Shown: one piece after another, positions 1-64,000 of the stretch
Position numbering within the stretch: the stretch's first letter is position 1
How the letters are laid out: each line of letters begins with the position of its first letter
Assembly (NCBI RefSeq): GCF_000760035.1
Contig: NZ_JNAO01000008.1
Coordinates: 1-64,000 of the forward strand
Reading direction: 5' to 3'
From: Prochlorococcus marinus str. MIT 9314
GTDB taxonomy: Bacteria > Cyanobacteriota > Cyanobacteriia > PCC-6307 > Cyanobiaceae
Length of the DNA: 64,000 bases
Notes under the pieces: generated by a model
What the model was told of the DNA's origin: nothing
Seen by the model: only the letters and a program-made list of their open reading frames with translations
The model's database searches: none
Translations under genes and position numbers: made by a program

Positions 1-1
1 T

Positions 2-592
2 TTACTAAACAAATGTGATTTAGTCAACGAAGAACAATTAAAGAAAGTCGAAAAATTCATTAATAAAATAAAAAAAGAACCAAGGATATTGAGATCAACC
101 AATAGTGAAGTTGGATTACAAACAATAATGAGTGTAGGTCTATTTGAAACAGATACTTTTAAATACGATAAGGATAAAGAAGATGTAGAAGACAATTCAC
201 ACGATCATTCTTCACATGCACACGATCATTCTTCACATTCACACGATCATTCTTCACATTCACACGATCATTCTTCACATTCACACGATTTGATCAATAA
301 TATAGAGGGTTTTACATCAGTTTCTTATGAGACTTTTGAACCATTTTCCTTAAGGAAGTTTCAATATTTCTTAGATAATCAAATCTCACAAAATGTATTT
401 AGGGCCAAAGGAATATTATGGTTTATGGAAAGTGAAAGAAAACACATTTTTCACCTATCTGGAAAAAGATTTTCTCTAGATGATGAAGAATGGACCAAAG
501 AAAAATCAAACAAGATAGTGTTAATTGGGAAAAATTTAGATCATCAAACTATAAAGAATCAACTTTCATCATGTAGATTTAGTAAAGATTAG
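2..592 (+). CDS. CobW/COG0523-family metal-linked GTPase, 3' part (5' end outside window)
   Basis: The frame is open from base 2, so the gene starts before the window. The first residues, LLNKCDL, hold an NKxD guanine-specificity motif, as in the G3E GTPases of the CobW/COG0523 group, which act in metal-cofactor delivery (cobalamin, zinc and others). A His-rich linker follows (four 7-residue units HDHSSHS/A at 200-283), typical of metal binding in this family. The C-terminal half carries the CobW_C-like region (RAKGILWF, HIFHLSGKRF, KIVLIGKNLD). A TTG at 89 could be taken as a start but would cut off the GTPase motif, so it is not the real start. The metal served cannot be told from sequence. 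The next gene, 28 bp downstream, is an iron-type ABC permease on the same strand. Confidence 0.85.
   Translation, partial: LLNKCDLVNEEQLKKVEKFINKIKKEPRILRSTNSEVGLQTIMSVGLFETDTFKYDKDKEDVEDNSHDHSSHAHDHSSHSHDHSSHSHDHSSHSHDLINNIEGFTSVSYETFEPFSLRKFQYFLDNQISQNVFRAKGILWFMESERKHIFHLSGKRFSLDDEEWTKEKSNKIVLIGKNLDHQTIKNQLSSCRFSKD
200..289 (+). repeat. 21-bp tandem repeat encoding a His-rich linker
   Basis: Four consecutive 21-bp units encode HDHSSHA or HDHSSHS, and a partial fifth unit (CAC GAT) ends at 289. Units 2 to 4 are nearly identical at the DNA level. The repeat stays in frame inside the CobW-like gene, so copy-number changes would lengthen or shorten the metal-binding linker without breaking the frame. 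Confidence 0.9.
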
Positions 593-620
593 ATTATGCA
601 TATTAGGGTTTAATTAATTT

Positions 621-2159
621 TTGAAAATACTTATTAAAGGATTTAAAAAAGCAGTAACCGAATTAAAACTTTTTTATTTTACTTCGTTTATTGTTGCATT
701 CCTAGTTATCATTCCAATTTCCAATTTTCTTCTTGAAGGAGTTCAATATGTTATTAGTGGGAATTTTTCATTAGGTATTGCTGGAGGAGAAGAGGTATTA
801 GAGACTTTAAAAGTTTTAGTACTAACAAGTTTTTTTGGAGGAGGATTAGGCACTTTGAATGGATGGTTACTTTCAAATTGTGATTTTAAGTTCAGAAAAG
901 TTCTCCGAATTTGTCAGCTAGTTCCACTTGCTGCCCCAGCATATCTAATGACAGCTGTTTTGCAGGATTTAGCAAGTATTTTTGGGTATCAAGTAACAGG
1001 TTTATGGTGGGGGGTATTAATACTTTCAATTTCTACTTATCCATATGTATTCATTCTTGCTAACGAAAGTTTTAATAAATTTGGAGTTAATCAAATCAAT
1101 GCTAGTAGAGGATTAGGAGTTGGACCATGGAGGAGCTTCTTTAAAATCGCTCTTCCAATGGCGTTACCAGCACTAATAACAGGAATCAGTTTAATGTGTA
1201 TGGAAGTAATGAATGAGTTAGGTACATTTGCATTATTAAATATTCCAAGTATTTCTACAGGTATAGCCGAAAATTGGATAATTGAGGGTAATCCAAAAAG
1301 TGCTATTGGACTATCTTTGGTAGCATTATTAATAATTTTTACTTTAATTATTTTTGAAAAATTCTCGAGAAGAAAATCAAAGAGGTGGAGTGAAAATCCT
1401 GCATCAAAAGATTCTCAAGGTTGGGAATTAAAAAAAACTAGAGCTCTTTTAGCAATAACCATATCTTTATTTCCTCCAATTTTCTCTTTTGGAATTCCAT
1501 GTTTTTGGGTTCTGCTTAATATCGATCAAATTCAAAAAGGGTTATCTATAGAATTACTTAACCTATCATTGAGAACAATAAGCCTAGGATTTTTTACTGC
1601 ATTAATAACTATGCTATTCTCTCTAGTAATTTCCTTAGCAAGACGCCCAAATAAAAGCTTATTACTAGGAATAATAACAAACCTTGCGGGAATAGGTTAC
1701 GCAATCCCAGGCACTGTATTAGCTTTATCTTTAATAAGCATTTCTTCTTCAAGTTTTAATTTTATCGCTATTTGCTTACTAATTTGGGGTTATCTTGTCA
1801 GATTTCTAACTATTTCTAAGGGTTCTATTGATTCAAGTCTTGAAAGAATCTCTCCTAGTCTTGATGAAGCTGCACTTGGACTAGGAGAGGATTGGCTGGG
1901 TATCATCAAAAGAGTTCATCTACCTCTTCTCCAAGGACCAATATTCGTAGGCTCACTTTTAGTTTTTGTGGACACGATAAAGGAATTACCCATAACCTTT
2001 ATTTTAAGACCATTCGATTTTGATACATTATCTGTGAGAATATATCAATATGCTGGAGATGAAAGAATGGTAGAGGCAATATTACCAGCAATTCTTATTA
2101 TGATATTGGGCCTTATCGCATCAATGACATTGATACCAAGTTTAGAGAAAAAAAACTAA
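621..2159 (+). CDS. ABC transporter permease, iron(III)-type (FutB/FbpB-like, two fused permease domains)
   Basis: A 512-residue very hydrophobic protein with two binding-protein-dependent permease domains in one chain. Each domain has an EAA-type loop: ASRGLGVGPWRSFFKIALP near residue 180 and EAALGLGEDWLGIIKRVHLP near 415. The fused layout is characteristic of ferric iron (FutB/FbpB) and thiamine permeases. It would form the inner-membrane channel and pair with a separate ATPase and periplasmic binder, neither of which is adjacent here. The start is a TTG; there is no nearby ATG. The stop overlaps the stop of the convergent next gene by 4 bp. Iron is the most likely substrate by family and lineage, but this is inference. 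Confidence 0.82.
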   Translation: MKILIKGFKKAVTELKLFYFTSFIVAFLVIIPISNFLLEGVQYVISGNFSLGIAGGEEVLETLKVLVLTSFFGGGLGTLNGWLLSNCDFKFRKVLRICQLVPLAAPAYLMTAVLQDLASIFGYQVTGLWWGVLILSISTYPYVFILANESFNKFGVNQINASRGLGVGPWRSFFKIALPMALPALITGISLMCMEVMNELGTFALLNIPSISTGIAENWIIEGNPKSAIGLSLVALLIIFTLIIFEKFSRRKSKRWSENPASKDSQGWELKKTRALLAITISLFPPIFSFGIPCFWVLLNIDQIQKGLSIELLNLSLRTISLGFFTALITMLFSLVISLARRPNKSLLLGIITNLAGIGYAIPGTVLALSLISISSSSFNFIAICLLIWGYLVRFLTISKGSIDSSLERISPSLDEAALGLGEDWLGIIKRVHLPLLQGPIFVGSLLVFVDTIKELPITFILRPFDFDTLSVRIYQYAGDERMVEAILPAILIMILGLIASMTLIPSLEKKN

Positions 2160-3112
2160 ATTCTTTTAGATAGTTTTCTTATTAAAAAAGGTAAGCTTAA
2201 CAACAAATCTGCCGAGGTTGATATAACCCTAAAATAAATTAAGCAAATGAGAATTATATTTTGTGGAATACTTTTGCCAACAAAAAAAAGGAAGCAGGTC
2301 TCAAAAACACCTACGCCTCCAGGAGCTGTTGGGATTACCAATCCTAAAGACCATGACAAAGAAAAGATTACTAATAAAAATATGCTATTGAGAGTATTAC
2401 TTGTATCAAAAGTTTTTAAGCAAATATAAAAACTTATAAATTTAGATAAAACAAACCCAATTTCAAGTATTAAAGCTCTAGTAGGGAAAAAAGAAATAAT
2501 ATTTATTCTCTCTTCAAATAGGTCTTTTGATTTTGGAAATCTCAATACCTCAAATACTTTTCCTTTAATGGACCCTATTCTTTTTAATACAAGATAGATT
2601 AATTTCCTGTTTAAAAATACTAAAGGAAAAATTAAAAAAAAATAAATTGGTGAAAAAATTAATCCCAGCGATGCCAATAGAAAAGATCCACTTAACATAA
2701 AATAAGGTTCTATAAGAGTCGAATACAAAGCAATTTGCGGATTAATTATTTTTTTTAAAAAATTAAATCTTTCTACAAAATGCCAAATCCCTCCTGGAAC
2801 ATATTTAAGAATATTGGTTAAAACATAAAAAGAGACTAGATTATTACTTTTAAATTCTTTCCCAAACCACTTAACAATATATTTCCATGCATAAGCGTTT
2901 AGGTAAATACTTAAAACACAAAATAAAAATGATAAGGATAGATTTATTCCATTTCTTTCTAAATTGATATCAAAAGAAATTTGATCAATATTATAAAAAA
3001 AATATATGCAAAAATATAATAAGCTTGAAATAAAGAAAATACTCTTGAAATTACCAAATTTAATTTTTTTAAGGAATTTGAAATATGGTTGATTGATTGT
3101 ATTAAATCTCAT
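2156..3112 (-). CDS. LPG-synthase-TM-like (UPF0104) integral membrane protein
   Basis: A 318-residue multi-pass membrane protein with about eight hydrophobic segments. It has motifs of the lysylphosphatidylglycerol synthase transmembrane family (PF03706): YVPGGIWH near residue 104 and PTAPGGVGVFE near 262. Members include flippase-like and lipid-modifying membrane proteins; there is no aminoacyl-transferase domain here, so no lipid-lysylation activity should be assumed. Its start overlaps the end of the upstream larC by 4 bp (ATG within the larC stop region), suggesting translational coupling. Confidence 0.75.
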   Translation of the reverse strand: MRFNTINQPYFKFLKKIKFGNFKSIFFISSLLYFCIYFFYNIDQISFDINLERNGINLSLSFLFCVLSIYLNAYAWKYIVKWFGKEFKSNNLVSFYVLTNILKYVPGGIWHFVERFNFLKKIINPQIALYSTLIEPYFMLSGSFLLASLGLIFSPIYFFLIFPLVFLNRKLIYLVLKRIGSIKGKVFEVLRFPKSKDLFEERINIISFFPTRALILEIGFVLSKFISFYICLKTFDTSNTLNSIFLLVIFSLSWSLGLVIPTAPGGVGVFETCFLFFVGKSIPQNIILICLIYFRVISTSADLLLSLPFLIRKLSKRI

Positions 3113-4341
3113 TTCCAGTTTTCAAATGCTTTAAATTTCTTACTTGACTCTTTTATTATTTTTCTTATTTCATGAGTTGATATTTTATGCTTTAACTTTA
3201 ATCTCAAAACCTCATCATTTTCTGGTTTCATATTTATTGATCCATCGGGTTTCAAAGTTTGTTTAACTTTTATATTTCCAAAAGTTGTTAAACATTCTCC
3301 TCTACGTCTAAGTAATATCCACCGAGATTGGGTCCTTTCACGAACCCCAATAGTGTTGGAATAATCAAACCATAATCGTCTAAAAAATTCTTTTTTATCA
3401 ATGGGCAAGATTGCTTGAATTGAAAATCCAATCCTATTTTTTTTCATATTTATAGCTTGATAGGAAACGTCGTAAGCCCCCTCAATTCTAAGTTTCTCCA
3501 CAAAATTAGATATATCCTCGGGTGTTTGATCATCAATCCATGCTTCTTGAATAGATATCTCTTCACACTTTGGACTAATTTGTTCATTATCGTTAATAGA
3601 AGAATCCTCATATGAAGTAATTTTATAAACTCTTACCAAATTAGGGAATGGAAATTTGAGGTTACCAATGCCTACTCCATAAGAGTTAATAGAAAATTTT
3701 AAAGGAGGTTCTAGATAGTCGACTAAATTAGCTAGTAGAGCAATGCCAGTTGGTGTTGAGAGTTCACCCTCTATTGAGTCACGGTTTGATAAAACCTTAA
3801 TATTTTTTTGTCTTATTAACTCTATTACAGCTGGAGGTGGTACAGATAATTTTCCATGTTCAGTTTGGACAAAACCTTTCCCCAACATTGGTTCATTACA
3901 ATAAACCCTCCTTGGATTTAAGTAATTCAATGCAGCACACACCCCAATGATATCCACCAATGAATCTATGGCTCCAATTTCATGAAAATGAACATCATCA
4001 GATTTAATGCCATGAACTTTTCCTTCCGCAATTGCTAAAGATTCAAATACTTCATAAATTATTTTTTTTAATTTATCTTCTAAGTGACCATTTAAAATAA
4101 TTTCCTTAATACTTCTCCAAGTTCTTTTGCAAGGACTACAATCAGTATTCTCAACCTTTGCCTTGATGCCTCGAATTGAAAAACTTTTTGACTCCTTAAA
4201 GTCTAGTTGATATAAATCCTGTAATCCAAGATCAATAAGTGGCTTTTCAATAACTTTTTTAGGCACCCCTAAATCATAAAAAGCTCCTAACAACATATCT
4301 CCAGAGATACCAGGAGAACATTCAATTAAAACATCATCCAT
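3109..4341 (-). CDS. larC: LarC-like nickel-pincer cofactor insertion protein (DUF111 family)
   Basis: A 410-residue protein matching the DUF111/TIGR00299 family. The N-terminal motif is CSPGISGDMLLGAFYDLG and the conserved HFHEIGAIDSLVDIIG lies near residues 118-133. In Lactiplantibacillus, LarC inserts nickel into the pyridinium bis-thiocarboxylate pincer cofactor of lactate racemase. There LarC is made from two frames, whereas here it is one continuous frame. No larB, larE or larA lies in the window, so the client enzyme is unknown. The gene overlaps the downstream membrane protein by 4 bp. Confidence 0.82.
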   Translation of the reverse strand: MDDVLIECSPGISGDMLLGAFYDLGVPKKVIEKPLIDLGLQDLYQLDFKESKSFSIRGIKAKVENTDCSPCKRTWRSIKEIILNGHLEDKLKKIIYEVFESLAIAEGKVHGIKSDDVHFHEIGAIDSLVDIIGVCAALNYLNPRRVYCNEPMLGKGFVQTEHGKLSVPPPAVIELIRQKNIKVLSNRDSIEGELSTPTGIALLANLVDYLEPPLKFSINSYGVGIGNLKFPFPNLVRVYKITSYEDSSINDNEQISPKCEEISIQEAWIDDQTPEDISNFVEKLRIEGAYDVSYQAINMKKNRIGFSIQAILPIDKKEFFRRLWFDYSNTIGVRERTQSRWILLRRRGECLTTFGNIKVKQTLKPDGSINMKPENDEVLRLKLKHKISTHEIRKIIKESSKKFKAFENWK

Positions 4342-4393
4342 AAATCAAAGATTTCTTGATTGGTAAAATTGCAGTGGAAATCAACCTTTCATT

Positions 4394-4993
4394 CTAATTA
4401 TTTTTAGAAAGATTTTTTTCAATCACTTCGTAATTTATAAGTTTCAAAGAATTTCCATCTCTGTTGATATCTAAACTTACAAAGCTATGCAGAAGTTCAA
4501 GAGAAATCTCTCCTTTAATGACTAATTTAAAATTTTTATTTTTTAAATTTTTTGACTTTACAGCAGAACATATTTTAATAACAATTTCCTTCTTTTTAGT
4601 GTTGACAAACACTAATTCTCCTCTAACAGAAAAATAATTGTCTTTTAAATTTAATTCTTCTAGTAATTTTGAGAAGTTTGTTTTTGAAGAATCATTAGGG
4701 AAATCATTAAGTTGGTAGGGATCCCAGATACCTGCAACCTGTAAATGCAAGTTTTGAGTATTTTTATTCTTTGGATAAACGATCCAATAGTAACTTTTCT
4801 TTAAATCAATATGCTTTTTTAAAAGTGATAAGGCTTTACCTAGTACTACTGTTTCAATTTTTTCGTCTTTATTATCGATTAAAAAGCCTCTATTTAATTG
4901 CTCACTACTGAGGGGAGTAAATTTACCATTAATAATACCGATTGCTCTATGCTGTAATTGGTTAGTAACTTTTGGGATAGGATTTTTTAACAT
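4394..4993 (-). CDS. Conserved hypothetical protein, 199 residues
   Basis: I do not recognise a named family. The protein is soluble and Lys/Leu/Asn-rich, with no signal peptide or membrane segment. It begins MLKNPIPKVTNQLQHRAIGI and contains the stretch YYWIVYPKNKN near residue 69. Coding quality is good: the frame is long, the start is an ATG, and spacers to neighbours are short (52 bp to larC, 31 bp to the upstream gene). It may be co-transcribed with larC, but nothing in the sequence points to a shared function. Confidence 0.7.
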   Translation of the reverse strand: MLKNPIPKVTNQLQHRAIGIINGKFTPLSSEQLNRGFLIDNKDEKIETVVLGKALSLLKKHIDLKKSYYWIVYPKNKNTQNLHLQVAGIWDPYQLNDFPNDSSKTNFSKLLEELNLKDNYFSVRGELVFVNTKKKEIVIKICSAVKSKNLKNKNFKLVIKGEISLELLHSFVSLDINRDGNSLKLINYEVIEKNLSKNN

Positions 4994-5024
4994 ATTAAAA
5001 ATTTGGAAATAAAAATTTATCGTA

Positions 5025-5333
5025 TTAAATTTCCTGATTCCCCTCCTGACTATTAAATGAGTTTAAGGCATCGTCAATTGCATCAGAGGGATCGGTCGCA
5101 TCGTTCATACTATTTTGTCTGCGTATCATTTCCACAAGTTCAAAAGGATTAGTTGGAAGAACTGAACTATCATCTTCTGTTTTAGTTGAGGTATCAATTT
5201 CCAATTCCTCAAATAAATATTCAGCATTTAGATATGCCCCTTTTAAGAAAATTAATGAAGTAAAAAAAAATACAAAAGTTATTGTTCTAGGCAGGCTTTT
5301 GCAAAAATAATCTTTCATTTTATTTAATTTCAA
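5025..5333 (-). CDS. Small secreted or membrane-anchored hypothetical protein
   Basis: A 102-residue protein. A basic N-terminus (MKLNKMKDYFCKSLPR) is followed by a hydrophobic segment at about residues 17-36 that looks like a signal peptide or anchor. The rest is acidic and Ser/Asp/Asn-rich (for example TSTKTEDDSSVLPTNPFELV). No family recognised. It lies 57 bp from the divergently transcribed xthA, so its promoter must sit in that short AT-rich gap. Confidence 0.62.
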   Translation of the reverse strand: MKLNKMKDYFCKSLPRTITFVFFFTSLIFLKGAYLNAEYLFEELEIDTSTKTEDDSSVLPTNPFELVEMIRRQNSMNDATDPSDAIDDALNSFNSQEGNQEI

Positions 5334-5390
5334 AATTCTTAAACACCAAAAAATTTTTGCTATTTTAATTTTACATAATTTGGTAGAAAT

Positions 5391-6236
5391 TTGTTAATAG
5401 CAACTTGGAATGTTAACTCTATAAGATCCAGACTTTCACAAATAATAGATTGGATTAATAAAGCCAATCCAGATATTCTATGTTTGCAGGAAACAAAAGT
5501 AATGGATGATAGTTTCCCTATTGCACCTTTTGAAAAATTAGGATACTCAGTAGAGGTCTACGGGCAAAAATCATACAATGGTGTAGCTATTATTTCTAAA
5601 ATAAAGCCGGAAAATGTCAAAAAAGGATTTTACGGTTGTAATGACTTTGATCAAAATATCGAAATTTTCCGAGATCAAAAAAGATTAATTTCTGCTGATA
5701 TTAATGGTATTAAAATCATAAATGTTTACGTGCCAAATGGATCTTCTCTAGAGTCTAGTAAGTTCGAATACAAAATTAATTGGTTAAATTGTTTAGCTTC
5801 ATTTTTAGATGAGCGAGAAAAAAAAGGAGAAATAATTTGTCTTATGGGTGATTTTAATGTTGCTCCGTTTAACCTTGATATTCATGATCCAAAGAAATAT
5901 GAAGGAGGAATAATGGCTTCTGAGATAGAGAGAAATGCATTAAATAATGTTCTGAAAAAAAGATTAATAGATACTTTCAGGATTTTTGAAAAAAATACTG
6001 GTCATTGGAGTTGGTGGGATTACCGTAATAACGCATTTGTATTAAATAAAGGTTGGAGAATAGACCATATTTATATCAGCAAAGAACTGTCATCAAAACT
6101 TAAAAGTTGTGTCATAGACAGCTCACCAAGGGGTAATTCGCGTCCAAGTGATCATGCCCCAGTAATGATAGATCTTAACTTAAACGGCATAAATGTAGAT
6201 TTTTTCGAGGATGAGGATGATCTCTTCGAAATATAA
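5391..6236 (+). CDS. xthA: Exodeoxyribonuclease III (AP endonuclease, ExoIII family)
   Basis: A 281-residue endonuclease/exonuclease/phosphatase-fold enzyme for base-excision repair of abasic sites. Active-site motifs appear in the expected order: ATWNVNSIRSR (residues 4-14), CLQETKV with the metal-binding Glu at 34, VYVPNG, GDFNVAP, WSWWDYR, GWRIDHI and the C-terminal SDHAPV with the catalytic His. The start is a TTG directly before the conserved strand, so no longer N-terminus is expected. A short acidic tail (DFFEDEDDLFEI) follows the catalytic core. Confidence 0.95.
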   Translation: MLIATWNVNSIRSRLSQIIDWINKANPDILCLQETKVMDDSFPIAPFEKLGYSVEVYGQKSYNGVAIISKIKPENVKKGFYGCNDFDQNIEIFRDQKRLISADINGIKIINVYVPNGSSLESSKFEYKINWLNCLASFLDEREKKGEIICLMGDFNVAPFNLDIHDPKKYEGGIMASEIERNALNNVLKKRLIDTFRIFEKNTGHWSWWDYRNNAFVLNKGWRIDHIYISKELSSKLKSCVIDSSPRGNSRPSDHAPVMIDLNLNGINVDFFEDEDDLFEI

Positions 6237-6462
6237 ATAAAATAAATTGAATTTTTTCAATGCCTGAAAACGCCTATTAATAAAGAGTTGTATAAAGTAA
6301 GATTGTTTTTTATCATGATTTCTTTAAAATTAATAAGTTACAATCCAAACTATCGCAATAAAAATATCATAATGTAGAATTTCATTCTGATTGACAAAAT
6401 TTTTACTTATTTCTAATTTAGAACATGACAAGATTTTTCTCAAAACATCATTTAGCTAAATT

Positions 6463-7764
6463 GTGACTGACATATTAAATTACACAAAATCTGAAGAAAT
6501 TTTCTCTGCAGCCCAACAACTAATGCCAGGAGGAGTTAGTTCTCCAGTCAGAGCTTTTAAGTCCGTAGGTGGCCAGCCAATAGTTTTTGATAGGGTCAAA
6601 GGCCCTTTTGCTTGGGATATTGATGGAAATAGATATATTGACTATATAGGAAGTTGGGGGCCGGCTATATGTGGACATGCACACCCTGAAGTTACAACGG
6701 CATTACAGGAAGCACTCGAGAAAGGAACGAGCTTTGGCGCTCCATGCGTTCTAGAAAACCAACTTGCTGAAATGGTCATAGATGCAGTCCCATCTGTAGA
6801 AATGGTCAGATTTGTTAATAGTGGAACAGAGGCATGCATGGCTGTTTTGAGACTAATGCGAGCATTTACTGGAAGAGATAAAGTTATTAAATTTGATGGT
6901 TGCTATCACGGTCATGCAGATATGTTTTTAGTTAAAGCAGGATCAGGTGTTGCCACTCTAGGTTTACCTGATTCTCCTGGAGTTCCTCGGACAACAACTG
7001 CCAACACACTCACTGCTCCCTACAATGACCTTGAAGCAGTGAAAAAATTATTTTCAGAAAATCCTGATGCTATTTCGGGAGTTATACTTGAGCCTATTGT
7101 AGGTAATGCTGGTTTTATTACTCCAGAACCTGGATTCTTGGAAGGATTAAGAGAACTAACCACTGAGAATGGATCCTTATTAGTTTTTGATGAAGTAATG
7201 ACTGGATTCAGAATAAGTTATGGAGGCGCTCAAGAAAAGTTTGGAGTTACTCCTGATTTAACAACCCTTGGGAAAGTAATTGGTGGAGGCCTACCTGTTG
7301 GAGCTTATGGAGGTAAGAAAGAAATAATGTCAATGGTAGCTCCTTCAGGACCGGTTTACCAAGCAGGAACTTTGAGCGGTAATCCACTTGCAATGACTGC
7401 TGGAATAAAAACTCTTGAACTACTTAAACAAGATGGTACATACGATAAACTTGATTCAACAACCTCTAGATTAATTGAAGGGATAATTCAGTCTGCAGAA
7501 AATAACGGTATCGCTATTAACGGTGGAAATGTAAGCGCAATGTTTGGATTTTTCTTATGTGATGGGCCAGTCAGAAACTTTGATGAAGCCAAAACAAATG
7601 ATGCGAAACTTTTTGGTAAGTTGCATAGAGAAATGCTTAGACGAGGAATTTACCTAGCGCCAAGTCCATTCGAGGCTGGTTTCACATCTCTAGCTCACAG
7701 CGAAGAGGAAATTGACAAAACTATCGAAGCTTTTGACGAATCATTTAACGCAATAAAACAATAA
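6463..7764 (+). CDS. hemL: Glutamate-1-semialdehyde 2,1-aminomutase
   Basis: A 433-residue class III aminotransferase that makes 5-aminolevulinate, the first committed precursor of haem, chlorophyll and corrinoids. Visible motifs are [12 protein letters not shown] at the N-terminus, FVNSGTEA near 117, FDEVMTGFR near 242, and the PLP lysine K271 in [11 protein letters not shown]. The start is GTG. The 226-bp upstream spacer is one of the longer ones in the window and probably holds a regulated promoter, though I cannot pick a clear box. A strong hairpin follows immediately after the stop. Confidence 0.97.
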
Positions 7765-7806
7765 TAATTTACATTTTTAAACTCGATGAAAAAAATGTAA
7801 ATTATT
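7763..7806. terminator. Bidirectional hairpin terminator between hemL and the prohibitin-like gene
   Basis: A perfect 16-bp inverted repeat (7763-7778 and 7791-7806) flanks a 12-base loop. The A/T ends of the stem supply a U-rich tail in either direction. It begins inside the hemL stop codon and sits 32 bp from the end of the convergent gene, so it can serve both. Confidence 0.75.
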
Positions 7807-7838
7807 AAAATTATTTAGAAGGGTTATATTTTAAATAG

Positions 7839-8642
7839 TTATCTCTTACCACCGACTATTACTGGTGGACTTCCCCCTTCTGAACCTGGTAAACCAGGTA
7901 CAACTTGCGTGCTGCCATCCCATTTGTCTAGAAATAATTTGAAAAGCACCTGATCGTCAAGGCTTCTGTTTAATGTCTCATATCTAAGGGCTTCTTGTTC
8001 AGCGATTTCAACTTCTGTCTTCGCTCTTAATAATTGCTGACCTGCTATTTGTTTTTGTTCAATCGCAGCTCTATATTCTTCAGCAATCTCTAATCCAGTA
8101 AGATCTAAACTTTTAACATCTACATAATCGAACGAATTTAGTTCTTGAGCAACTGTATCTCCAACTTTTTCAGAAATTACTGCGAATTCAGTGGCAATTG
8201 TTTCTAGCTCATATTGAGAAAACACAGATTTTAGAGCTTTTAGCAAAGATGGTTGAACAATTTTTTGATAAACATCGCTATTTCTACTTGCAATTGTTGC
8301 GAAGATCCTTCCTGCTTCGTTAGGTTTTACTGAGTACTTAACGGTAGCTGTAGCCCTAATCACTTGAAGATCTTTAGTTAAAGTTTCAAATTTTTCGGGT
8401 TGAACCTGAGTTTTTATATCAAATGGATAAACAGACTGAACAAATGGAAGTTTAAAGTTTAAACCAGCTCTCCTTGAGGGGCCACTTACTTTCCCTAATG
8501 TTGTTACAACTGCAACTTGTCCAGAAGGGACAACGAAGAGAGATTGGGTGAGCAAAAGAAAGCCGGTAAATGACAGTACGATCAATAATGTTGCTGTTCC
8601 ACCTGGACCTGTTGGTGTTACATTTTTAAAAGACGTTGACAT
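7839..8642 (-). CDS. Prohibitin/HflC-type SPFH membrane protein
   Basis: A 267-residue protein with one N-terminal membrane anchor (about residues 18-38, LLIVLSFTGFLLLTQSLFVV) followed by an SPFH/Band 7 domain (VVPSGQVAVVTTLGKV, AGLNFKLPFVQSVYPFDIKTQ). A helical C-terminal region rich in Glu/Ala/Gln follows (EEYRAAIEQKQIAGQQLLRA). Such proteins form large membrane-associated rings and often modulate AAA membrane proteases such as FtsH. No protease is adjacent. The short, single-copy, prohibitin-like form is usual for cyanobacteria. Confidence 0.88.
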   Translation of the reverse strand: MSTSFKNVTPTGPGGTATLLIVLSFTGFLLLTQSLFVVPSGQVAVVTTLGKVSGPSRRAGLNFKLPFVQSVYPFDIKTQVQPEKFETLTKDLQVIRATATVKYSVKPNEAGRIFATIASRNSDVYQKIVQPSLLKALKSVFSQYELETIATEFAVISEKVGDTVAQELNSFDYVDVKSLDLTGLEIAEEYRAAIEQKQIAGQQLLRAKTEVEIAEQEALRYETLNRSLDDQVLFKLFLDKWDGSTQVVPGLPGSEGGSPPVIVGGKR

Positions 8643-8762
8643 TAAATTTTTTCTTTTAATTAATCATATTTAAATAGACTAATTAGTGCATTGATAAGAC
8701 ATTTAATTAAAATATTTTTTTAATAATTGAAGATTTAATATAAATAATATTTACTAGATATT

Positions 8763-8960
8763 CTATTTAAATTCTTGCAAAAGTTCTAAATAAAGGTCTT
8801 CATCTATTTCTCTTATGTCATATTCAGAGGGTAGAACACCATGCTTATGCTCATGTACTGCCATCCAACAATATTTCTCTATTTCTTCTTTTGAAAAGCG
8901 AGGATATTCTTGTACTTTCTTAATCAATGATTTAATGAGAGATTCTGAATAATCTGTCAT
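8763..8960 (-). CDS. Small acidic hypothetical protein, 65 residues
   Basis: A soluble 65-residue protein starting MTDYSESLIKSLIKKVQEYP, rich in Glu/Asp/Lys and ending YLELLQEFK. It contains VHEHKHGVLPSEYDI, a compact conserved-looking core. No known domain recognised. It lies 27 bp downstream of yajQ on the same strand and may be co-transcribed with it. Confidence 0.6.
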   Translation of the reverse strand: MTDYSESLIKSLIKKVQEYPRFSKEEIEKYCWMAVHEHKHGVLPSEYDIREIDEDLYLELLQEFK

Positions 8961-8987
8961 GCTTTAAAAATGCTCTTACTGAAGATT

Positions 8988-9485
8988 TTATCTAAAGTTA
9001 TTAGCTTTTAGAGGAATGTTTAAAGACTCTTCCAACTCACTAACAAGCTTAATTGCTAATTGAAGATCATTTTTGCTCTTACTTGCAACTCTGAGTGTTT
9101 CTCCATTGATGCTGACATTAATTTTCTTTATTTGATCTCTAATATTTTTACTGATTTTTTTTGCGATTTCTTGTTTGATTCCTTGTTTTAATAAAATTGT
9201 CTGTTTTACTCTATTACCACTAACCATTTCAATTTCACCGTAATCAAATATTTTTAAAGATAAGTTTCTTTTTATTGCCTTTTGTCTAATTATGTCATTA
9301 ACAGCATTTAAGGTTAATTCGCTGTTGGTGATTATAAAAATATTTTCTTTATCTAAATCAACTGAAGTGTCTGTTCCTTTAAGATCGTAACGCTGAGAAA
9401 TTTCCCTTTTTACTTGATCCAAAGCATTGACCAATTCCTGTCTATCAAAATCAGAAACTACATCAAATGAAAAACTTTCTGCCAT
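8988..9485 (-). CDS. yajQ: YajQ/UPF0234 nucleotide-binding protein
   Basis: A 165-residue member of the YajQ family. N-terminal AESFSFDVVSDFDRQELVNA and RYDLKGTDTSVDLD are family hallmarks, as are KQTILLKQGI and the C-terminal LRVASKSKNDLQ. Some members bind cyclic di-GMP or other nucleotides and act as regulators; whether this one does cannot be judged from sequence. The length matches the family (about 163). Confidence 0.92.
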   Translation of the reverse strand: MAESFSFDVVSDFDRQELVNALDQVKREISQRYDLKGTDTSVDLDKENIFIITNSELTLNAVNDIIRQKAIKRNLSLKIFDYGEIEMVSGNRVKQTILLKQGIKQEIAKKISKNIRDQIKKINVSINGETLRVASKSKNDLQLAIKLVSELEESLNIPLKANNFR

Positions 9486-9551
9486 AGTAAATTATTAATA
9501 GCTAATTATTATTACCATAAATCATCTTTTAATAAGGGGAAATGGATTTAT

Positions 9552-10064
9552 TTAATCAAAAAATAACAAACTAACCACTTTCCCCATTTCTTCCGCGCAT
9601 CTACAACTATTTAACAAAGTTTCACTATCGTGAAAGGCAAAGCATATTAATTGATCGCACCTAGTAATAATTTCTTGATTACAAAGACTGCTTGCGAGTG
9701 GCAAAGGCAATTCATCATTTTCACTTTTTTCAACCAAATGCATAACCCTTTCGAGTTGAACCTTTATTTCGGGTAGTTGTCTATCAAGACTTTGTGGTAA
9801 TAAAACAGTTAATAATGATGGATTAATATCTAAGACAGCTCGAATAACAGCCGCATTGACACCTTGTGATCCAGAAGTAAGGATATTATGTCCTTCATCT
9901 GCTAACGACCTTGCTATCAACTCAATTAAGTGGATATCGACAACTGGTACATGCCTACTGCCCAAAAAAGCAATTCTCCTTTTCCCATTATCTTGGAGTT
10001 TTGCAAGTTCTTGAGCTAAGGCATCAACGCCTTCAGTTGCCGGTAGATCTAAAGAGCGACTCAA
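9552..10064 (-). CDS. LOG/DprA-like Rossmann-fold protein
   Basis: A 170-residue protein with KRRIAFLGSRHVPVVDIHLI (about residues 28-47) and GHNILTSGSQGVNAAVIRA (about 58-76). The second motif resembles the SGG/SGSQG phosphate-binding loop of the SLOG superfamily (DprA, lysine decarboxylase-like LOG, TIR-linked SLOG). It lacks the extra domains of DprA, so a role in DNA processing is unproven. It follows the P-loop/DRTGG protein by 25 bp on the same strand, and the two likely form an operon. Confidence 0.7.
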   Translation of the reverse strand: MSRSLDLPATEGVDALAQELAKLQDNGKRRIAFLGSRHVPVVDIHLIELIARSLADEGHNILTSGSQGVNAAVIRAVLDINPSLLTVLLPQSLDRQLPEIKVQLERVMHLVEKSENDELPLPLASSLCNQEIITRCDQLICFAFHDSETLLNSCRCAEEMGKVVSLLFFD

Positions 10065-10089
10065 AATAATATAGTTCCTATATTTGAAA

Positions 10090-11199
10090 TTAGCATTTAT
10101 CTGAAAAATTGCAGGGAAAATCTATCTTTTCGAGAATTCTTTGTAGATTTACATTCTCTTGAACTAATTGAATAGCATAAGAAGCTTTGATTGATTCATG
10201 TATTCTGACATGACCAAAAGCTTGTTCAATAATTTCTACGGAGGAAAGAGTATCTAATTCCACTTTTAAAATTGGCACCTCCAATTCCTCCGCTCTATGA
10301 ATTAATTGCGACAAGGGGTCTCCTATACCAGTTAAAATTAAGCATTGAGTAGAAGCCTCCAAAGCAGCGAGTTGGATATCAGTTCTATCAGCTCCAGTAA
10401 CTACAGCCATATTTCGTCTTCTCCTGAAAAATTCCATAGCGGAATTCACTCCCATTGCACCAATACTTAATGTTTCAACAAGCAATTGATCTTTTTCAGG
10501 GCAACAAATTACTTGGGCATCTAGTCTTCTTACAAGCTCTCCAACTGTGACACTTCTAAGAAGTGGTGATTTAGGCATTACACCAAATACTTCAATATCC
10601 AGATCTTTAAGAGAAGGTATTATTTCATTTTTTACTTTTTCGACTTCTTGTGGCAAAACCCCGTTCAATACAACTCCTGCCAATTTCTCCCCTAATTGTT
10701 TTTTCGCATCAAGTAATGCATCCACACTTTTACAATCTTCCCATAAATTCACTATTAAAACTTTCGCATCTAAATCCTTTGCTAATTGTGGGAGACTTAA
10801 GCCATAAATCATACCTTCATGCAGACTTCCAGCTGCCTCCAAAATATTCAGACCTTCAAAATCATCATTAAGCAACTCTTCAATCTGATCAAAACCTTTT
10901 CCTGGGAGTAAGTCTTTATTAAAGATTCTTTTTTCAGCTGATATATTATCCAATAATCCTACTGAGGAAATTAAATTCTCCTCTTCGATATTTAATGTAG
11001 ATCCAATAAACTTAACATCATCATCTATTAATCCTTCATAAGACATTGAAGGAAGATTAGTAAGTTCAATACATGTTGCTAGTGGTTTTCCAATGCGTAC
11101 TTTTTTTTTCTTCTGTAAAAGTTTTTTTGCTATCCCAAGAACCATTGCAGACTTACCACTAAATGGCTCACATGAACCAATTAATAATATATCGCTCAT
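10090..11199 (-). CDS. P-loop plus DRTGG protein resembling the N-terminal part of phosphotransacetylase
   Basis: A 369-residue protein with two parts. The first ~210 residues are a BioD/dethiobiotin-synthase-like P-loop domain (LLIGSCEPFSGKSAMVLGIA at 5-24). The second is a DRTGG domain (VVTGADRTDIQLAALEAS, about 268-285), matching the regulatory N-terminus of long phosphate acetyltransferases. The catalytic PTA domain is absent, so it should not be called a phosphotransacetylase. It is probably a stand-alone nucleotide sensor or regulator, widespread in cyanobacteria. It is co-oriented with the SLOG-like gene. Confidence 0.78.
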   Translation of the reverse strand: MSDILLIGSCEPFSGKSAMVLGIAKKLLQKKKKVRIGKPLATCIELTNLPSMSYEGLIDDDVKFIGSTLNIEEENLISSVGLLDNISAEKRIFNKDLLPGKGFDQIEELLNDDFEGLNILEAAGSLHEGMIYGLSLPQLAKDLDAKVLIVNLWEDCKSVDALLDAKKQLGEKLAGVVLNGVLPQEVEKVKNEIIPSLKDLDIEVFGVMPKSPLLRSVTVGELVRRLDAQVICCPEKDQLLVETLSIGAMGVNSAMEFFRRRRNMAVVTGADRTDIQLAALEASTQCLILTGIGDPLSQLIHRAEELEVPILKVELDTLSSVEIIEQAFGHVRIHESIKASYAIQLVQENVNLQRILEKIDFPCNFSDKC

Positions 11200-11345
11200 A
11201 ATTAGTAAAATAATTTATCAATAGGTTTAAGATAATATTTTTTTAAGAACTAAACAAATATTTATTTATGAGTTTTTAAAAAATATAAATAACTTTTTTT
11301 GGTAAATTTATCTTAGTTCTTTGGTATCTCATCAAAATCAAGCAA

Positions 11346-12062
11346 ATGATAAATTCAACCAAAAACGTAAAAACTATAGGTATTACTGGAGCCTCAGGTG
11401 CGCTAGGGAAAGAATTAACAAAGTTGTTTCGCCAAAAAGGATATAAGGTGATTGGATTTACTCATAGTAAAACTAATTATGAAATAAATCTTGAATCTCC
11501 AAATGAATGGATTAAATGGGAATGTGGAAGGGAGTCTTCATTAAAAAAACAATTAGAGAAGATAGACATTTTAATTTTGAACCATGGTATCTATGATTTG
11601 AGTAGAGAAAATTCCAATTTTGAAAACTCAATAGAAATTAATGCATTAAGCAAATTCAAATTTTTAAATTTATTTGAAGATATTGCTCTAAGCAATGATT
11701 CACTTATAAAAAAAGAAATTTGGATAAACACATCTGAAGCAGAAATATTACCAGCCCTAAATCCCTCATATGAGATTAGCAAGTCCCTCATTGGTCAATT
11801 AGTTTCTTTCAAAAAAAATCTTATGGATAAAAATACAAAGAAAAAATTCATAATTAAAAAAATCATATTAGGGCCTTTCAAATCAGAACTAAATCCTATC
11901 GGAATAATGAGCCCCAAATTCGTTTCTAAAAAAATTTATAATTTAGCTAATTCAAAAAAATATTTAATAATAATTAGTCCAAATCCCTTAACATACCTAC
12001 TTTTTCCATTAAAAGAGTTTTTTAATTTTTTGTATTGCCAAATTATCTATAAGTACAAATAA
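11346..12062 (+). CDS. Short-chain dehydrogenase/reductase (SDR) family protein
   Basis: A 238-residue Rossmann protein with the glycine-rich TIGITGASGALGKEL (residues 10-24), ILILNHGIYDLSREN near 74 (NNAG-like position replaced by NHG), and a YEISKSLIG motif near 141 that carries the Y-x-x-x-K catalytic pair. The C-terminal third is basic and Phe/Tyr/Lys-rich. Substrate unknown. It ends 6 bp from the convergent map gene. Confidence 0.78.
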   Translation: MINSTKNVKTIGITGASGALGKELTKLFRQKGYKVIGFTHSKTNYEINLESPNEWIKWECGRESSLKKQLEKIDILILNHGIYDLSRENSNFENSIEINALSKFKFLNLFEDIALSNDSLIKKEIWINTSEAEILPALNPSYEISKSLIGQLVSFKKNLMDKNTKKKFIIKKIILGPFKSELNPIGIMSPKFVSKKIYNLANSKKYLIIISPNPLTYLLFPLKEFFNFLYCQIIYKYK

Positions 12063-12068
12063 TAGTTT

Positions 12069-12908
12069 TTAGAAATCTCTATCTGTCAATATTTCAATAC
12101 CATCTTTTAAAACAACTATTGTATGCTCCCATTGGGCTGACCATTTTCCATCTTTTGTTATTACGGTCCATCTATCATTTAAAGTTTTGCAAAATTTAGT
12201 CCCTTCATTAACAATTGGTTCCACAGCTAATGTCATTCCTTCACGAAGTACCACATTGGGCAATTCTTTGGTCCGAAAATTAAATACCGATGGTTCTTCA
12301 TGGAGATTTCTTCCTACTCCGTGACCTGTATAATCCTCAACAACACTAAAACCATTTTTTAAAACAATATCCTCGATTTCTCCAGCAACATCTAAGAGTG
12401 TATTACCAGCTTTAATTTTTGAAAGCCCCGCATACAATGCTTTATAAGCTATTTCACTAAGTTTTTGAGCTTTTGGACTAACTTCTCCTACACAAATTGA
12501 TATACAACTATCTCCATGGAAACCATCTAAATATGCCCCTGTATCAATTTTAACCAAATCACCATTTTTAATTATTTTATTTTTACTTGGAATCCCGTGG
12601 ACAACCTCATTATTAATACTAGAACAAATACTAGAAGGGAATCCATGGTAGCCCTTGAAACTTGGGACAGCTCCAAAACTTTTTATCCTCTTTTCTGCGA
12701 AATCATCTAAATCTTTTGTAGTCATTCCAGGTTTAATTAAATCATTTATTTCCCTCAAAACAGTTGCTACAATCCTGCTAGATTTTTTCATTAAATTTAT
12801 TTCCCGTGAAGACTTTATTTCGATTCCTCTCCTCCTCTGAATAAAAGGAACTTGATCATTAGCTTTGGAATTATTTTTTTTTAACAAAAGATCTGCAAAA
12901 TGTCTCAT
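12069..12908 (-). CDS. map: Methionine aminopeptidase, type I
   Basis: A 279-residue enzyme that removes the initiator methionine. The metal ligands are all visible: Asp in [10 protein letters not shown] and GDSCIS, His in [16 protein letters not shown], Glu in AVEPIVN and Glu in [26 protein letters not shown] supplies the substrate-binding His. About 30 residues precede the pita-bread fold ([15 protein letters not shown]...), longer than E. coli Map. A second map paralogue may exist outside the window. Confidence 0.95.
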
Positions 12909-13003
12909 TGGAATAAATAATAGTAATAGGTAAATATCTTCAAAATAGCCTTTATGGTCTCGGCTACCTTAAATCTATCAATAACAATGGGAAAGGAACG
13001 AAA

Positions 13004-13312
13004 ATGAAAACTTTATTTAATTCTAGGCAATTTCATAAGGCTTTGGCGCCTTGGGTTTTTCTTCCATTATTTATATCTTCAATTACTGGTCTTCTTTATA
13101 GGGTTTCAAAAGATTTACTAGGTTACTCTAGAGAAGAAGTCCATTGGTTAATGTCTCTCCATGAGGGCGAATGGCTTGGAGATAATGGAGAACTTATATA
13201 CGTAATATTGAATTCCCTTGGAGTTTTATGGATGCTCGTAACAGGATTTCAAATGTTTTCAAAAACAATTTCATTTACCAAAAAGGTTACTAAAGGCGAG
13301 TCAAAAGGTTAA
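13004..13312 (+). CDS. Short PepSY-associated-TM-like membrane protein
   Basis: A 102-residue protein with two hydrophobic segments: [20 protein letters not shown] near 12-31 and [20 protein letters not shown] near 64-83. The order HKALAPW...TGLLYR...[10 protein letters not shown] is the pattern of PepSY-associated TM proteins (PF03929-like), but only one helical pair is present. Function unknown. It lies 32 bp upstream of rplS and may be co-transcribed with it. Confidence 0.7.
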
Positions 13313-13344
13313 GATATAAAACTTGTAGGACAATAAAGACCAAA

Positions 13345-13815
13345 ATGGCCAAAGAGAAACAAGAGAACGAATTAGAAACCAGTATTAAAGCTGACTCATC
13401 AGTTGATGTAGCAGTTAAACAAAAAGAAAAAAATACGGTTTCTGAGACTAAGCAAACCTTAAGCGCATCAAATCTTATTAGGGAATTTGAGAATGAACAA
13501 TTAAAAAAAGAATTACCTGAAATATATGTTGGGGACACTGTTAAAGTTGGAGTAAAAATTACAGAAGGTAATAAAGAAAGAGTCCAACCTTATGAAGGCG
13601 TTGTCATAGCAAAAAGGCATGGAGGTATTAACCAGACTATTACAGTTAGAAGAATTTTTCAGGGTATAGGTGTTGAAAGAGTATTTATGCTACATAGTCC
13701 ACAGGTTGCCTCTCTAAAAGTTGAACGTAGAGGTAAAGTAAGAAGAGCTAAGTTATTCTATCTGAGAGATAGAGTAGGAAAAGCTACTCGCGTAAAACAA
13801 CGCTTTGATCGATAA
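13345..13815 (+). CDS. rplS: 50S ribosomal protein L19
   Basis: The C-terminal ~118 residues are a standard L19 ([52 protein letters not shown]). Ahead of it are about 38 extra residues rich in Glu/Lys/Ser/Thr ([19 protein letters not shown]...), making the protein 156 residues against about 115-120 in E. coli. The extension reads as disordered. The ATG start gives the longer form; an internal start would have to be non-ATG. Confidence 0.95.
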
Positions 13816-13853
13816 AGTTGTAAATTAATCAACTTATTGGTCACAAAGACGCT

Positions 13854-13859
13854 TATAAT
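13854..13859 (+). promoter_or_regulatory. -10 box (TATAAT) of tRNA-Trp
   Basis: A perfect TATAAT lies 9 bp before the first base of the mature tRNA, a good distance for a short 5' leader. No convincing -35 hexamer is seen upstream. The tRNA can therefore be transcribed on its own as well as by read-through from rplS. Confidence 0.5.
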
Positions 13860-13868
13860 CATTTAAAT

Positions 13869-13941
13869 GCGTCGTTAGTTCAGTTGGTAGAACGCAGGTC
13901 TCCAAAACCTGATGTCGGGGGTTCAAGTCCTCCACGACGCG
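13869..13941 (+). tRNA. trnW: tRNA-Trp (CCA)
   Basis: A 73-base cloverleaf. The acceptor stem GCGTCGT pairs with ACGACGC, the D-arm reads AGTTCAGTTGGTAGA, the anticodon loop CTCCAAA carries CCA, and the T-arm is GGGGGTTCAAGTCCTCC. The discriminator is G. CCA is not encoded. The tRNA sits 53 bp after rplS. Confidence 0.97.
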
Positions 13942-13976
13942 TTTGATCAACATTATGTAAATCACTTTTTCATAAG

Positions 13977-14171
13977 ATGGAGTCAGATCTTCAACCTGGG
14001 GACGTAGTTAAAGTCCTCGAATCAGCAGCTTTAGGATGGGTTCGTGCAAGAGTTATCAGAGTTAAGTCTGGTGGGAGAGTTGTCGTACAAAGTGACCAAG
14101 GCAGAGAATTTACTGCTAGAGGCAATCAGGTTAGGTTGATAGAACCTGCTGGTTTTAGGCCTCAAAAATAA
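13977..14171 (+). CDS. Small KOW/SH3-like conserved cyanobacterial protein
   Basis: A 64-residue protein beginning MESDLQPGDVVKVLESAALG, with WVRARVIRVKSGGRVVVQSD in the middle and QVRLIEPAGFRPQ at the end. The alternating beta pattern with PGD and Gly turns resembles a KOW or SH3-like barrel, a fold often found in ribosome- or transcription-associated proteins. It lies just after tRNA-Trp and near rplS. The specific role is unknown. Confidence 0.75.
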   Translation: MESDLQPGDVVKVLESAALGWVRARVIRVKSGGRVVVQSDQGREFTARGNQVRLIEPAGFRPQK

Positions 14172-14292
14172 ATAGTTGTTTATACTGAAACAGGTAAAAA
14201 ACTAATTATTTATGTAAATCCTCAAATTAATAAATTTTTTTTATTACAACCCAATAAATTAAGTATTATGATCTGATAATTTTAAGAATGGA

Positions 14293-14312
14293 GTTCTAAA
14301 TAAATTTAGAAC
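14293..14312 (+). other. Perfect inverted repeat upstream of tRNA-Asp
   Basis: GTTCTAAA and TTTAGAAC form an 8-bp stem around a TAAA loop, ending 8 bp before tRNA-Asp. There is no U-tract after it, so it is not a typical terminator. It could be a processing hairpin in the tRNA leader or an operator. A TATTAT-like -10 at 14264-14269 lies upstream, which would put the hairpin inside the transcript. Confidence 0.4.
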
Positions 14313-14320
14313 AAAACTCT

Positions 14321-14394
14321 GGGACCGTAGTTCAACTGGTTAGAGCACCGCCCTGTCACGGCGGAAGTTGCGGGTTCGAATCCCGTCGGTCCCG
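14321..14394 (+). tRNA. trnD: tRNA-Asp (GTC)
   Basis: A 74-base cloverleaf. The acceptor stem GGGACCG pairs with CGGTCCC, the D-loop is AGTTCAACTGGTTAGA, the anticodon stem-loop CCGCCCTGTCACGGCGG carries GTC, and the T-arm is GCGGGTTCGAATCCCGT. The discriminator is G. A run of six T follows at once, then gltX starts 17 bp after the tRNA end. Confidence 0.97.
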
Positions 14395-14411
14395 TTTTTT
14401 CTAAAAGAAAT

Positions 14412-15842
14412 TTGGAAAAACGTTTAAGACTAGCCCCAAGTCCAACGGGTTTATTTCATATTGGGACAGCGCGGACAGCACTATTCAACTGGTTGTATGC
14501 AAAAAAAATAGGTGGGAAATTTCTTATCAGAATAGAAGATACAGATTTCCTTCGATCTAAATCTGAATATACAAAAAATATATTAGAGGGCTTGAAATGG
14601 CTTGGGCTTAAATGGGATGAAGAGCCTATAAAGCAAAGTGAACGAATTTTGATTCACAAAAGTCATATCAAAAAGCTATTGGAATGTGGAGCAGCATATA
14701 GGTGCTTTACAACAGAAGATGAAATATCTGAATTAAGAGAAGAACAAAATAAGAAAGGATTACCTCCAAAGCATGATAATAGGCACAGAAGTCTTTCAAA
14801 AAAAGAAATAGAAACGTTCATTTCTCAAGGGAAGACTTCAGTAATAAGGTTTAAGATTGATGAAAAAATTGAAATAAAATGGGTAGATCAAATAAGAGGT
14901 GAAATCAAATGGCATGGGAAGGATTTGGGAGGTGATTTAGTTTTGTCAAGAAGGGCAAAGGGATATGAGATTGGAGATCCTTTGTATAATCTTGCAGTTG
15001 TAGTTGATGACAATTTTATGAATATTTCTCATGTTGTAAGGGGTGAAGACCATATTTCGAACACTGCAAAACAAATATTGATTTATAAAGCATTAAATTT
15101 TAATTTGCCAACTTTTTCGCATACACCCTTAATACTAAATAGCGAAGGGAAAAAATTATCTAAAAGAGATTGCGTTACTTCAATCGACGAATTTAGAGAA
15201 ATGGGATATTTACCTGAGGCCTTATCTAATTATATGGCCTTTTTAGGTTGGTCTCCAAAATCTGCCGAAAGAGAAATTCTTTCACTTGAAGAGATATCTG
15301 AAATTTTTGAATTATCAGAAATTAATAAAGCCGGAGCCAAATTCAGTTGGGAAAAACTCAACTGGATTAATTCTCAACATATAAAAAATATGGAAACAAT
15401 AAAGTTAAGTGAGATCATGATGAAATACTGGAATGATAATGGTTGGGTGCCGCCATCTCAAGAATGGGGTTATAAACTAGCAATTTTGCTTAGAGACTCT
15501 ATGACTCTTTTGAAAGATTCAATTGATCAATCAAAACCATTTTTCTTAATACCTACAATTCAAAAAGAAGGTCAAGATTTTCTGAAAAGCGATGATAGCA
15601 AATTATCTCTAAAACTAATCTTAAATTATTTAATTGAGCATCACACTATAAAACTTAATAAAGAGAAAGCCAAAGAAATAATAAACGAAATCTCAAAAAT
15701 GCATAATATTAAAAAAGGGATATTAATGAAATCATTAAGAGTAGCTTTTTTTGGATCTCTCAGTGGTCCAGACCTAATTCAAAGTTGGGAGCTTTTTGCT
15801 GAGAGTAAAAGTGATAGAACTCGAATTGAAAGATGTATTTAA
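14412..15842 (+). CDS. gltX: Glutamyl-tRNA synthetase
   Basis: A 476-residue class I synthetase that charges tRNA-Glu, which also feeds 5-aminolevulinate synthesis in cyanobacteria. The HIGH motif is HIGTARTALFNWLY (residues 17-30) and the KMSKS-type motif is KLSKRD near 250. VVRGEDHISNTAKQ precedes it. The length is normal. The start is a TTG directly before LRLAPSPTG, so it must be correct within a few residues. The stop is immediately adjacent to the convergent antiporter stop, with no spacer. Confidence 0.96.
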   Translation: MEKRLRLAPSPTGLFHIGTARTALFNWLYAKKIGGKFLIRIEDTDFLRSKSEYTKNILEGLKWLGLKWDEEPIKQSERILIHKSHIKKLLECGAAYRCFTTEDEISELREEQNKKGLPPKHDNRHRSLSKKEIETFISQGKTSVIRFKIDEKIEIKWVDQIRGEIKWHGKDLGGDLVLSRRAKGYEIGDPLYNLAVVVDDNFMNISHVVRGEDHISNTAKQILIYKALNFNLPTFSHTPLILNSEGKKLSKRDCVTSIDEFREMGYLPEALSNYMAFLGWSPKSAEREILSLEEISEIFELSEINKAGAKFSWEKLNWINSQHIKNMETIKLSEIMMKYWNDNGWVPPSQEWGYKLAILLRDSMTLLKDSIDQSKPFFLIPTIQKEGQDFLKSDDSKLSLKLILNYLIEHHTIKLNKEKAKEIINEISKMHNIKKGILMKSLRVAFFGSLSGPDLIQSWELFAESKSDRTRIERCI

Positions 15843-17048
15843 TCAATCTAAATTATTTTTTTGGCCTAATTCAAGCTTATTTGCCAAAGGTTTAGCTGAA
15901 AGGCCTTGTATTCCTACTGTCATTAATATAGTAAGAAAAACTAAACCTTGGAGACGGCCAGCCCCAAGGATACCAGCCTGCTCTAATCTGATAGAAAAAA
16001 GAGAAGCAACAGCTGCAGTAACAATACCTCTAGGGGCTAACCAGGCTAAAAATATTTTTTCTTTTAAGTTCAATTCTCTTCCCATTGTTGCTATCCAGAT
16101 AGAGATTGGTCGAACAATTACCATCAACATAAAAACGCAAACAACCCCTCCCCAGCCAAGCGGACTTAATTCACCCCAAGAAACGTCAGCGGCCAAAAGA
16201 GGGAAAAGAACTGTTATTGCTAATTGAGCTAATTCACCTATTAGATTATCCAATCTATCTTTATCTATAACTTCTCTTTTTCCTACAATAAAACCTGCCG
16301 CGACTGAAGCCGGCAAGCCTGATTCTGGTAAAAAATATTCGCAAATTCCATACACAAGGAAAATAAATCCAAGGGTAACTTGAAGCTCAATACCAAATGA
16401 GGCTTCATTTTTTATTTTTTTTAAAATTTCTGATAGTAGCCATCCTGCACTTAATCCAATTAAGACTCCTCCCCCTAATCTCTGCATTAATGCTATAAAT
16501 ACGTCATTAATCCCACGAAGGTCCCCTAAAGTCAGTTCTAAAAGCAGTAATGCTAGTACTGCACCAATTGGTTCAAGCAACAACCCTTCAGCTTTTAAAA
16601 CTTCCGAGAGTGGGGAAGCTAATTTTATTTGTTCCACTAATGGAGAGACAACTGTTGGTCCAGTAGCTAGAACTATGGCACTATATATTCCTGCGACTTG
16701 CCATGATAGGCCAGCCAGCAAATGAGCAATAAAAATTCCAGCTGATAATGAAATAAAAAGTCTTACTAATGAAATTTTCAAAACAGTATTTCTTATATTA
16801 CCCTCAGGCAATTTTAAATTTAATCCCCCTTCAAAAAGAACCAAACAGACCAAAAGCCCCACAATAGTTTCAAGACCTTGCCCAAGATCTAAAGGCTCAA
16901 CGAGTCCTAATCCTGATCTTCCAATAAATAATCCAGAAAGCAATAAAATAACAACACTTGGGAATCCTGTAAAAGAAGAAAATAATCGAGCGCAAGCACC
17001 TGCAAATACAGTTATCCCCCACAGTAATCCAAGCCTTTCAGGCGTCAT
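15843..17048 (-). CDS. Na+/H+ antiporter, NhaP/CPA1-type
   Basis: A 401-residue membrane protein with about 11-12 helices. VLATGPTVVSPLVEQIKL (about 127-144) is the ion-binding unwound-helix region of the CPA1/NhaP group, with GP(T)V in place of the more common DP/DAV. Downstream, SGLPASVAAGFIVGKRE and LAWLAPRGIVTAAVASLFS match the family. Where many CPA1 members have an Asp pair, this form lacks the first Asp (TGPT). Transported ion not certain. Confidence 0.82.
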   Translation of the reverse strand: MTPERLGLLWGITVFAGACARLFSSFTGFPSVVILLLSGLFIGRSGLGLVEPLDLGQGLETIVGLLVCLVLFEGGLNLKLPEGNIRNTVLKISLVRLFISLSAGIFIAHLLAGLSWQVAGIYSAIVLATGPTVVSPLVEQIKLASPLSEVLKAEGLLLEPIGAVLALLLLELTLGDLRGINDVFIALMQRLGGGVLIGLSAGWLLSEILKKIKNEASFGIELQVTLGFIFLVYGICEYFLPESGLPASVAAGFIVGKREVIDKDRLDNLIGELAQLAITVLFPLLAADVSWGELSPLGWGGVVCVFMLMVIVRPISIWIATMGRELNLKEKIFLAWLAPRGIVTAAVASLFSIRLEQAGILGAGRLQGLVFLTILMTVGIQGLSAKPLANKLELGQKNNLD

Positions 17049-17211
17049 ATAAAATTATAAATAATAAAAATATTACCTATTTTGATTAAATCAATAATCT
17101 TATCTCTAGTCCAATAAATACAATACTTTTTAATTTAATTTATTGGCTGAACAAAAGTAATTTTTATTAAATCGTTCAAAACTACTTTTAAGAAAATGAA
17201 TTTTATTTCTA

Positions 17212-17388
17212 TTAAGAAAACTGGCTTATTAAAGCAATAATTATAAAAATAATTCCTATACCAACAGTTGCCATCCTTCCATTCCATATTTCAGCTTGAG
17301 GGGTAAAACCTCTTTTCCACAAATTCAGTTCCTTTTTATCAACGAAGTTTTTTGTCTCTTTAATCTCGATTTTAGGTTGTTTGTTCAT
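17212..17388 (-). CDS. hli: High-light-inducible protein (single-helix Lhc-like)
   Basis: A 58-residue frame found by reading the gap. The sequence runs MNKQPKIEIKETKNF, then FTPQAEIWNGRMATVGIGII, then a hydrophobic helix ending IALISQFS. ExWNGRxA..G is the chlorophyll-binding Lhc/Hli signature. Hli proteins bind chlorophyll and carotenoid and protect photosystems under excess light. The ATG lies 5 bp after the tsaD stop on the same strand, so it may be read from a tsaD transcript or from a promoter inside tsaD. The hydrophobic helix is short and the usual second Asn/His positions differ a little from canonical Hli. Confidence 0.88.
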   Translation of the reverse strand: MNKQPKIEIKETKNFVDKKELNLWKRGFTPQAEIWNGRMATVGIGIIFIIIALISQFS

Positions 17389-17393
17389 TGAAG

Positions 17394-18464
17394 TTAAAAA
17401 GGAGGATTTTCTTCATAAAGGGTATTTGCTTGTTCAATTGATAGTCTTCCTGCGACACCTAATTTAAGGGAACTTAAATGATCCTTAAATTTGATCCTGA
17501 ACAACGCCGCCGCTCCAATCATTGCAGCATTATCTGTACAAAGATTAAGAGGAGCTAAATGAACTTTAATAGATTTTTTACTAGCTTCACTAATCATCAT
17601 TTTTCTTAATGTATTGTTAGCAGCCACTCCCCCAACCAAAACAACATTATCCAAGCTATAGTCTTCTGCGCATTTTATTGTTCTCTCTACCAAGACCTCT
17701 GCCACTACTCTCTCAAAACTTGCAGCAATATCAGGAATTGGAACGGTCTTCCCATCCAAATTTATTCTCTCAATTAATCTTAGTACGGCAGTTTTTAAAC
17801 CACTAAAAGAGAAATCATATTTAAGAAATCCACCTTTTTTATCAGAAATCCTACATTTTGGTAAATTAAATTTCATTGGGTCCCCTTTTTTAGCAATCTT
17901 TTCAATTGCCGGTCCTCCTGGATAACTTAGACCTAATAGTCTGCCAACTTTATCAAAGGCTTCTCCAGCAGCATCATCAAAACTTTTCCCAAGTCTTTGC
18001 ATTCCCCTTCTATCATCAACTTTTATCAATTCAGTATGCCCGCCGCTAACAAGTAGTGTAAGAAAAGATTTCTTTGGATAGTTTTCTGAAAAAAGAATTG
18101 AAGATAAATGCCCCTCTAAATGATGAATTCCCAAAAATGGTTTTGAATGTAACATGCAAAGTGATCTTGCAGTTATAGAGCCAACTCTTAAACAACCAAC
18201 TAATCCAGGAGCTACAGTTGATGCAATATAATCGACTTCCTCAATTTTGATTTTTGATTCTTCTAAAGCCTCATCCAAAACAAGAGGTAATAATTCTAAA
18301 TGCTTTCTAGCTGCGAGTTCAGGCACAACTCCTCCCCATTTTGAATGATCTTCAATTTGAGAAGCTATAATATTTGAATGTATTCTGAAAGTATCGCCAA
18401 TATTAGAAACTATTGAGACAGATGTCTCATCACAACTTGTTTCAATAGCTAAAACTTTATGCAT
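17394..18464 (-). CDS. tsaD: tRNA N6-adenosine threonylcarbamoyltransferase TsaD
   Basis: A 356-residue ASKHA-fold enzyme that installs t6A37 on ANN-decoding tRNAs. Motifs: ETSCDETSVSIVS (residues 8-20), HHLEGHLSSI with the metal His pair near 113, LLVSGGHTEL, SFDDAAGEAFDKVGRLLGLS, and GGVAANNTLR near 277. Partners TsaB, TsaC and TsaE are not in the window. hli follows 5 bp after the stop. Confidence 0.97.
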   Translation of the reverse strand: MHKVLAIETSCDETSVSIVSNIGDTFRIHSNIIASQIEDHSKWGGVVPELAARKHLELLPLVLDEALEESKIKIEEVDYIASTVAPGLVGCLRVGSITARSLCMLHSKPFLGIHHLEGHLSSILFSENYPKKSFLTLLVSGGHTELIKVDDRRGMQRLGKSFDDAAGEAFDKVGRLLGLSYPGGPAIEKIAKKGDPMKFNLPKCRISDKKGGFLKYDFSFSGLKTAVLRLIERINLDGKTVPIPDIAASFERVVAEVLVERTIKCAEDYSLDNVVLVGGVAANNTLRKMMISEASKKSIKVHLAPLNLCTDNAAMIGAAALFRIKFKDHLSSLKLGVAGRLSIEQANTLYEENPPF

Positions 18465-18539
18465 TTTTGATTCAACTTGTTCTATTTTAATATTAATTTC
18501 TTACTTAACACACTACTAAGGAATTAAAGATTGCAACTT

Positions 18540-19094
18540 ATGAAATTCTTTTTTTCAATCATAACCTCAGTTTTTCTGTTCCTCGGAATTACTCCAGTCG
18601 CTCTAGCTGCAAATGGGCCTGCCTTAAACGCAGATAGAGCTAGCACAGAATATACTGCTTCAGCCCTCACAAAATGCGCCGAAAATCCCAAATTCATTGA
18701 GAGAGCAAGTTCTGCTACTACACAAAAAGACATCGCAAGATTTGAAAGATACGGAAAAGCATCATGCGGAGATGATGGTCTTCCACATTTAATAATTGGT
18801 CCTCCTCTTGAGCCTTGGGGAGCACTTTTAAATAGAGGTCATGAAGGAGATTTACTTATTCCTGGAATATTGTTCATTTACATTGCTGGAATTATAGGTT
18901 GGTCAGGAAGAGAGTATCTAATTGAATCAAAAAAGACTAAGAATCCAGCAGATCTTGAGATCATTATTGACCTAGACTTAGCGAGAAAATGTCTTGTAAA
19001 AGGAGCGCAATGGCCTCTTCTTGCTAATAAACAAGGTAGAAATGGTGATTTAAGAGAGAAAGATAACAATATTACACTTAATGGTCCTCGCTAA
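18540..19094 (+). CDS. psaF: Photosystem I subunit III (PsaF)
   Basis: A signal peptide (MKFFFSIITSVFLFLGITPVALA) precedes a lumenal domain with ALTKCAENPKF and the two Cys of PsaF, then DGLPHLIIGPPLEPWG and a transmembrane helix (IPGILFIYIAGIIGWSGREY). PsaF lies at the periphery of photosystem I and with PsaJ helps dock lumenal electron donors. An in-frame TTG at 18531 would add three residues, but the ATG at 18540 has an AAGGAA-type ribosome site upstream and is preferred. psaJ follows 25 bp later. Confidence 0.95.
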   Translation: MKFFFSIITSVFLFLGITPVALAANGPALNADRASTEYTASALTKCAENPKFIERASSATTQKDIARFERYGKASCGDDGLPHLIIGPPLEPWGALLNRGHEGDLLIPGILFIYIAGIIGWSGREYLIESKKTKNPADLEIIIDLDLARKCLVKGAQWPLLANKQGRNGDLREKDNNITLNGPR

Positions 19095-19119
19095 AAATCT
19101 TTAAACTTTCATAAAAAAA

Positions 19120-19254
19120 ATGTTCAAAATTCTAAACACAAAATTTGTCAGATCTGCTCCAGTGGTAGCAGCTATTTGGCTAAGCCTTACAGCTGGAATA
19201 ATTATTGAATTTAATAGGTTTTTCCCAGATTTATTATTCCATCCAATGAGTTGA
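19120..19254 (+). CDS. psaJ: Photosystem I subunit IX (PsaJ)
   Basis: A 44-residue frame found in the gap after psaF. It begins [20 protein letters not shown], continues with one hydrophobic helix ([16 protein letters not shown]), and ends LLFHPMS. Length, helix position and the [11 protein letters not shown] ending match PsaJ, which binds chlorophyll next to PsaF. The psaF-psaJ order is the standard cyanobacterial operon. Confidence 0.95.
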
Positions 19255-19263
19255 AAAAGAGAA

Positions 19264-19293
19264 AATAATCAAGTTTTTATTAACTTGATTATT
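19264..19293. terminator. Shared terminator of psaFJ and gmk
   Basis: A 12-bp perfect stem (AATAATCAAGTT at 19264-19275, complement at 19282-19293) with loop TTTATT and a run of eight T at 19292-19299. It terminates psaFJ rightward. The stem contains the gmk stop codon, and in the leftward direction it is followed by a weaker T-rich tract, so it may serve both operons. Confidence 0.82.
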
Positions 19294-19823
19294 TTTTTTG
19301 CTGTTTCATCAACATTGTTATTTGTTAATGCAAAATCAAATTGATTTGATACTGAAATCTCATAATTAGCCCTTAAGAGTCTTTTTTTAATTGCCTCTTC
19401 TTTTTCTGTACCTCTATTTCTTATTCTTCTCTCTAACTCTTCTTTATCCGGAGGAAGTAAAAATATTGACAGTGAATTAGGAAACTTATTTTTTATTTGC
19501 CTTGCACCCTCTACTTCAATTTCAAGTAGTACGGTAAATCCCTTTTCAATTTTCTCATTAACAGAAGACAAAGGCGTTCCATAGTAGTTTCCAGCGAATT
19601 GAGCCCATTCAAGGAACAGGTTTCGTTCAATCATTTCTTTAAACTTTTCTTGATTTAAAAAGTAGTAATTTTCTCCTTCCTTCTCTCCATCTCTAGGTTC
19701 TCGAGTAGTTGCAGATATTGAAAGCCAAAAATTTTTTTCTTTACCTAATATTTCTTTAATAACTGTTCCTTTACCTACCCCGCTGGGTCCAGTAAGGATA
19801 ATAAGTTTTTTTTGATTTTTCAT
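19269..19823 (-). CDS. gmk: Guanylate kinase
   Basis: A 184-residue P-loop kinase (GMP + ATP to GDP). The P-loop is LTGPSGVGKGTVIKE (residues 10-24), the GMP-binding signature is ISATTREPRDGEKEGENYYF, and FLEWAQFAGNYYGTP follows. Its 3' end lies within the shared hairpin terminator. Length normal for the family. Confidence 0.96.
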   Translation of the reverse strand: MKNQKKLIILTGPSGVGKGTVIKEILGKEKNFWLSISATTREPRDGEKEGENYYFLNQEKFKEMIERNLFLEWAQFAGNYYGTPLSSVNEKIEKGFTVLLEIEVEGARQIKNKFPNSLSIFLLPPDKEELERRIRNRGTEKEEAIKKRLLRANYEISVSNQFDFALTNNNVDETAKKIIKLIKT

Positions 19824-19872
19824 ATTAAATTTTTTACAGTAAAATAAACGTCTTGTGAATTAAGAAGGAATA

Positions 19873-21597
19873 ATGCAAAAAGGTGTTCCACAGATAATGG
19901 ACATTACATCTATTAGATCTGTCTTGCATTATTTGACAAGGAATATCTTACCTACAAAGTTTGAAACTGCCCAACAACCAGAGCCCAATACAATTCAATT
20001 ATGTTTCAGAGGAGTTGATTCTCAAACATGGTTAGAAGTTTCATGGAATGGAGACTCTCCTAGAATACTAAAGATAAATAAGCCAGAAAAGATTGGGAGA
20101 GAAAGCACACTTTCTAAACAAATAAGATATGGATTAAAGTATATGGCTTTAATTTCGATTGATCAAGATGATTTCGAGAGAGTTATAAAATTTAGTTTTG
20201 CGAAAAAACCTGGAGATGAAATTAATAAGTATTTAATTTTTGAATTAATGGGAAAACATAGTAATATTTTTTATCTGGATAATAAACAAAAAATAATTGC
20301 CGTTGGTAAACAAATTAAATCAAGTCAATCTAGTTTTAGAACAATTTCAACAGGATCAATTTATTCTGGCCCTCCAGTCAATCTCAAAAAACAACCTAGA
20401 GAAGATGAGTCTTTTCAATCATGGAAAGACTCAATTTCAATAGTGCCTGAGTCATTGAAATACTGTTTAATAAATACCTATCAAGGAGTAAGCCCTATCC
20501 TCACAAAACAATTAGAGGTTTTTAGCGCAACTGTTAATTCAGAAATAATGGAAAAAAATATTGATTTCATTAGCAACTCAGACTTAAAGGAGATATTTAA
20601 AAATTGGAAGATTTGGATAAATAGGTTTAAAAACAATAACTTTTATTTTTCTACATTCAACAAAGATTTTTATTGCGTTTGGTTTTTTAATAAGGAAATT
20701 AATTGCGAAAATAAAATAGATTTATGCACAAGTTTAGAGAATTATTATGATTATCATCTGAAACAAAAAAAGCTTGAATTATTGGAAAAGAAAATTGAAG
20801 GGATAATTTTTAAACAGACCAATACTGAGAAAAAGAATTTAAATATTCAATATGATCTTCTGACAAAATCAGAAAACTACGAGATATATAAAGAAAAAGC
20901 TGATAATATATTCGCCTCACATGAAATTAAAAAACAAGATATTACAAAGGGACAAAAACTATATAAAAAATCAAAAAAACTAAAGAGATCTAGAGAATTA
21001 ATAAAAGAAAGATTAAGTATTTACAAAACAAATATAGAGAGATTAGACGAATTCACTACGCTTCTAGAAAATTTAAATTCTTTAAATCATGAAAAACTTT
21101 CTATGAGAATCAAACTGCTAGAAGAAATTATGGAAGAAATTTGTAACGAGTTTAATATCAATATCAAAAAGCAAAGAGAAGATCAGAAAAGTACATATGA
21201 GATAGAGTCTTCACCAATTCAAGTTGACACTCCCACAGGATTAAAGCTTCAGGTAGGGAGAAATATGAGGCAAAATGATTTAATAAGCTTTAAGTTCTCA
21301 AAAAAAGGCGATTTATGGTTTCATGCACAGGAATCACCAGGAAGTCATGTAGTTTTGAAGTCTTCATCTCAAGTAGCATCTGAACAAGATCTTCAAATAG
21401 CTGCAGATTTAGCTGCTTTATTTAGTAAGGCAAAAAGAAACATTAAAGTTCCAATTAATTTGGTAAAGATTAAAGATTTGCAAAAAATCAAAAACGGAGG
21501 ACCGGGTTGCGTTTCTTTTAAGAATGGAGAAATTATTTGGGGAAATCCTACAAGAGGAGAAGATTACATTAAAAAAAATCTTAAAACAGAAATTTAG
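19873..21597 (+). CDS. RqcH/NFACT-family ribosome quality control protein (formerly FbpA-like)
   Basis: A 574-residue protein with the four-part NFACT order: NFACT-N (about 8-240, with LIFELMGKHSNIFYLDN), a helix-hairpin region, a long coiled coil (about 290-440), and C-terminal NFACT-R (GDLWFHAQESPGSHVVLKSS near 476-495). RqcH/NEMF proteins bind 50S-peptidyl-tRNA and recruit tRNA-Ala to add alanine tails to stalled chains. The conserved DR pair of NFACT-N reads ER here (DDFERVIKF near residue 99). The start could be the ATG at 19873 or an ATG 24 bp later (MDITSIRS). Confidence 0.87.
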   Translation: MQKGVPQIMDITSIRSVLHYLTRNILPTKFETAQQPEPNTIQLCFRGVDSQTWLEVSWNGDSPRILKINKPEKIGRESTLSKQIRYGLKYMALISIDQDDFERVIKFSFAKKPGDEINKYLIFELMGKHSNIFYLDNKQKIIAVGKQIKSSQSSFRTISTGSIYSGPPVNLKKQPREDESFQSWKDSISIVPESLKYCLINTYQGVSPILTKQLEVFSATVNSEIMEKNIDFISNSDLKEIFKNWKIWINRFKNNNFYFSTFNKDFYCVWFFNKEINCENKIDLCTSLENYYDYHLKQKKLELLEKKIEGIIFKQTNTEKKNLNIQYDLLTKSENYEIYKEKADNIFASHEIKKQDITKGQKLYKKSKKLKRSRELIKERLSIYKTNIERLDEFTTLLENLNSLNHEKLSMRIKLLEEIMEEICNEFNINIKKQREDQKSTYEIESSPIQVDTPTGLKLQVGRNMRQNDLISFKFSKKGDLWFHAQESPGSHVVLKSSSQVASEQDLQIAADLAALFSKAKRNIKVPINLVKIKDLQKIKNGGPGCVSFKNGEIIWGNPTRGEDYIKKNLKTEI

Positions 21598-21626
21598 TTT
21601 ATAATAAAAAAAATTTTTAAAACTAA

Positions 21627-21887
21627 ATGTTTGATTTTCTTTTAGGCACTCATGAATTTTTAGGAAATCATAGTTTTCCAGAATTTATTGTTGGATATCT
21701 ATTTGGTGCCGCATTAATAATTGGAGCTCCTACTGTTTTCTTACTACTTGCCTTCGTAAGCGCTTTAATGAAAACAAATGGGAAAATGGGTGGTTATAGA
21801 GAATATGAAACATATGGTGAATCATCTTTAAATGATGCCCCTCCTTTTTTATTACCAGATCCAACAAATCCTAAATTAAGCAAATAA
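21627..21887 (+). CDS. Small conserved membrane protein, 86 residues
   Basis: One strong hydrophobic segment (FIVGYLFGAALIIGAPTVFL, about 20-39) extending to about residue 47. It is preceded by a short His-containing amphipathic start (MFDFLLGTHEFLGNHSFPE) and followed by a soluble tail rich in Gly, Tyr and Pro (YREYETYGESSLNDAPPFLL). The gene lies 29 bp after rqcH and 80 bp before tatC on the same strand. I do not recognise a named family; a thylakoid location is a guess from context. Confidence 0.65.
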   Translation: MFDFLLGTHEFLGNHSFPEFIVGYLFGAALIIGAPTVFLLLAFVSALMKTNGKMGGYREYETYGESSLNDAPPFLLPDPTNPKLSK

Positions 21888-21967
21888 TTAAGTTAATCGA
21901 ACAATAAATTGGACTTTGACAATAGTAGTTTTAAACCTTTTTCTTACACAATTTTTATCAAATAATA

Positions 21968-22726
21968 ATGAAAGGTACAGGTCAAAGTGAAAAAAAATTA
22001 TCAGATTCAATGAGTTTTAGTGATCATTTAGAGGAGCTTCGTCGAAGGATACTAAACTCAATTTACTCAATACTTATTTCAATATTCTTTAGTTTTCTCA
22101 TCATAAAGCCATTAATATCTTTTTTAGAAATTCCAGCTGGTGATATTCATTTACTACAACTTGCTCCAGGAGAGTTTTTATTTGTCGCTATTAAAGTTGC
22201 AGGTTACAGCGGATTGATAGTTTCTATGCCTTATATTTTTTATCAAATAATATTATTCATTTCTCCTGGTTTAACAAAACAAGAAAAAAGCCTTATCTTG
22301 CCTGCAGTTTTTGGTTCAGGTCTTCTATTTTTTTTAGGATTAATTTTTTCATGGTGGATATTAGTCCCTGCAGCAATAAATTTCTTCATTAGTTTTGGTG
22401 CTGATATTGTTGAACCAACTTGGTCTATAGAAAGATATTTTGATTTTGTTCTCTTATTAATGTCTAGCACTGCAATAGCTTTTCAATTGCCAGTATTACA
22501 ATTTATCCTTGGTTCTCTTGGAATAATCACAACAGAAAAAATGATTTCAAATTGGAAGATAGTTGTAATTTCCTCTGCAATATTATCTGCAGTGATTACC
22601 CCTTCAACTGACCCATTGACTATGTCATTACTATCTATATCGATTGTGTTTTTATTTTTTGTGGGTACTGGATTAACTTACTTATCAGAAAATCTTAAGT
22701 CAAAAACTCTTTCATCTTCTCATTAA
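21968..22726 (+). CDS. tatC: Sec-independent protein translocase TatC
   Basis: A 252-residue six-helix membrane protein that recognises twin-arginine signals. The N-terminal MSFSDHLEELRRRILNSI (residues 15-32) and the helix 2-3 region LAPGEFLFVAIKVAGYSG with the conserved Glu and FVSPG/ILFISPGLTKQEK are diagnostic. Its 3' end overlaps the convergent DUF3067 gene by 32 bp. The next rightward gene, petC, encodes a Tat-signal Rieske protein. Confidence 0.95.
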   Translation: MKGTGQSEKKLSDSMSFSDHLEELRRRILNSIYSILISIFFSFLIIKPLISFLEIPAGDIHLLQLAPGEFLFVAIKVAGYSGLIVSMPYIFYQIILFISPGLTKQEKSLILPAVFGSGLLFFLGLIFSWWILVPAAINFFISFGADIVEPTWSIERYFDFVLLLMSSTAIAFQLPVLQFILGSLGIITTEKMISNWKIVVISSAILSAVITPSTDPLTMSLLSISIVFLFFVGTGLTYLSENLKSKTLSSSH

Positions 22727-23012
22727 GATCTAATTGCAAGCTGACAGCTCTACCTAACCTTGGCTTAGCATTGACTTTCTTTAGCCATTCCCTTACTTCT
22801 TCTGAATATCCACATCTATTTAAAATCTCGATTTTATCAGCTATTGATTTTTTATATTCATCTTCACTTAAAGGGAACGATTCCTGTCCAAGAAATCCCC
22901 ACATCATTTGAAAATAAACGAATTTTCCTCTTCTAAAGAGTCTAAAATCATATTTTTTCCCCCAGCGATGAATCAAATAATGTATAACTTCATCTACTAG
23001 CAATGGGTTCAT
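22695..23012 (-). CDS. DUF3067 family protein
   Basis: A 105-residue soluble protein matching the cyanobacterial/plastid DUF3067 family: VDEVIHYLIHRWGKKYDFRL at 6-25, FVYFQMMWGFLGQESFPLSE, and NAKPRLGRAVSLQLDL near the end. Function unknown. It is transcribed against tatC and overlaps its last 32 bp, so the two transcripts are complementary there. Confidence 0.85.
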   Translation of the reverse strand: MNPLLVDEVIHYLIHRWGKKYDFRLFRRGKFVYFQMMWGFLGQESFPLSEDEYKKSIADKIEILNRCGYSEEVREWLKKVNAKPRLGRAVSLQLDLNEKMKEFLT

Positions 23013-23135
23013 TTAAATCAATTAATTAAGACTTCCTAAACTTTTACTTTAAATTATTAAAAGTCCTATCTATTTGCAACAGAAAATGAACAATTTGATC
23101 CATAATAACTAATAAATAACAGAACCAAGTAGCGA

Positions 23136-23672
23136 ATGACTCAATTAAGTTCCAATGATGTCCCTTCTATGGGTCGAAGGCAATTTATGAATCTTCTTAC
23201 ATTTGGTACTGCAACTGGTGTAGCTTTAGGAGCCCTTTACCCTGTAGCGAATTATTTCATGCCTCTAAGAGCAGGCGGTGGTGGTGGTGGAACTTCTGCT
23301 AAAGATGAATTAGGGAATCCAATAACTAAGACAGGTTGGTTAGCTACCCATCAAGCAGGAGACAGAAGTCTAGTTCAGGGTTTAAAGGGAGATCCAACTT
23401 ATTTAATAGTTAATGAGGGTGGGGAAATAGGAGAATTTGGTTTAAATGCAATTTGTACTCATTTAGGTTGTGTTGTCCCATGGGATAGTGGTGCTAATAA
23501 ATTTATATGTCCTTGTCATGGCAGTCAGTACGATACTAACGGGAAGGTAGTAAGAGGGCCTGCGCCTTTATCTTTAGCTTTAGCTCATGTCGATATTGAA
23601 GATGATGCTGTACTCGTCAAACAATGGTCAGAAACTGACTTTAGAACTAATGAAAATCCATGGTGGGCATAA
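23136..23672 (+). CDS. petC: Cytochrome b6f Rieske iron-sulfur protein
   Basis: A 178-residue protein. A twin-arginine signal anchor ([20 protein letters not shown], residues 9-28) is followed by a Gly-rich hinge (about 46-52) and the Rieske domain with [11 protein letters not shown] and CPCHGSQYD, the Cys/His pairs that bind the 2Fe-2S cluster. It transfers electrons from plastoquinol to cytochrome f. petA starts 4 bp after its stop. Confidence 0.97.
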
Positions 23673-23676
23673 AAAA

Positions 23677-24630
23677 ATGAAAGGTCTTAAAAATCAAATC
23701 ATGAAAAAAACAAGTTTATTTATCTGTACTTTGCTTTGCATTTCAAGCATTGTGTTTTACCCAAAGATCAGTTTTGCTTATCCATTTTGGGCTCAGCAAA
23801 ACTACGAATCCCCAAGAGAAGCCACAGGGAAGATAGTCTGTGCAAATTGTCATCTAGCTCAGATGCCTACAATTGCAGAGGTTCCACAATCTGTTGGAGC
23901 AGACAGCGTTTTCAAAGCTGTAGTCAAAATACCCTACAAAAATGATTTAAAAGAGATAGGGGCTGATGGTTCGGAAGTCCCATTACAAGTTGGTGCTGTT
24001 GTAATGCTACCTGATGGCTTTAAACTTGCTCCACAAGAAAGATGGACCGATGAAATAAAAGAGGAGACAGAAGGGGTTTATTTCACTAATTACAGTGAGG
24101 AGAAAGATAATATCATTATCGTCGGACCTTTACCTGGCGATACCAATAAAGAAATCGTTTTCCCTGTACTTTCCCCAGACCCATCCACTAATAAAGAATA
24201 TCACTATGGGAAATACTCATTACATATTGGAGGCAATAGAGGTAGAGGTCAGGTATATCCAACTGGAGATAAGAGCAATAATGTAGTATTCACTTCTTCC
24301 ACCGCAGGAACTATAAATTCAATAGAAACAATTGAAGATGGTAGCTATCAAGTCAATATAGAAAACGATAATGGTGAAATAACTACTGAAGCAGTCCCTC
24401 TTGGTCCTCAACTTATTGTAAAAGAGCAAGACAAAATTAATATAGGTGACCCTCTTACTAATGATCCCAACGTTGGTGGCTTTGGGCAATTAGATGCTGA
24501 GGTTGTACTTCAGAGCCCTTATAGAGTTATTGGATTGATTGCATTCTTCATTGGTGTAGGCTTAACACAAATACTTTTGGTATTAAAGAAAAAACAAGTA
24601 GAAAAAGTGCAAGCAGCAGAGGGTATCTAA
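23677..24630 (+). CDS. petA: Cytochrome f
   Basis: A 317-residue precursor. The signal peptide ends [20 protein letters not shown], where the mature N-terminal Tyr provides the axial haem ligand, and CANCH (haem c attachment) follows near residue 59. A large lumenal domain ends in one membrane anchor ([20 protein letters not shown]) and a short stromal tail. The frame is open further upstream into petC, but the ATG at 23677, 4 bp after the petC stop, gives the expected length. An ATG at 23701 is an alternative. Confidence 0.96.
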
Positions 24631-24640
24631 CTTTCTCTAA

Positions 24641-25534
24641 ATGCTTATACTTCAAGCTTTTATACAATCTCCAGGAGAAACTTTTTTAAATTTAGGATTT
24701 ATAACTATTAGATGGTACGGACTTCTTATTTCGGTTTCAGTTTTAATAGGCCTATTTGTTTCTAAAAAACTAGCAAAGTCAAGAAATATTGACCCAGAGT
24801 ACATTAGTGAAATACTTCCATCATTAATAATCTCTTCAATAATTGGAGCTAGAGCTTATTACGTAATTTTTGAGTGGAGGCAATATAGCGGAGAGAACTT
24901 TTTTACTTCTTTTGAACTATTCAAAAACATCATTCAAATACCTTCTTTTCTTGCAGTTTGGGAAGGAGGCATAGCAATCCATGGAGGTCTAATTGGAGGA
25001 TTAATATCTATTATCTACTTCTGTAAGTCGAAAAAAATTAATTTAAAAACTTTTATAGATATATTAATACCCTCGATTATTCTTGGACAATCAATAGGAA
25101 GGTGGGGAAATTTTTTCAATAATGAAGCATTTGGAGTTCCTACAAATTTGCCATGGAAATTATTTATACCTATCCAAAATAGGCCTTTAGAATTTATTAA
25201 TTATGAATTTTTTCATCCTACATTTCTATATGAGTCATTGTGGAATCTTTTAATTTTCATCGTCCTTATTATTACCTTTAATAAACAAAATAAAACAGAT
25301 TTTTTCAGGCCTGGCTTTATTAGCTGTCTTTATTTAATAAGTTATAGCTTTGGAAGATTCTGGATTGAAGGTTTAAGAACTGACCCACTATGCATTGGTG
25401 GACTTCCACCTTTTTGTGATGGCGGTATAAGAATGGCTCAATTTATAAGTATTTTTCTATTTTCTTCTGGATTAATTGGAATATTTTTTTTAAGATTGAG
25501 AACATATAGTGGGAAAAATAGAAAGAATGGATAA
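24641..25534 (+). CDS. lgt: Prolipoprotein diacylglyceryl transferase
   Basis: A 297-residue membrane enzyme that adds diacylglycerol to the lipobox cysteine. Hallmarks: IRWYGLLIS near 23, [16 protein letters not shown] near 104 with the conserved His, and [17 protein letters not shown] near 147 with the essential Arg/Asn motif. It follows petA by 10 bp. The window itself contains predicted lipoproteins that would be clients. Confidence 0.96.
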
Positions 25535-26282
25535 CAAAATATCCTTTATTGGTGTTGGTCCAGGCGATCCAGAATTATTAACTTTAAAAGCATTAAAAAA
25601 GATAAAAATTGCAGATGTTATTATTTGGACTGATTCTCTAATTCCTGAAAAGATATTAGATTCTGCTAAAGAAGGTTCTGAAAAAATAAAAACGAGTTCC
25701 CTCAACTTAGAGCAAATCACATCAATCATGATAGAAAAATTTCAGGCAGGGAAAACTGTTGTAAGGTTGCATGATGGAGACCCTTGCCTTTTTGGTGCAA
25801 TTAGAGAGCAAATCGAAATTTTAAAAAACGAAAAAATTGAAATCGAGGTTGTTCCTGGAGTAAGTGCTTTTCAAGTTGCTGCAGCATATCATGAAGCTGA
25901 GTTAACCATCCCTGAATTAACGCAAACAATAATTTTAACTAGAGCAGGTGGGCGCACAGGGATGCCCGAGAAAGAATCCCTTAAAGATCTCGCGAAACAC
26001 AATTCCTCTTTATGTCTTTATCTAAGTGCTAGGCATGTGAAAAGGTCTCAAGAAACTTTACTAGAGTTTTACCCTCCAGAGACTAAAGTGATAGTTGGAT
26101 TTAGAGTATCTTGGGATGATGGTTGGACATCATTAATAGAATTAAAAGATATGGAAAAATTTTCTATTGAGAAAAAACTAATTAGAACAACCATTTACAT
26201 AATTAGCCCAGCAATTAGTAATTCTCAAAAAAGATCTAATCTTTATAATCCATCTTATAAGCATCTCTTTAGGAATAAATAA
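25527..26282 (+). CDS. cobM: Precorrin-4 C11-methyltransferase
   Basis: A tetrapyrrole methylase of the corrinoid pathway. [20 protein letters not shown] opens the fold, with [12 protein letters not shown] and [19 protein letters not shown] as SAM/substrate loops; [17 protein letters not shown] matches CobM/CbiF. The ATG at 25527 overlaps the lgt stop by 8 bp and is preferred to the GTG at 25509, which adds six residues. Prochlorococcus is known to make a B12-type cofactor of its own. Confidence 0.92.
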
Positions 26283-26337
26283 TCTTAAAGTTGATAGAAA
26301 AATATTAATTACTATAATTAGTAAAAATTTATTTGCT

Positions 26338-26832
26338 TTGAAAGAAATAAAATCTGTTTCGGGAATCAACAATAAAGGAGGAGATTCCTCTTTAAAGAGA
26401 ATCGGAAATTTCATTAAAGAGGCTAGGTTAAGTAAAAATCAATCAATTGAAGAATTGGCTTCTGATTTAAAAATTGGAGCTCATCAACTTGAAGCCATAG
26501 AGGAAGGTAATGAAGAAAAACTACCTGAAAAAGTATTTATCAAAGCAATGATTAGACGGATTTCACAGAAGCTAAAACTTGATACAGAATTTTTAATGGA
26601 TGAATTCAAGACAGAGAGGAAAGAAGTGAAAATTGAAGAAATAGTTGAAGAGGTTTCCAAAAAAAATTATAAATCTAGGCCATCTAAGAACTTTAATCCA
26701 CTAGGATTCCTAATATTTATTTTAATTTCAGGCTTTCTCGGACTAATCGCCTCGTCTTTAATTTTCAATTTATTTTCAGATTCTTCTCAGAATCAAACTC
26801 CAAAACAAGAACTTATTAAAAAAACTAAATAA
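26338..26832 (+). CDS. RodZ-like helix-turn-helix membrane protein
   Basis: A 164-residue protein. An N-terminal XRE/HTH_25 domain (IGNFIKEARLSKNQSIEELA, about 21-40, then IGAHQLEAIEEGNEEKLPEK) is followed by a charged linker and one transmembrane helix (NPLGFLIFILISGFLGLIAS). This is the RodZ layout, which tethers MreB in rod-shaped cells, but the periplasmic domain is almost absent. The start is a TTG, since no ATG precedes the HTH. Its stop overlaps the convergent ppx by 8 bp. Confidence 0.78.
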   Translation: MKEIKSVSGINNKGGDSSLKRIGNFIKEARLSKNQSIEELASDLKIGAHQLEAIEEGNEEKLPEKVFIKAMIRRISQKLKLDTEFLMDEFKTERKEVKIEEIVEEVSKKNYKSRPSKNFNPLGFLIFILISGFLGLIASSLIFNLFSDSSQNQTPKQELIKKTK

Positions 26833-28420
26833 CTTTTAATTCCAAATTCTTTAGTTCTTTTATTACATTACGGCATAATCCTAAGTTCCATTTTTCAAGA
26901 AGAAGATCATGGTTTCTATCTAATGGCAAAAGTTGAAATGTAAGATTATTTTCTTGCAATTTTATTTGAACTGAGGAGATCACCTTGTCAGGTCTTTGAT
27001 CAAGAGCTGCTGCTAGTCTCAGGATTAATGACATTTCAAGAACTAATGTTTTATCTTCTTTGGATATTAAATTTTGCCAAGACTCATGTCTTTTCTTGGG
27101 TAGATTCTTTCTATGGTACCTAGCAATTGAAGCAATAATATTTGTTTCTGCTTCAGAATATCCCAACAACTCACAATTTTTTATTAAGTACCAAGAGTGT
27201 TTGTGATATGAACCAACATTCACATATTTCCCACAATTATAAAGATTAGAAGCTGCCCAAAGAAGTTCTTTAGCTTTAGGGTCATTATCGCTATGAAAGA
27301 TATTTTTAGTCTGATCATAGATTTGAAAGGCAATATCAATAACTTTCTCAGCTCTTGTATTGTCTACTCCAAACTTTTTGGCCTGATGAACTATAGTTGT
27401 TTTTCTAATATTGCCTTGAATATTTAACTCATTTTTAATTATCCCTTTACGAAGCATCCAATCTACAACTAAACCTTCTCGAAGAGCCCTCTCACTTATT
27501 ATTAATTCATCAAAGTTCAACATCTCCATTGCTGTGTTTAATATCAATGCTCCTGGAATAATTATTTCTGCTCTTCTCTCACTTAATGACGGTATTTTCT
27601 TTATTTCCGAAACCGGCAATTTAAGTAGTTTTTCCAATACATTTTGCAAATTTTCCCTGTTAAATTTATAACCATGCAACTTTTGTTTAGATTCTCCCAA
27701 ATCATCTATAATTAAATTTCCTAATGAGGTTGCAGTGCCACTGGTTGCAATCAAAGATAAAGGCTTATCTCCCTTAGATCTACTCTTTATTTTTCGAACA
27801 GAGGGCTCTAAAGATCCTTTAATAAAAGTTGTTAGAAAACTCAATCTTTCTGAATTTATAGACTCTTTATTTAAAAAATCATTTTTAAGTCTTACCGCAC
27901 CAATTCTCGAACTGGTTAGAGCTATAGCATCTTTTTTATCTGCAAGTATTAATTCTGTAGATCCTCCTCCAATATCTATAATTACAAAAGACTGATCTTT
28001 TAAAGCCATACCAGAAAGAACCCCAAGGTAAATTAATCTAGCTTCCTCAGAACCACTTATCATTTCTATTTGAATATCAGTTTCATCAAGAACTCTTCTA
28101 ATAAAATCTTGACCGTTTGGAGCTTCCCTAACTGCACTTGTTGCTGCTGTTACTATTTGTTTTACTCCATTACTTTTACAATATTCCTTAAATCGCTTAA
28201 GAGTAACTAATGCCCTTTGGATTGATTCTTCAGTAAGATTTCCCTCATCATCTCTTTCTCCAAGACGAGTGGTTGATTTATCAGTGAATTTTATTGAAAA
28301 TGATTTTAATTCTAGATTAATTTCTGCTACCAAGAGATGTGTAGAGTTAGTTCCAATATCTATAGAAGCTACTAAAATTTGCGTTTCTTGAAAATATCTT
28401 AAATCTTGTTTCTGTATCAT
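26825..28420 (-). CDS. ppx: Exopolyphosphatase (Ppx/GppA family)
   Basis: A 531-residue ASKHA-fold protein with a C-terminal HD-like helical region. ASIDIGTNSTHLLVAEI (residues 18-34) is the phosphate 1 loop and VIIDIGGGSTELIL (about 144-157) the phosphate 2 loop, with the catalytic Glu in ATSAVREAPNGQDFIRRVLD. It releases phosphate from polyphosphate or pppGpp. The length matches full Ppx with the HD part (YHRKNLPKKRHESW near 443). Confidence 0.93.
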   Translation of the reverse strand: MIQKQDLRYFQETQILVASIDIGTNSTHLLVAEINLELKSFSIKFTDKSTTRLGERDDEGNLTEESIQRALVTLKRFKEYCKSNGVKQIVTAATSAVREAPNGQDFIRRVLDETDIQIEMISGSEEARLIYLGVLSGMALKDQSFVIIDIGGGSTELILADKKDAIALTSSRIGAVRLKNDFLNKESINSERLSFLTTFIKGSLEPSVRKIKSRSKGDKPLSLIATSGTATSLGNLIIDDLGESKQKLHGYKFNRENLQNVLEKLLKLPVSEIKKIPSLSERRAEIIIPGALILNTAMEMLNFDELIISERALREGLVVDWMLRKGIIKNELNIQGNIRKTTIVHQAKKFGVDNTRAEKVIDIAFQIYDQTKNIFHSDNDPKAKELLWAASNLYNCGKYVNVGSYHKHSWYLIKNCELLGYSEAETNIIASIARYHRKNLPKKRHESWQNLISKEDKTLVLEMSLILRLAAALDQRPDKVISSVQIKLQENNLTFQLLPLDRNHDLLLEKWNLGLCRNVIKELKNLELKVI

Positions 28421-28524
28421 TTCTTTTTATGAGATGCAGATATCTTTAATCCATTAATAAATATACCCAAGATTGATTATTAAATAATAGAAATCATTTA
28501 ATACTAGTAAGATTATTTAAAGTT

Positions 28525-29433
28525 ATGAAATATACAATAGGGTATATGCAGAATAAAAATCGACAAATTAGATTAAAGACTTTTTTTGAATTATTAAGGT
28601 GGAATAAGCCGACTGGAAGAATGATCTTACTTATACCTGCTGGGTGGAGTTTATATTTAACTCCTGGCGCTAATCCAACATTTTTAATGTTGTTAAAAAT
28701 AATCCTTGGAGGGCTATTAGTAAGTGGATTAGGCTGCGTAGTTAATGATATTTGGGATAAAAAAATTGATCAAGAAGTTATTAGGACAAAAAATAGACCT
28801 CTAGCTGCAAATAAAATCAGTCTTAAAACGGCTTATTCAATTCTTTTCTTTTTAATTTTATGTAGTTTCTTTTTAACTTTGTCACTACCTCAACCTGGCA
28901 GGATCCTTTCGATTTCACTCGCTTTTTTAGCTTTGCCAATTATTTTAATTTATCCTTCTGCTAAAAGATGGTTTATATATCCTCAATTAATCTTATCCAT
29001 ATGCTGGGGTTTTGCTGTCTTAATACCCTGGGCCGCAAATGAAGGCAATTTGAATAGTATTGTTTTATTGTTTTGCTGGCTAGCTACTATTTTTTGGACT
29101 TTTGGCTTTGACACGATTTATGCCTTAGCAGATAAAAAATATGATATCAAAATTGGAATAAATAGTTCCGCTATTAACCTCCAGAACTATACAAGAGTAA
29201 CTATCCAAATTTGTTATTTTTTAACTTCTATTTTTCTCGCATTATGCGGATTTATTAATCAAATGGATTTTATTTTTTGGCCAATTTGGCTTACGACGGC
29301 AATCTTAATGCAGCGAGATATACTAAAAGTATTTCCTGAGGAAAAGCAATCAATAAAAAATATTGGGAATCACTTCAAAAATCAATCAATTTATGGAGGA
29401 GTCCTTTTATTAGGAATTATTATTGCCTCATAA
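28525..29433 (+). CDS. UbiA-type 4-hydroxybenzoate prenyltransferase (plastoquinone pathway)
   Basis: A 302-residue membrane prenyltransferase. The first Asp motif is NDIWDKKIDQEVIRTKNRPL (about 74-93) and the second is FGFDTIYALADKKYDIKIGI (about 192-211). LRWNKPTGRMILLIPAGWSL at the N-terminus matches UbiA. In cyanobacteria the 4-hydroxybenzoate enzyme starts plastoquinone synthesis. A downstream ATG (28546, MQNKNRQ) is a possible start; the longer form is given. Confidence 0.88.
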   Translation: MKYTIGYMQNKNRQIRLKTFFELLRWNKPTGRMILLIPAGWSLYLTPGANPTFLMLLKIILGGLLVSGLGCVVNDIWDKKIDQEVIRTKNRPLAANKISLKTAYSILFFLILCSFFLTLSLPQPGRILSISLAFLALPIILIYPSAKRWFIYPQLILSICWGFAVLIPWAANEGNLNSIVLLFCWLATIFWTFGFDTIYALADKKYDIKIGINSSAINLQNYTRVTIQICYFLTSIFLALCGFINQMDFIFWPIWLTTAILMQRDILKVFPEEKQSIKNIGNHFKNQSIYGGVLLLGIIIAS

Positions 29434-29442
29434 ATTCTAAAA

Positions 29443-30312
29443 ATGGTTTCCCTATTACAAAAAGGTGATCTAATAGATGTTTTAGCTCCAGGCTCATTTA
29501 TTGATGAAGAGGAAAATTTTCAAAAAGGCATAGAAATCTTAAAAAACTGGGGCTTGAAAATTAATGAAAATAATTCCCTGTCAAAAAAATTTGGTTATTT
29601 TGCAGGTGATGATTCTTCTAGATTTGAAGAACTGGAAAAAGCACAAAATAGTAAGCTAATCATTTTTGCAAAAGGAGGTTGGGGTTCAGCAAGAGTATTA
29701 GAAAAAGAACCTTCTTGGCAGCATGGTTTAATGCTTGGATTCTCAGATACATGTTCTCTATTACTTTCTAAATATTCTCATGGATTTATAGGTTCTATTC
29801 ATGGGCCTATGGTTACTGGCCTTTTCAAAGAGCCAGAGTGGAGTCTTGAGAGATTAAGAAATTTACTTTTTGAGGGATATGTTGAGGACATAAGAGGAAT
29901 ACCTTTAAGAGGTGGGAAAGCTAAAGGAGAAATTATTGTTTCTAACTTAACTATTGCCACTTTTTTAATTGGTACTCCTCACTTTCCAGATTGCAAAGGG
30001 AAAATAATAATTTTTGAAGATATTAATGAAGATATTTATAAAATTGATCGCATGTTGACTTACCTCAGGATGACTAAAACACTTACTGAAATTGCCGGTA
30101 TTGGATTCGGAAGTTTTTCTAATGATTCTTGCGACCTTGAATGGAAAGATTTACTAAAAAACTGCATTATTGAAAGACTTAAAGAATTTGATTTTCCTAT
30201 TCTTTTTGACCTCCCAATAGGCCACATATCGGGAAATGCTTGCATTCCTTTAGGTTACTACGCCACCTTAAATGGTGATGATGGCATTCTTAGTATCGAT
30301 ACACCTTTTTAA
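29443..30312 (+). CDS. LD-carboxypeptidase (peptidase family S66)
   Basis: A 289-residue serine peptidase of the LdcA/MccF group. LLQKGDLIDVLAPGSFID (4-21), FAKGGWGSARVLE and LGFSDTCSLLL with the nucleophilic Ser (near 104) define the N-domain. LTYLRMTKTLTEIAGIGFG and DLPIGHISGN with the catalytic His lie in the C-domain. It trims D-Ala from muropeptides during recycling. The stop abuts the ispD stop with no spacer. Confidence 0.88.
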   Translation: MVSLLQKGDLIDVLAPGSFIDEEENFQKGIEILKNWGLKINENNSLSKKFGYFAGDDSSRFEELEKAQNSKLIIFAKGGWGSARVLEKEPSWQHGLMLGFSDTCSLLLSKYSHGFIGSIHGPMVTGLFKEPEWSLERLRNLLFEGYVEDIRGIPLRGGKAKGEIIVSNLTIATFLIGTPHFPDCKGKIIIFEDINEDIYKIDRMLTYLRMTKTLTEIAGIGFGSFSNDSCDLEWKDLLKNCIIERLKEFDFPILFDLPIGHISGNACIPLGYYATLNGDDGILSIDTPF

Positions 30313-30984
30313 CTAGGGGTTCTTCACAAAAAGTTTTGCTATTTTCAAATCTATAGGGGATGTGATTTTTATATTTGAATAAGTTCCTTCAATAATCTTC
30401 ACTTTCCAATTAAGCATTTCGAATAGTGAGGCATCATCTGTGACTTTCCATTTTTTATCAATTGCCATCTTATGAGCTTTTTTTAATCTATCTACTAAAA
30501 AGCCCTGAGGAGTTTGCGCTGCCCATAAATAATTTCTATCTGGTGTTTCTTTAATAAAACCTTCATTATCAACAATCTTTATTGTGTCAGTTACCTTAGT
30601 AGCCAAAATTACAGCTTCATTTTCATCTAATTGCTTGGCACAAAGGTCTATCAATTCAGGATTAATTAGACATCTAGCACCATCATGTATTAAAACTTTT
30701 TTAGCATCTTTTGGTAAAGCTTTTAAACCATTAAAAACTGACTGTTGTCTGGTGTCACCACCATTAATCCAATGAACTTTTTGGGCAAAATCTTTTGCTG
30801 AATTTAATAATAAATTTTTATCATTCGGTTGCCCAATAATTCCAACCCAGTTTGTTGAGCCTGCAGAAAATACAGATTTAAGTGTCCAATAAATTAAAGA
30901 CTCTCCCTCTAAATCAATAAGTAATTTATTTTTTCCAGCTTTCATTCTGCTACCGCTACCTGCAGCTGGTATTAAAAAGTGCAC
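30313..30984 (-). CDS. ispD: 2-C-methyl-D-erythritol 4-phosphate cytidylyltransferase
   Basis: A 223-residue MEP-pathway enzyme supplying isoprenoids for chlorophyll, carotenoids and quinones. LIPAAGSGSRMKAGKNKLLI (4-23) is the CTP-binding loop, with VLIHDGARCLINPELID and WAAQTPQGFLVDRLKKAHK as further signatures. Convergent with, and abutting, the LD-carboxypeptidase gene. Confidence 0.95.
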   Translation of the reverse strand: MHFLIPAAGSGSRMKAGKNKLLIDLEGESLIYWTLKSVFSAGSTNWVGIIGQPNDKNLLLNSAKDFAQKVHWINGGDTRQQSVFNGLKALPKDAKKVLIHDGARCLINPELIDLCAKQLDENEAVILATKVTDTIKIVDNEGFIKETPDRNYLWAAQTPQGFLVDRLKKAHKMAIDKKWKVTDDASLFEMLNWKVKIIEGTYSNIKITSPIDLKIAKLFVKNP

Positions 30985-31076
30985 AATAGAAGGTCTTAAT
31001 ATTTTCTAGATAATTATAAATAAAAGCAATATCTTTACACAAATAGTACTACGATTAAAAATTATAAAATTTCATA

Positions 31077-31826
31077 ATGTCCAATACAGATTCATTATCA
31101 GGCAAAGTTGCATTAATCACTGGAGCTAGCAGAGGAATTGGTAAAGAAATTGCTTTAGAACTAAGCCGCTTAGGAGCAGAAGTTTTCATTAATTACTCTT
31201 CTTCTGATGAAAAAGCTGAAGAAGTTGTAAATTCAATAAAAAATTCAGGAGGTAAAGCTCATAAATTAAAATTTGATGTTTCAAAAGAGGATTCTGTAAG
31301 TTCAGCTTTTGAAGAAATAATCAAAATTAATGGCACTATTGATATCCTCATCAACAATGCTGGAATTACTAGAGATGGACTATTGATGAGAATGAAATCG
31401 GAACAATGGGATGATGTACTAAATACAAATTTAAAAGGAGTTTTTCTTTGTACAAAATATGCTTCAAAATTTATGATGAAAAAAAGAAGTGGTAGCATCG
31501 TAAATATTTCATCTATTGTTGGAATAATTGGTAATCCTGGTCAAGCAAATTATTCTGCAGCCAAGGCTGGAGTTATTGGATTTACCAAAACTTGCGCTAA
31601 AGAATTTGCCTCAAGAGGTATAAATGTTAATGCAATAGCTCCAGGTTTTATAGAAACAGAGATGACTGAAAAACTTAATACTGAAGAGATCCTAAAGGTT
31701 ATTCCTTTAGGAAAATTAGGAAGTTGTACTCAAATTGCAAACTTAGTGTCATTCTTAGTTTCAAGTGATGCAGGAAGTTACATTACAGGTCAAACAATTA
31801 GTATAGACGGGGGTATGAGTATTTAG
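31077..31826 (+). CDS. fabG: 3-oxoacyl-[ACP] reductase
   Basis: A 249-residue SDR enzyme of fatty-acid elongation. GASRGIGKEIA (about 16-26) binds NADPH, NNAGITRDGLLMRMK is the FabG active-site loop, and NISSIVG with YSAAKAGVIGFTK supply the Ser-Tyr-Lys catalytic set. The C-terminus ITGQTISIDGGMSI is typical of FabG. It is followed at once, with no spacer, by a convergent 59-residue membrane protein gene. Confidence 0.95.
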   Translation: MSNTDSLSGKVALITGASRGIGKEIALELSRLGAEVFINYSSSDEKAEEVVNSIKNSGGKAHKLKFDVSKEDSVSSAFEEIIKINGTIDILINNAGITRDGLLMRMKSEQWDDVLNTNLKGVFLCTKYASKFMMKKRSGSIVNISSIVGIIGNPGQANYSAAKAGVIGFTKTCAKEFASRGINVNAIAPGFIETEMTEKLNTEEILKVIPLGKLGSCTQIANLVSFLVSSDAGSYITGQTISIDGGMSI

Positions 31827-32006
31827 TTATGTACTTTTGTAAGGCTGGCCTAATTCATCTCTCAACCTTCTAATTTTTTGTAAAAGTTTTAGTCTTCGAC
31901 TTCTAGCAGTTAATGTCAAGAAAAATCTTAAAGGAAAGTAAATTAGTGTCATAGCAATCGCAAGGATTGCCGTAAGAACAAAAATAAAATTATTAGTTTC
32001 TTCCAT
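31827..32006 (-). CDS. Small basic membrane protein, 59 residues
   Basis: Found by reading the gap between fabG and groEL. It begins MEETNNFIFVLTAILAIAMT with a hydrophobic helix at about 8-25, then a strongly basic tail (TARSRRLKLLQKIRRLRDE) ending QPYKST. The frame is full length with ATG and TAA, and its stop touches the fabG stop without overlap. The helix-plus-basic-tail layout suggests a membrane-tethered cytoplasmic tail. No family recognised. Confidence 0.72.
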   Translation of the reverse strand: MEETNNFIFVLTAILAIAMTLIYFPLRFFLTLTARSRRLKLLQKIRRLRDELGQPYKST

Positions 32007-32137
32007 AACTTAAAGATACTCTTATTTGAGTTAATTTGTATGTCTAATTAAAAGAAATTCGGCTTTCCCCACTTAATTAAATATCCCTTAAAAATGATTC
32101 TATGGGAGATTAGTATAAGACTAAAGATTGAGTAAAC

Positions 32138-33892
32138 ATGGCTAAACAGTTAAGTTTTTCTAATGAATCAAGAGAAGCGCTAGAAAAAGGTGTAAATTTC
32201 GTGGCCAATGCGGTAAAGGTTACTATTGGACCAAAAGCAAAAAACGTAGTAATAGAAAGAAAATTCGGTTCGCCAGATATAGTTAGAGATGGGTCCACAG
32301 TTGCTAAAGAAATTGAGATTGAGAACCCTATTTCTAATTTAGGTGCGAAATTAATAGAACAAGTTGCATCCAAGACAAAAGAGAGTGCAGGAGATGGGAC
32401 AACAACCGCAACCATTTTGACTCAGAAGATGGTTCAAGAGGGGTTAAAAAATATTGCTTCTGGTGCCAGTCCTATGGAGTTAAAAAAAGGTATGGAGGTA
32501 GGCCTAGCTTTTGTTCTAGAAAAATTAAGTTCCAAAAGTATTTCATTAAGTGGTTCTGATATCCAAAAAGTTGCAACAGTTAGTGCTGGAGGTGATGAAG
32601 AAATTGGATCTATAATTTCTAAAGCTATGGATATTGTAACTTCAGATGGTGTAATAACTGTCGAAGAATCTCAATCATTAGATACAGAATTAGATATAAC
32701 TGAGGGAATGTCTTTTGATAGAGGCTATAGTTCTCCATATTTCGTAACAGACCAAGAAAGACAAGTTTGTGAACTTGAAAACCCTAAAATATTTATAACT
32801 GATCAAAAAATTTCAACTTTGGTTGATCTAGTTCCAATACTTGAAGAAATTCAGAAGTCAAGCTCCCCTTTGCTAATTCTTGCTGAAGATATCGAAGGAG
32901 AGGCTTTAACCACATTAGTTTTGAATAAGAATAGTGGAGTGTTAAACGTAGCTTCCGTGAGAGCTCCTTTATTTGGCGAGAGAAGAAAAGCTGCCCTTGA
33001 AGATATTGCTATTCTTACTGGAGCTAACTTAATTAGTGAAGATAAATCGATGACACTTGATAAAGTATCAATTAATGATTTAGGCAAAGCAAAAAAAATA
33101 ACTATCACGAAGGATAAAACTACGATAGTTGCCTTCGAAGACACTAAAGATTTGGTTAAAGCGCGAGTAGAAAAATTAAAGAGAGAAGTTGAAATTACAG
33201 ACTCAGAGTATGATCAGGACAAAATCAATGAAAGGATAGCAAAACTAGCTGGAGGAGTAGCACTTATCAAAGTTGGAGCTGCAACAGAAACAGAGATGAA
33301 GTACAAAAAGTTAAGAATCGAAGATTCCCTTAATGCTACGAAAGCTGCTATTGAAGAGGGTGTAGTCTCTGGAGGAGGACAAACTTTAATTGAAATATCA
33401 GATGACCTTTTAAATTTAAGTCAAAAATCTTCCGATGATTTAAGAACAGGGATAAATATAGTAAAAGAAGCCCTTTTGGAACCTACTAAACAAATAGCCA
33501 AAAATGCAGGTTTTAATGGTGATGTAGTTGTCGCTGAAATTAAAAGACTGAACAAAGGCTTCAATGCTAATTCAGGAAAATATGAGGATTTAAAAGATTC
33601 AGGAATATTAGATCCAACCAAAGTAATAAGATTAGCTCTTCAAGATTCAGTATCTATTGCAGCTATGCTCCTCACAACAGAAGTTGCGATGGCTGACATT
33701 CCAGAGCCTGAAGCCGCAGCCCCAGGAGGGCAAGGTGGAGATCCAATGGGTGGAATGGGAGGCATGGGCATGCCAGGTATGGGCGGAATGGGTATGCCAG
33801 GTATGGGTGGAATGGGAGGCATGGGCATGCCAGGTATGGGAGGAATGGGTATGCCAGGTATGGGCGGAATGGGTATGCCAGGTATGATGTAA
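32138..33892 (+). CDS. groEL2: 60 kDa chaperonin GroEL, second-copy type without adjacent groES
   Basis: A 584-residue chaperonin. [20 protein letters not shown] and [16 protein letters not shown] hold the ATP-site Asp residues, and [20 protein letters not shown] is the equatorial signature. The C-terminus is a long Gly/Met/Pro repeat (GGMGMPGM type) in place of the short GGM tail. No groES lies upstream and no CIRCE operator (TTAGCACTC-type) is seen. Cyanobacteria usually carry a groESL copy plus a lone groEL; this fits the lone copy. A TATAAG at 32114-32119 may be its -10. Confidence 0.93.
33748..33889 (+). repeat. 24-bp-type GGN-ATG-rich tandem repeats in the groEL tail
   Basis: Five copies of a GGCATGCCAGGTATGGGC-like unit, some separated by GGAATGGGA, encode GMPGMGGM repeats. 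Synonymous differences between copies show several rounds of duplication. Other frames also stay open across the array because the period is a multiple of three. Confidence 0.85.
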
Positions 33893-33910
33893 AAAGCTAA
33901 CTAGCTTTTT
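33891..33910. terminator. Bidirectional terminator of groEL and the convergent 143-residue gene
   Basis: AAAAAGCTA and TAGCTTTTT form a palindrome that starts inside the groEL stop codon and contains the stop of the opposite gene. T-runs lie on both sides, so it can end transcription in both directions. The stem is short and A/T-rich apart from the AGCT core. Confidence 0.6.
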
Positions 33911-34328
33911 TATCTTTATTAATCCATTTTCTTAAATTTTTAATATTAGGAAGTGGTAATTTTGGGGTTTTAATATATGTATTTATTTGATTAGAATCTT
34001 TTTTAGTATTAAAAACTTGATTATTTTTAGAAATTTTTAAGTAATTTGATTCACAATTTGTTTCTTCTAAATTTTCTAAATTTTTAAAAGACTCAAGCTT
34101 AATTTGTTCTTCATTTTCTTTTTCATAATTTTCATCAATTAAAGTTATTTGTTCTTCATTTTCTTCTTCATAATTTTCCTTTTTTACTGGACTATGAATT
34201 AATAAATCATTTAAAGAATCAATCCCAAATCTATGGACCCACTTAAGAACAATATTTTCTTTAAGCAAAAAATTATTTTCTAAAGAGGCTTTTTTAAAAA
34301 CTTCTATTAGATGATTTTTTAAAAGCAT
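33897..34328 (-). CDS. Charged hypothetical protein with an internal 15-residue duplication
   Basis: A 143-residue, Glu/Asn/Lys-rich soluble protein. The first ~45 residues look globular (LKNHLIEVFKKASLENNFLL, then WVHRFGIDSLNDLLIHSPV). An acidic middle contains two copies of ENYEEENEEQI/ENYEKENEEQI, and a basic C-terminus reads LPLPNIKNLRKWINKDKKAS. No family recognised. It lies 7 bp after the ABC permease gene and is probably the last gene of the ctaA-ctaB-ABC run. Confidence 0.6.
   Translation of the reverse strand: MLLKNHLIEVFKKASLENNFLLKENIVLKWVHRFGIDSLNDLLIHSPVKKENYEEENEEQITLIDENYEKENEEQIKLESFKNLENLEETNCESNYLKISKNNQVFNTKKDSNQINTYIKTPKLPLPNIKNLRKWINKDKKAS
34102..34178. repeat. Two-copy 45-bp direct repeat inside the 143-residue gene
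   Basis: Copies begin at 34102 and 34147 and agree over at least 32 bases with one mismatch. They encode the duplicated acidic ENYE(E/K)ENEEQI block in frame. This is a recent-looking in-frame duplication. Confidence 0.8.
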
Positions 34329-34335
34329 AAATTTA

Positions 34336-35160
34336 TTAATTTAACTTCTTATTTAACAGAGGCCTTATGATAATCAAGGATAAAACTGTTAAAGAAAATA
34401 AAATTGATATACAACTCTTACAAGTTAAATCACCATATGGAGCATGTAAAGCCACTAATTCTAAATTCATAGTTTCTGTATAAGCAGTCCTAATAGGTTC
34501 GATCGCAAAAGTTAATGGATTTAATGAAGCTATCCACCCAAGCCAATTTGGCATGAAAGAAATTGGAGCCAACGCAGTACTTGCAAAAAGAAGAGGCAAA
34601 TTTATCACAAATATAAGAGCGATTAATTCAATATGTCCAGGCAAAACAAACGCCAAACATAAACTTATTGATGTCACAAAAAGAACCAATAGAATTAGTG
34701 TTGTAAAGACAATTCCTAAACCATATAAGTTGGGCCATCCATATCCCAAAGTGTATGAAACAACCATTATTACAATACTCTGAACAAAGCTCAGGATTGT
34801 TATGTAAAAAAAAGAAGATAAAACTATAGATAATCTACTGGTTAAAGGAGCCACAAGTAATCTATTAAGAAATCCAAACTCTCTATCAAACATTAAAGGA
34901 AGACCAGAGTTTAGGGCTCCGCTAAAAGCAGTAAAAACAATAAGTCCTGCTCCTAAAAAATTCCCATAAGAATCAACTCCTGGTAAAAAACCTTCAGGAG
35001 CTTTAGAGAATAATGCCCCAAATAAAAAAAGCCAAATTATAGGTTGTAATATTCCAGCTAAAAGAGTTGATGGTCTTCTTTTTAATTGAATAAATAATCT
35101 CTTTGTTAAGGCAAATGTTTCTTGATATAAAAAAAATAAATTATACTGTTGTAATTCCAT
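34336..35160 (-). CDS. ABC-2 type exporter permease
   Basis: A 274-residue membrane protein with six predicted helices. It carries ABC-2 permease features: LAGILQPIIWLFLFGALFS near 34, GLPLMFDREFGFLNRLLVAP near 86 (the conserved reductase-like helix motif), and PISFMPNWLGWIASLNPLTF near 198. It partners the ATPase encoded 46 bp upstream on the same strand. The substrate may be a drug, lipid or polysaccharide; it cannot be told here. Confidence 0.88.
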   Translation of the reverse strand: MELQQYNLFFLYQETFALTKRLFIQLKRRPSTLLAGILQPIIWLFLFGALFSKAPEGFLPGVDSYGNFLGAGLIVFTAFSGALNSGLPLMFDREFGFLNRLLVAPLTSRLSIVLSSFFYITILSFVQSIVIMVVSYTLGYGWPNLYGLGIVFTTLILLVLFVTSISLCLAFVLPGHIELIALIFVINLPLLFASTALAPISFMPNWLGWIASLNPLTFAIEPIRTAYTETMNLELVALHAPYGDLTCKSCISILFSLTVLSLIIIRPLLNKKLN

Positions 35161-35206
35161 AATTAGCAGTAATTAATTCTCATTATAGTTAGTTAACAAG
35201 ATTTTT

Positions 35207-36226
35207 TTATCGCATTGATTGCTTTGATTCTTTTTTAAGGTCTCTTTTACCTGCCATAGAAATTTCGGCATCCAATAATGTTTTCCCGGTTGCCTGAAGA
35301 TATACATCATCCAAGCTTGGCTGACTTTGAGTAAGAGAAAAAATTTCAAACTTTGAGAAGGCCAATTCCACTTTGAGCTTCGTGAGTAAATCTTTTTCCT
35401 TATCTGCTACAAAATTTATCGAGAAACCTTGAGCTTCATTTATGATAATCTGACTAATTCCATCTATTGAAGATAAAATTTGGCATATATTTTTTGCTTC
35501 TTCCTGATTACTAAATTCTCTTACTTTCAAAGTTACTCTATCTCCTCCTAATTTATTTTTCAGTTCTCCAGGAGCCCCTTGTGCTATAACTCTTCCATCA
35601 TCAATTATCACTAATTTGTCTGCCAATTTATCTATTTCATCAAGATAGTGACTGCTTAAAATAATAGTCATTCCATTATTTCTCAAATCTTTCAAAAGTT
35701 GCCATATGATATTTCTACTTTCAATATCTAAACCAACTGTAGGTTCATCCAAAATTAATACTTTGGGCAAATGTAAAAGTCCAGCTGCCAGATCTATTCT
35801 TCTTTTCATTCCCCCTGAATAAGTTCCGCACTTACGATCAATCCAATCATTCATTTCTAATTGATCTATTAATTTCTTTATCCTTTCAAATTTTTTGTTT
35901 TTGGTAATGTGGTATAAATCTGATTGAAAATCCAAAAGTTCTCGTCCAGTTAATATTTTATCAAGTGCAATATCTTGGGCAACATAACCAATTAATTCTC
36001 TAATTTTCTTTGAATTTTTTATCAGATCAACATTATTTATAAAAACTTCTCCACTATCAGGCTCAATTAAAGTAGCGAGTATTTTTATTAGTGTTGATTT
36101 ACCAGCACCATTTGGACCTAGTATTCCAAATAATGTGCCAGCTTCAATTTCCAACGATAAATTTTTTAATGCTTTGATATCTAAATAAGATTTTGAGAGC
36201 CCTTTAACTTTTATATAAATCATCAA
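35207..36226 (-). CDS. ABC exporter ATP-binding protein (DrrA/CcmA-like)
   Basis: A 339-residue ATPase. Walker A is GILGPNGAGKSTLIKIL (about 34-50), the signature is YSGGMKRRIDLAAGL, Walker B is VLILDEPTVGLD, and the H-loop is LSSHYLDE. A C-terminal ~100-residue extension with the LKVREFSNQEEA region is typical of DrrA-type exporters. It follows ctaB by 36 bp and precedes the ABC-2 permease. Confidence 0.92.
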   Translation of the reverse strand: MMIYIKVKGLSKSYLDIKALKNLSLEIEAGTLFGILGPNGAGKSTLIKILATLIEPDSGEVFINNVDLIKNSKKIRELIGYVAQDIALDKILTGRELLDFQSDLYHITKNKKFERIKKLIDQLEMNDWIDRKCGTYSGGMKRRIDLAAGLLHLPKVLILDEPTVGLDIESRNIIWQLLKDLRNNGMTIILSSHYLDEIDKLADKLVIIDDGRVIAQGAPGELKNKLGGDRVTLKVREFSNQEEAKNICQILSSIDGISQIIINEAQGFSINFVADKEKDLLTKLKVELAFSKFEIFSLTQSQPSLDDVYLQATGKTLLDAEISMAGKRDLKKESKQSMR

Positions 36227-36262
36227 AATTACAATTTACTTAAAAAACATTTTACATCTAAT

Positions 36263-37264
36263 TTAATTACTAAGCAGGAACACTATAGATGAAAATATTT
36301 GCATAGATTGCTCCTCAAATTCTACGGATAGTTGGGTTCTAGAAATTAATAACAAAAGACAAATGCCAAACATATAAAGAATTGACCACCTAAAAAGAGA
36401 CTTTGCTCTTGAAAGATCATCAGGAGATTTCTTTAATTCATTTATTAATTGCAAAAGTCTTCCATTAAACGGTAATAACATAATGCCGTATAAGAGACCC
36501 CCTTCAGGTAAAGCAAAGACTCCCATAATACTCATTAAAACTGTTGCCCATCCGTAACGAGAAATCGCTTTAGCAGTAAAAACAGATCCTTTAACAGAAG
36601 GGAGCATAGGAATACCAACAGATGCGTAATCATCCTTCAACAAAATTGCAAGTGCCCAAAAATGAGCTGGGGTCCATAACATTACTAGACTAAATAACCA
36701 CCAACCACTAAGACCTACATGCCCTGTAGCAGCAGATGCTCCCACTAAGGGTGGTATCGCGCCAGCAACTCCTCCGAAAACAATATTTTTTGTTGTACGA
36801 GGTTTCAAAATAACTGTATATAAAATTACGTAGCTAAATAAACCAAGAAGAGTTAAACCCGCAGCCAAATAATTTACACCACTTACTAAAAGCATCGAAG
36901 CTGCCAAAGTACATGATACTGCAGCTAAAAATACAGTTTCAGATGACAACTTTCCTGCTGGCAAGGCTCTTTTGCTAGTTCTTGTCATCCTCTTATCTAG
37001 TTCCATTTCCCACAAACAATTAAGAGCTCCTGCTGCTGCTGCTGCCAAAGCTCCTCCTCCTAAAGTACAAATAAGTTTCGGCGAAGACAAAGGCCATTCT
37101 TCTGTTAAAGCCATTCCTCCCAAAGTTGTTGCCAATAAAAGTGGGATTAATCTAGGTTTTGCTACTTCAAGCCAAGGTGGTAAAGTTAATCTTTTTCTTG
37201 AAGGTACAACTTCATCCCTAATTGAAGATTTATAGTTCAAGTTTTCTAAGTTACTACTGTTCAT
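36263..37264 (-). CDS. ctaB: Protohaem IX farnesyltransferase (haem O synthase)
   Basis: A 333-residue UbiA-superfamily enzyme that farnesylates haem B for cytochrome oxidase. [20 protein letters not shown] (about 81-100) holds the first Asp motif and [15 protein letters not shown] the second. [20 protein letters not shown] is the helix 1 signature. It overlaps the ctaA stop by 4 bp, so the two are coupled. Confidence 0.95.
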
Positions 37265-38235
37265 GAGTTGATACCGACCGTTTGGGGATTAAGGGAGTGG
37301 TTTAGACCTTTTTTGGTAAAAGGATTTCTAAAAATTAATGTTGTTAATATCGCAATAAATAAGGAGGCGTTAAGTTGATGACCGATAATAAAAATAGGTT
37401 CATTCAAATTTGTTTTAAGACTTAAAACACCCAAAGTAATTTGGGAAAACAAGAGAAAAATAAGTGTTATGAGATATTTCCAATTTTCATTAAGCAAACT
37501 TCTTTTATAAATTGCAATAGCAATAATCAATAAAATTGAGAAAGTAATTGGAAAAGCAAATAATTTATGAGTATCTAGAATTAGACATCGTTTATTAAAA
37601 GACAAGCAAATATTTGCTGACCAAGTTGATGAAAGCCTTACTCCAATAAAAGATTGAATCAGAGTAAGTAAAAGTGGAACAAAAAATAATAGTCTCCACC
37701 AAATTAATGGCTCTTCAATGTCGTCATTTTCTAAATTTTGATTTATTGAAATTGTTGTAATGAGAAGTAAAAAAGCTATTAAAAGATGACCAGTAACAGT
37801 ATATGAATCAAGCAGGTTTATTACTGTTAAAGCTCCAAAGGATCCTTGGACAATAACGAGAAAAAGTAATAATGAATAAGTTTTAGGTAACCAATTTGGA
37901 ATTTCATTTTTCCAAATAAGTGAAAGCGCAAATTTAGAAAGAATTAATATTCCAACCAGAAAAGCATCTAGACGATGAAACCACTCTAGAAATACTCTTA
38001 GGTTCATATGGTTAAAAGGCAAAAAAGATCCATAACATAATGGCCAATCTGGACAGGCAAGTCCCGCCTCCATGACTCTCGTAGCTCCTCCAATTACGAT
38101 TAGTGCGATAAGTGCAAATACACTATGAATTCCCAACCTTTTAAAAATTGTCAGATATTTTGATTTATATAATTGGCTATTAATCAAATGGATAAAACCT
38201 ATTAATTTGCATAATAAATTAGATTCAAAAACCAA
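37261..38235 (-). CDS. ctaA: Haem A synthase
   Basis: A 324-residue eight-helix membrane protein that oxidises haem O to haem [21 protein letters not shown] (about 62-81) is the signature, with the conserved Cys, and [20 protein letters not shown] near 215 carries the second Cys pair and haem His. [14 protein letters not shown] carries a haem-ligand His. About 33 residues precede helix 1, so a later start is possible, but no in-frame ATG supports it. It is divergent from ctaC across a 216-bp spacer. Confidence 0.92.
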
Positions 38236-38451
38236 ACATTAATTAAAAATTAATATGTTTAATTTAAAAAATAATTTACTAATTTAATCTTTTTTCCCTG
38301 ACAATTAACTCTAAAAAGTTATTAATAATACGCCTTTTATTTCATAAATCTTAAGAAGTTGTGAATTTAAATGTTTTTCTTTTAACAAAGGATGCAGGAT
38401 TAAAAAAATTGAATATCTTGAGTATATAAAAAACATATTTTTAGAGATCAC

Positions 38452-39255
38452 TTGTTAAATAAAAACATTTATTTAATACTAATTATTTCACTCGTTTTTG
38501 CTATATCTTTTTGGATTGGTTTTAATGTAAATTTGCTTCCTGCGGAAGCAAGTATTAATGCACCAATTTACGATGAACTTTTTAAAATTCTTTTCATCAC
38601 TGGATTAATTATTTTTATAGGAATGACAATAGCTGTTATTTACAGCTTATTTAAGTTCAGGAAAAGAAATGATCAGATAGGAGATGGTATAGCCTTAGAG
38701 GGGAATTTAAGCTTAGAAATTGTATGGACAATTATTCCTTCAATAATTGTTTTGTTAATAGGTTTATATAGCTATAACATCTACGATCGAATGGGAGGGA
38801 TGAAAGAACTAAATCATAACCATGAAATGATGAGTTCTAATTCTGAAAAAATATGGGCTGGAATAAGTCAAACTTCTGATACTGAAATAGCAATTAATAA
38901 TTTATCAATTGAAGTTTCAGCTATGCAATTTGCATTTCTATTCAATTATCCCAAGGGCAATTTCATATCAGGAGAATTACACGTTCCTGTTGATCAAAAA
39001 GTATCAATGAGAATGGAATCTAAAGACGTCATTCATGCTTTTTGGGTGCCAGAATTCAGAATTAAACAGGATATTATTCCTGGGCAACCTACTATTCTAA
39101 ATTTCACTCCTACAAAAGTAGGAAAATATCCGATAATTTGCGCAGAATTATGTGGCCCATATCATGGAGGAATGAGAGCCTCCATAATTGTTGAAGAAGA
39201 ATCTGATTACAACGAATGGTTTAACAAAAATAAAAAACCAGAGGTAAATTTATGA
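38452..39255 (+). CDS. ctaC: Cytochrome c oxidase subunit II
   Basis: A 267-residue aa3-type subunit II. Two N-terminal helices are followed by a periplasmic cupredoxin domain with the CuA site CAELCGPYHGGMRA (about 229-242) and the upstream DVIHAFWVPEF. The start is a TTG close to helix 1. Its stop overlaps the ctaD start by 4 bp (ATGA), indicating coupling. Confidence 0.95.
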   Translation: MLNKNIYLILIISLVFAISFWIGFNVNLLPAEASINAPIYDELFKILFITGLIIFIGMTIAVIYSLFKFRKRNDQIGDGIALEGNLSLEIVWTIIPSIIVLLIGLYSYNIYDRMGGMKELNHNHEMMSSNSEKIWAGISQTSDTEIAINNLSIEVSAMQFAFLFNYPKGNFISGELHVPVDQKVSMRMESKDVIHAFWVPEFRIKQDIIPGQPTILNFTPTKVGKYPIICAELCGPYHGGMRASIIVEEESDYNEWFNKNKKPEVNL

Positions 39256-40877
39256 CAATATCAATTGATCCACAAAAAACTAATAATGAAAACCTTCAAC
39301 CTAAAGGCTGGCTTAGATACTTTAGTTTTAGCCTTGATCATAAAGTAATTGGGATACAATACTTAGTCTGCGGTTTTCTTTTCTATTTAATAGGAGGAAC
39401 CTTAGCGAGCGCTATAAGAATTGAACTAGCTAGTCCAATGTCTGACTTTATGCCGAGAGATGTTTATAACCAAGTTTTAACTCTACACGGAACAATAATG
39501 ATATTCCTTTGGATAGTGCCTGTAGTTAATGGTGCTTTTGGAAATTATTTAATTCCATTTTATGTAGGTGCGAGAGATATGGCATTCCCAAGATTAAATG
39601 CCGTTGCTTTTTGGTTAATTCCCCCTTCAGGTTTGATGCTGGTAGCAAGCTATTTTGTTGAGGGTGCTGCTCAAGCTGGATGGACGGCTTATCCCCCTTT
39701 GAGCATAACTACTCCTCAATCGGGACAAATTATTTGGATTCTGAGCGTTCTATTACTTGGAGGCAGTTCTATATTTGGTGGAATAAACTTTATCGCGACC
39801 ATTATCAAACTAAGAAGGCCAGGATTAAAACTTATGCAATTGCCAATGTATTGTTGGGCAATGCTTGGAACAAGTCTATTAGTTGTTTTGTCAACTCCTG
39901 TTTTAGCAGGCACTTTAATTCTACTTAGTTTCGATATCATCGCTAATACAGGTTTTTTTAATCCTGTTTTAGGTGGTAATGTCGTAGTTTATCAGCATTT
40001 ATTTTGGTTTTATTCTCACCCAGCTGTATACATTATGGTCCTTCCTGCCTTTGGTTTAGTTAGCGAAATACTTCCTGTACATGCTAGAAAACCACTGTTT
40101 GGATATACAACAATGGTTTTTTCAATAATGGGGATAGTAGTTTTAGGTTTAGTTGTTTGGGCGCATCACATGTTTACGAGTGGAACGCCCCCTTGGATGA
40201 GATTATTCTTTACTATCGCCACAGCATTTATTGCTGTTCCAACAGGCATAAAATTTTTCAATTGGGTTGCAACATTATGGGGAGGTAAAATTTCCATTAA
40301 TAGTGCAATGTTATTCTCTTGCGGATTTATTATAAATTTTGTTTTTGGAGGTATTACAGGAGTTGCGTTGGCACAGGTACCTTTCGATATTCACGTACAT
40401 GATACCTATTTCGTTGTAGCTCATTTTCATTACATAGTTTATGGAGGGACTGTTTTTATTATTTTCTCTTCCATTTATCATTGGTTCCCCAAAGTGACTG
40501 GGAAAATGCTCAATGAAAAATTAGGAATTTTACACTTTATCATAACTTTTATTGGATTTAACTTGTGCTTTGCACCTCAACATTGGCTTGGTTTAAATGG
40601 AATGCCAAGAAGAGTTGCAGAATATGATCCTCAATTCCAGTTAGTTAATCAAATTAGTAGCCTTGGAGCTCTTTTGATGGCTATAAGTACAATTCCTTTT
40701 TTAATTAACGTATTCCTTAGTGTTAGAAATGGAGAAAATGCTGGAGATAACCCTTGGAATGCTCTTACACCTGAATGGTTAACATCTTCTCCACCTCCAG
40801 TTGAAAATTGGGAAGGAGAAGCTCCATTAGTTGAAGAACCATATGGTTATGGTAAAGAAATTTCTGAACAGAAATAA
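39252..40877 (+). CDS. ctaD: Cytochrome c oxidase subunit I
   Basis: A 541-residue 12-helix haem-copper oxidase core. Haem a and CuB ligands are visible in LTLHGTIMIFLW, LFWFYSHPAVYIMVLPAFG (His-Tyr crosslink region), HHMFTSG and HVHDTYFVVAHFHYIVYG. It reduces O2 to water and pumps protons, and is the respiratory terminal oxidase shared with the thylakoid in cyanobacteria. Confidence 0.97.
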   Translation: MTISIDPQKTNNENLQPKGWLRYFSFSLDHKVIGIQYLVCGFLFYLIGGTLASAIRIELASPMSDFMPRDVYNQVLTLHGTIMIFLWIVPVVNGAFGNYLIPFYVGARDMAFPRLNAVAFWLIPPSGLMLVASYFVEGAAQAGWTAYPPLSITTPQSGQIIWILSVLLLGGSSIFGGINFIATIIKLRRPGLKLMQLPMYCWAMLGTSLLVVLSTPVLAGTLILLSFDIIANTGFFNPVLGGNVVVYQHLFWFYSHPAVYIMVLPAFGLVSEILPVHARKPLFGYTTMVFSIMGIVVLGLVVWAHHMFTSGTPPWMRLFFTIATAFIAVPTGIKFFNWVATLWGGKISINSAMLFSCGFIINFVFGGITGVALAQVPFDIHVHDTYFVVAHFHYIVYGGTVFIIFSSIYHWFPKVTGKMLNEKLGILHFIITFIGFNLCFAPQHWLGLNGMPRRVAEYDPQFQLVNQISSLGALLMAISTIPFLINVFLSVRNGENAGDNPWNALTPEWLTSSPPPVENWEGEAPLVEEPYGYGKEISEQK

Positions 40878-40883
40878 AAACAT

Positions 40884-41486
40884 ATGACTACACTAGATAG
40901 CTCAAAAGAAATTCAAAAAAATAATTCTGAAGTCAATGAAACACATGAAGACTTCAGAATGTTTGGTCTTATAACATTCCTAATTGCTGACGGAATGACT
41001 TTTGCAGGATTCTTCGCTGCTTATCTAACTTATAAAGCAGTAAATCCATTACCTGATGGTGCTATTTATGAATTAGAACTTCCAATACCTACACTCAATA
41101 CAATCTTATTACTTGTTAGTAGTGCAACTTTCCATAAAGCAGGTAAAGCACTTTTAAAAGATAAAAATTCTGATTCCCAAAAATGGTTATTTTTTACTGC
41201 TTTTCTTGGAATTATATTTTTAATATGTCAATTATTTGAATATTTTCATTTACCTTTTGGATTAACTGATAATTTATTTGCAAGTACTTTTTATGCTCTT
41301 ACTGGTTTTCATGGATTACATGTCACTTTAGGCACTTTAATGATTTTAATTATTGCTTGGCAATCGAGAATCAATGGTGGAAGATTAACTAGTCAAAATA
41401 TGTTTCCATTGGAAGCTGTTGAATTGTACTGGCATTTTGTAGATGGAATATGGGTTATTTTATTTATTATTCTGTATCTTTTATAA
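40884..41486 (+). CDS. ctaE: Cytochrome c oxidase subunit III
   Basis: A 200-residue short-form subunit III with five helices. FLIADGMTFAGFFAAYLTYK near 30, LTGFHGLHVTLGTLMILI near 136, and AVELYWHFVDGIWVILFIIL at the C-terminus are hallmarks. It follows ctaD by 6 bp. The AbrB-type regulator 97 bp downstream has its own spacer. Confidence 0.96.
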   Translation: MTTLDSSKEIQKNNSEVNETHEDFRMFGLITFLIADGMTFAGFFAAYLTYKAVNPLPDGAIYELELPIPTLNTILLLVSSATFHKAGKALLKDKNSDSQKWLFFTAFLGIIFLICQLFEYFHLPFGLTDNLFASTFYALTGFHGLHVTLGTLMILIIAWQSRINGGRLTSQNMFPLEAVELYWHFVDGIWVILFIILYLL

Positions 41487-41583
41487 AAAATTAATTTTAA
41501 AAAATTAAATATATTTTTTATTAATTTATATTGCCACAGTTCTCCTTTTTAGTAAGAATATATAGTTAGAAATTTGTCAGATA

Positions 41584-41937
41584 ATGCTAGAAGGAAAAGA
41601 ACTTCTTGAAAAAGCAAAATTATTAAGTAAAAAATCTGAAGATAAGATAGCAAAAGGTTGTGGGTACGTAGGTCCTAGCGGAAGAATCTTAAGAAAAAGT
41701 TTTTATAGGGCGCTTATCGAAGCTAAGGGTTTTAAGGTAGTTAATGGACGCCAGGGGAAAAATGGTAATAGAGCTTCAAGAGGCCGACAAACAGAATTCA
41801 AAACTAAAGTTCATGGCAATGGGAACCTATTAATTGGTAATGCCTACACCAAAAAATTAGGTCTAAAACCTGGTCAGGAATTTAAAATCGATCTTAAAAA
41901 AGATTCAAAAAAAATTTATTTGATTCCATTAAATTAA
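41584..41937 (+). CDS. Cyanobacterial AbrB-type transcriptional regulator
   Basis: A 117-residue protein of the cyAbrB group. LEGKELLEKAKLLSKKSEDK starts a conserved helical N-terminus, then AKGCGYVGPSGRILRKSFYRAL, and the C-terminal swapped-hairpin DNA-binding part (NLLIGNAYTKKLGLKPGQEF). cyAbrBs control carbon/nitrogen balance genes. It sits between ctaE and the convergent ribE; regulation of the cox genes is possible but not shown. Confidence 0.9.
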   Translation: MLEGKELLEKAKLLSKKSEDKIAKGCGYVGPSGRILRKSFYRALIEAKGFKVVNGRQGKNGNRASRGRQTEFKTKVHGNGNLLIGNAYTKKLGLKPGQEFKIDLKKDSKKIYLIPLN

Positions 41938-41948
41938 AAAATATATTT

Positions 41949-42602
41949 TTACCAACCGTTTTCTTTAAGCCATTCCGAAGAAATATTTTTTGAAGATAAA
42001 TCTTGATTACTATTTTTATTAAATAAAAGTAATTTCTCCACATATTTAATTAATGCATCTGCCTCAAGGTTTACGCAGTCACCGACATTTAATTTATTCA
42101 GATTTGTATTGTGCCAAGTATGAGGAATTATCGCAATAGTAAATATTTCTCCTTCCTGCTCATATTTTGCAATTGTAAGACTAATACCATTTACACAAAT
42201 ACTGCCTTTATTAACTACATATTTCGAAAAATTATTATTTTTCCACTTTATAGATAAAAGCCAGGATTTCTCTAATTTTTCTATATTCTCAACTGTTCCA
42301 AGGCCATCAACATGTCCACTGACTATATGCCCTCCTAGACGGTCAGACACTCTAAGAGCGGGCTCCAAATTAACAATCTGAGATAGGTTCGACTTTACTC
42401 CTAAAGTTGTTTTTTTTAATGTTTCCTCACTAACATCAACAGTAAATTTATTTTGAAAAATCTCTTTAACTGTCAAACAAATTCCATCAACAGCTATGCT
42501 ATCGCCGATTGCCATGTCAAACAAATTATCTAAAATTTCAATTTCTAAAATATTTTTTTCTTGTTTTAGTTTTCCAATTGATTGAATTATTCCTGTGAAC
42601 AT
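41949..42602 (-). CDS. ribE: Riboflavin synthase, alpha subunit
   Basis: A 217-residue protein with two lumazine-binding domains. MFTGIIQSIGKL at the N-terminus and the two similar blocks, SIAVDGICLTV with GGHIVSGHVDGLG and SICVNGISLTI with IIPHTWHNT, define it. It dismutates 6,7-dimethyl-8-ribityllumazine to riboflavin. That same lumazine is the antenna pigment in FeS-type photolyases, which links loosely to the photolyase at 59.9-61.4 kb. Confidence 0.94.
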   Translation of the reverse strand: MFTGIIQSIGKLKQEKNILEIEILDNLFDMAIGDSIAVDGICLTVKEIFQNKFTVDVSEETLKKTTLGVKSNLSQIVNLEPALRVSDRLGGHIVSGHVDGLGTVENIEKLEKSWLLSIKWKNNNFSKYVVNKGSICVNGISLTIAKYEQEGEIFTIAIIPHTWHNTNLNKLNVGDCVNLEADALIKYVEKLLLFNKNSNQDLSSKNISSEWLKENGW

Positions 42603-42714
42603 AGATTTAAGAAAAAAATTTTTGCAAAATTTTGTATTTACTTTAATTTACTTTAAATGATTTTCAACTATAAATAAATTAAAGAATAAATAAAAAGAAA
42701 TTGATCATATTTAA

Positions 42715-43857
42715 ATGATTATTAATTCACAAAAAAGATCATTTGGTAAAGGGGAGAAAGTGAGTTTATTCACTTTAGGGACAATGAGAGCAACTGAAAG
42801 TCTTGAAAAAATGTATAGCGTAATAAAAAATGCATATTATGTAGGAATTAACCACATAGAAACAGCGCCTTCTTATGGTAATGCTGAATCACTCATTGGA
42901 AATTCAATAAAAAAACTTGCAATAGAGGAGAATATAGAAGAAAAAAATTGGGTTATTACTTCCAAAGTTTTACCAAATGGTGATTTTGACTTTTTAAAAA
43001 ATAATTTTAAAAAGTCTCTTAAAAATTTGAATCGTAAGAAAATTAATAATCTTGCAATTCACGGTCTCAACTTAAAACAACATCTAGATTGGGTTCTAGC
43101 TGGTGAGGGTAAGAAATTCATATCATGGATACTTGAGAAGGAACTAGTTGATCAAATTGGTTTTAGTTCACACGGAAGTTTTTCATTAATTAAAGAAGCA
43201 ATTAACTGTGAAGTTTTTAGTTTTTGTAGTCTACATTTACATTATTTAGATCAATCTAAAATTACTTTGGCAGAGGAAGCTATAAAAAAAGGTATGGGAG
43301 TATTAGCAATATCGCCTGCGGATAAAGGCGGTAGATTATATTCTCCAAGTGATATTTTGTTAGAGGCCTCTAAGCCTTTTCATCCATTAGAATTAGCCTA
43401 TCGATTTCTCTTAGCAAAAGGTATTACGACTTTATCCTTAGGGGCGACAAATAAAAAAGATTTTGAATTTGCGAATAAACTTAGAAACTCATTCGAGAAG
43501 CTTACAAAACTTGAAAAAAGTGCCCTGAATAAAATTGAGGAAGTTGCTAATAAAAAATTAAGCTCAACCAAATGTGAACAATGCAGATCTTGTCTTCCAT
43601 GCCCAAATGAAATACCTATTCCAGAGATTCTTCGTTTGAGGAATATATCTATTGGTTATGGCCAATTAGAATTTTCAAAAGAAAGATACAATCTAATAGG
43701 AAAAGCTGGCCACTGGTGGGAAGAAAAAAATTCCTCATTTTGTAAAGCATGTAATGAATGTTTGCCTAAATGTCCTAGTCAATTAGATATACCAAATTTA
43801 TTAAAAGAAACTCACAACTTATTAATTGAAACTCCTACAAAAAGATTATGGGGTTAA
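42715..43857 (+). CDS. Aldo/keto reductase with C-terminal 4Fe-4S ferredoxin-type region
   Basis: A 380-residue protein. The first ~280 residues are an aldo/keto reductase barrel (VSLFTLGTMRATESLEKMYS, HIETAPSYGNAESLIGNSI, IGFSSHGSF). The tail holds two Cys clusters (KCEQCRSCLPCPNEIPIPEI and FCKACNECLPKCPSQLDIP), matching bacterial iron-sulfur AKRs. The substrate is unknown. Its 3' end overlaps the convergent solute-binding gene by 12 bp. Confidence 0.88.
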   Translation: MIINSQKRSFGKGEKVSLFTLGTMRATESLEKMYSVIKNAYYVGINHIETAPSYGNAESLIGNSIKKLAIEENIEEKNWVITSKVLPNGDFDFLKNNFKKSLKNLNRKKINNLAIHGLNLKQHLDWVLAGEGKKFISWILEKELVDQIGFSSHGSFSLIKEAINCEVFSFCSLHLHYLDQSKITLAEEAIKKGMGVLAISPADKGGRLYSPSDILLEASKPFHPLELAYRFLLAKGITTLSLGATNKKDFEFANKLRNSFEKLTKLEKSALNKIEEVANKKLSSTKCEQCRSCLPCPNEIPIPEILRLRNISIGYGQLEFSKERYNLIGKAGHWWEEKNSSFCKACNECLPKCPSQLDIPNLLKETHNLLIETPTKRLWG

Positions 43858-44844
43858 AGACTTATTCCATGAATTTTTAAGTTTAATTTTTTGTTCATTT
43901 GTTAGGACGGGGAAAGACCAACTATTTTCCCAACATTTTTCTGAAGGGCCTGAGTTGGGGAACATCTCAGATTTATATTTACTTTGTAAATAATCACTAT
44001 TGAAGGGTAGATACCAACCCTGGCTTACTAATTTATCTACTATTGATTTATTTTCTAAAGATTTAATCCATTTAATTAATATTGCATTATTTAGTTTTGA
44101 TCGACTAAGTAGGAAATGCCACATCAAAGGTACGCCTTGGCTTGGGAAAACTAAAGAAAGCCTTGGATCTATTTTTAAATATTTTGAGCAAATACTATAA
44201 GGAACTATTGCGACACAAGCATCAGAATTAATCAACCAATTAAGCATATTTTTATCATCAAATAACATTGCTTGGCTTTTGAGTTTTTTTAAAGAATTAG
44301 ATGAATTAATTTTTTGAGAAATTGACAATATTATTCTGGGACTTTGCGGAAAAATTATTTTCCCAGTTAATTTTTTTGAAAGAAGAAAATCCCAAGAAGT
44401 TCTGGCGGAATTTATTAATTCTTTATTATTTTTAATGACAATTGTAAAAGGTACTACGCCGATAGGGAATAATTTACTTCTCTGACTTTGATTAAAACTT
44501 GCCAAAAAATCTATCGATCTCTTATCCAAATTTTCGATCAATGGATATTCATTTATTTTTTTAAATTCTGCAAAATCTAGACTAGTAATCCATCCATCGT
44601 TTATTAAAGTAAAGTCAGAATTTAAAATTGCGTTTCTATTCTTTTGTAGCTGGGTATTTTCAAAATTAATTTTTTCCTGCTTCCAATCTTTTGGAATCGA
44701 ATCTTTAAAAGATTCTGGATAAAAAGAATTTTGAAGTGCAATTTTTACTTTATTAGGAAGATTACTGCAAGAGTTTAAGAGAAATAAAAGCGAAAGCTTA
44801 CCATAATTTAAAAATTCTCTTCTTGTTCCAAATTTTGAAAACAT
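43846..44844 (-). CDS. Putative Tat-exported solute-binding lipoprotein (polyamine/iron ABC type)
   Basis: A 332-residue protein. The N-terminus has a twin-arginine-like TRREFL (7-12), then a hydrophobic stretch and a lipobox LLNSC (about 22-26). Later segments such as NSDFTLINDGWITSLDFAEF, LTGKIIFPQSPRI and DKLVSQGWYLPFNSDYL resemble type II periplasmic binders of the spermidine/putrescine and iron groups. No permease or ATPase is next to it. It is the last gene of the leftward run from topA. Confidence 0.72.
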   Translation of the reverse strand: MFSKFGTRREFLNYGKLSLLFLLNSCSNLPNKVKIALQNSFYPESFKDSIPKDWKQEKINFENTQLQKNRNAILNSDFTLINDGWITSLDFAEFKKINEYPLIENLDKRSIDFLASFNQSQRSKLFPIGVVPFTIVIKNNKELINSARTSWDFLLSKKLTGKIIFPQSPRIILSISQKINSSNSLKKLKSQAMLFDDKNMLNWLINSDACVAIVPYSICSKYLKIDPRLSLVFPSQGVPLMWHFLLSRSKLNNAILIKWIKSLENKSIVDKLVSQGWYLPFNSDYLQSKYKSEMFPNSGPSEKCWENSWSFPVLTNEQKIKLKNSWNKSLTP

Positions 44845-46017
44845 TCAGCAATCCTTCTCTAAAGAAATTTGACCTAGGCCCTTCATTATTTCCAGATTTT
44901 GTTGACACAATGAAACTATTTCTTCATTTTTAAATCCATCTAAGAAAGCAAGCAATGATATTCCACCTGCGCCTACACCTTCTTTTACATGACCTAATTC
45001 ATAATCCTTCAATTCTTTGTATTTTGAAGATTTGAAATTTAAAGGACTTCCTAAGCCTAATAATTTAACATCATATTTTTCATTTATCAGATTTAATAAA
45101 TCATTTAGAGAATTATCTTTCAAAAGCCACCCAGTAGTCGCAATCAAAATATCTTCAATAAAGTCATCTTTATTTTTTTCATCTAAGAATTCTAATGCAA
45201 GTAAAATGACCGCTAGCATCTGACTTCCTCCAGACAATAAGACAGGCTGATTTGCTAACCTGGCACCAATTAATAGACCCATTGAGAAAGCTTGGAAAGG
45301 ATCACCTACCGCAGCTAAAACATCAAAAGAGTCGAAATCAGTCTTGAAATTTGCATTGAAAAGTCCTCTTTTAACTACTTTTCTTCTCAGTTCTCTTGGA
45401 GCTTTAAATAAACTACTCCCTACTAAATTAGACACCTGCAAACCAAAAGCTTCCATTACTGCCTGAGCAGTTGTGGTGCCCCCTGGTACAGATTCAGAAA
45501 TTAAAACTGGTTGTTTTAATGATTTTCCTATCGCAAGACCTTTTTCATAAAGATTTAAAACTCTCTCTTTAGTCATCGATTTACCAGTAGTAAGACAATT
45601 TGATGGGCCCAAATCTTTATCTTCTACAACCAAATGATTAAAACAAGGCTTTGCTCCTATACCCAGAGGAACAACAATTGGATAAATATTTATAAGCTTT
45701 GAACAAACATGACTTATTAGTGCCGGAGTTACTCCTGCATTGAGGAGTGGTAATTTATATTCATTATGTTTTGAAGCACCCTCAAGCAAAAATTCGGCAT
45801 CTGCAAGCGCAGTTGTTCTCCTTGATTTTGCATTAATACCTGCAGCGGAAATTCCTGGAATTTGAGATGTATTAGTACCTGCAATTAAAAGAAATATTTT
45901 AAAGTTATTAATATTTTTTCTCAGTATTTCTATCTTATTTAGCTGTCTTTTTTTATTGGATTCATTGCCAAATAAATTTATCCCTAATTCTGTACTATAC
46001 ATTTTTACTTTGTTCAA
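44845..46017 (-). CDS. CobT-like nicotinate-nucleotide:base phosphoribosyltransferase (TIGR00303 type)
   Basis: A 390-residue protein of the cyanobacterial/archaeal CobT-like family: LLIAGTNTSQIPGISAAGIN near 41, LINIYPIVVPLGIGAKPC near 107, VLISESVPGGTTTAQAVMEA near 175 and AAVGDPFQAFSMGLLIGARL near 233. The family is linked to activation of the lower-ligand base of cobamides. Prochlorococcus makes pseudocobalamin with adenine as lower base, so the usual dimethylbenzimidazole substrate should not be assumed. It overlaps DUF2232 by 4 bp and abuts the binder gene. Confidence 0.85.
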   Translation of the reverse strand: MNKVKMYSTELGINLFGNESNKKRQLNKIEILRKNINNFKIFLLIAGTNTSQIPGISAAGINAKSRRTTALADAEFLLEGASKHNEYKLPLLNAGVTPALISHVCSKLINIYPIVVPLGIGAKPCFNHLVVEDKDLGPSNCLTTGKSMTKERVLNLYEKGLAIGKSLKQPVLISESVPGGTTTAQAVMEAFGLQVSNLVGSSLFKAPRELRRKVVKRGLFNANFKTDFDSFDVLAAVGDPFQAFSMGLLIGARLANQPVLLSGGSQMLAVILLALEFLDEKNKDDFIEDILIATTGWLLKDNSLNDLLNLINEKYDVKLLGLGSPLNFKSSKYKELKDYELGHVKEGVGAGGISLLAFLDGFKNEEIVSLCQQNLEIMKGLGQISLEKDC

Positions 46018-46652
46018 TTACTTAAATCAATTAAGCTATTTAATAATCTTGGAGGATCTGGGATATTTAATTTAAATCTTGGAAACAGAGAATAAGCAAC
46101 TACATGTACTGTTAAAACATAAACTATTTCTTGAAAAATTATTAAAAAAATTGCACCTAATTGGATACTTAAAATTGAGGGGGAAAAAGGTAAATTTAAT
46201 AATCCAATGAACTTTTCTATTAGACCATAACTTGCTCTTGTAATTAAAACCCAAAGATTATCGCCAACCAACGTAGATAATGCAATTACTCGTAGGAAAA
46301 AGCCAAGTGTTCCAATAATAACTCCGAAAGTTAAACTAAAACTCCAACTTTTTTCTCTAAACCAACACCAGCCCAACCAAAAAGCCAAGCTCCCATATGG
46401 AAATAAAAATAAAGTTCCTCTAACAGGACCCATAATTATGAATAAAAGTAGAAATTGTATTAGGAGTCCTTCCAATGCAGTTTTAGTTCCTCTTCTCAAG
46501 TGCAACAGGATGATTGGGAGGGGTAAAATCAACCTTAATAAAGCTCCCCCTATTGGCAAATAATATAATGCCACCCACAATAAAGACGAAAGAGATGCTA
46601 AATATGAGGTCTCGACAATATTTAATGCTTCAGTTTTTGTGGTTATTTTCAT
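46014..46652 (-). CDS. DUF2232 family integral membrane protein
   Basis: A 212-residue hydrophobic protein with about six helices, including LASLSSLLWVALYYLPIGGA, LRLILPLPIILLHLRRGTK and FPYGSLAFWLGWCWFREKSW. The pattern is that of DUF2232/YybS-like membrane proteins, possibly substrate-specific membrane components. It overlaps the downstream CobT-like gene by 4 bp, which suggests coupled expression; a corrinoid-related transport role is only inference from position. Confidence 0.78.
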   Translation of the reverse strand: MKITTKTEALNIVETSYLASLSSLLWVALYYLPIGGALLRLILPLPIILLHLRRGTKTALEGLLIQFLLLFIIMGPVRGTLFLFPYGSLAFWLGWCWFREKSWSFSLTFGVIIGTLGFFLRVIALSTLVGDNLWVLITRASYGLIEKFIGLLNLPFSPSILSIQLGAIFLIIFQEIVYVLTVHVVAYSLFPRFKLNIPDPPRLLNSLIDLSN

Positions 46653-46672
46653 TTTTTGTTGAATATTTTTAG

Positions 46673-47251
46673 TTAATTTTTATTCATACTTTTATTTTTT
46701 GAATCTACGATACGTTCAATCTTTTCTATTTCAAAATTTACCTCAGAATTACTTAATATGGAACTTAATTCTTCAGTAGGATCTTTTGGATCTACATCTT
46801 TTAAGATGAATATTATTTTGTAAGATTGAAGATCAATATTTCTTTTTTTTGAAGAATTCTTAATTTTATTACTTTTTTGTTTTGGTATTTTTTCTGAATT
46901 TATATTTTTTTTATTTTCGATAAAATTTTCTAGCTTTTCTTCCTTCTTTATTTTTTTGTTTTTTTTATCATTAATCTCTTTATTCTCTTTTACTAATATT
47001 TTTTTATTTTCTGAAAAAGTTTTTGGCTTTTCTACTTTCTTTATTTTTTTGTTTTTTTTATCATTAATCTCTTTTTTCTCTTTTACTAATATTTTTTTAT
47101 TTACTAAATTATTTTGTAAATCTTCATCTTTGCTTATTTTTTCTAAATCATTGAAACTACTATCAAGAAAATTTCCAATCCTCCCTCCAGAGCACGATTG
47201 TAAGACAATTAAAAAAATAAATAAAAAAATATCTTTTTTTTTTAAAATCAT
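46673..47251 (-). CDS. Lys/Asn-rich predicted lipoprotein with an internal repeat
   Basis: A 192-residue protein. The signal peptide FLFIFLIVLQSC ends in a lipobox Cys at about 20. The body is very Lys/Glu/Asn-rich and holds two 31-residue repeats beginning NKKILVKE. The C-terminus YKIIFILKDVDPKDPTEELS looks like a small folded domain. No family recognised. It lies between topA (6 bp away) and DUF2232. Its composition is partly explained by the AT-rich genome. Confidence 0.62.
   Translation of the reverse strand: MILKKKDIFLFIFLIVLQSCSGGRIGNFLDSSFNDLEKISKDEDLQNNLVNKKILVKEKKEINDKKNKKIKKVEKPKTFSENKKILVKENKEINDKKNKKIKKEEKLENFIENKKNINSEKIPKQKSNKIKNSSKKRNIDLQSYKIIFILKDVDPKDPTEELSSILSNSEVNFEIEKIERIVDSKNKSMNKN
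46930..47115. repeat. Two-copy 93-bp direct repeat inside the Lys-rich lipoprotein gene
   Basis: Segments about 93 bp apart (for example starting 46946 and 47039) match over some 65 bases with a single mismatch, and more loosely on either side. They encode the two NKKILVKE(K/N)KEINDKKNKK blocks in frame, which points to a fairly recent tandem duplication. Confidence 0.85.
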
Positions 47252-47257
47252 GTTTTT

Positions 47258-49864
47258 CTAACTTTTCGTTTTCCTTTTAGTTTTTTTATTAGTTATCTTT
47301 GTTTTTTTTAAAATTGGGCCTTTTTTATCTTTTAGTTTTTCTTCTAAAAGAGATATAGCATCATCTATGGTGAATTTTTCTAAGTCAGTATCTTTTGCAA
47401 GCGAAACATTAGTTTTGCCACATTTTAAATAGACCCCATATCTTCCATTTAATATTTGAATTTTTTCTTTAAATTCTTTAGGCTTTCCAAAGTCTTTAAG
47501 TACCTCTTGACCACCTCTACCCATTTTTGGCATCGCAAGAATTTCTAATGCTCGATTTATATCAACTGTAAAAACATCATCCTCTTTCTTTAAGGATCTG
47601 TTTTCAGATTCATTTTCATTTTTAATCCATTTGATATAAGGGCCAAATCTTCCTCTATCAGCCTCAACAACTCCTCCTGCAGGATGTACTCCTAACAATC
47701 TGGGCAAACTTAAAAGTACAAGAGCTTCATCTAGAGTTAGATCATCAGTTTTCAACTCTTTAGGTAATGAAGCTCTTCTTGGTTTAGCTTTATCTTGATC
47801 ATTATTCCCCAATTGCACGTAAGGTCCATAGGGGCCAAATCTTAAAAAAACTTTCTCCCCAGTTTTTGGATCAGTTCCAAGATCTGATGGGCCACTTAAA
47901 ATTTGATCAACTTGCTTTATATCTAAATCTCCAGGAGTAATATCCATTGGAAGATTACCTTTCGCCTGAATTTCATTACCAGATTCATCAATTTTTGTTC
48001 CCTCAAGCCAAGGTCCGTTAGAGCCTATTCTGACTACGCAAGGAAGGTCTTCGAAATCAACTTGTCTATAAGCTTTACCATCAATATCACCCTCTGTTTT
48101 CTGAACTTTTACCTCCAAACCATTTTTACCTTTATAGAAAGTTTCGAGGTATGGTAGCCACTCAAGATTACCTGAAGATATTTCATCCAATGAAGATTCC
48201 ATTTTTGCGGTAAATGTAGTATCAACCAGATCAGGAAAATGTTCTTCTAATAAAGCAGTAACCGCAAAAGCTGTAAACGTTGGAGCCAAAGTATTGGAGG
48301 ATATATTCGCATAACCTCTATCCACTATTGTCCCAATAATGCTTGCATAGGTAGAAGGTCTTCCAATCCCTTCTTTTTCAAGTACTTTAACTAATGCCGC
48401 CTCTGTATATCTTGCAGGAGGTTTAGTTTCATGAAAAGTAGATTCCTTATTAGAAACTACAAGACATGTTCCAGTTGTTAAGTTCGGGAGAATAATTTCT
48501 TGTTGTTCAAGGGATGAACTTGGGTCATCACTTCCCTCTACATAAGCTCTGAAGAATCCTGCGAAATCAATACTTTTCCCGCTCGATTTAAATAATCCGT
48601 CCCCCACGCTAATTTCAGCATTAATCATTGTTAGCCTAGCTTCCGCCATTTGACTAGCTACAGTTCTTTTCCAAATTAAATCGTAAAGAGATAAGTCTCT
48701 ACCAGTTAGATTAGTTTCCTTAGGTGTTTTAAATGCCTCGCCTGCCGGTCTAATAGCTTCATGTGCTTCTTGAGCATTTCTTGCAGTTGAACTAAATTGT
48801 CTTGGTGAGTCAGATAAATATTCTTTTCCATACATAGAACTGACACATTCTCTTGCAGCTCTTGTCGCTTGTTCGGAAAGATGAACCGAATCAGTTCTCA
48901 TATATGTTATGAAACCTCTCTCATATAGACCTTGTGCACATCTCATAGTTTCTCTTGCAGACAAACGAAGCTTCCTGTTCGCTTCTTGCTGTAATGTGCT
49001 AGTTGTAAATGGAGGAACTGGCTTACGAATGGATGGCTTTTTTTCGATTTTTGAGACTAACCAATCTTCTGAGGAAAAAGTCTTCAATAAATCATTTACT
49101 TTTTCTTCTCCAATTATTAAAGATTTGTTGCCTTGTTTTAATTTGCCCGTCTGTTCATCGAAATCTGAACCATTAGAAATTCTTTGACCGTTTAAACTGA
49201 ACAATTTAGTTTCGAAAGTAACATTATCTTTTACTAGGGAAGCTTTAATTCCCCAGTAACTAGCTTTTTTAAAGGATCTTCTTTCTCTTTCTCTCCTAAC
49301 AAGAAGTCTTACAGAAACTGATTGAACTCGACCAGCAGATAATCGTGGGGCTACCTTCTTCCAAAGTAAAGGAGATAATTCATATCCAAAAAGCCTGTCC
49401 AGGATTCTTCTTGTTTCTTGAGCCTGAACAAGTTCCATATCAATTTCTCTTGTTTGGTCTAAAGCTTTATTAATTGCCTTTTTCGTAATTTCATGAAAAA
49501 CCATTCTCTTAGTTGGTATTTTAGGCTTAAGTATTTGCAGGAGATGCCAGCTAATACTCTCTCCTTCTCTATCTTCATCAGTTGCCAGTAATAGCTGGGT
49601 CGCACCTTTCAATGCATCTTTTAACTCTTTAACAACCTTTTTCTTATCTTTTGGAACTATATAAAGTGGTTCAAAATCTTCTGTTGTATTAACTCCTATC
49701 CTTGACCATTTTTCCTTTTTAACCGCCGCAGGTATTTCAGCAGCTCCTTTTGGAAGATCTCTTACGTGTCCCATTGAAGCTAGAACTTCATAATTAGAAG
49801 GCAAAAACTTTCTTATAGTTTTTGCTTTGGTGGGACTTTCAACAATAACAAGTGTGTGATCCAA
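47258..49864 (-). CDS. topA: DNA topoisomerase I
   Basis: An 868-residue type IA topoisomerase that relaxes negative supercoils. The Toprim domain starts TLVIVESPTKAKTIRKFL, with DEDREGE at about 96-102. The catalytic Tyr is Y321 in GFITYMRTDS, and LSAGRVQSVSVRLL near 175 is family-specific. The C-terminus has several GxFGPYxK-type repeats (RFGPYIKW, RYGVYLKC) in place of the Cys4 zinc fingers of E. coli TopA. It heads the leftward run. Confidence 0.97.
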   Translation of the reverse strand: MDHTLVIVESPTKAKTIRKFLPSNYEVLASMGHVRDLPKGAAEIPAAVKKEKWSRIGVNTTEDFEPLYIVPKDKKKVVKELKDALKGATQLLLATDEDREGESISWHLLQILKPKIPTKRMVFHEITKKAINKALDQTREIDMELVQAQETRRILDRLFGYELSPLLWKKVAPRLSAGRVQSVSVRLLVRRERERRSFKKASYWGIKASLVKDNVTFETKLFSLNGQRISNGSDFDEQTGKLKQGNKSLIIGEEKVNDLLKTFSSEDWLVSKIEKKPSIRKPVPPFTTSTLQQEANRKLRLSARETMRCAQGLYERGFITYMRTDSVHLSEQATRAARECVSSMYGKEYLSDSPRQFSSTARNAQEAHEAIRPAGEAFKTPKETNLTGRDLSLYDLIWKRTVASQMAEARLTMINAEISVGDGLFKSSGKSIDFAGFFRAYVEGSDDPSSSLEQQEIILPNLTTGTCLVVSNKESTFHETKPPARYTEAALVKVLEKEGIGRPSTYASIIGTIVDRGYANISSNTLAPTFTAFAVTALLEEHFPDLVDTTFTAKMESSLDEISSGNLEWLPYLETFYKGKNGLEVKVQKTEGDIDGKAYRQVDFEDLPCVVRIGSNGPWLEGTKIDESGNEIQAKGNLPMDITPGDLDIKQVDQILSGPSDLGTDPKTGEKVFLRFGPYGPYVQLGNNDQDKAKPRRASLPKELKTDDLTLDEALVLLSLPRLLGVHPAGGVVEADRGRFGPYIKWIKNENESENRSLKKEDDVFTVDINRALEILAMPKMGRGGQEVLKDFGKPKEFKEKIQILNGRYGVYLKCGKTNVSLAKDTDLEKFTIDDAISLLEEKLKDKKGPILKKTKITNKKTKRKTKS

Positions 49865-49971
49865 GGTTTATTTCAAAAATTGGTGTTTTTGTTCAGTTAG
49901 GGCATATTATGATTATTTGAAGTTTTTTCAAGTAATTTCTTCTGAAAATTTCAAAATTCATACCCACAAAT

Positions 49972-49977
49972 TATAAT
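49972..49977 (+). promoter_or_regulatory. Possible -10 box for ndhB
   Basis: TATAAT at 49972-49977 lies in the 175-bp divergent spacer between topA and ndhB, about 62 bp before the ndhB GTG. No clear -35 is seen. Assignment rests on the match alone. Confidence 0.35.
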
Positions 49978-50039
49978 CAAGTTAAGATTAACTCTTAGAC
50001 CCTTACAATCAAACATCTAATTTAATCCAATTTAATAAA

Positions 50040-51560
50040 GTGCCCAACGAAATCTTTACAATTAATTTAAATGCACAAGCCATTATTCCAGAGGCTTTTA
50101 TTTTACTAGGTATTGTTGGAACACTTCTTGTAGATTTAGCTGGAGAAAAAACTGCATCAAAATGGGCACCAATAATTTGCTACTTATCAATTGGAAGCTC
50201 TCTTGTAGGTTTGGCATTGCAATGGAGTAATCCAGTAGGAAGCGCATTCCTTGGTTCTTTTAATTCAGATAATTTGGCAATCGCATTTAGAGCAATAATT
50301 TCTTTATCAACCTTAGTTTCTTTACTTATAAGCTGGCGATATACAGAACAAAGTGGTAGCCCAATTGGCGAGTTTGCTGCGATAGTTCTTTCGGCCACCC
50401 TTGGAGCAATGCTTTTGTGTGGATCTACTGACCTTATTAGTGTATTTATATCTTTAGAGACTTTATCTGTAGCAAGCTACTTACTTTCTGGTTATCTCAA
50501 GAGAGATCCAAGAAGTTCAGAAGCAGCCTTAAAATACCTCCTTGTTGGATCAGCTGCTGCTGCTGTCTACTTATATGGATCCTCTTTTCTTTATGGATTA
50601 AGTGGTTCAACAAACTTAGCGACAATAGGTTTAGAGATAATAAATAAGCCATCTTTTATTACGTCACTGGCTCTTGTATTTGTTTTATCAACAGTTGCAT
50701 TTAAAATTGCTGCTGTTCCCTTTCATCAATGGACTCCTGATGTATATGAGGGTTCACCTACACCCGTAGTAGCTTTTTTATCTGTCGGCTCAAAAACAGC
50801 GGGCTTTGCATTTGCAATAAGAATATTAAGCACAACTTTCTCTTCTTTTGATGAAGAATGGAAACTTTTATTTACCATTTTGGCCATATTGAGCATGGCT
50901 CTAGGAAATGTTGTAGCTCTAGCTCAAACCTCAATGAAAAGGATGCTAGCTTACAGTTCTATTGGGCAAGCCGGGTTTGTAATGATTGGAATAGTATCTG
51001 GCACACAAGATGGTTTATCAGCAGCTGTTTTATATTTGGCTGCATATTTATTTATGAATTTGGGTGCATTTTCTTGTGTAATTCTTTTCTCACTAAGAAC
51101 TGGTTCTGACAGAATTCTTGATTACTCAGGACTTTACCAAAAAGATCCTCTCATTACATTAGGCTTAAGCCTTTGTCTTTTATCTCTTGGAGGTTTACCT
51201 CCAATGTTAGGATTTTTTGGAAAGATATACTTGTTCTTTGCAGGTTGGGCAAATCATCAATATCTATTAGTAATAATTGGATTAGTAACTTCAGTAATAT
51301 CTATTTATTACTACATTTCAGTGATAAAGATGATGGTAGTTAAAGAGCCACAGGAAGCTTCCGAAATAGTCAAATCATATCCTGAAATTAATTGGGGAAT
51401 TGTAGGATTACCTCCCTTGAGAATTGCACTTTATACTTGCGTCGCAGTAACTGCTCTTGGAGGAATCCTTTCTAATCCTCTTTTTAAATTAGCTAATACA
51501 GCAGTTTCAGAAACTCCTTTCTTACAAGATATTATTGCGACAGCAAACAATATTACATAG
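50040..51560 (+). CDS. ndhB: NAD(P)H-quinone oxidoreductase subunit 2 (NdhB)
   Basis: A 506-residue antiporter-like subunit of the NDH-1 complex, used in respiration and cyclic electron flow in the thylakoid. Fourteen or so helices are visible. [20 protein letters not shown] (about 141-160), [20 protein letters not shown] and [20 protein letters not shown] match NdhB/NuoN. The start is GTG, just before [10 protein letters not shown]. The ABC ATPase starts 16 bp after its stop. Confidence 0.96.
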
Positions 51561-51576
51561 AAGAATTCTTCGATAA

Positions 51577-52263
51577 ATGTCTAAGAAAGTTGCTAGTTTA
51601 GAAAATATATCTAAAACATATGGAAAAGAGGATCTAACAGTTAAAGCCTTAGACAGCATAAACTTAGAAATTTATAAAGGTGATTATTTAGCTGTAATGG
51701 GAGCTAGTGGCTCAGGCAAAAGTACAGCTATGAATATTATTGGATGTCTAGATAGACCATCTGAAGGTATTTATAAATTAAATGGTATTCCTGTTGAGAA
51801 TTTATCTGATGATGAGCTTGCGGAAATACGTAACCAAAAATTGGGCTTCGTTTTTCAACAATTTCATCTTCTTTCAGACGCAACTGCACTTGAAAACGTA
51901 ACTTTGCCGATGATTTATGCTGGGATTGATCCTGAAAAACGATTAGAGCGCGGTAAGAATGCCTTAAAAAAAGTTGGCCTTTCAGAAAGAATGAATAATC
52001 GCCCAAACCAATTATCCGGAGGTCAACAACAACGAGTTGCTATTGCGAGGGCTATTATCAATAACCCCGCAATTTTGTTAGCAGACGAACCTACTGGAGC
52101 ACTAGATTCAAAAACCACTGAAGATGTATTAGATCTTTTTGACAAGCTGCATGAATCTGGAATAACTATAGTTTTAGTTACGCATGAAGATGAAGTTGCA
52201 AATCGCGCAAAAAAAATAGCCAGATTTAAGGATGGAAGAATAGTTGAATTAAAAGTTAATTAA
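51577..52263 (+). CDS. ABC transporter ATP-binding protein, LolD/MacB/DevA-type
   Basis: A 228-residue ATPase. Walker A is VMGASGSGKSTAMNIIGCLD (about 39-58), the signature is LSGGQQQRVAIARAI, Walker B is ILLADEPTGALD, and the H-loop is VTHEDEV. The LVFQQFHLL-type Q-loop (FVFQQFHLLSDATALENVTL) is typical of the MacB/LolD/FtsE group. No matching permease is adjacent. It ends 2 bp from the convergent birA. Confidence 0.9.
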   Translation: MSKKVASLENISKTYGKEDLTVKALDSINLEIYKGDYLAVMGASGSGKSTAMNIIGCLDRPSEGIYKLNGIPVENLSDDELAEIRNQKLGFVFQQFHLLSDATALENVTLPMIYAGIDPEKRLERGKNALKKVGLSERMNNRPNQLSGGQQQRVAIARAIINNPAILLADEPTGALDSKTTEDVLDLFDKLHESGITIVLVTHEDEVANRAKKIARFKDGRIVELKVN

Positions 52264-52265
52264 AT

Positions 52266-53015
52266 TCAAAATCTTCTAATTACCTTCAGTTGAGTTTCAT
52301 TTTCAATTCTTAAATTCCCATTCGAGTCAATATCTCTAATCATCCATGAATGAGGACAATAACCACTAGGTAAAAAACTTTTAGTAAGAAACTTATTTGC
52401 AGATTTAATCACATATTCTTTTTTCTTATTACATTCAATTGCATCATTAAAAGCTTTAAGAACTTTGGCTGTCCAATAATGATGATTAATATTTTTAGTT
52501 TGAAGTATTTTTGATAGTGAAATACCTTCTGATGGAGTGTAATTTAAAAAATTCATGCCAAGTCCTATTCTTACATAGATAATTTCTTTGCCTCTTGTTA
52601 TTACCCTTGGTAAAAATCCAATCAACTTTTTTGAACCAAAAAAAATATCATTTGGCCATTTCAAACAAACATTTATATTCTCTTGTCTAAGCATTTCACA
52701 TAACTTAATCCCTAAAGACAAATTAAATATTTGACATGCAAATTCTTTTGAAAATATTGGGTAAGCTGCACTTAACCAAATCCCGCCTTTTGGAGAAACC
52801 CAAGTTTTTGAATTTTGGCCAACCCCTGAGAACTGCTCTCTAGCGATTATCGCTACTGGCTGGTTTTTCTTTATTTCAGAATATTCAAGCAAGTTTGTGA
52901 GCTCATTTTCGGTACTTTTACATTTTATTTTGTAATGAAGTCTCCAGGTTGGATATTGACCCTGAATTTTTTTTAAACAAAAAACTGTCTTAGCTGCAGA
53001 TCCAAAAACTTTCAC
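52266..53015 (-). CDS. birA: Biotin-[acetyl-CoA carboxylase] ligase, catalytic type without DNA-binding domain
   Basis: A 249-residue protein with the biotin ligase core: AIIAREQFSGVGQNSKTWVS (about 54-73), GGIWLSAAYP, LKWPNDIFFGSKKLIGFLP (substrate and Lys region) and RIGLGMNFLNY. The C-terminal SH3-like region is reduced. There is no N-terminal helix-turn-helix, so it does not act as a repressor as E. coli BirA does. The start is GTG at 53013-53015. Confidence 0.88.
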   Translation of the reverse strand: MKVFGSAAKTVFCLKKIQGQYPTWRLHYKIKCKSTENELTNLLEYSEIKKNQPVAIIAREQFSGVGQNSKTWVSPKGGIWLSAAYPIFSKEFACQIFNLSLGIKLCEMLRQENINVCLKWPNDIFFGSKKLIGFLPRVITRGKEIIYVRIGLGMNFLNYTPSEGISLSKILQTKNINHHYWTAKVLKAFNDAIECNKKKEYVIKSANKFLTKSFLPSGYCPHSWMIRDIDSNGNLRIENETQLKVIRRF

Positions 53016-53045
53016 AAATTCTTTATTAAAACAACGAGCATCTTT

Positions 53046-53576
53046 TTGAAGATTAGATTAACTTTAGTCTTAATAAGTAAATTTTACAAATTGGACAAAC
53101 AGTATTTGCCAATAGTGAATAGAAGGAATCCACATCCATTAAAAAATTGTCTTGATAATTTCAAAAAATCCTTCGGAGACTTAGATAAACTTTCTAAAAT
53201 CAACGAAAATTGGAAGAACTTAATCGGATTGGAACTATTTCAAGAATGCAAACCATTAAATATCGAACAAAAAATACTTACTATTGCAGTAAATCATCCA
53301 CAGTGGCGCCAAGCTTTAATCTATAACAAGCATAAATTAAAAGAGAGAATCGAGAAAATTGGAATAACTTTGAATGAGATAAAAATAATACAAAATTATG
53401 AAATTAAAAATAAAAATATCAAAGCTAGTAATGCAAAGATAGTTTGGGCAAAGCATCCAAGCAGAATTCATCAAAATAATATGTGCATTTGTACTCTCTG
53501 TAATTCCCCTACTCCTGAGGGCGAAATCAAAAGATGGGGAAAGTGTTCTTTTTGTTGGAGAAAAATAAAAAACTAA
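53046..53576 (+). CDS. DUF721 (DciA-like) protein with a C-terminal Cys4 motif
   Basis: A 176-residue protein. The DUF721 core is INENWKNLIGLELFQECKPL followed by LTIAVNHPQWRQALIYNKHK (about 97-116). DUF721 proteins include DciA, a loader of the DnaB helicase in bacteria that lack DnaC. A C-terminal Cys motif (CICTLC near 150 and CSFC near 168) suggests a zinc-binding addition. The start is uncertain: the TTG at 53046 gives this length, but TTG at 53091 or GTG at 53115 would begin closer to the conserved NRRNPHPL. Confidence 0.75.
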   Translation: MKIRLTLVLISKFYKLDKQYLPIVNRRNPHPLKNCLDNFKKSFGDLDKLSKINENWKNLIGLELFQECKPLNIEQKILTIAVNHPQWRQALIYNKHKLKERIEKIGITLNEIKIIQNYEIKNKNIKASNAKIVWAKHPSRIHQNNMCICTLCNSPTPEGEIKRWGKCSFCWRKIKN

Positions 53577-53581
53577 ATTCT

Positions 53582-54283
53582 TTATTTAGTTAAAATTAGT
53601 ATTCCCATTTGCCCCCCCCCAATAGTCCTATATTCAGCTTTTTTAAATCCAACTTCCTTAGCAATATTTATAAGCATATTTTTTTTTGGAAAATTTCTAA
53701 TACTTTTTTCAATATATGCGTACTCTGGACTTAAATTAAAAAGCCGCGAAATGGTTACTACTATTAATCTCAAATAAATTTTCTGAAAAATATTGGATAA
53801 AGAGTTTCTTGTTGAGTGATTAAAATCCAAAAATCCTGCCCTTCCCTTATCCTTCAAAAGATCAAAAACTTTTTTTATTCCTTCTTCAACATTATTCAAG
53901 TTTCTAAGTCCATATGACATGCAAATCCCATCAAATTTTTTTGAATAATCATTAATTTCTAATACATCTTTAATTTCCCACTTAATAAATTTATTTTTTT
54001 TAAGCTCTGATTTTTTTTTTGCAATATTTACGATATTCTCTGCACTGTCAATCCCAGTAATTGAACCCCTTGGACTAACTCTCTCAGAAATTAAAAATGC
54101 TAAATCTCCAGTTCCACAGCATAAATCAGCCCAATCTTCACCATTTAAAGGTTCCAATAAATTAACTAATTTTCTTTTCCATAATCTGTGCAGCCCAAAA
54201 CTTAATAGATTATTTAAAAAGTCATATTTATGAGAAATTTTATTAAATATATTTTTGACTTCGATAGTTTTTGTGAATTTCAT
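53582..54283 (-). CDS. ubiE: UbiE/MenG-type quinone C-methyltransferase
   Basis: A 233-residue SAM-dependent methyltransferase. NIFNKISHKYDFLNNLLSFG (about 12-31) and WADLCCGTGDLAFLIS (motif I, about 51-66) with GICMSYGLRNLNNVEEGI (motif near 115) identify UbiE/MenG. In Prochlorococcus it would methylate the phylloquinone or another prenylquinone precursor. A run of nine G in the coding strand (53612-53620) encodes G222-G224 near the C-terminus; it is intact here. Confidence 0.93.
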   Translation of the reverse strand: MKFTKTIEVKNIFNKISHKYDFLNNLLSFGLHRLWKRKLVNLLEPLNGEDWADLCCGTGDLAFLISERVSPRGSITGIDSAENIVNIAKKKSELKKNKFIKWEIKDVLEINDYSKKFDGICMSYGLRNLNNVEEGIKKVFDLLKDKGRAGFLDFNHSTRNSLSNIFQKIYLRLIVVTISRLFNLSPEYAYIEKSIRNFPKKNMLINIAKEVGFKKAEYRTIGGGQMGILILTK

Positions 54284-54328
54284 TTTTAAATTTTTAACTT
54301 TTTACTTTTTGGTATTAAATTTAATTTT

Positions 54329-55099
54329 TTATTCATATGGTCTAATTGGAAGTTTTTTTTCGAGGAGGAAAGTCTTTATTTCTCTTAAAGAAAGTTTCTG
54401 ATCATGCAGTAATGATGCTAAAAGTGCTGCAGATGCCCTGCCTTCATTGAAAACATCATAGATATCTTCTAAACTACCTGCTCCTCCAGAAGCAATCACT
54501 GGGATGTTAACAATATTGGTAACAGATTCAGTCAGATGTAAATCATATCCATTCTGCGTGCCATCACCATCCATTGAAGTAAGCAAAATTTCCCCTGCAC
54601 CTAACTCCTCAACTTTCTTTGCCCAACTTAATACATCTATTCCAGTATTTTCCCTCCCTCCTTTTACATACACCTCCCATTCATCAGTTTTATTAACTTT
54701 TCTTTTAGCATCAATTGCTATCACGATACATTGATTACCAAATTCTCTAGAACTTTTAGAAATTAAATCTGGATTTCTAACAGCAGAAGAATTCAAACTC
54801 ACTTTGTCCGCTCCAGCTCTTAAAAGATCATTAATTGAAGAAACAGAATCTATTCCTCCACCTACTGTAAACGGGATTTTTACTGATTTTGCGGTCCTAG
54901 AAACAAGGTCAACTAATGTATTTCTATTTTCTACACTAGCTCTAATATCTAAAAATACTAATTCATCTGCGCCCTCATCAGAATACCTACAAGCCAATTC
55001 AACAGGATCTCCTGAGTCTCTCAAGTTAACAAAATTTACACCTTTAACCACTCTGCCATGGGCGACATCTAAACAAGGAATTAAACGAAGAGCTACCAT
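54329..55099 (-). CDS. hisF: Imidazole glycerol phosphate synthase cyclase subunit
   Basis: A 256-residue TIM barrel of histidine synthesis. [20 protein letters not shown] (with the catalytic Asp, D11), [36 protein letters not shown] (second catalytic Asp) and [13 protein letters not shown] are all present. It works with the glutaminase HisH, which is not in the window. Length normal. Confidence 0.97.
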
Positions 55100-55158
55100 T
55101 TTAGTAAAAATTGTCCAAATGCTGTTAATCTTGCATAATAGCTTCCATTTTACCTCTT

Positions 55159-55383
55159 ATGGCTGAAACAAAATTATTACCTAAAATCGGTAGTAAAATC
55201 AAAATTAACATTAACAAAGTAAAAGATAGACTACCAGCTAAATTAATCGATCAAATATCCTCGAATCCTAAAGCCGTAATAACAGGCTATAAAATGACAG
55301 ACGGAAGAAGTATTGGAATCACCGCAAAATTTCAGAATGGTGAGCAAAATTGGTTTTTCCCAGAAGAAATTGAGAAAGGTTAA
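55159..55383 (+). CDS. DUF2862 family small protein
   Basis: A 74-residue protein with KIGSKIKININKVKDRLPAK and TGYKMTDGRSIGITAKFQNG, matching cyanobacterial DUF2862. It ends GEQNWFFPEEIEKG. The function is unknown. It lies 7 bp upstream of chlG and is probably co-transcribed with it. Confidence 0.8.
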   Translation: MAETKLLPKIGSKIKININKVKDRLPAKLIDQISSNPKAVITGYKMTDGRSIGITAKFQNGEQNWFFPEEIEKG

Positions 55384-55390
55384 GAGTAAA

Positions 55391-56338
55391 GTGAATGATC
55401 CAAAACAACTATTAGGAATTAAGGGCGCCTCAGAGACATCAAGTATATGGAAACTCCGTATACAGTTAATGAAACCCATAACGTGGATCCCTTTGATATG
55501 GGGAGTTATATGTGGAGCAGCTGCAAGTGGGAATTTTGAATGGACATTTAGTAATGTTCTAGCTTCGTTAGCATGTATGCTTATGAGTGGACCACTTCTG
55601 GCTGGTTATACCCAAACCATAAATGATTTTTTTGATAAAGAAATTGATGCAATTAATGAACCAAATAGACCAATTCCTTCTGGGAAAATTTCAATTAAAG
55701 ATGTAAAAATACAAATCTGGGTATTACTTATTGCGGGTTTAGTAGTTGCTTTTCTATTAGATTTATATGCTAAGCACAGCTTCCCCTCAGTCTTACTTTT
55801 GGCATCAGGAGGTTCCTTTGTTAGTTATATATATTCGGCTCCGCCACTCAAATTAAAACAGAATGGTTGGCTTGGGAATTATGCATTAGGAGCATCTTAT
55901 ATAGCTTTACCTTGGTGGGCAGGACAAGCCTTGTTTGGGAAATTAACTATCGTAACTGCGATACTAACACTTGCTTATAGTCTCTCAGGACTTGGAATTG
56001 CTGTTATTAATGATTTCAAAAGTGTTGAAGGAGACTCGAAGCTAGGCTTAAATTCTCTACCAGTAGTATTTGGAATTAAAAATGCAAGTAGAATAAGTGC
56101 AGGACTGATTGACATTTTTCAATTAGCAATGGTTGTAGTATTAGTCATTATTGGTCAACATTTAGCCTCTGTAATTTTGGTTTTATTGGTAATTCCACAA
56201 ATTACATTTCAAGATATGTGGTTACTAAGAGATCCCCTAAAGTTTGATGTCAAATATCAAGCCAGTGCCCAGCCGTTCCTTATAACTGGAATGTTAGTTA
56301 CAGCTTTAGCGATAGGACATAGTTTTTTAGTTGCTTAA
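55391..56338 (+). CDS. chlG: Chlorophyll synthase
   Basis: A UbiA-superfamily prenyltransferase that esterifies chlorophyllide. YTQTINDFFDKEIDAINEPN holds the first Asp motif with RPIPSG after it, and NDFKSVEGDSKLGLNSLPV the second. LMKPITWIPLIWGVICGAAA is typical of ChlG. The frame is open 78 bp upstream, overlapping DUF2862, but the GTG at 55391 gives the usual length of about 315 residues. The PBP gene starts at its stop. Confidence 0.95.
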   Translation: MNDPKQLLGIKGASETSSIWKLRIQLMKPITWIPLIWGVICGAAASGNFEWTFSNVLASLACMLMSGPLLAGYTQTINDFFDKEIDAINEPNRPIPSGKISIKDVKIQIWVLLIAGLVVAFLLDLYAKHSFPSVLLLASGGSFVSYIYSAPPLKLKQNGWLGNYALGASYIALPWWAGQALFGKLTIVTAILTLAYSLSGLGIAVINDFKSVEGDSKLGLNSLPVVFGIKNASRISAGLIDIFQLAMVVVLVIIGQHLASVILVLLVIPQITFQDMWLLRDPLKFDVKYQASAQPFLITGMLVTALAIGHSFLVA

Positions 56339-56339
56339 G

Positions 56340-58109
56340 GTGCAAAAGATTAAATTCAAATCTTTTGTTTTAATAATTCCAATATTAATTTTTTCTGGAA
56401 TATCTTTTTATCTTTTTAGCTTATTATTTAACACGTTAAAGTTTGACTTATCTAAAAATAAAAAGTTTCGGGAAACCAAATATTCTTATGTAATATCATC
56501 TTCTGATAATAAGATACTAAGCAAATTAAGCCGCAAATTTGAAATAGATGATACTTATCATAAAATTCCATTTTTTCTTAAAAATTCTTTTATATCTTCT
56601 GAGGATAAAAAATTTTATAAACATAATGGAATAGATTTAAAAAGTATTTCACGAGCCCTTATTCAAAATATTAGAAGTGGTTATGTTAAAGAGGGAGGAA
56701 GTACGATTACACAACAAGTTGCTAGATTACTTTTTCTAAATAATGATTTAAGTTTTCAAAGAAAAATCAAAGAAATATTTATATCACTCATACTTGAATT
56801 TAGATATAACAAAAATCAAATTTTAAAATTATATTTAAATAATATTTATCTAGGATCAGGAGCATACGGGGTAAACGAGGCTGCCCAAGTTTATTTTGGG
56901 AAATTTATAGAAGAATTGACATTATCAGAGATCGCATTAATTGCAGGATTAGCTCCAGCTCCATCAATTTATTCACCTTATCAAAATTTAGATCTAGCTG
57001 TTAAAAATAGAAATAAAGTTCTTGAATCAATGTATGTTGATGGATATATTTCTCTTGCAAATAAGAATAAGGCTATTAAAGAAAAAATAAAATTAAATTA
57101 TCAAACAGGGGATAATTTTTTAGATGATAAATTACTAATAAACTTTATTCTTCAGGAAACAGATAAAAAAATTGGAAGTACAAATGATTATAAGTTTTTA
57201 GAAATTAAATCTTCTATCAATAAAGATTGGCAAGAAAAAGGTCAAAAAATATCAAGATATGCTGGGCCCAGAGAACTTGAATTTGCTCTGTTATCTATCG
57301 AATCAAACACAGGACTAATCAGGACAATGATAACCAGCAAAAATCCATCAATTAATGAATACAATAGAGTGATTTCATCTGTAAGACCTTTAGGTTCTAC
57401 TTTTAAAATAATCACTTATGCTGCTGCATTAATAGAAGGAATACAATTAAGCGATAAATTTGAAGACTTACCAATATGCTGGGAAAGTTATTGCCCAAAG
57501 AATTTTTCAGAAGACTATAGAGGTTCAATATCTTTGATTGAATCATTTAAAAGTTCATCAAATATCGTTCCAATATCATTAACAAAAAAAATCGGCTTAA
57601 AAAATATTATTAATTTAGCAAATTCATTTGGACTAGGTTATAAGCAAGAGTTTGAGGAATACCCTTCATTAGCTATTGGCTCTTACGGAGATAATCTTTT
57701 AAACATCACAAATGCATATTCTGCAATAAACAATAATGGGAATATTCAAAGCCCTGAAATCATAGAAAAAATAGAATCATTTAAAAAACAACCTATTTGG
57801 AGAAATAAATCTATTTCCAAGAAAATATTAGATTTAAAAATAAACAAGAAAATAAATAAACTTCTTGAAAAATCTGTAAAAGAAGGGACTTCAAAAGCAG
57901 CCTTTATAGAAGGAAAGCAAATTTATGGGAAAACAGGAACATCTGATGGAAATAAAGATCTCTGGTTTATTGGTTCCATTGATAACCTTACAACAGGGAT
58001 CTGGATAGGTTACGACGATAACAAGGAATCTGAATTATCTAGTGGGAATGCAGCTTATTTATGGAAAAAGTTCATATCTAAAATTTATAAAATTCCAATT
58101 AAAAAATAA
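56340..58109 (+). CDS. Class A penicillin-binding protein (glycosyltransferase plus transpeptidase)
   Basis: A 589-residue bifunctional murein synthase with one N-terminal membrane anchor. Glycosyltransferase motifs: SSEDKKFYKHNGID with the catalytic Glu, and GGSTITQQVARLLFLN. Transpeptidase motifs: STFK (PLGSTFKIITYAAA), SSN (SFKSSSNIVPIS) and KTGT (IYGKTGTSDGNKD). Shorter than E. coli PBP1a, with no large C-terminal addition. The GTG at 56340 is preferred; an in-frame TTG at 56331 would overlap chlG by 8 bp. Confidence 0.93.
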   Translation: MQKIKFKSFVLIIPILIFSGISFYLFSLLFNTLKFDLSKNKKFRETKYSYVISSSDNKILSKLSRKFEIDDTYHKIPFFLKNSFISSEDKKFYKHNGIDLKSISRALIQNIRSGYVKEGGSTITQQVARLLFLNNDLSFQRKIKEIFISLILEFRYNKNQILKLYLNNIYLGSGAYGVNEAAQVYFGKFIEELTLSEIALIAGLAPAPSIYSPYQNLDLAVKNRNKVLESMYVDGYISLANKNKAIKEKIKLNYQTGDNFLDDKLLINFILQETDKKIGSTNDYKFLEIKSSINKDWQEKGQKISRYAGPRELEFALLSIESNTGLIRTMITSKNPSINEYNRVISSVRPLGSTFKIITYAAALIEGIQLSDKFEDLPICWESYCPKNFSEDYRGSISLIESFKSSSNIVPISLTKKIGLKNIINLANSFGLGYKQEFEEYPSLAIGSYGDNLLNITNAYSAINNNGNIQSPEIIEKIESFKKQPIWRNKSISKKILDLKINKKINKLLEKSVKEGTSKAAFIEGKQIYGKTGTSDGNKDLWFIGSIDNLTTGIWIGYDDNKESELSSGNAAYLWKKFISKIYKIPIKK

Positions 58110-58118
58110 ATTATATTT

Positions 58119-59435
58119 TTAAGATTTATAAGAAATTATTGCAGAATAAAATCCATCACCAGGATAATCCAAGCTAGGTAAAATTTGCTTTTGGCTAATC
58201 AATTTTAAAGTTTTGTTTTTTTCAATAAATCGTTCAATTAATAGATTATTTTCATCAGGACAAATAGTACAGGTTGAATAAACTAAAGTACCATCTTTTT
58301 TCAAAAGAGGGAAAATATTCTCCAAAAGTTTTTCCTGTAATAAAGTTAAAGATTTTATTTTTTCTTCACTTAAAGACCATCTAGAATCTGGATTCCTGGA
58401 AAGAGTTCCAATGCCTGAACATGGAGCATCTAATAAAATCTTATCAAAATAAGATATAAACTTAGGATTTAATTCAATCAAACTCGTAGCATCAGCCTTA
58501 AGGGTATTAACAGATTTCAAATTTAACCTTTCTAAATTTGATTGCAGTATTTTCAATCTTTTTGCTGATCTATCTACGGCAATGATTTCTGCACTATCAT
58601 TTGTTAATTCTGCAAGGTGGGTAGACTTACTTCCTGGAGCTGCACAAGCATCTAAAATCTTTTCACCTTCTTTTGGATTTAAGAGAGGTGCTATCCACTG
58701 AGAAGATCTATCTTGAATTGTCCAAAGTCCATCACTATATCCTGGTAAATTTTTTATTGATCTTGGATTAGATTTTAAAGTAATTCCATTATGTAAATCA
58801 TTAATAATTTCAGCATCAATATTATTTTCATGAAGTACTTTCAAAAAGTTATTTAAATTAGTTTTTAATTGGTTAATTCTCAAATCAATTGATGGTTTTT
58901 TATTAAATGCCTTAATGATATTTTCACCCTCGCTATTGCCGACCCATTTATAAAGATCCTTCACAAGCCATAATGGAAATGATTCAAGATATGAAATTCT
59001 TTCTTTTCTATCAGAAGATAATTCCGGAAAGATTTTTTGTTCTAATTTTCTTGATGCATTTCTCAATATCGCATTTACAGTTCCCGCTAAACCATTTAAA
59101 TCTGTTTTTTTAGCTACTTCTACAGTGGTAGAAATAGCAGCAGGAAATGGGATTTTATCCATTTTCAATAGTTGATACAGACCTATATGTAGAAGCCATC
59201 TTAACTTTGGAGGCTGCTTTTTATGAGTAATTTTTGATGTATGATCCATCCAAAGATCAAGAAATTTTCTATACCTTATGCATCCAAAAGATAATTCCGT
59301 AATAAAAGCTATATCAAGAGGATTAAATTGATAATTTTTTAAAACCTTTTCAAGAGCATGATCAGAAAAATCACCAGAACTAACTTTTAATAAAATTTCC
59401 CAAGCTGCCTTTCTTTGTAAATATCCTATGCTCAA
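58119..59435 (-). CDS. rsmB: 16S rRNA m5C967 methyltransferase (RsmB/Sun)
   Basis: A 438-residue protein. An N-terminal NusB-like domain (about 1-150, LRWLLHIGLYQLLKMDKIPF) is followed by the RsmB/Sun SAM domain: LDACAAPGSKSTHLAELTND (motif I) and LDAPCSGIGTLSRNPDSRW with VYSTCTICPDEN, which hold the two catalytic Cys residues. It ends 9 bp from the convergent PBP gene. Confidence 0.95.
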   Translation of the reverse strand: MSIGYLQRKAAWEILLKVSSGDFSDHALEKVLKNYQFNPLDIAFITELSFGCIRYRKFLDLWMDHTSKITHKKQPPKLRWLLHIGLYQLLKMDKIPFPAAISTTVEVAKKTDLNGLAGTVNAILRNASRKLEQKIFPELSSDRKERISYLESFPLWLVKDLYKWVGNSEGENIIKAFNKKPSIDLRINQLKTNLNNFLKVLHENNIDAEIINDLHNGITLKSNPRSIKNLPGYSDGLWTIQDRSSQWIAPLLNPKEGEKILDACAAPGSKSTHLAELTNDSAEIIAVDRSAKRLKILQSNLERLNLKSVNTLKADATSLIELNPKFISYFDKILLDAPCSGIGTLSRNPDSRWSLSEEKIKSLTLLQEKLLENIFPLLKKDGTLVYSTCTICPDENNLLIERFIEKNKTLKLISQKQILPSLDYPGDGFYSAIISYKS

Positions 59436-59486
59436 AATATAATTATTTTTTTTAAGATAACTTTAATATACAAAAAATTCAAAAAT

Positions 59487-59630
59487 TTAAACTACTTTTT
59501 TAATTGCAGAATTAAACCAAATAAATCCTAAGGTAGAAATAAGTGAAAGATTAAATCCTAAAAAAAGAAAGATATTTAAAGAATGGATTCTTTCCCGAAA
59601 AAAAATTTTTTTCTCTTTTTGATACTTCAT
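59487..59630 (-). CDS. Micro-protein with one membrane helix, 47 residues
   Basis: Found by reading the gap upstream of rsmB. It begins MKYQKEKKIFFRERIHSLN, continues with a hydrophobic helix (IFLFLGFNLSLISTLGFIWF, about 20-39) and ends NSAIKKVV. It has ATG and TAA and a positive-inside N-terminus. It lies 51 bp upstream of rsmB on the same strand. Its reality rests on layout alone; no family recognised. Confidence 0.5.
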   Translation of the reverse strand: MKYQKEKKIFFRERIHSLNIFLFLGFNLSLISTLGFIWFNSAIKKVV

Positions 59631-59649
59631 TATTAAAATAAAAACTTAT

Positions 59650-59829
59650 TCAGGATTTCAAACGGCAACCAATATTGATAGATCCTGCATCAAGCATTCT
59701 GCCTAATTTAATTGCTATGGATTCCTCCAACCTATTGAAATTAGATTGATGGCTAGTTATCCAATCTAATTCAGAAAAAGTAATAATTCCAGTCGAATTA
59801 CTTTTTTAAAAAAGCGTTCCAATTTCCAT
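59650..59829 (-). pseudogene. Small conserved-looking gene with an in-frame stop near its start (possibly disrupted)
   Basis: The leftward frame gives MEIGTLF, a TAA stop at 59808-59806, then KSNSTGIITFSELDWITSHQ and, after NFNRLEESIA, IKLGRMLDAGSINIGCRLKS before a TGA at 59652-59650. The part after the stop reads strongly like real protein (51 codons, balanced composition), yet has no ATG, GTG or TTG near its front. The stop lies in a TTTTTTAAAAAA tract, a likely indel or error site. Alternatives: a live gene using an ATT start, or a decayed one. Confidence 0.42.
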
Positions 59830-59934
59830 TAGATAAATCTAATTTTTCCTAAACTAACATCCGTACTTAATATTTCTTCATAACATAATATTCTTTTAAT
59901 TTTTCAAAGACAACTGTAGGTTATTACTCTTAAT

Positions 59935-61425
59935 TTATTGAATATCTCTTAAAAATTTATCAGCCGTTTTTAAGTGATTATTTAATTTCTCTTCTGACAT
60001 TTTATCGAGATTTCTCGTTAACATTGCCAGACGATATTGCTTTCTAAAAAAGCTTTCATTATCTTTAATAAATTTCCAAAATAATCCGTCCCATATTTCA
60101 CACCATGGGCCACTTTTAAAATTAGACATTTTTTTTACATAATTAGAACTTGATATATATGGCTTTGTTGAAAAGATACCACCATCACTAAACTGACTCA
60201 TTCCGTAAACATTTGGGACCATAACCCAATCATAGGAATCAATAAACATTTCCATAAACCATTTATAAACTTGGTTAGGGTGAATTCTACATAGAAGCAT
60301 AAAGTTGCCAACAATCATTAGCCGCTCAATATGATGACAATAACCAAATTTAATAATATTTTTTATAACAACGTCTACTGGTTCAATTCCTGTATTTCCT
60401 TGATAAAAAGATTTTGGAATTGGCTTATCTTCAAAATTCCAAAAATTACTATTTCGCATCTTTGTTCCGTACTTTTTATAGACAAGGCAAATAAATTCTC
60501 TCCATCCAATAATTTGACGAATAAAACCCTCTAAAGAGTTAATAGGAACATTATTATTTTTTGCAAAAAGTAATGCTTTATTTACTACTACATCTGGGGT
60601 TAATAAGCCGCTATTTAAAAGAGGAGAAAGTAAACTGTGCCATAAAAAGGAATTTTCTTTAGAAATAGCATCCTCATAATCTCCAAATAAGAAAAATCTA
60701 TGTTTAAAAAAATCATTTAACCATTCATCTGCCTCTTCAAAATTAGTTGGATATAAAAAGTTATTACTTTCTCCAATAAACTCAATATCAAAATTGGCTA
60801 ATGACCTTTCTGCATTAACTACAAATTTATTTTTTTGTAATTTAGGTGTATCGGGTATATTTATTTTTTTTGGTAATTTTTTTCTGTTCATTTCATCGAA
60901 ACTCCATTTACCACCTTCAGGAGTATCATCAGGATTAACTAATATCTTTTGGCTCTTTCTTTGATGCTCATAAAATCTCCCCATAAGAGGTTTTTTTGCA
61001 TTTGATGCAAATAAATCTTTTAAATCTTCACTGCTCATAAACATAGGAGAAGGTAAAATATTTAAAGCTAAATTATTACTTTCAACAAAATTATTAATCC
61101 TCTTCATTATTAAAAAATCATGAGGGTCAATGAGATTTATTTTCTGATATTTATTTTGAATAATTTCCGAAAAGTAATCAACTGTAGAAACATTATTCTT
61201 GTTTTCGATATATAAAACTTTAAAGCCAGATATTTCTAAATAATTTTTATAAGCGAGCATAGATGCTCTATGAAAAACTAACTTATTTTTATGATTAATT
61301 AATTTATGAAATTTATCATTTCCAAAAAATAATGAGTCTTCCAAAATCAAAACTTCACAATTTATTTTTAAGATTGGGCTTTCTCTAAAAAGTTGATTCG
61401 GGAAAATAATTGATACTTGTTTCAT
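59935..61425 (-). CDS. FeS-BCP/COG3046-type photolyase-related flavoprotein lacking most cluster cysteines
   Basis: A 496-residue protein of the prokaryotic (6-4) photolyase/cryptochrome group. The N-terminal Rossmann domain ([14 protein letters not shown]) would bind the lumazine antenna; the C-terminal FAD domain includes [12 protein letters not shown] (245-256), [15 protein letters not shown] (297-311), [10 protein letters not shown] (361-370, with the His pair H364/H365) and [18 protein letters not shown]. Relatives bind a 4Fe-4S cluster with four Cys; here the first position is Pro349, the CxxC region reads NFKSGPW and only C442 remains. It overlaps the DUF2256 gene by 4 bp. Confidence 0.88.
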
Positions 61426-61553
61426 CTTTGCGACTTCCTGTTACTGCATCTTTTTGAACAGTAGATAACATCATCCCAACAGTTTTTCCATTTTTTACGC
61501 CATTCAAACGGCCTATTGCAAACAGGACAAGTTTTAGTAGAAAGATTTTTCAA
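61422..61553 (-). CDS. DUF2256 Cys-rich micro-protein, 43 residues
   Basis: Found by reading the gap. It begins [18 protein letters not shown], then [20 protein letters not shown]. This is the DUF2256/COG4338 pattern, with CxxC and CxxxC pairs (C9, C12, C32, C36, plus C25) for a likely zinc ribbon. The start is a TTG 3 bp after the upstream gene's stop, and its TGA overlaps the photolyase ATG (ATGA). In many bacteria DUF2256 neighbours or is fused to this photolyase group, which supports a shared function. Confidence 0.85.
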
Positions 61554-61556
61554 AAT

Positions 61557-61793
61557 TTATAATTTTCTTTTATGAGTAGATTTAAATCTAGTTGAATCTT
61601 TAAGGGCCATATGTTTTGTATTTCTTCCCGAAACTCTCTTTCTCCAGACTTTGAAAGATTTGGGTTTGAGATTTTGACGCATAATTTTTATCGCATCTTC
61701 CTCTTTTAAACCAAATTGATACTCGATAGCTTCAAAGGGTGTTCTATCTTCCCAACACATTTCTATTATTCTGTCTATATCGATAATTTCCAT
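61557..61793 (-). CDS. DUF2805/TIGR03643 family protein
   Basis: A 78-residue protein beginning MEIIDIDRIIEMCWEDRTPF and continuing EAIEYQFGLKEEDAIKIMRQ, then a basic tail (KVWRKRVSGRNTKHMALKD). This matches the DUF2805/TIGR03643 family, which tends to sit near photolyase/cryptochrome genes. The N-terminal half looks like a helix-turn-helix; the C-terminal half is Arg/Lys-rich, so nucleic-acid binding is possible. It lies 2 bp after the DUF393 gene. Confidence 0.85.
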   Translation of the reverse strand: MEIIDIDRIIEMCWEDRTPFEAIEYQFGLKEEDAIKIMRQNLKPKSFKVWRKRVSGRNTKHMALKDSTRFKSTHKRKL

Positions 61794-61795
61794 AT

Positions 61796-62200
61796 TTATT
61801 GTTCACATTGTGAGGTACAAAGTTTTTCAATATCGGATCTACCTGTAATTTGAAGTCTATATTTTGCCCAATATCTGTAAACCAATCTCAATAATGGAGA
61901 TAAGAGCTTAATCTTCAAGGGATAATAAACCCAACCTAAACCAACTAATTCATAAGAATATGCAAGTACATCTAGTCCCCTAATAATTTCACCATTTTCA
62001 ATAATCCCATGAAGGTTTGACATAGCTTCTGAATATGAGATGTCATTAAAAAGACTTCGATCATAATCCTTACTATTAATATCTATAAATGCAATTTGAT
62101 TTAAGGTATCTCTTTTTTTAAGAAAATTTGTTTCTCTCAAACAAAGTGGACAACCACCATCGAATAAAAAAGTTAATTTATTTTTCATATTTTTATTCAA
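61796..62200 (-). CDS. DUF393 (DCC family) thiol-disulfide oxidoreductase-like protein
   Basis: A 134-residue protein with the DCC hallmark DGGCPLC (residues 14-20) following LTFLF, as in DUF393. A thioredoxin-like redox role has been proposed for the family from the CxxC-type motif. The rest includes IAFIDINSKDYDRSLF and IRGLDVLAYSYELVGLGWVY, typical of the family. It is the first gene of the leftward four-gene set ending in the photolyase. Confidence 0.87.
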   Translation of the reverse strand: MNKNMKNKLTFLFDGGCPLCLRETNFLKKRDTLNQIAFIDINSKDYDRSLFNDISYSEAMSNLHGIIENGEIIRGLDVLAYSYELVGLGWVYYPLKIKLLSPLLRLVYRYWAKYRLQITGRSDIEKLCTSQCEQ

Positions 62201-62365
62201 ATATAGAAATTAAATAACTTTTTTGTGGAATAAAAAAATTTTTTTTGAGTACAAGCTTTATAAAGCCTTAATAATTGCCAGTTCTAATTTAGTGAAATTA
62301 TATTATCTTATAAATTAATAAGCCATTGATTAAGGGATACATCAATGGTTTAAAACTATTAATGA

Positions 62366-62569
62366 TCAGTCATCTAGAAGATGAACTCCTTCTCCTACGT
62401 CAGGAGTAAATTTACAATATTTTTCGAAAATAAGTCCAACACCTCTCATTTTTTCTCCTAATTCATCGTTAAATTTATTCCATTCTTCCGATTCACGATC
62501 AGGTAAATCCCACCCTTGTTTTTCTACCATACTTGTTATTACTGTATAGTCCCATTCTATGTATGCCAT
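62366..62569 (-). CDS. Small acidic hypothetical protein, 67 residues
   Basis: A 67-residue soluble protein, MAYIEWDYTVITSMVEKQGW, then DLPDRESEEWNKFNDELGEK and FTPDVGEGVHLLDD at the end. Trp- and acid-rich, with no known domain recognised. It is separated from the DUF393 gene by 165 bp and so may not belong to the photolyase set. Confidence 0.62.
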   Translation of the reverse strand: MAYIEWDYTVITSMVEKQGWDLPDRESEEWNKFNDELGEKMRGVGLIFEKYCKFTPDVGEGVHLLDD

Positions 62570-62665
62570 TGAGTTAACCTAAACTACTAAAATATTATAA
62601 ACCAAGAGATTTAATAGGTAATCAATATTTTTTGAATATAATTTAAAGGTGTGAAAAAATTATAA

Positions 62666-63337
62666 ATGTCAATTTTGCCAAGAAGATTTGAACGAATCAA
62701 AAGTGTTTTAAATTGCAGAATGAAAAACTTGACTGTTTTAGTTGAGGATGTAAATAAACCACATAATTTATCTGCGATATTAAGGACATGTGATGCAGCA
62801 GGAGTTTTCGAAGCAAATTTTATTAGCAAAACAAATGCCGTTAAGACTTTTAATAGTACTGCTCAAGGAAGTCAAAAATGGGTAAAGCTGAATAATCATG
62901 AAAACACTATCACGGCAATATCTGATTTAAAGAATAAGGGTTTTAAATTATATGGAACGACTCTTAATAGTGAATCAGTAGATTATAGAAATTTTGATTA
63001 TTCTCAAAATACATGTTTTGTTTTAGGAGCAGAAAAATGGGGACTAAGTAATGAACTTATATCAATGGTTGATCAATCAATTTTTATACCTATGAGAGGT
63101 ATGGTTCAATCTCTGAATGTTTCAGTTGCTGCTTCCATATTATTATTTGAAGCTGTTCGCCAAAGAAAAAATAAAGGTATATTGCCCGATAATGGAGAAG
63201 GGTTAAATATGGATGAATATCAAAAAACACTTTTTGAATGGTGTTACCCAGAATTAGCTGCGGTGTATAAAAAATCAGCTAAAGAATATCCAAATTTGAA
63301 TGATCAAGGAGAACTTGATCCTATTATAGATAACTAA
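62666..63337 (+). CDS. trmH: tRNA (Gm18) 2'-O-methyltransferase (SpoU/TrmH)
   Basis: A 223-residue SPOUT enzyme. LTVLVEDVNKPHNLSAILRT (about 23-42) holds motif 1 with the catalytic Arg, FVLGAEKWGLSNELI motif 2, and IPMRGMVQSLNVSVAASILL motif 3 forming the SAM knot. The C-terminal extension (WCYPELAAVYKKSAKEYPNL) fits TrmH. It ends 2 bp from the convergent ABC permease. Confidence 0.92.
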   Translation: MSILPRRFERIKSVLNCRMKNLTVLVEDVNKPHNLSAILRTCDAAGVFEANFISKTNAVKTFNSTAQGSQKWVKLNNHENTITAISDLKNKGFKLYGTTLNSESVDYRNFDYSQNTCFVLGAEKWGLSNELISMVDQSIFIPMRGMVQSLNVSVAASILLFEAVRQRKNKGILPDNGEGLNMDEYQKTLFEWCYPELAAVYKKSAKEYPNLNDQGELDPIIDN

Positions 63338-63339
63338 AC

Positions 63340-64000
63340 TTATTCAGAATTTTGACTATCAAAAATTTCTTCAAGGTCCTCTCCTATAAAAGAAAGACCT
63401 AAAACTAAAAAAAACATTGCCAAACCTGGGAACAAAGCCGTCCACCAGATACCTGTCGGTAAAGCGGCAAGAGCCAGATTTAAATCACTTCCCCACTCTG
63501 GGACATCTGCAGGAACGCCAAGGCCTAAAAATCCTAAACTTCCTAATACCAAAACAGCATCTGCAGCATTTAGGGTAAGCAGAATAGGCAATGGTGTTAT
63601 TACATTTGGGAGAATATATTTAAAAATAATTTTTTTAACATCAGCTCCTGCAACTTGAGCTGCCTCCACATAAGTTTCGGATTTAACCAATATTGTCTGA
63701 TTTCTGATTAATCTAAAATATTGAGGAGAGTAAACAATACACAATGCCAAAGCCGCGTTAAGGATACCCTTACCCAATACAAAAGCCACAACAACTGAAA
63801 GCAAAATTACAGGTATTGAAAAAATAGTATCCATTATTAGTGATAAGCATTTATCAAAAAAACCACCAAAATACCCACTTAATAATCCCAATGGCAAACC
63901 CAAACTTAATGAAAAAAGAATAGCTAAGAATACAACTTCTATAGCTAATGATGATCCTTGCAAAGTTCTTAAGCAAACATCTCTTCCTAATCTATCGGTG
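63340..64000 (-). CDS. Peptide/nickel-type ABC permease (DppC-like), 5' end outside window
   Basis: The frame stays open to the window edge. Upstream of the TTG at 63963 it reads TDRLGRDVCLRTLQGSSLAI, matching the conserved TDxLGRDVxxRxLxGxR near the N-terminus of DppC permeases, so the real start lies beyond 64000. The rest has LGLPLGLLSGYFGG, DTIFSIPVILLSVVVA, YVEAAQVAGADVKKIIFKYI (EAA loop) and LGSLGFLGLGVPADVPEWGS, all typical of DppC/OppC. Confidence 0.9.
   Translation of the reverse strand, partial: TDRLGRDVCLRTLQGSSLAIEVVFLAILFSLSLGLPLGLLSGYFGGFFDKCLSLIMDTIFSIPVILLSVVVAFVLGKGILNAALALCIVYSPQYFRLIRNQTILVKSETYVEAAQVAGADVKKIIFKYILPNVITPLPILLTLNAADAVLVLGSLGFLGLGVPADVPEWGSDLNLALAALPTGIWWTALFPGLAMFFLVLGLSFIGEDLEEIFDSQNSE

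What the first reader, a model, noticed from the sequence alone, without database searches (positions are those of the whole stretch)
59935..62200. Compact four-gene photolyase module: DUF393, DUF2805, DUF2256, photolyase-like flavoprotein
Four leftward genes are packed with 2-3 bp gaps and one 4-bp overlap. They are a DGGCPLC redox protein, a basic HTH-like DUF2805, a 43-residue Cys-rich DUF2256 and a COG3046 photolyase. Three are domains of unknown function, and two of these are known from gene-neighbourhood patterns to travel with this photolyase group. Coupling implies a shared light- or redox-linked pathway. Hypothesis: the DUF393 protein (thiol redox) and DUF2256 (Cys ribbon) serve assembly, electron supply or nucleic-acid targeting for the photolyase.
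Basis: partly seen in the sequence, partly recalled or inferred. Interest (0 to 1): 0.72.

Follow-up and report, generated by a model that had tools for sequence, protein, structure and literature searches.

The report
Photolyase operon with conserved unknown partners
A light-driven DNA-repair enzyme in the ocean cyanobacterium Prochlorococcus is encoded in a tight gene cluster with three little-studied small proteins, two of which turn up with this enzyme in very distant bacteria and are probably its helpers.

Summary
The four leftward genes are real and at the stated coordinates: DCC1-like (DUF393), DUF2805/TIGR03643, DUF2256 and a DPRP photolyase. The last is of the Phr2/PromaPL type, which lacks the Fe-S cysteines. 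The order is the same in 79 of 80 related loci.

For DUF2256 and DUF2805 the coupling is more than a local accident. Among 228 Pseudomonadota genomes DUF2256 co-occurs with DPRP in 38 of 43 (8.5 expected), 18 of these within 5 kb; DUF2805 in 13 of 14. In 181 genomes of the window's family, 33 of 33 DUF2805 and 92 of 94 DUF2256 genomes carry DPRP, though only 14 of the 33 have the trio clustered. The genes recur together in different orders, for example on Acinetobacter plasmids.

Against strict dependence: in 166 cyanobacteria, 11 of 29 DUF2805 and 31 of 74 DUF2256 genomes lack DPRP, and published work shows a Synechococcus Phr2 working alone in E. coli. So assembly or electron supply is unlikely.

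Best reading: accessory factors of photoreactivation, probably nucleic-acid-binding adaptors (inferred). The photolyase is known; I found no report of the partnership.

The parts
61796..62200 (-). DCC1-like (DUF393) thiol-disulfide oxidoreductase family, 134 aa, DGGCPLC motif; first gene of the cluster
   Evidence: PF04134 5.2e-24; present in 79/80 loci
61557..61793 (-). DUF2805 / TIGR03643, 78 aa, basic, helical; slowest-evolving gene of the set
   Evidence: PF10985 3.1e-32, TIGR03643 2.4e-36; dN 0.035 against 0.14 for DPRP with L076; four-helix model, mean pLDDT 78
61422..61553 (-). DUF2256, 43 aa, C-x2-C-x19-C-x3-C, zinc-finger-like protein of the TRASH clan; TTG start; overlaps the photolyase start by 4 bp
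   Evidence: PF10013 3e-18; the four Cys invariant in 31 aligned members
59935..61425 (-). DPRP (PhrB-type) photolyase, 496 aa, Phr2/PromaPL type without the Fe-S cluster cysteines
   Evidence: PF04244 3.7e-43 and FAD_binding_7; PDB relatives 8ijy, 9hnk, 4dja, 3zxs; Fe-S motifs absent

Best explanation
The cluster is one transcription unit (inferred from spacing) for light-driven repair of UV lesions. The DPRP protein is the catalyst, a Phr2/PromaPL-type photolyase without an Fe-S cluster. DUF2256, a TRASH-type zinc finger, and DUF2805, a small basic helical protein that may be a helix-turn-helix, are conserved accessory partners of DPRP photolyases. They are not needed for catalysis. The mechanism I commit to is that they are nucleic-acid-binding adaptors that raise repair efficiency in the cell, by recruiting or handing over the photolyase at damaged DNA or by connecting it to excision repair (UvrC/Cho). 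The DCC1-like protein is an optional redox add-on. Shown here: gene identities, conserved order, co-occurrence in two phyla, recurrent adjacency in different gene orders, loss of the Fe-S motifs. Inferred: co-transcription, zinc binding, DNA binding, physical interaction, the adaptor role.
For: Co-occurrence. Pseudomonadota, 228 genomes after dropping contaminated G166: DUF2256 with DPRP 38 of 43 (8.5 expected, Fisher p 1e-30), DUF2805 with DPRP 13 of 14 (2.8 expected, p 2e-9). It holds within the 105 genomes that have an ordinary PF00875 photolyase: DUF2256 in 38 of 45 DPRP+ against 5 of 60 DPRP- (p 4e-16), DUF2805 in 13 of 45 against 1 of 60 (p 5e-5). Family of the window, 181 genomes: DUF2805 33/33 and DUF2256 92/94 with DPRP.
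Adjacency. DUF2256 lies within 5 kb of DPRP in 18 of the 38 Pseudomonadota genomes holding both; of 16 of these 18 laid out, 13 are on one strand, 12 of them abutting or overlapping (start codons uncertain in some). Different orders: 2805>2256>DPRP (Prochlorococcus, and G137, where no DCC was found nearby); 2805>DPRP (cyanobacterial family f7, L087 and L101); 2805>DPRP>2256 (G368, L105); 2805> <2256 <DPRP (3 Acinetobacter plasmids viewed; 11 of 12 Acinetobacter DUF2805 plasmids also hold DPRP). On the DUF2805 tree, 6 DPRP-adjacent members need at least 3 changes on well-supported branches (this could include losses).
The photolyases in these settings are deeply diverged, 27-31% identity to the window's except G137 at 50%, so this is not one recently moved cassette.
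Repair context: a gene of the UvrC cluster directly upstream of DPRP in 15 of 19 family loci with a DPRP ORF, about 3 kb upstream in one more (one member tested by Pfam); DUF2256-DPRP-cho on a Cupriavidus plasmid.
Adaptor role: TRASH-clan membership of DUF2256 (PMC4047054, passage); helical DUF2805 model with weak resemblance to Lrp-type HTH (best Z 4.0); Phr2 reported active in E. coli.
Against: In 166 cyanobacterial genomes 31 of 74 DUF2256 and 11 of 29 DUF2805 genomes have no DPRP (one counted DPRP, G048, is a 48-residue remnant), so both proteins have work without it. The reverse also fails: 7 of 45 Pseudomonadota DPRP genomes lack DUF2256 and 32 lack DUF2805; in the family 12 of 104 and 71 of 104. 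In G048 an intact DUF2805 outlives a decayed photolyase next to it. Only 5 of 43 cyanobacterial genomes with both have DUF2256 within 5 kb of DPRP, all in the window's family, and only 1 of 13 Pseudomonadota genomes has DUF2805 within 5 kb of DPRP; 19 of 43 Pseudomonadota DUF2256 genes are near neither DPRP nor PF00875. All DUF2256, DUF2805 and DPRP genomes in that sample also have a PF00875 photolyase, so the partner could be photoreactivation in general. Fisher tests ignore shared ancestry. The HTH call is weak: no Foldseek match at E<=0.001; the DUF2256 model is poor.
Confidence: 0.45

Rival explanations
1. Shared niche only. DPRP, DUF2256 and DUF2805 are separate light- or UV-stress genes kept together by sunlit habitats, and clustered in shrunken or mobile genomes without touching each other.
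For: All DUF2256, DUF2805 and DPRP genomes in the Pseudomonadota sample also have a PF00875 photolyase, and DUF2805 genomes hold more copies of it (34 in 14 genomes against a mean of 1.2 in the other PF00875 genomes). The strictly low-light Prochlorococcus clades are reported to lack all photolyases (PMC9426592 section 5). DUF2256 and DUF2805 persist without DPRP in many cyanobacteria.
Against: The association survives within PF00875-bearing genomes (p 4e-16 and 5e-5). Abutting same-strand DUF2256-DPRP pairs recur in Pseudomonadota, and different arrangements of the trio recur.
Confidence: 0.27
2. Regulators. DUF2805 (HTH-like) and/or DUF2256 control transcription of photoreactivation genes rather than acting at lesions.
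For: Helical, possibly HTH-like model of DUF2805. Cryptochrome/photolyase operons are reported blue-light induced in Vibrio cholerae (PMC5241685, passages). DUF2805 is also carried by phage-like contigs.
Against: Phr2 transcripts are reported as not UV-induced and constant over the day in marine Synechococcus. Promoter-like matches in the window are no more than in shuffles (16 found, mean 17.8).
Confidence: 0.13
3. One reading: DCC and DUF2256 assemble the photolyase or feed it electrons (Fe-S or flavin reduction).
For: DCC motif DGGCPLC and four Cys of DUF2256. DCC also directly follows DPRP in G216 (gap 9 bp, L123) and DUF2805 in G105 (gap 30 bp, L084).
Against: The photolyases of the window and of G137 have no Fe-S motifs yet keep DUF2256 and DUF2805; the other 11 of 13 aligned DPRPs keep the motifs. 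Phr2 is reported active in E. coli. Only 6 DCC genes lie in 120 non-Prochlorococcus loci.
Confidence: 0.08
4. Chance packing in a streamlined genome; no functional link.
For: Prochlorococcus genomes are compact, and in 19 of 33 family genomes with DUF2805 the genes are 15 kb or more apart or on other contigs (one of the 19, G457, has no DUF2256 match).
Against: Co-presence of 33/33 and 92/94 in the family without adjacency, and the same pairings in other phyla and on plasmids.
Confidence: 0.04

Closest known systems
PromaPL / Phr2, prokaryotic 6-4 photolyase group without Fe-S cluster (PMC9178010 and PMC9426592, passages; section 5 of the latter)
   Same: PhrB-like N-domain and FAD domain; Fe-S cysteines absent; described from Prochlorococcus and marine Synechococcus.
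   Different: DUF2256, DUF2805 and DUF393 are not mentioned in PMC9426592, and DUF2256 and DUF2805 occur in no photolyase paper of the library. Whether this type repairs 6-4 or CPD lesions is left open by PMC9426592.
FeS-BCP photolyases (PDB 4dja PhrB, 3zxs cryptochrome B, 8ijy; organisms recalled, not in the call)
   Same: Homologous from residue 44 to about 480-495.
   Different: Aligned relatives keep the Fe-S cysteine motifs; the window's protein does not.
TIGR03643 (DUF2805) and DUF2256 families
   Same: Matches over the curated cut-offs.
   Different: The library entries name no function; in the passages of the 4 papers that name them I saw no experiment on either.
Light-responsive repair clusters with photolyase, LitR and RudS (PMC11417400, passages)
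   Same: Photolyase grouped with a small accessory gene that handles UV damage.
   Different: Other partner genes; none of the four window genes matched such families.

Membership tests
DPRP photolyase (PF04244, PhrB type) | DPRP N-domain plus photolyase FAD domain | tested here: met
   PF04244 148.4 bits (cut-off 22.1), PF03441 32.5 bits (cut-off 27)
FeS-BCP (iron-sulfur bacterial cryptochrome/photolyase) | Four conserved cysteines for a [4Fe-4S] cluster (in CxxC, ACP and TxMxC motifs) | tested here: not met
   All three motifs absent in the window protein and G137, present in the other 11 of 13 aligned; no CxxC after residue 400 in 79 of 79 DPRP ORFs of the Prochlorococcus-type loci
PromaPL/Phr2 group | PhrB-like photolyase of picocyanobacteria lacking Fe-S cysteines | tested here: met
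   with the definition as in PMC9426592 and PMC9178010; no tree with PromaPL itself was built
PromaPL/Phr2 group | Photorepair activity and lesion type | not testable with these tools
   literature only
DUF2256 (PF10013) | About 40-residue domain with four invariant Cys | tested here: met
   66.1 bits, cut-off 25; alignment of 31
TRASH-clan zinc finger | Zinc binding by the four Cys | not testable with these tools
   clan membership from PMC4047054, passage; AlphaFold model too poor
DUF2805 / TIGR03643 | Curated model score over cut-off | tested here: met
   123.7 bits against 66.55; 111.2 against 22.5
Helix-turn-helix DNA-binding protein | HTH fold | tested here: inconclusive
   four-helix model, mean pLDDT 78.4; best Z 4.0 (rmsd 3.1, 47 aligned) to an Lrp-type regulator, 2znz
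DCC1-like thiol-disulfide oxidoreductase | PF04134 domain with CxxC | tested here: met
   86.1 bits, cut-off 27.8; DGGCPLC
Operon | Co-transcription | not testable with these tools
   inferred from 2/3/-4 bp spacing in 77 of 80 loci, 3/3/-4 in 2 more

The most novel reading that the evidence does not exclude
DUF2256 and DUF2805 are a previously unrecognised pair of photoreactivation factors, conserved between cyanobacteria and proteobacteria and reshuffled around DPRP photolyases several times, which deliver photolyases to damaged nucleic acid or couple them to UvrC. DUF2805 is in addition carried by marine tailed phages to exploit the host's photorepair.
Probability: 0.3. Interest if true: 0.72.

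Novelty: new variant of a known kind. Interest (0 to 1): 0.5.

Why it matters
Photolyases are usually described as single-protein repair enzymes (recalled). Dedicated accessory proteins would change how photorepair inside cells is understood in abundant ocean phototrophs. Two families of unknown function would also gain a testable role: Synechococcus elongatus, a genetic model, has DPRP and DUF2256 but gave no DUF2805 match (control genomes).

Tried and rejected
Fusion of DUF2256 to DPRP (G373, open frame 583 aa over the DPRP region): rejected. The DUF2256 frame differs from the DPRP frame and Pfam sees only DUF2256 in it. Seven other long frames also carry DUF2256 alone, so they look like spurious N-terminal extensions. 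In 79 of 80 loci where my profile found DUF2256, none had more than 16 residues after the domain among the long frames listed, and none over 45 at all. A DUF2256-DUF3253 fusion, recalled from memory, was not seen in the frames tested.

Fe-S assembly as the partners' role: rejected.

Promoter and terminator scan: no more than chance. tRNA scan 55000-64000: none. Profile search of DUF2805 and DUF2256 against PDB sequences: best E 1.5 and 0.054 (uL24 ribosomal protein), not significant. DUF2256 structure: low confidence, not searched further. Foldseek and VIA-align for DUF2805: no family stands out.

Viral scan with the window's photolyase: none. With a diverse DPRP alignment: 6 contigs.

DUF2805-DPRP association inside cyanobacterial family f7: reading by eye I see no clear link there; this counts against strict dependence. 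f7 is called Nostoc-like only because its DUF2805 group with a Nostoc plasmid's.

Rows dropped: G166 from all Pseudomonadota counts (its DUF2805 and DUF2256 lie on a contig that looks like Prochlorococcus contamination). That the 229-genome sample is Pseudomonadota rests on the record title of L002 and on G232:C3 having the length and DUF2805 place of a Vibrio fortis plasmid (108 contig lengths). PF00875 was not searched in the cyanobacteria. Only part of what was found was fetched: 40 of 74 cyanobacterial DUF2256 sites, 40 of 44 Pseudomonadota DUF2256 sites.
Full report
WHAT IS THERE. The window lies in a 1.69-Mb genome. Its closest relatives identify it as Prochlorococcus: 79 of the 80 loci found with the photolyase carry Prochlorococcus or Synechococcaceae titles. 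Their families are DCC1-like (DUF393), DUF2805/TIGR03643, DUF2256 and DPRP photolyase. The set is flanked upstream by a conserved 67-aa ORF (62366-62569, same strand, 165 bp away, no Pfam match) and, on the other strand, by an ORF I take for a SpoU-type methylase (not scanned); downstream comes rsmB. In 77 of 80 loci all seven genes, flanks included, have this order; two more lack one flanking gene; one (L081) shows only a truncated photolyase.

THE GENES ARE REAL AND SELECTED. Between the window and the diverged locus L076, dN/dS is 0.035/0.84 for DUF2805, 0.17/0.97 for DUF2256, 0.14/0.99 for DPRP and 0.15/0.89 for DCC. DUF2805 is the most constrained of the four: 94-95% protein identity to L074, L076 and L078 where the photolyase has 76-79%.

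THE PHOTOLYASE. It matches solved photolyases of the FeS-BCP kind from residue 44 to about 480-495 but lacks the Fe-S cysteine motifs: a 10-residue stretch holding CxxC is missing, and so are the TxMxC and ACP motifs. This is the known PromaPL/Phr2 type (PMC9426592, passages and section 5; PMC9178010, passages). PMC9426592 reports about 1000-fold lower UV-B survival of a phr2 mutant in Synechococcus RS9916, nearly 10-fold better survival of E. coli carrying phr2 when given light, and phr2 transcripts that do not rise after UV and are flat over the day. It does not mention DUF393, DUF2256 or DUF2805.

DO THE PARTNERS TRAVEL WITH IT? Three samples were searched. (a) 166 cyanobacteria: DUF2256 74, DUF2805 29, DPRP 46 genomes. 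DUF2256 with DPRP 43 (20.5 expected), DUF2805 with DPRP 18 (8.0 expected; one of the 18 is the G048 remnant), DUF2805 inside DUF2256 29 of 29. (b) 229 genomes of the phylum of G166, 228 used: DUF2256 43, DUF2805 14, DPRP 45; overlaps with DPRP 38 and 13; 18 of the 38 within 5 kb. With PF00875 photolyases (105 genomes) as a control for photoreactivation in general, DUF2256 still follows DPRP: 38 of 45 DPRP+ genomes against 5 of 60 DPRP-. Six further DUF2256 genes are within 5 kb of a PF00875 gene, and 19 of 43 are near neither. (c) 181 genomes of the window's family: DPRP 104, DUF2256 94, DUF2805 33. DUF2805 is always with DPRP (33 of 33) and DUF2256 in 92 of 94. In 14 of the 33 the trio is clustered within 1 kb (genera g1 and g3); in the other 19 it is not. 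The converse is weaker: 12 of 104 DPRP genomes lack DUF2256 and 71 lack DUF2805; in sample (b) 7 and 32 of 45. Samples a and c share some genomes. Fisher p-values ignore ancestry.

DIFFERENT GENE ORDERS. Prochlorococcus: DCC>2805>2256>DPRP. G137, another genus of the family: 2805>2256>DPRP followed by a peroxiredoxin (AhpC/TSA) gene, no DCC found in the stretch. Family f7 (Nostoc-like) G019 and G024: 2805>DPRP. Acinetobacter plasmids: 2805> <2256 <DPRP with gaps or overlaps of a few bases. The photolyases in these settings are only 27-31% identical to the window's, except G137 at 50%. On a DUF2805 tree the six photolyase-adjacent members are scattered, at least 3 label changes being forced by well-supported branches; this could include losses.

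LIMITS. DUF2256 is held by 70 of 74 genomes of the window's own class in sample a (counted), and 31 of the 74 DUF2256 genomes of the whole sample have no DPRP. Among 40 of the 74 DUF2256 sites fetched there, recurrent genes within 5 kb are an asparaginase-type gene (19 loci), a SpoU methylase-type gene (12) and a beta-lactamase-like gene (11) (one member of each tested). PF00875 was not searched in cyanobacteria. In family f7 DUF2805 often stands without DPRP. In G048 a 50-codon photolyase remnant (76% identity to G024's) lies beside an intact DUF2805, and G103 keeps part of that stretch. So DUF2805 can outlive the photolyase, and a strict one-partner model is wrong.

DCC. An HMM from four DCC proteins finds 6 DCC genes in 120 non-Prochlorococcus loci (1.31 Mb). 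One follows DPRP by 9 bp (G216), one follows DUF2805 by 30 bp (G105), one is near DUF2805 (G316); the other three lie elsewhere in the fetched flanks. Three of the four HMM seeds are the G216, G105 and G316 genes, so those matches are by construction; they were first found by tblastn. The link is suggestive, much weaker than for the other two.

MECHANISM. Because a homologue works in E. coli and the enzyme has no Fe-S site, the partners are unlikely to build it or reduce it. DUF2256 is a TRASH-clan finger (PMC4047054, passage) with Cys, Trp, Arg and Lys positions invariant in 31 members. DUF2805 is a basic four-helix protein with only weak resemblance to HTH regulators. In family relatives with dispersed genes, a gene of a cluster whose one tested member is UvrC lies directly upstream of DPRP on the same strand in 15 of 19 loci with a DPRP ORF, and about 3 kb upstream in one more (20 loci fetched). 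This fits the uvrC neighbour reported for RS9916. On a Cupriavidus plasmid the order is DUF2256-DPRP-cho. I therefore favour adaptors that help the photolyase find lesions or share them with excision repair. This last step is inference.

PHAGES. DUF2805 is encoded on 57 uncultivated viral contigs of up to 380 kb, 55-73% identical apart from two short matches at 85%, often near a flavodoxin-fold gene (26 loci) and thymidylate synthase (15 loci) (one member of each cluster tested). A GroEL gene (L232) and a tail-fibre-like gene (L236) suggest tailed phages. One contig (IMGVR 3300011372_000018; L255 and L300) holds DPRP, DUF2256 and DUF2805 and resembles the Acinetobacter plasmids. None of the other DUF2805 loci has DUF2256 or DPRP in the up to 6 kb held on each side. 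The window's DUF2805 finds no match at E 0.01 among 50,697 named phage records.

NOVELTY. Searches for DUF2256 (2 papers), DUF2805 (2), TIGR03643 (0), COG4338/PF10013/PF10985 (8 papers in the listing, all through 'PF10013'; by title 7 are on Plasmodium, other apicomplexans or an oomycete and 1 on Xanthomonas; none opened), photolyase with DUF393 (1, in separate passages) and photolyase with zinc-finger and neighbourhood terms (0) gave no paper seen to link these families to a photolyase. The library lacks most subscription journals, and neighbourhood databases could not be consulted.

Noticed in passing
L211-L267 (IMG/VR contigs): DUF2805 is carried by 57 uncultivated viral contigs, up to 380 kb, often near a flavodoxin-fold gene and thymidylate synthase; L232 shares GroEL-region similarity with Vibrio, Flavobacterium and other phages.
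   Followed up: partly
L098 (G048) 5862-6011; L097 (G103): Decayed photolyase remnant beside an intact DUF2805 in Nostoc-like genomes.
   Followed up: partly
L319-L334 (family DPRP loci): UvrC-type gene directly upstream of DPRP in 15 of 19 loci, with an unknown ORF of about 100 aa between them in 11.
   Followed up: partly
L002 (JABSSB010000278.1): A Prochlorococcus-like contig inside a MAG titled Rhodobacteraceae: 99% identity to the window's photolyase and the same gene order, probable contamination.
   Followed up: yes
window 62366-62569 (-): 67-aa ORF without Pfam match, 165 bp upstream, apparently under purifying selection and present in 79 of 80 loci.
   Followed up: no
L204 (Pseudoalteromonas sp. 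THAF3 plasmid) 8716-9210: DUF2256 and DUF2805 side by side and divergent with no DPRP annotated in the 18-kb stretch.
   Followed up: no
L081: 5'-truncated DPRP with none of the other cluster genes in 6 kb upstream; possible chimeric single-cell assembly or rearrangement.
   Followed up: no
L143-L182 (40 cyanobacterial DUF2256 loci): Within 5 kb of DUF2256: an asparaginase-type gene in 19 and a SpoU methylase-type gene in 12 of 40 loci.
   Followed up: no
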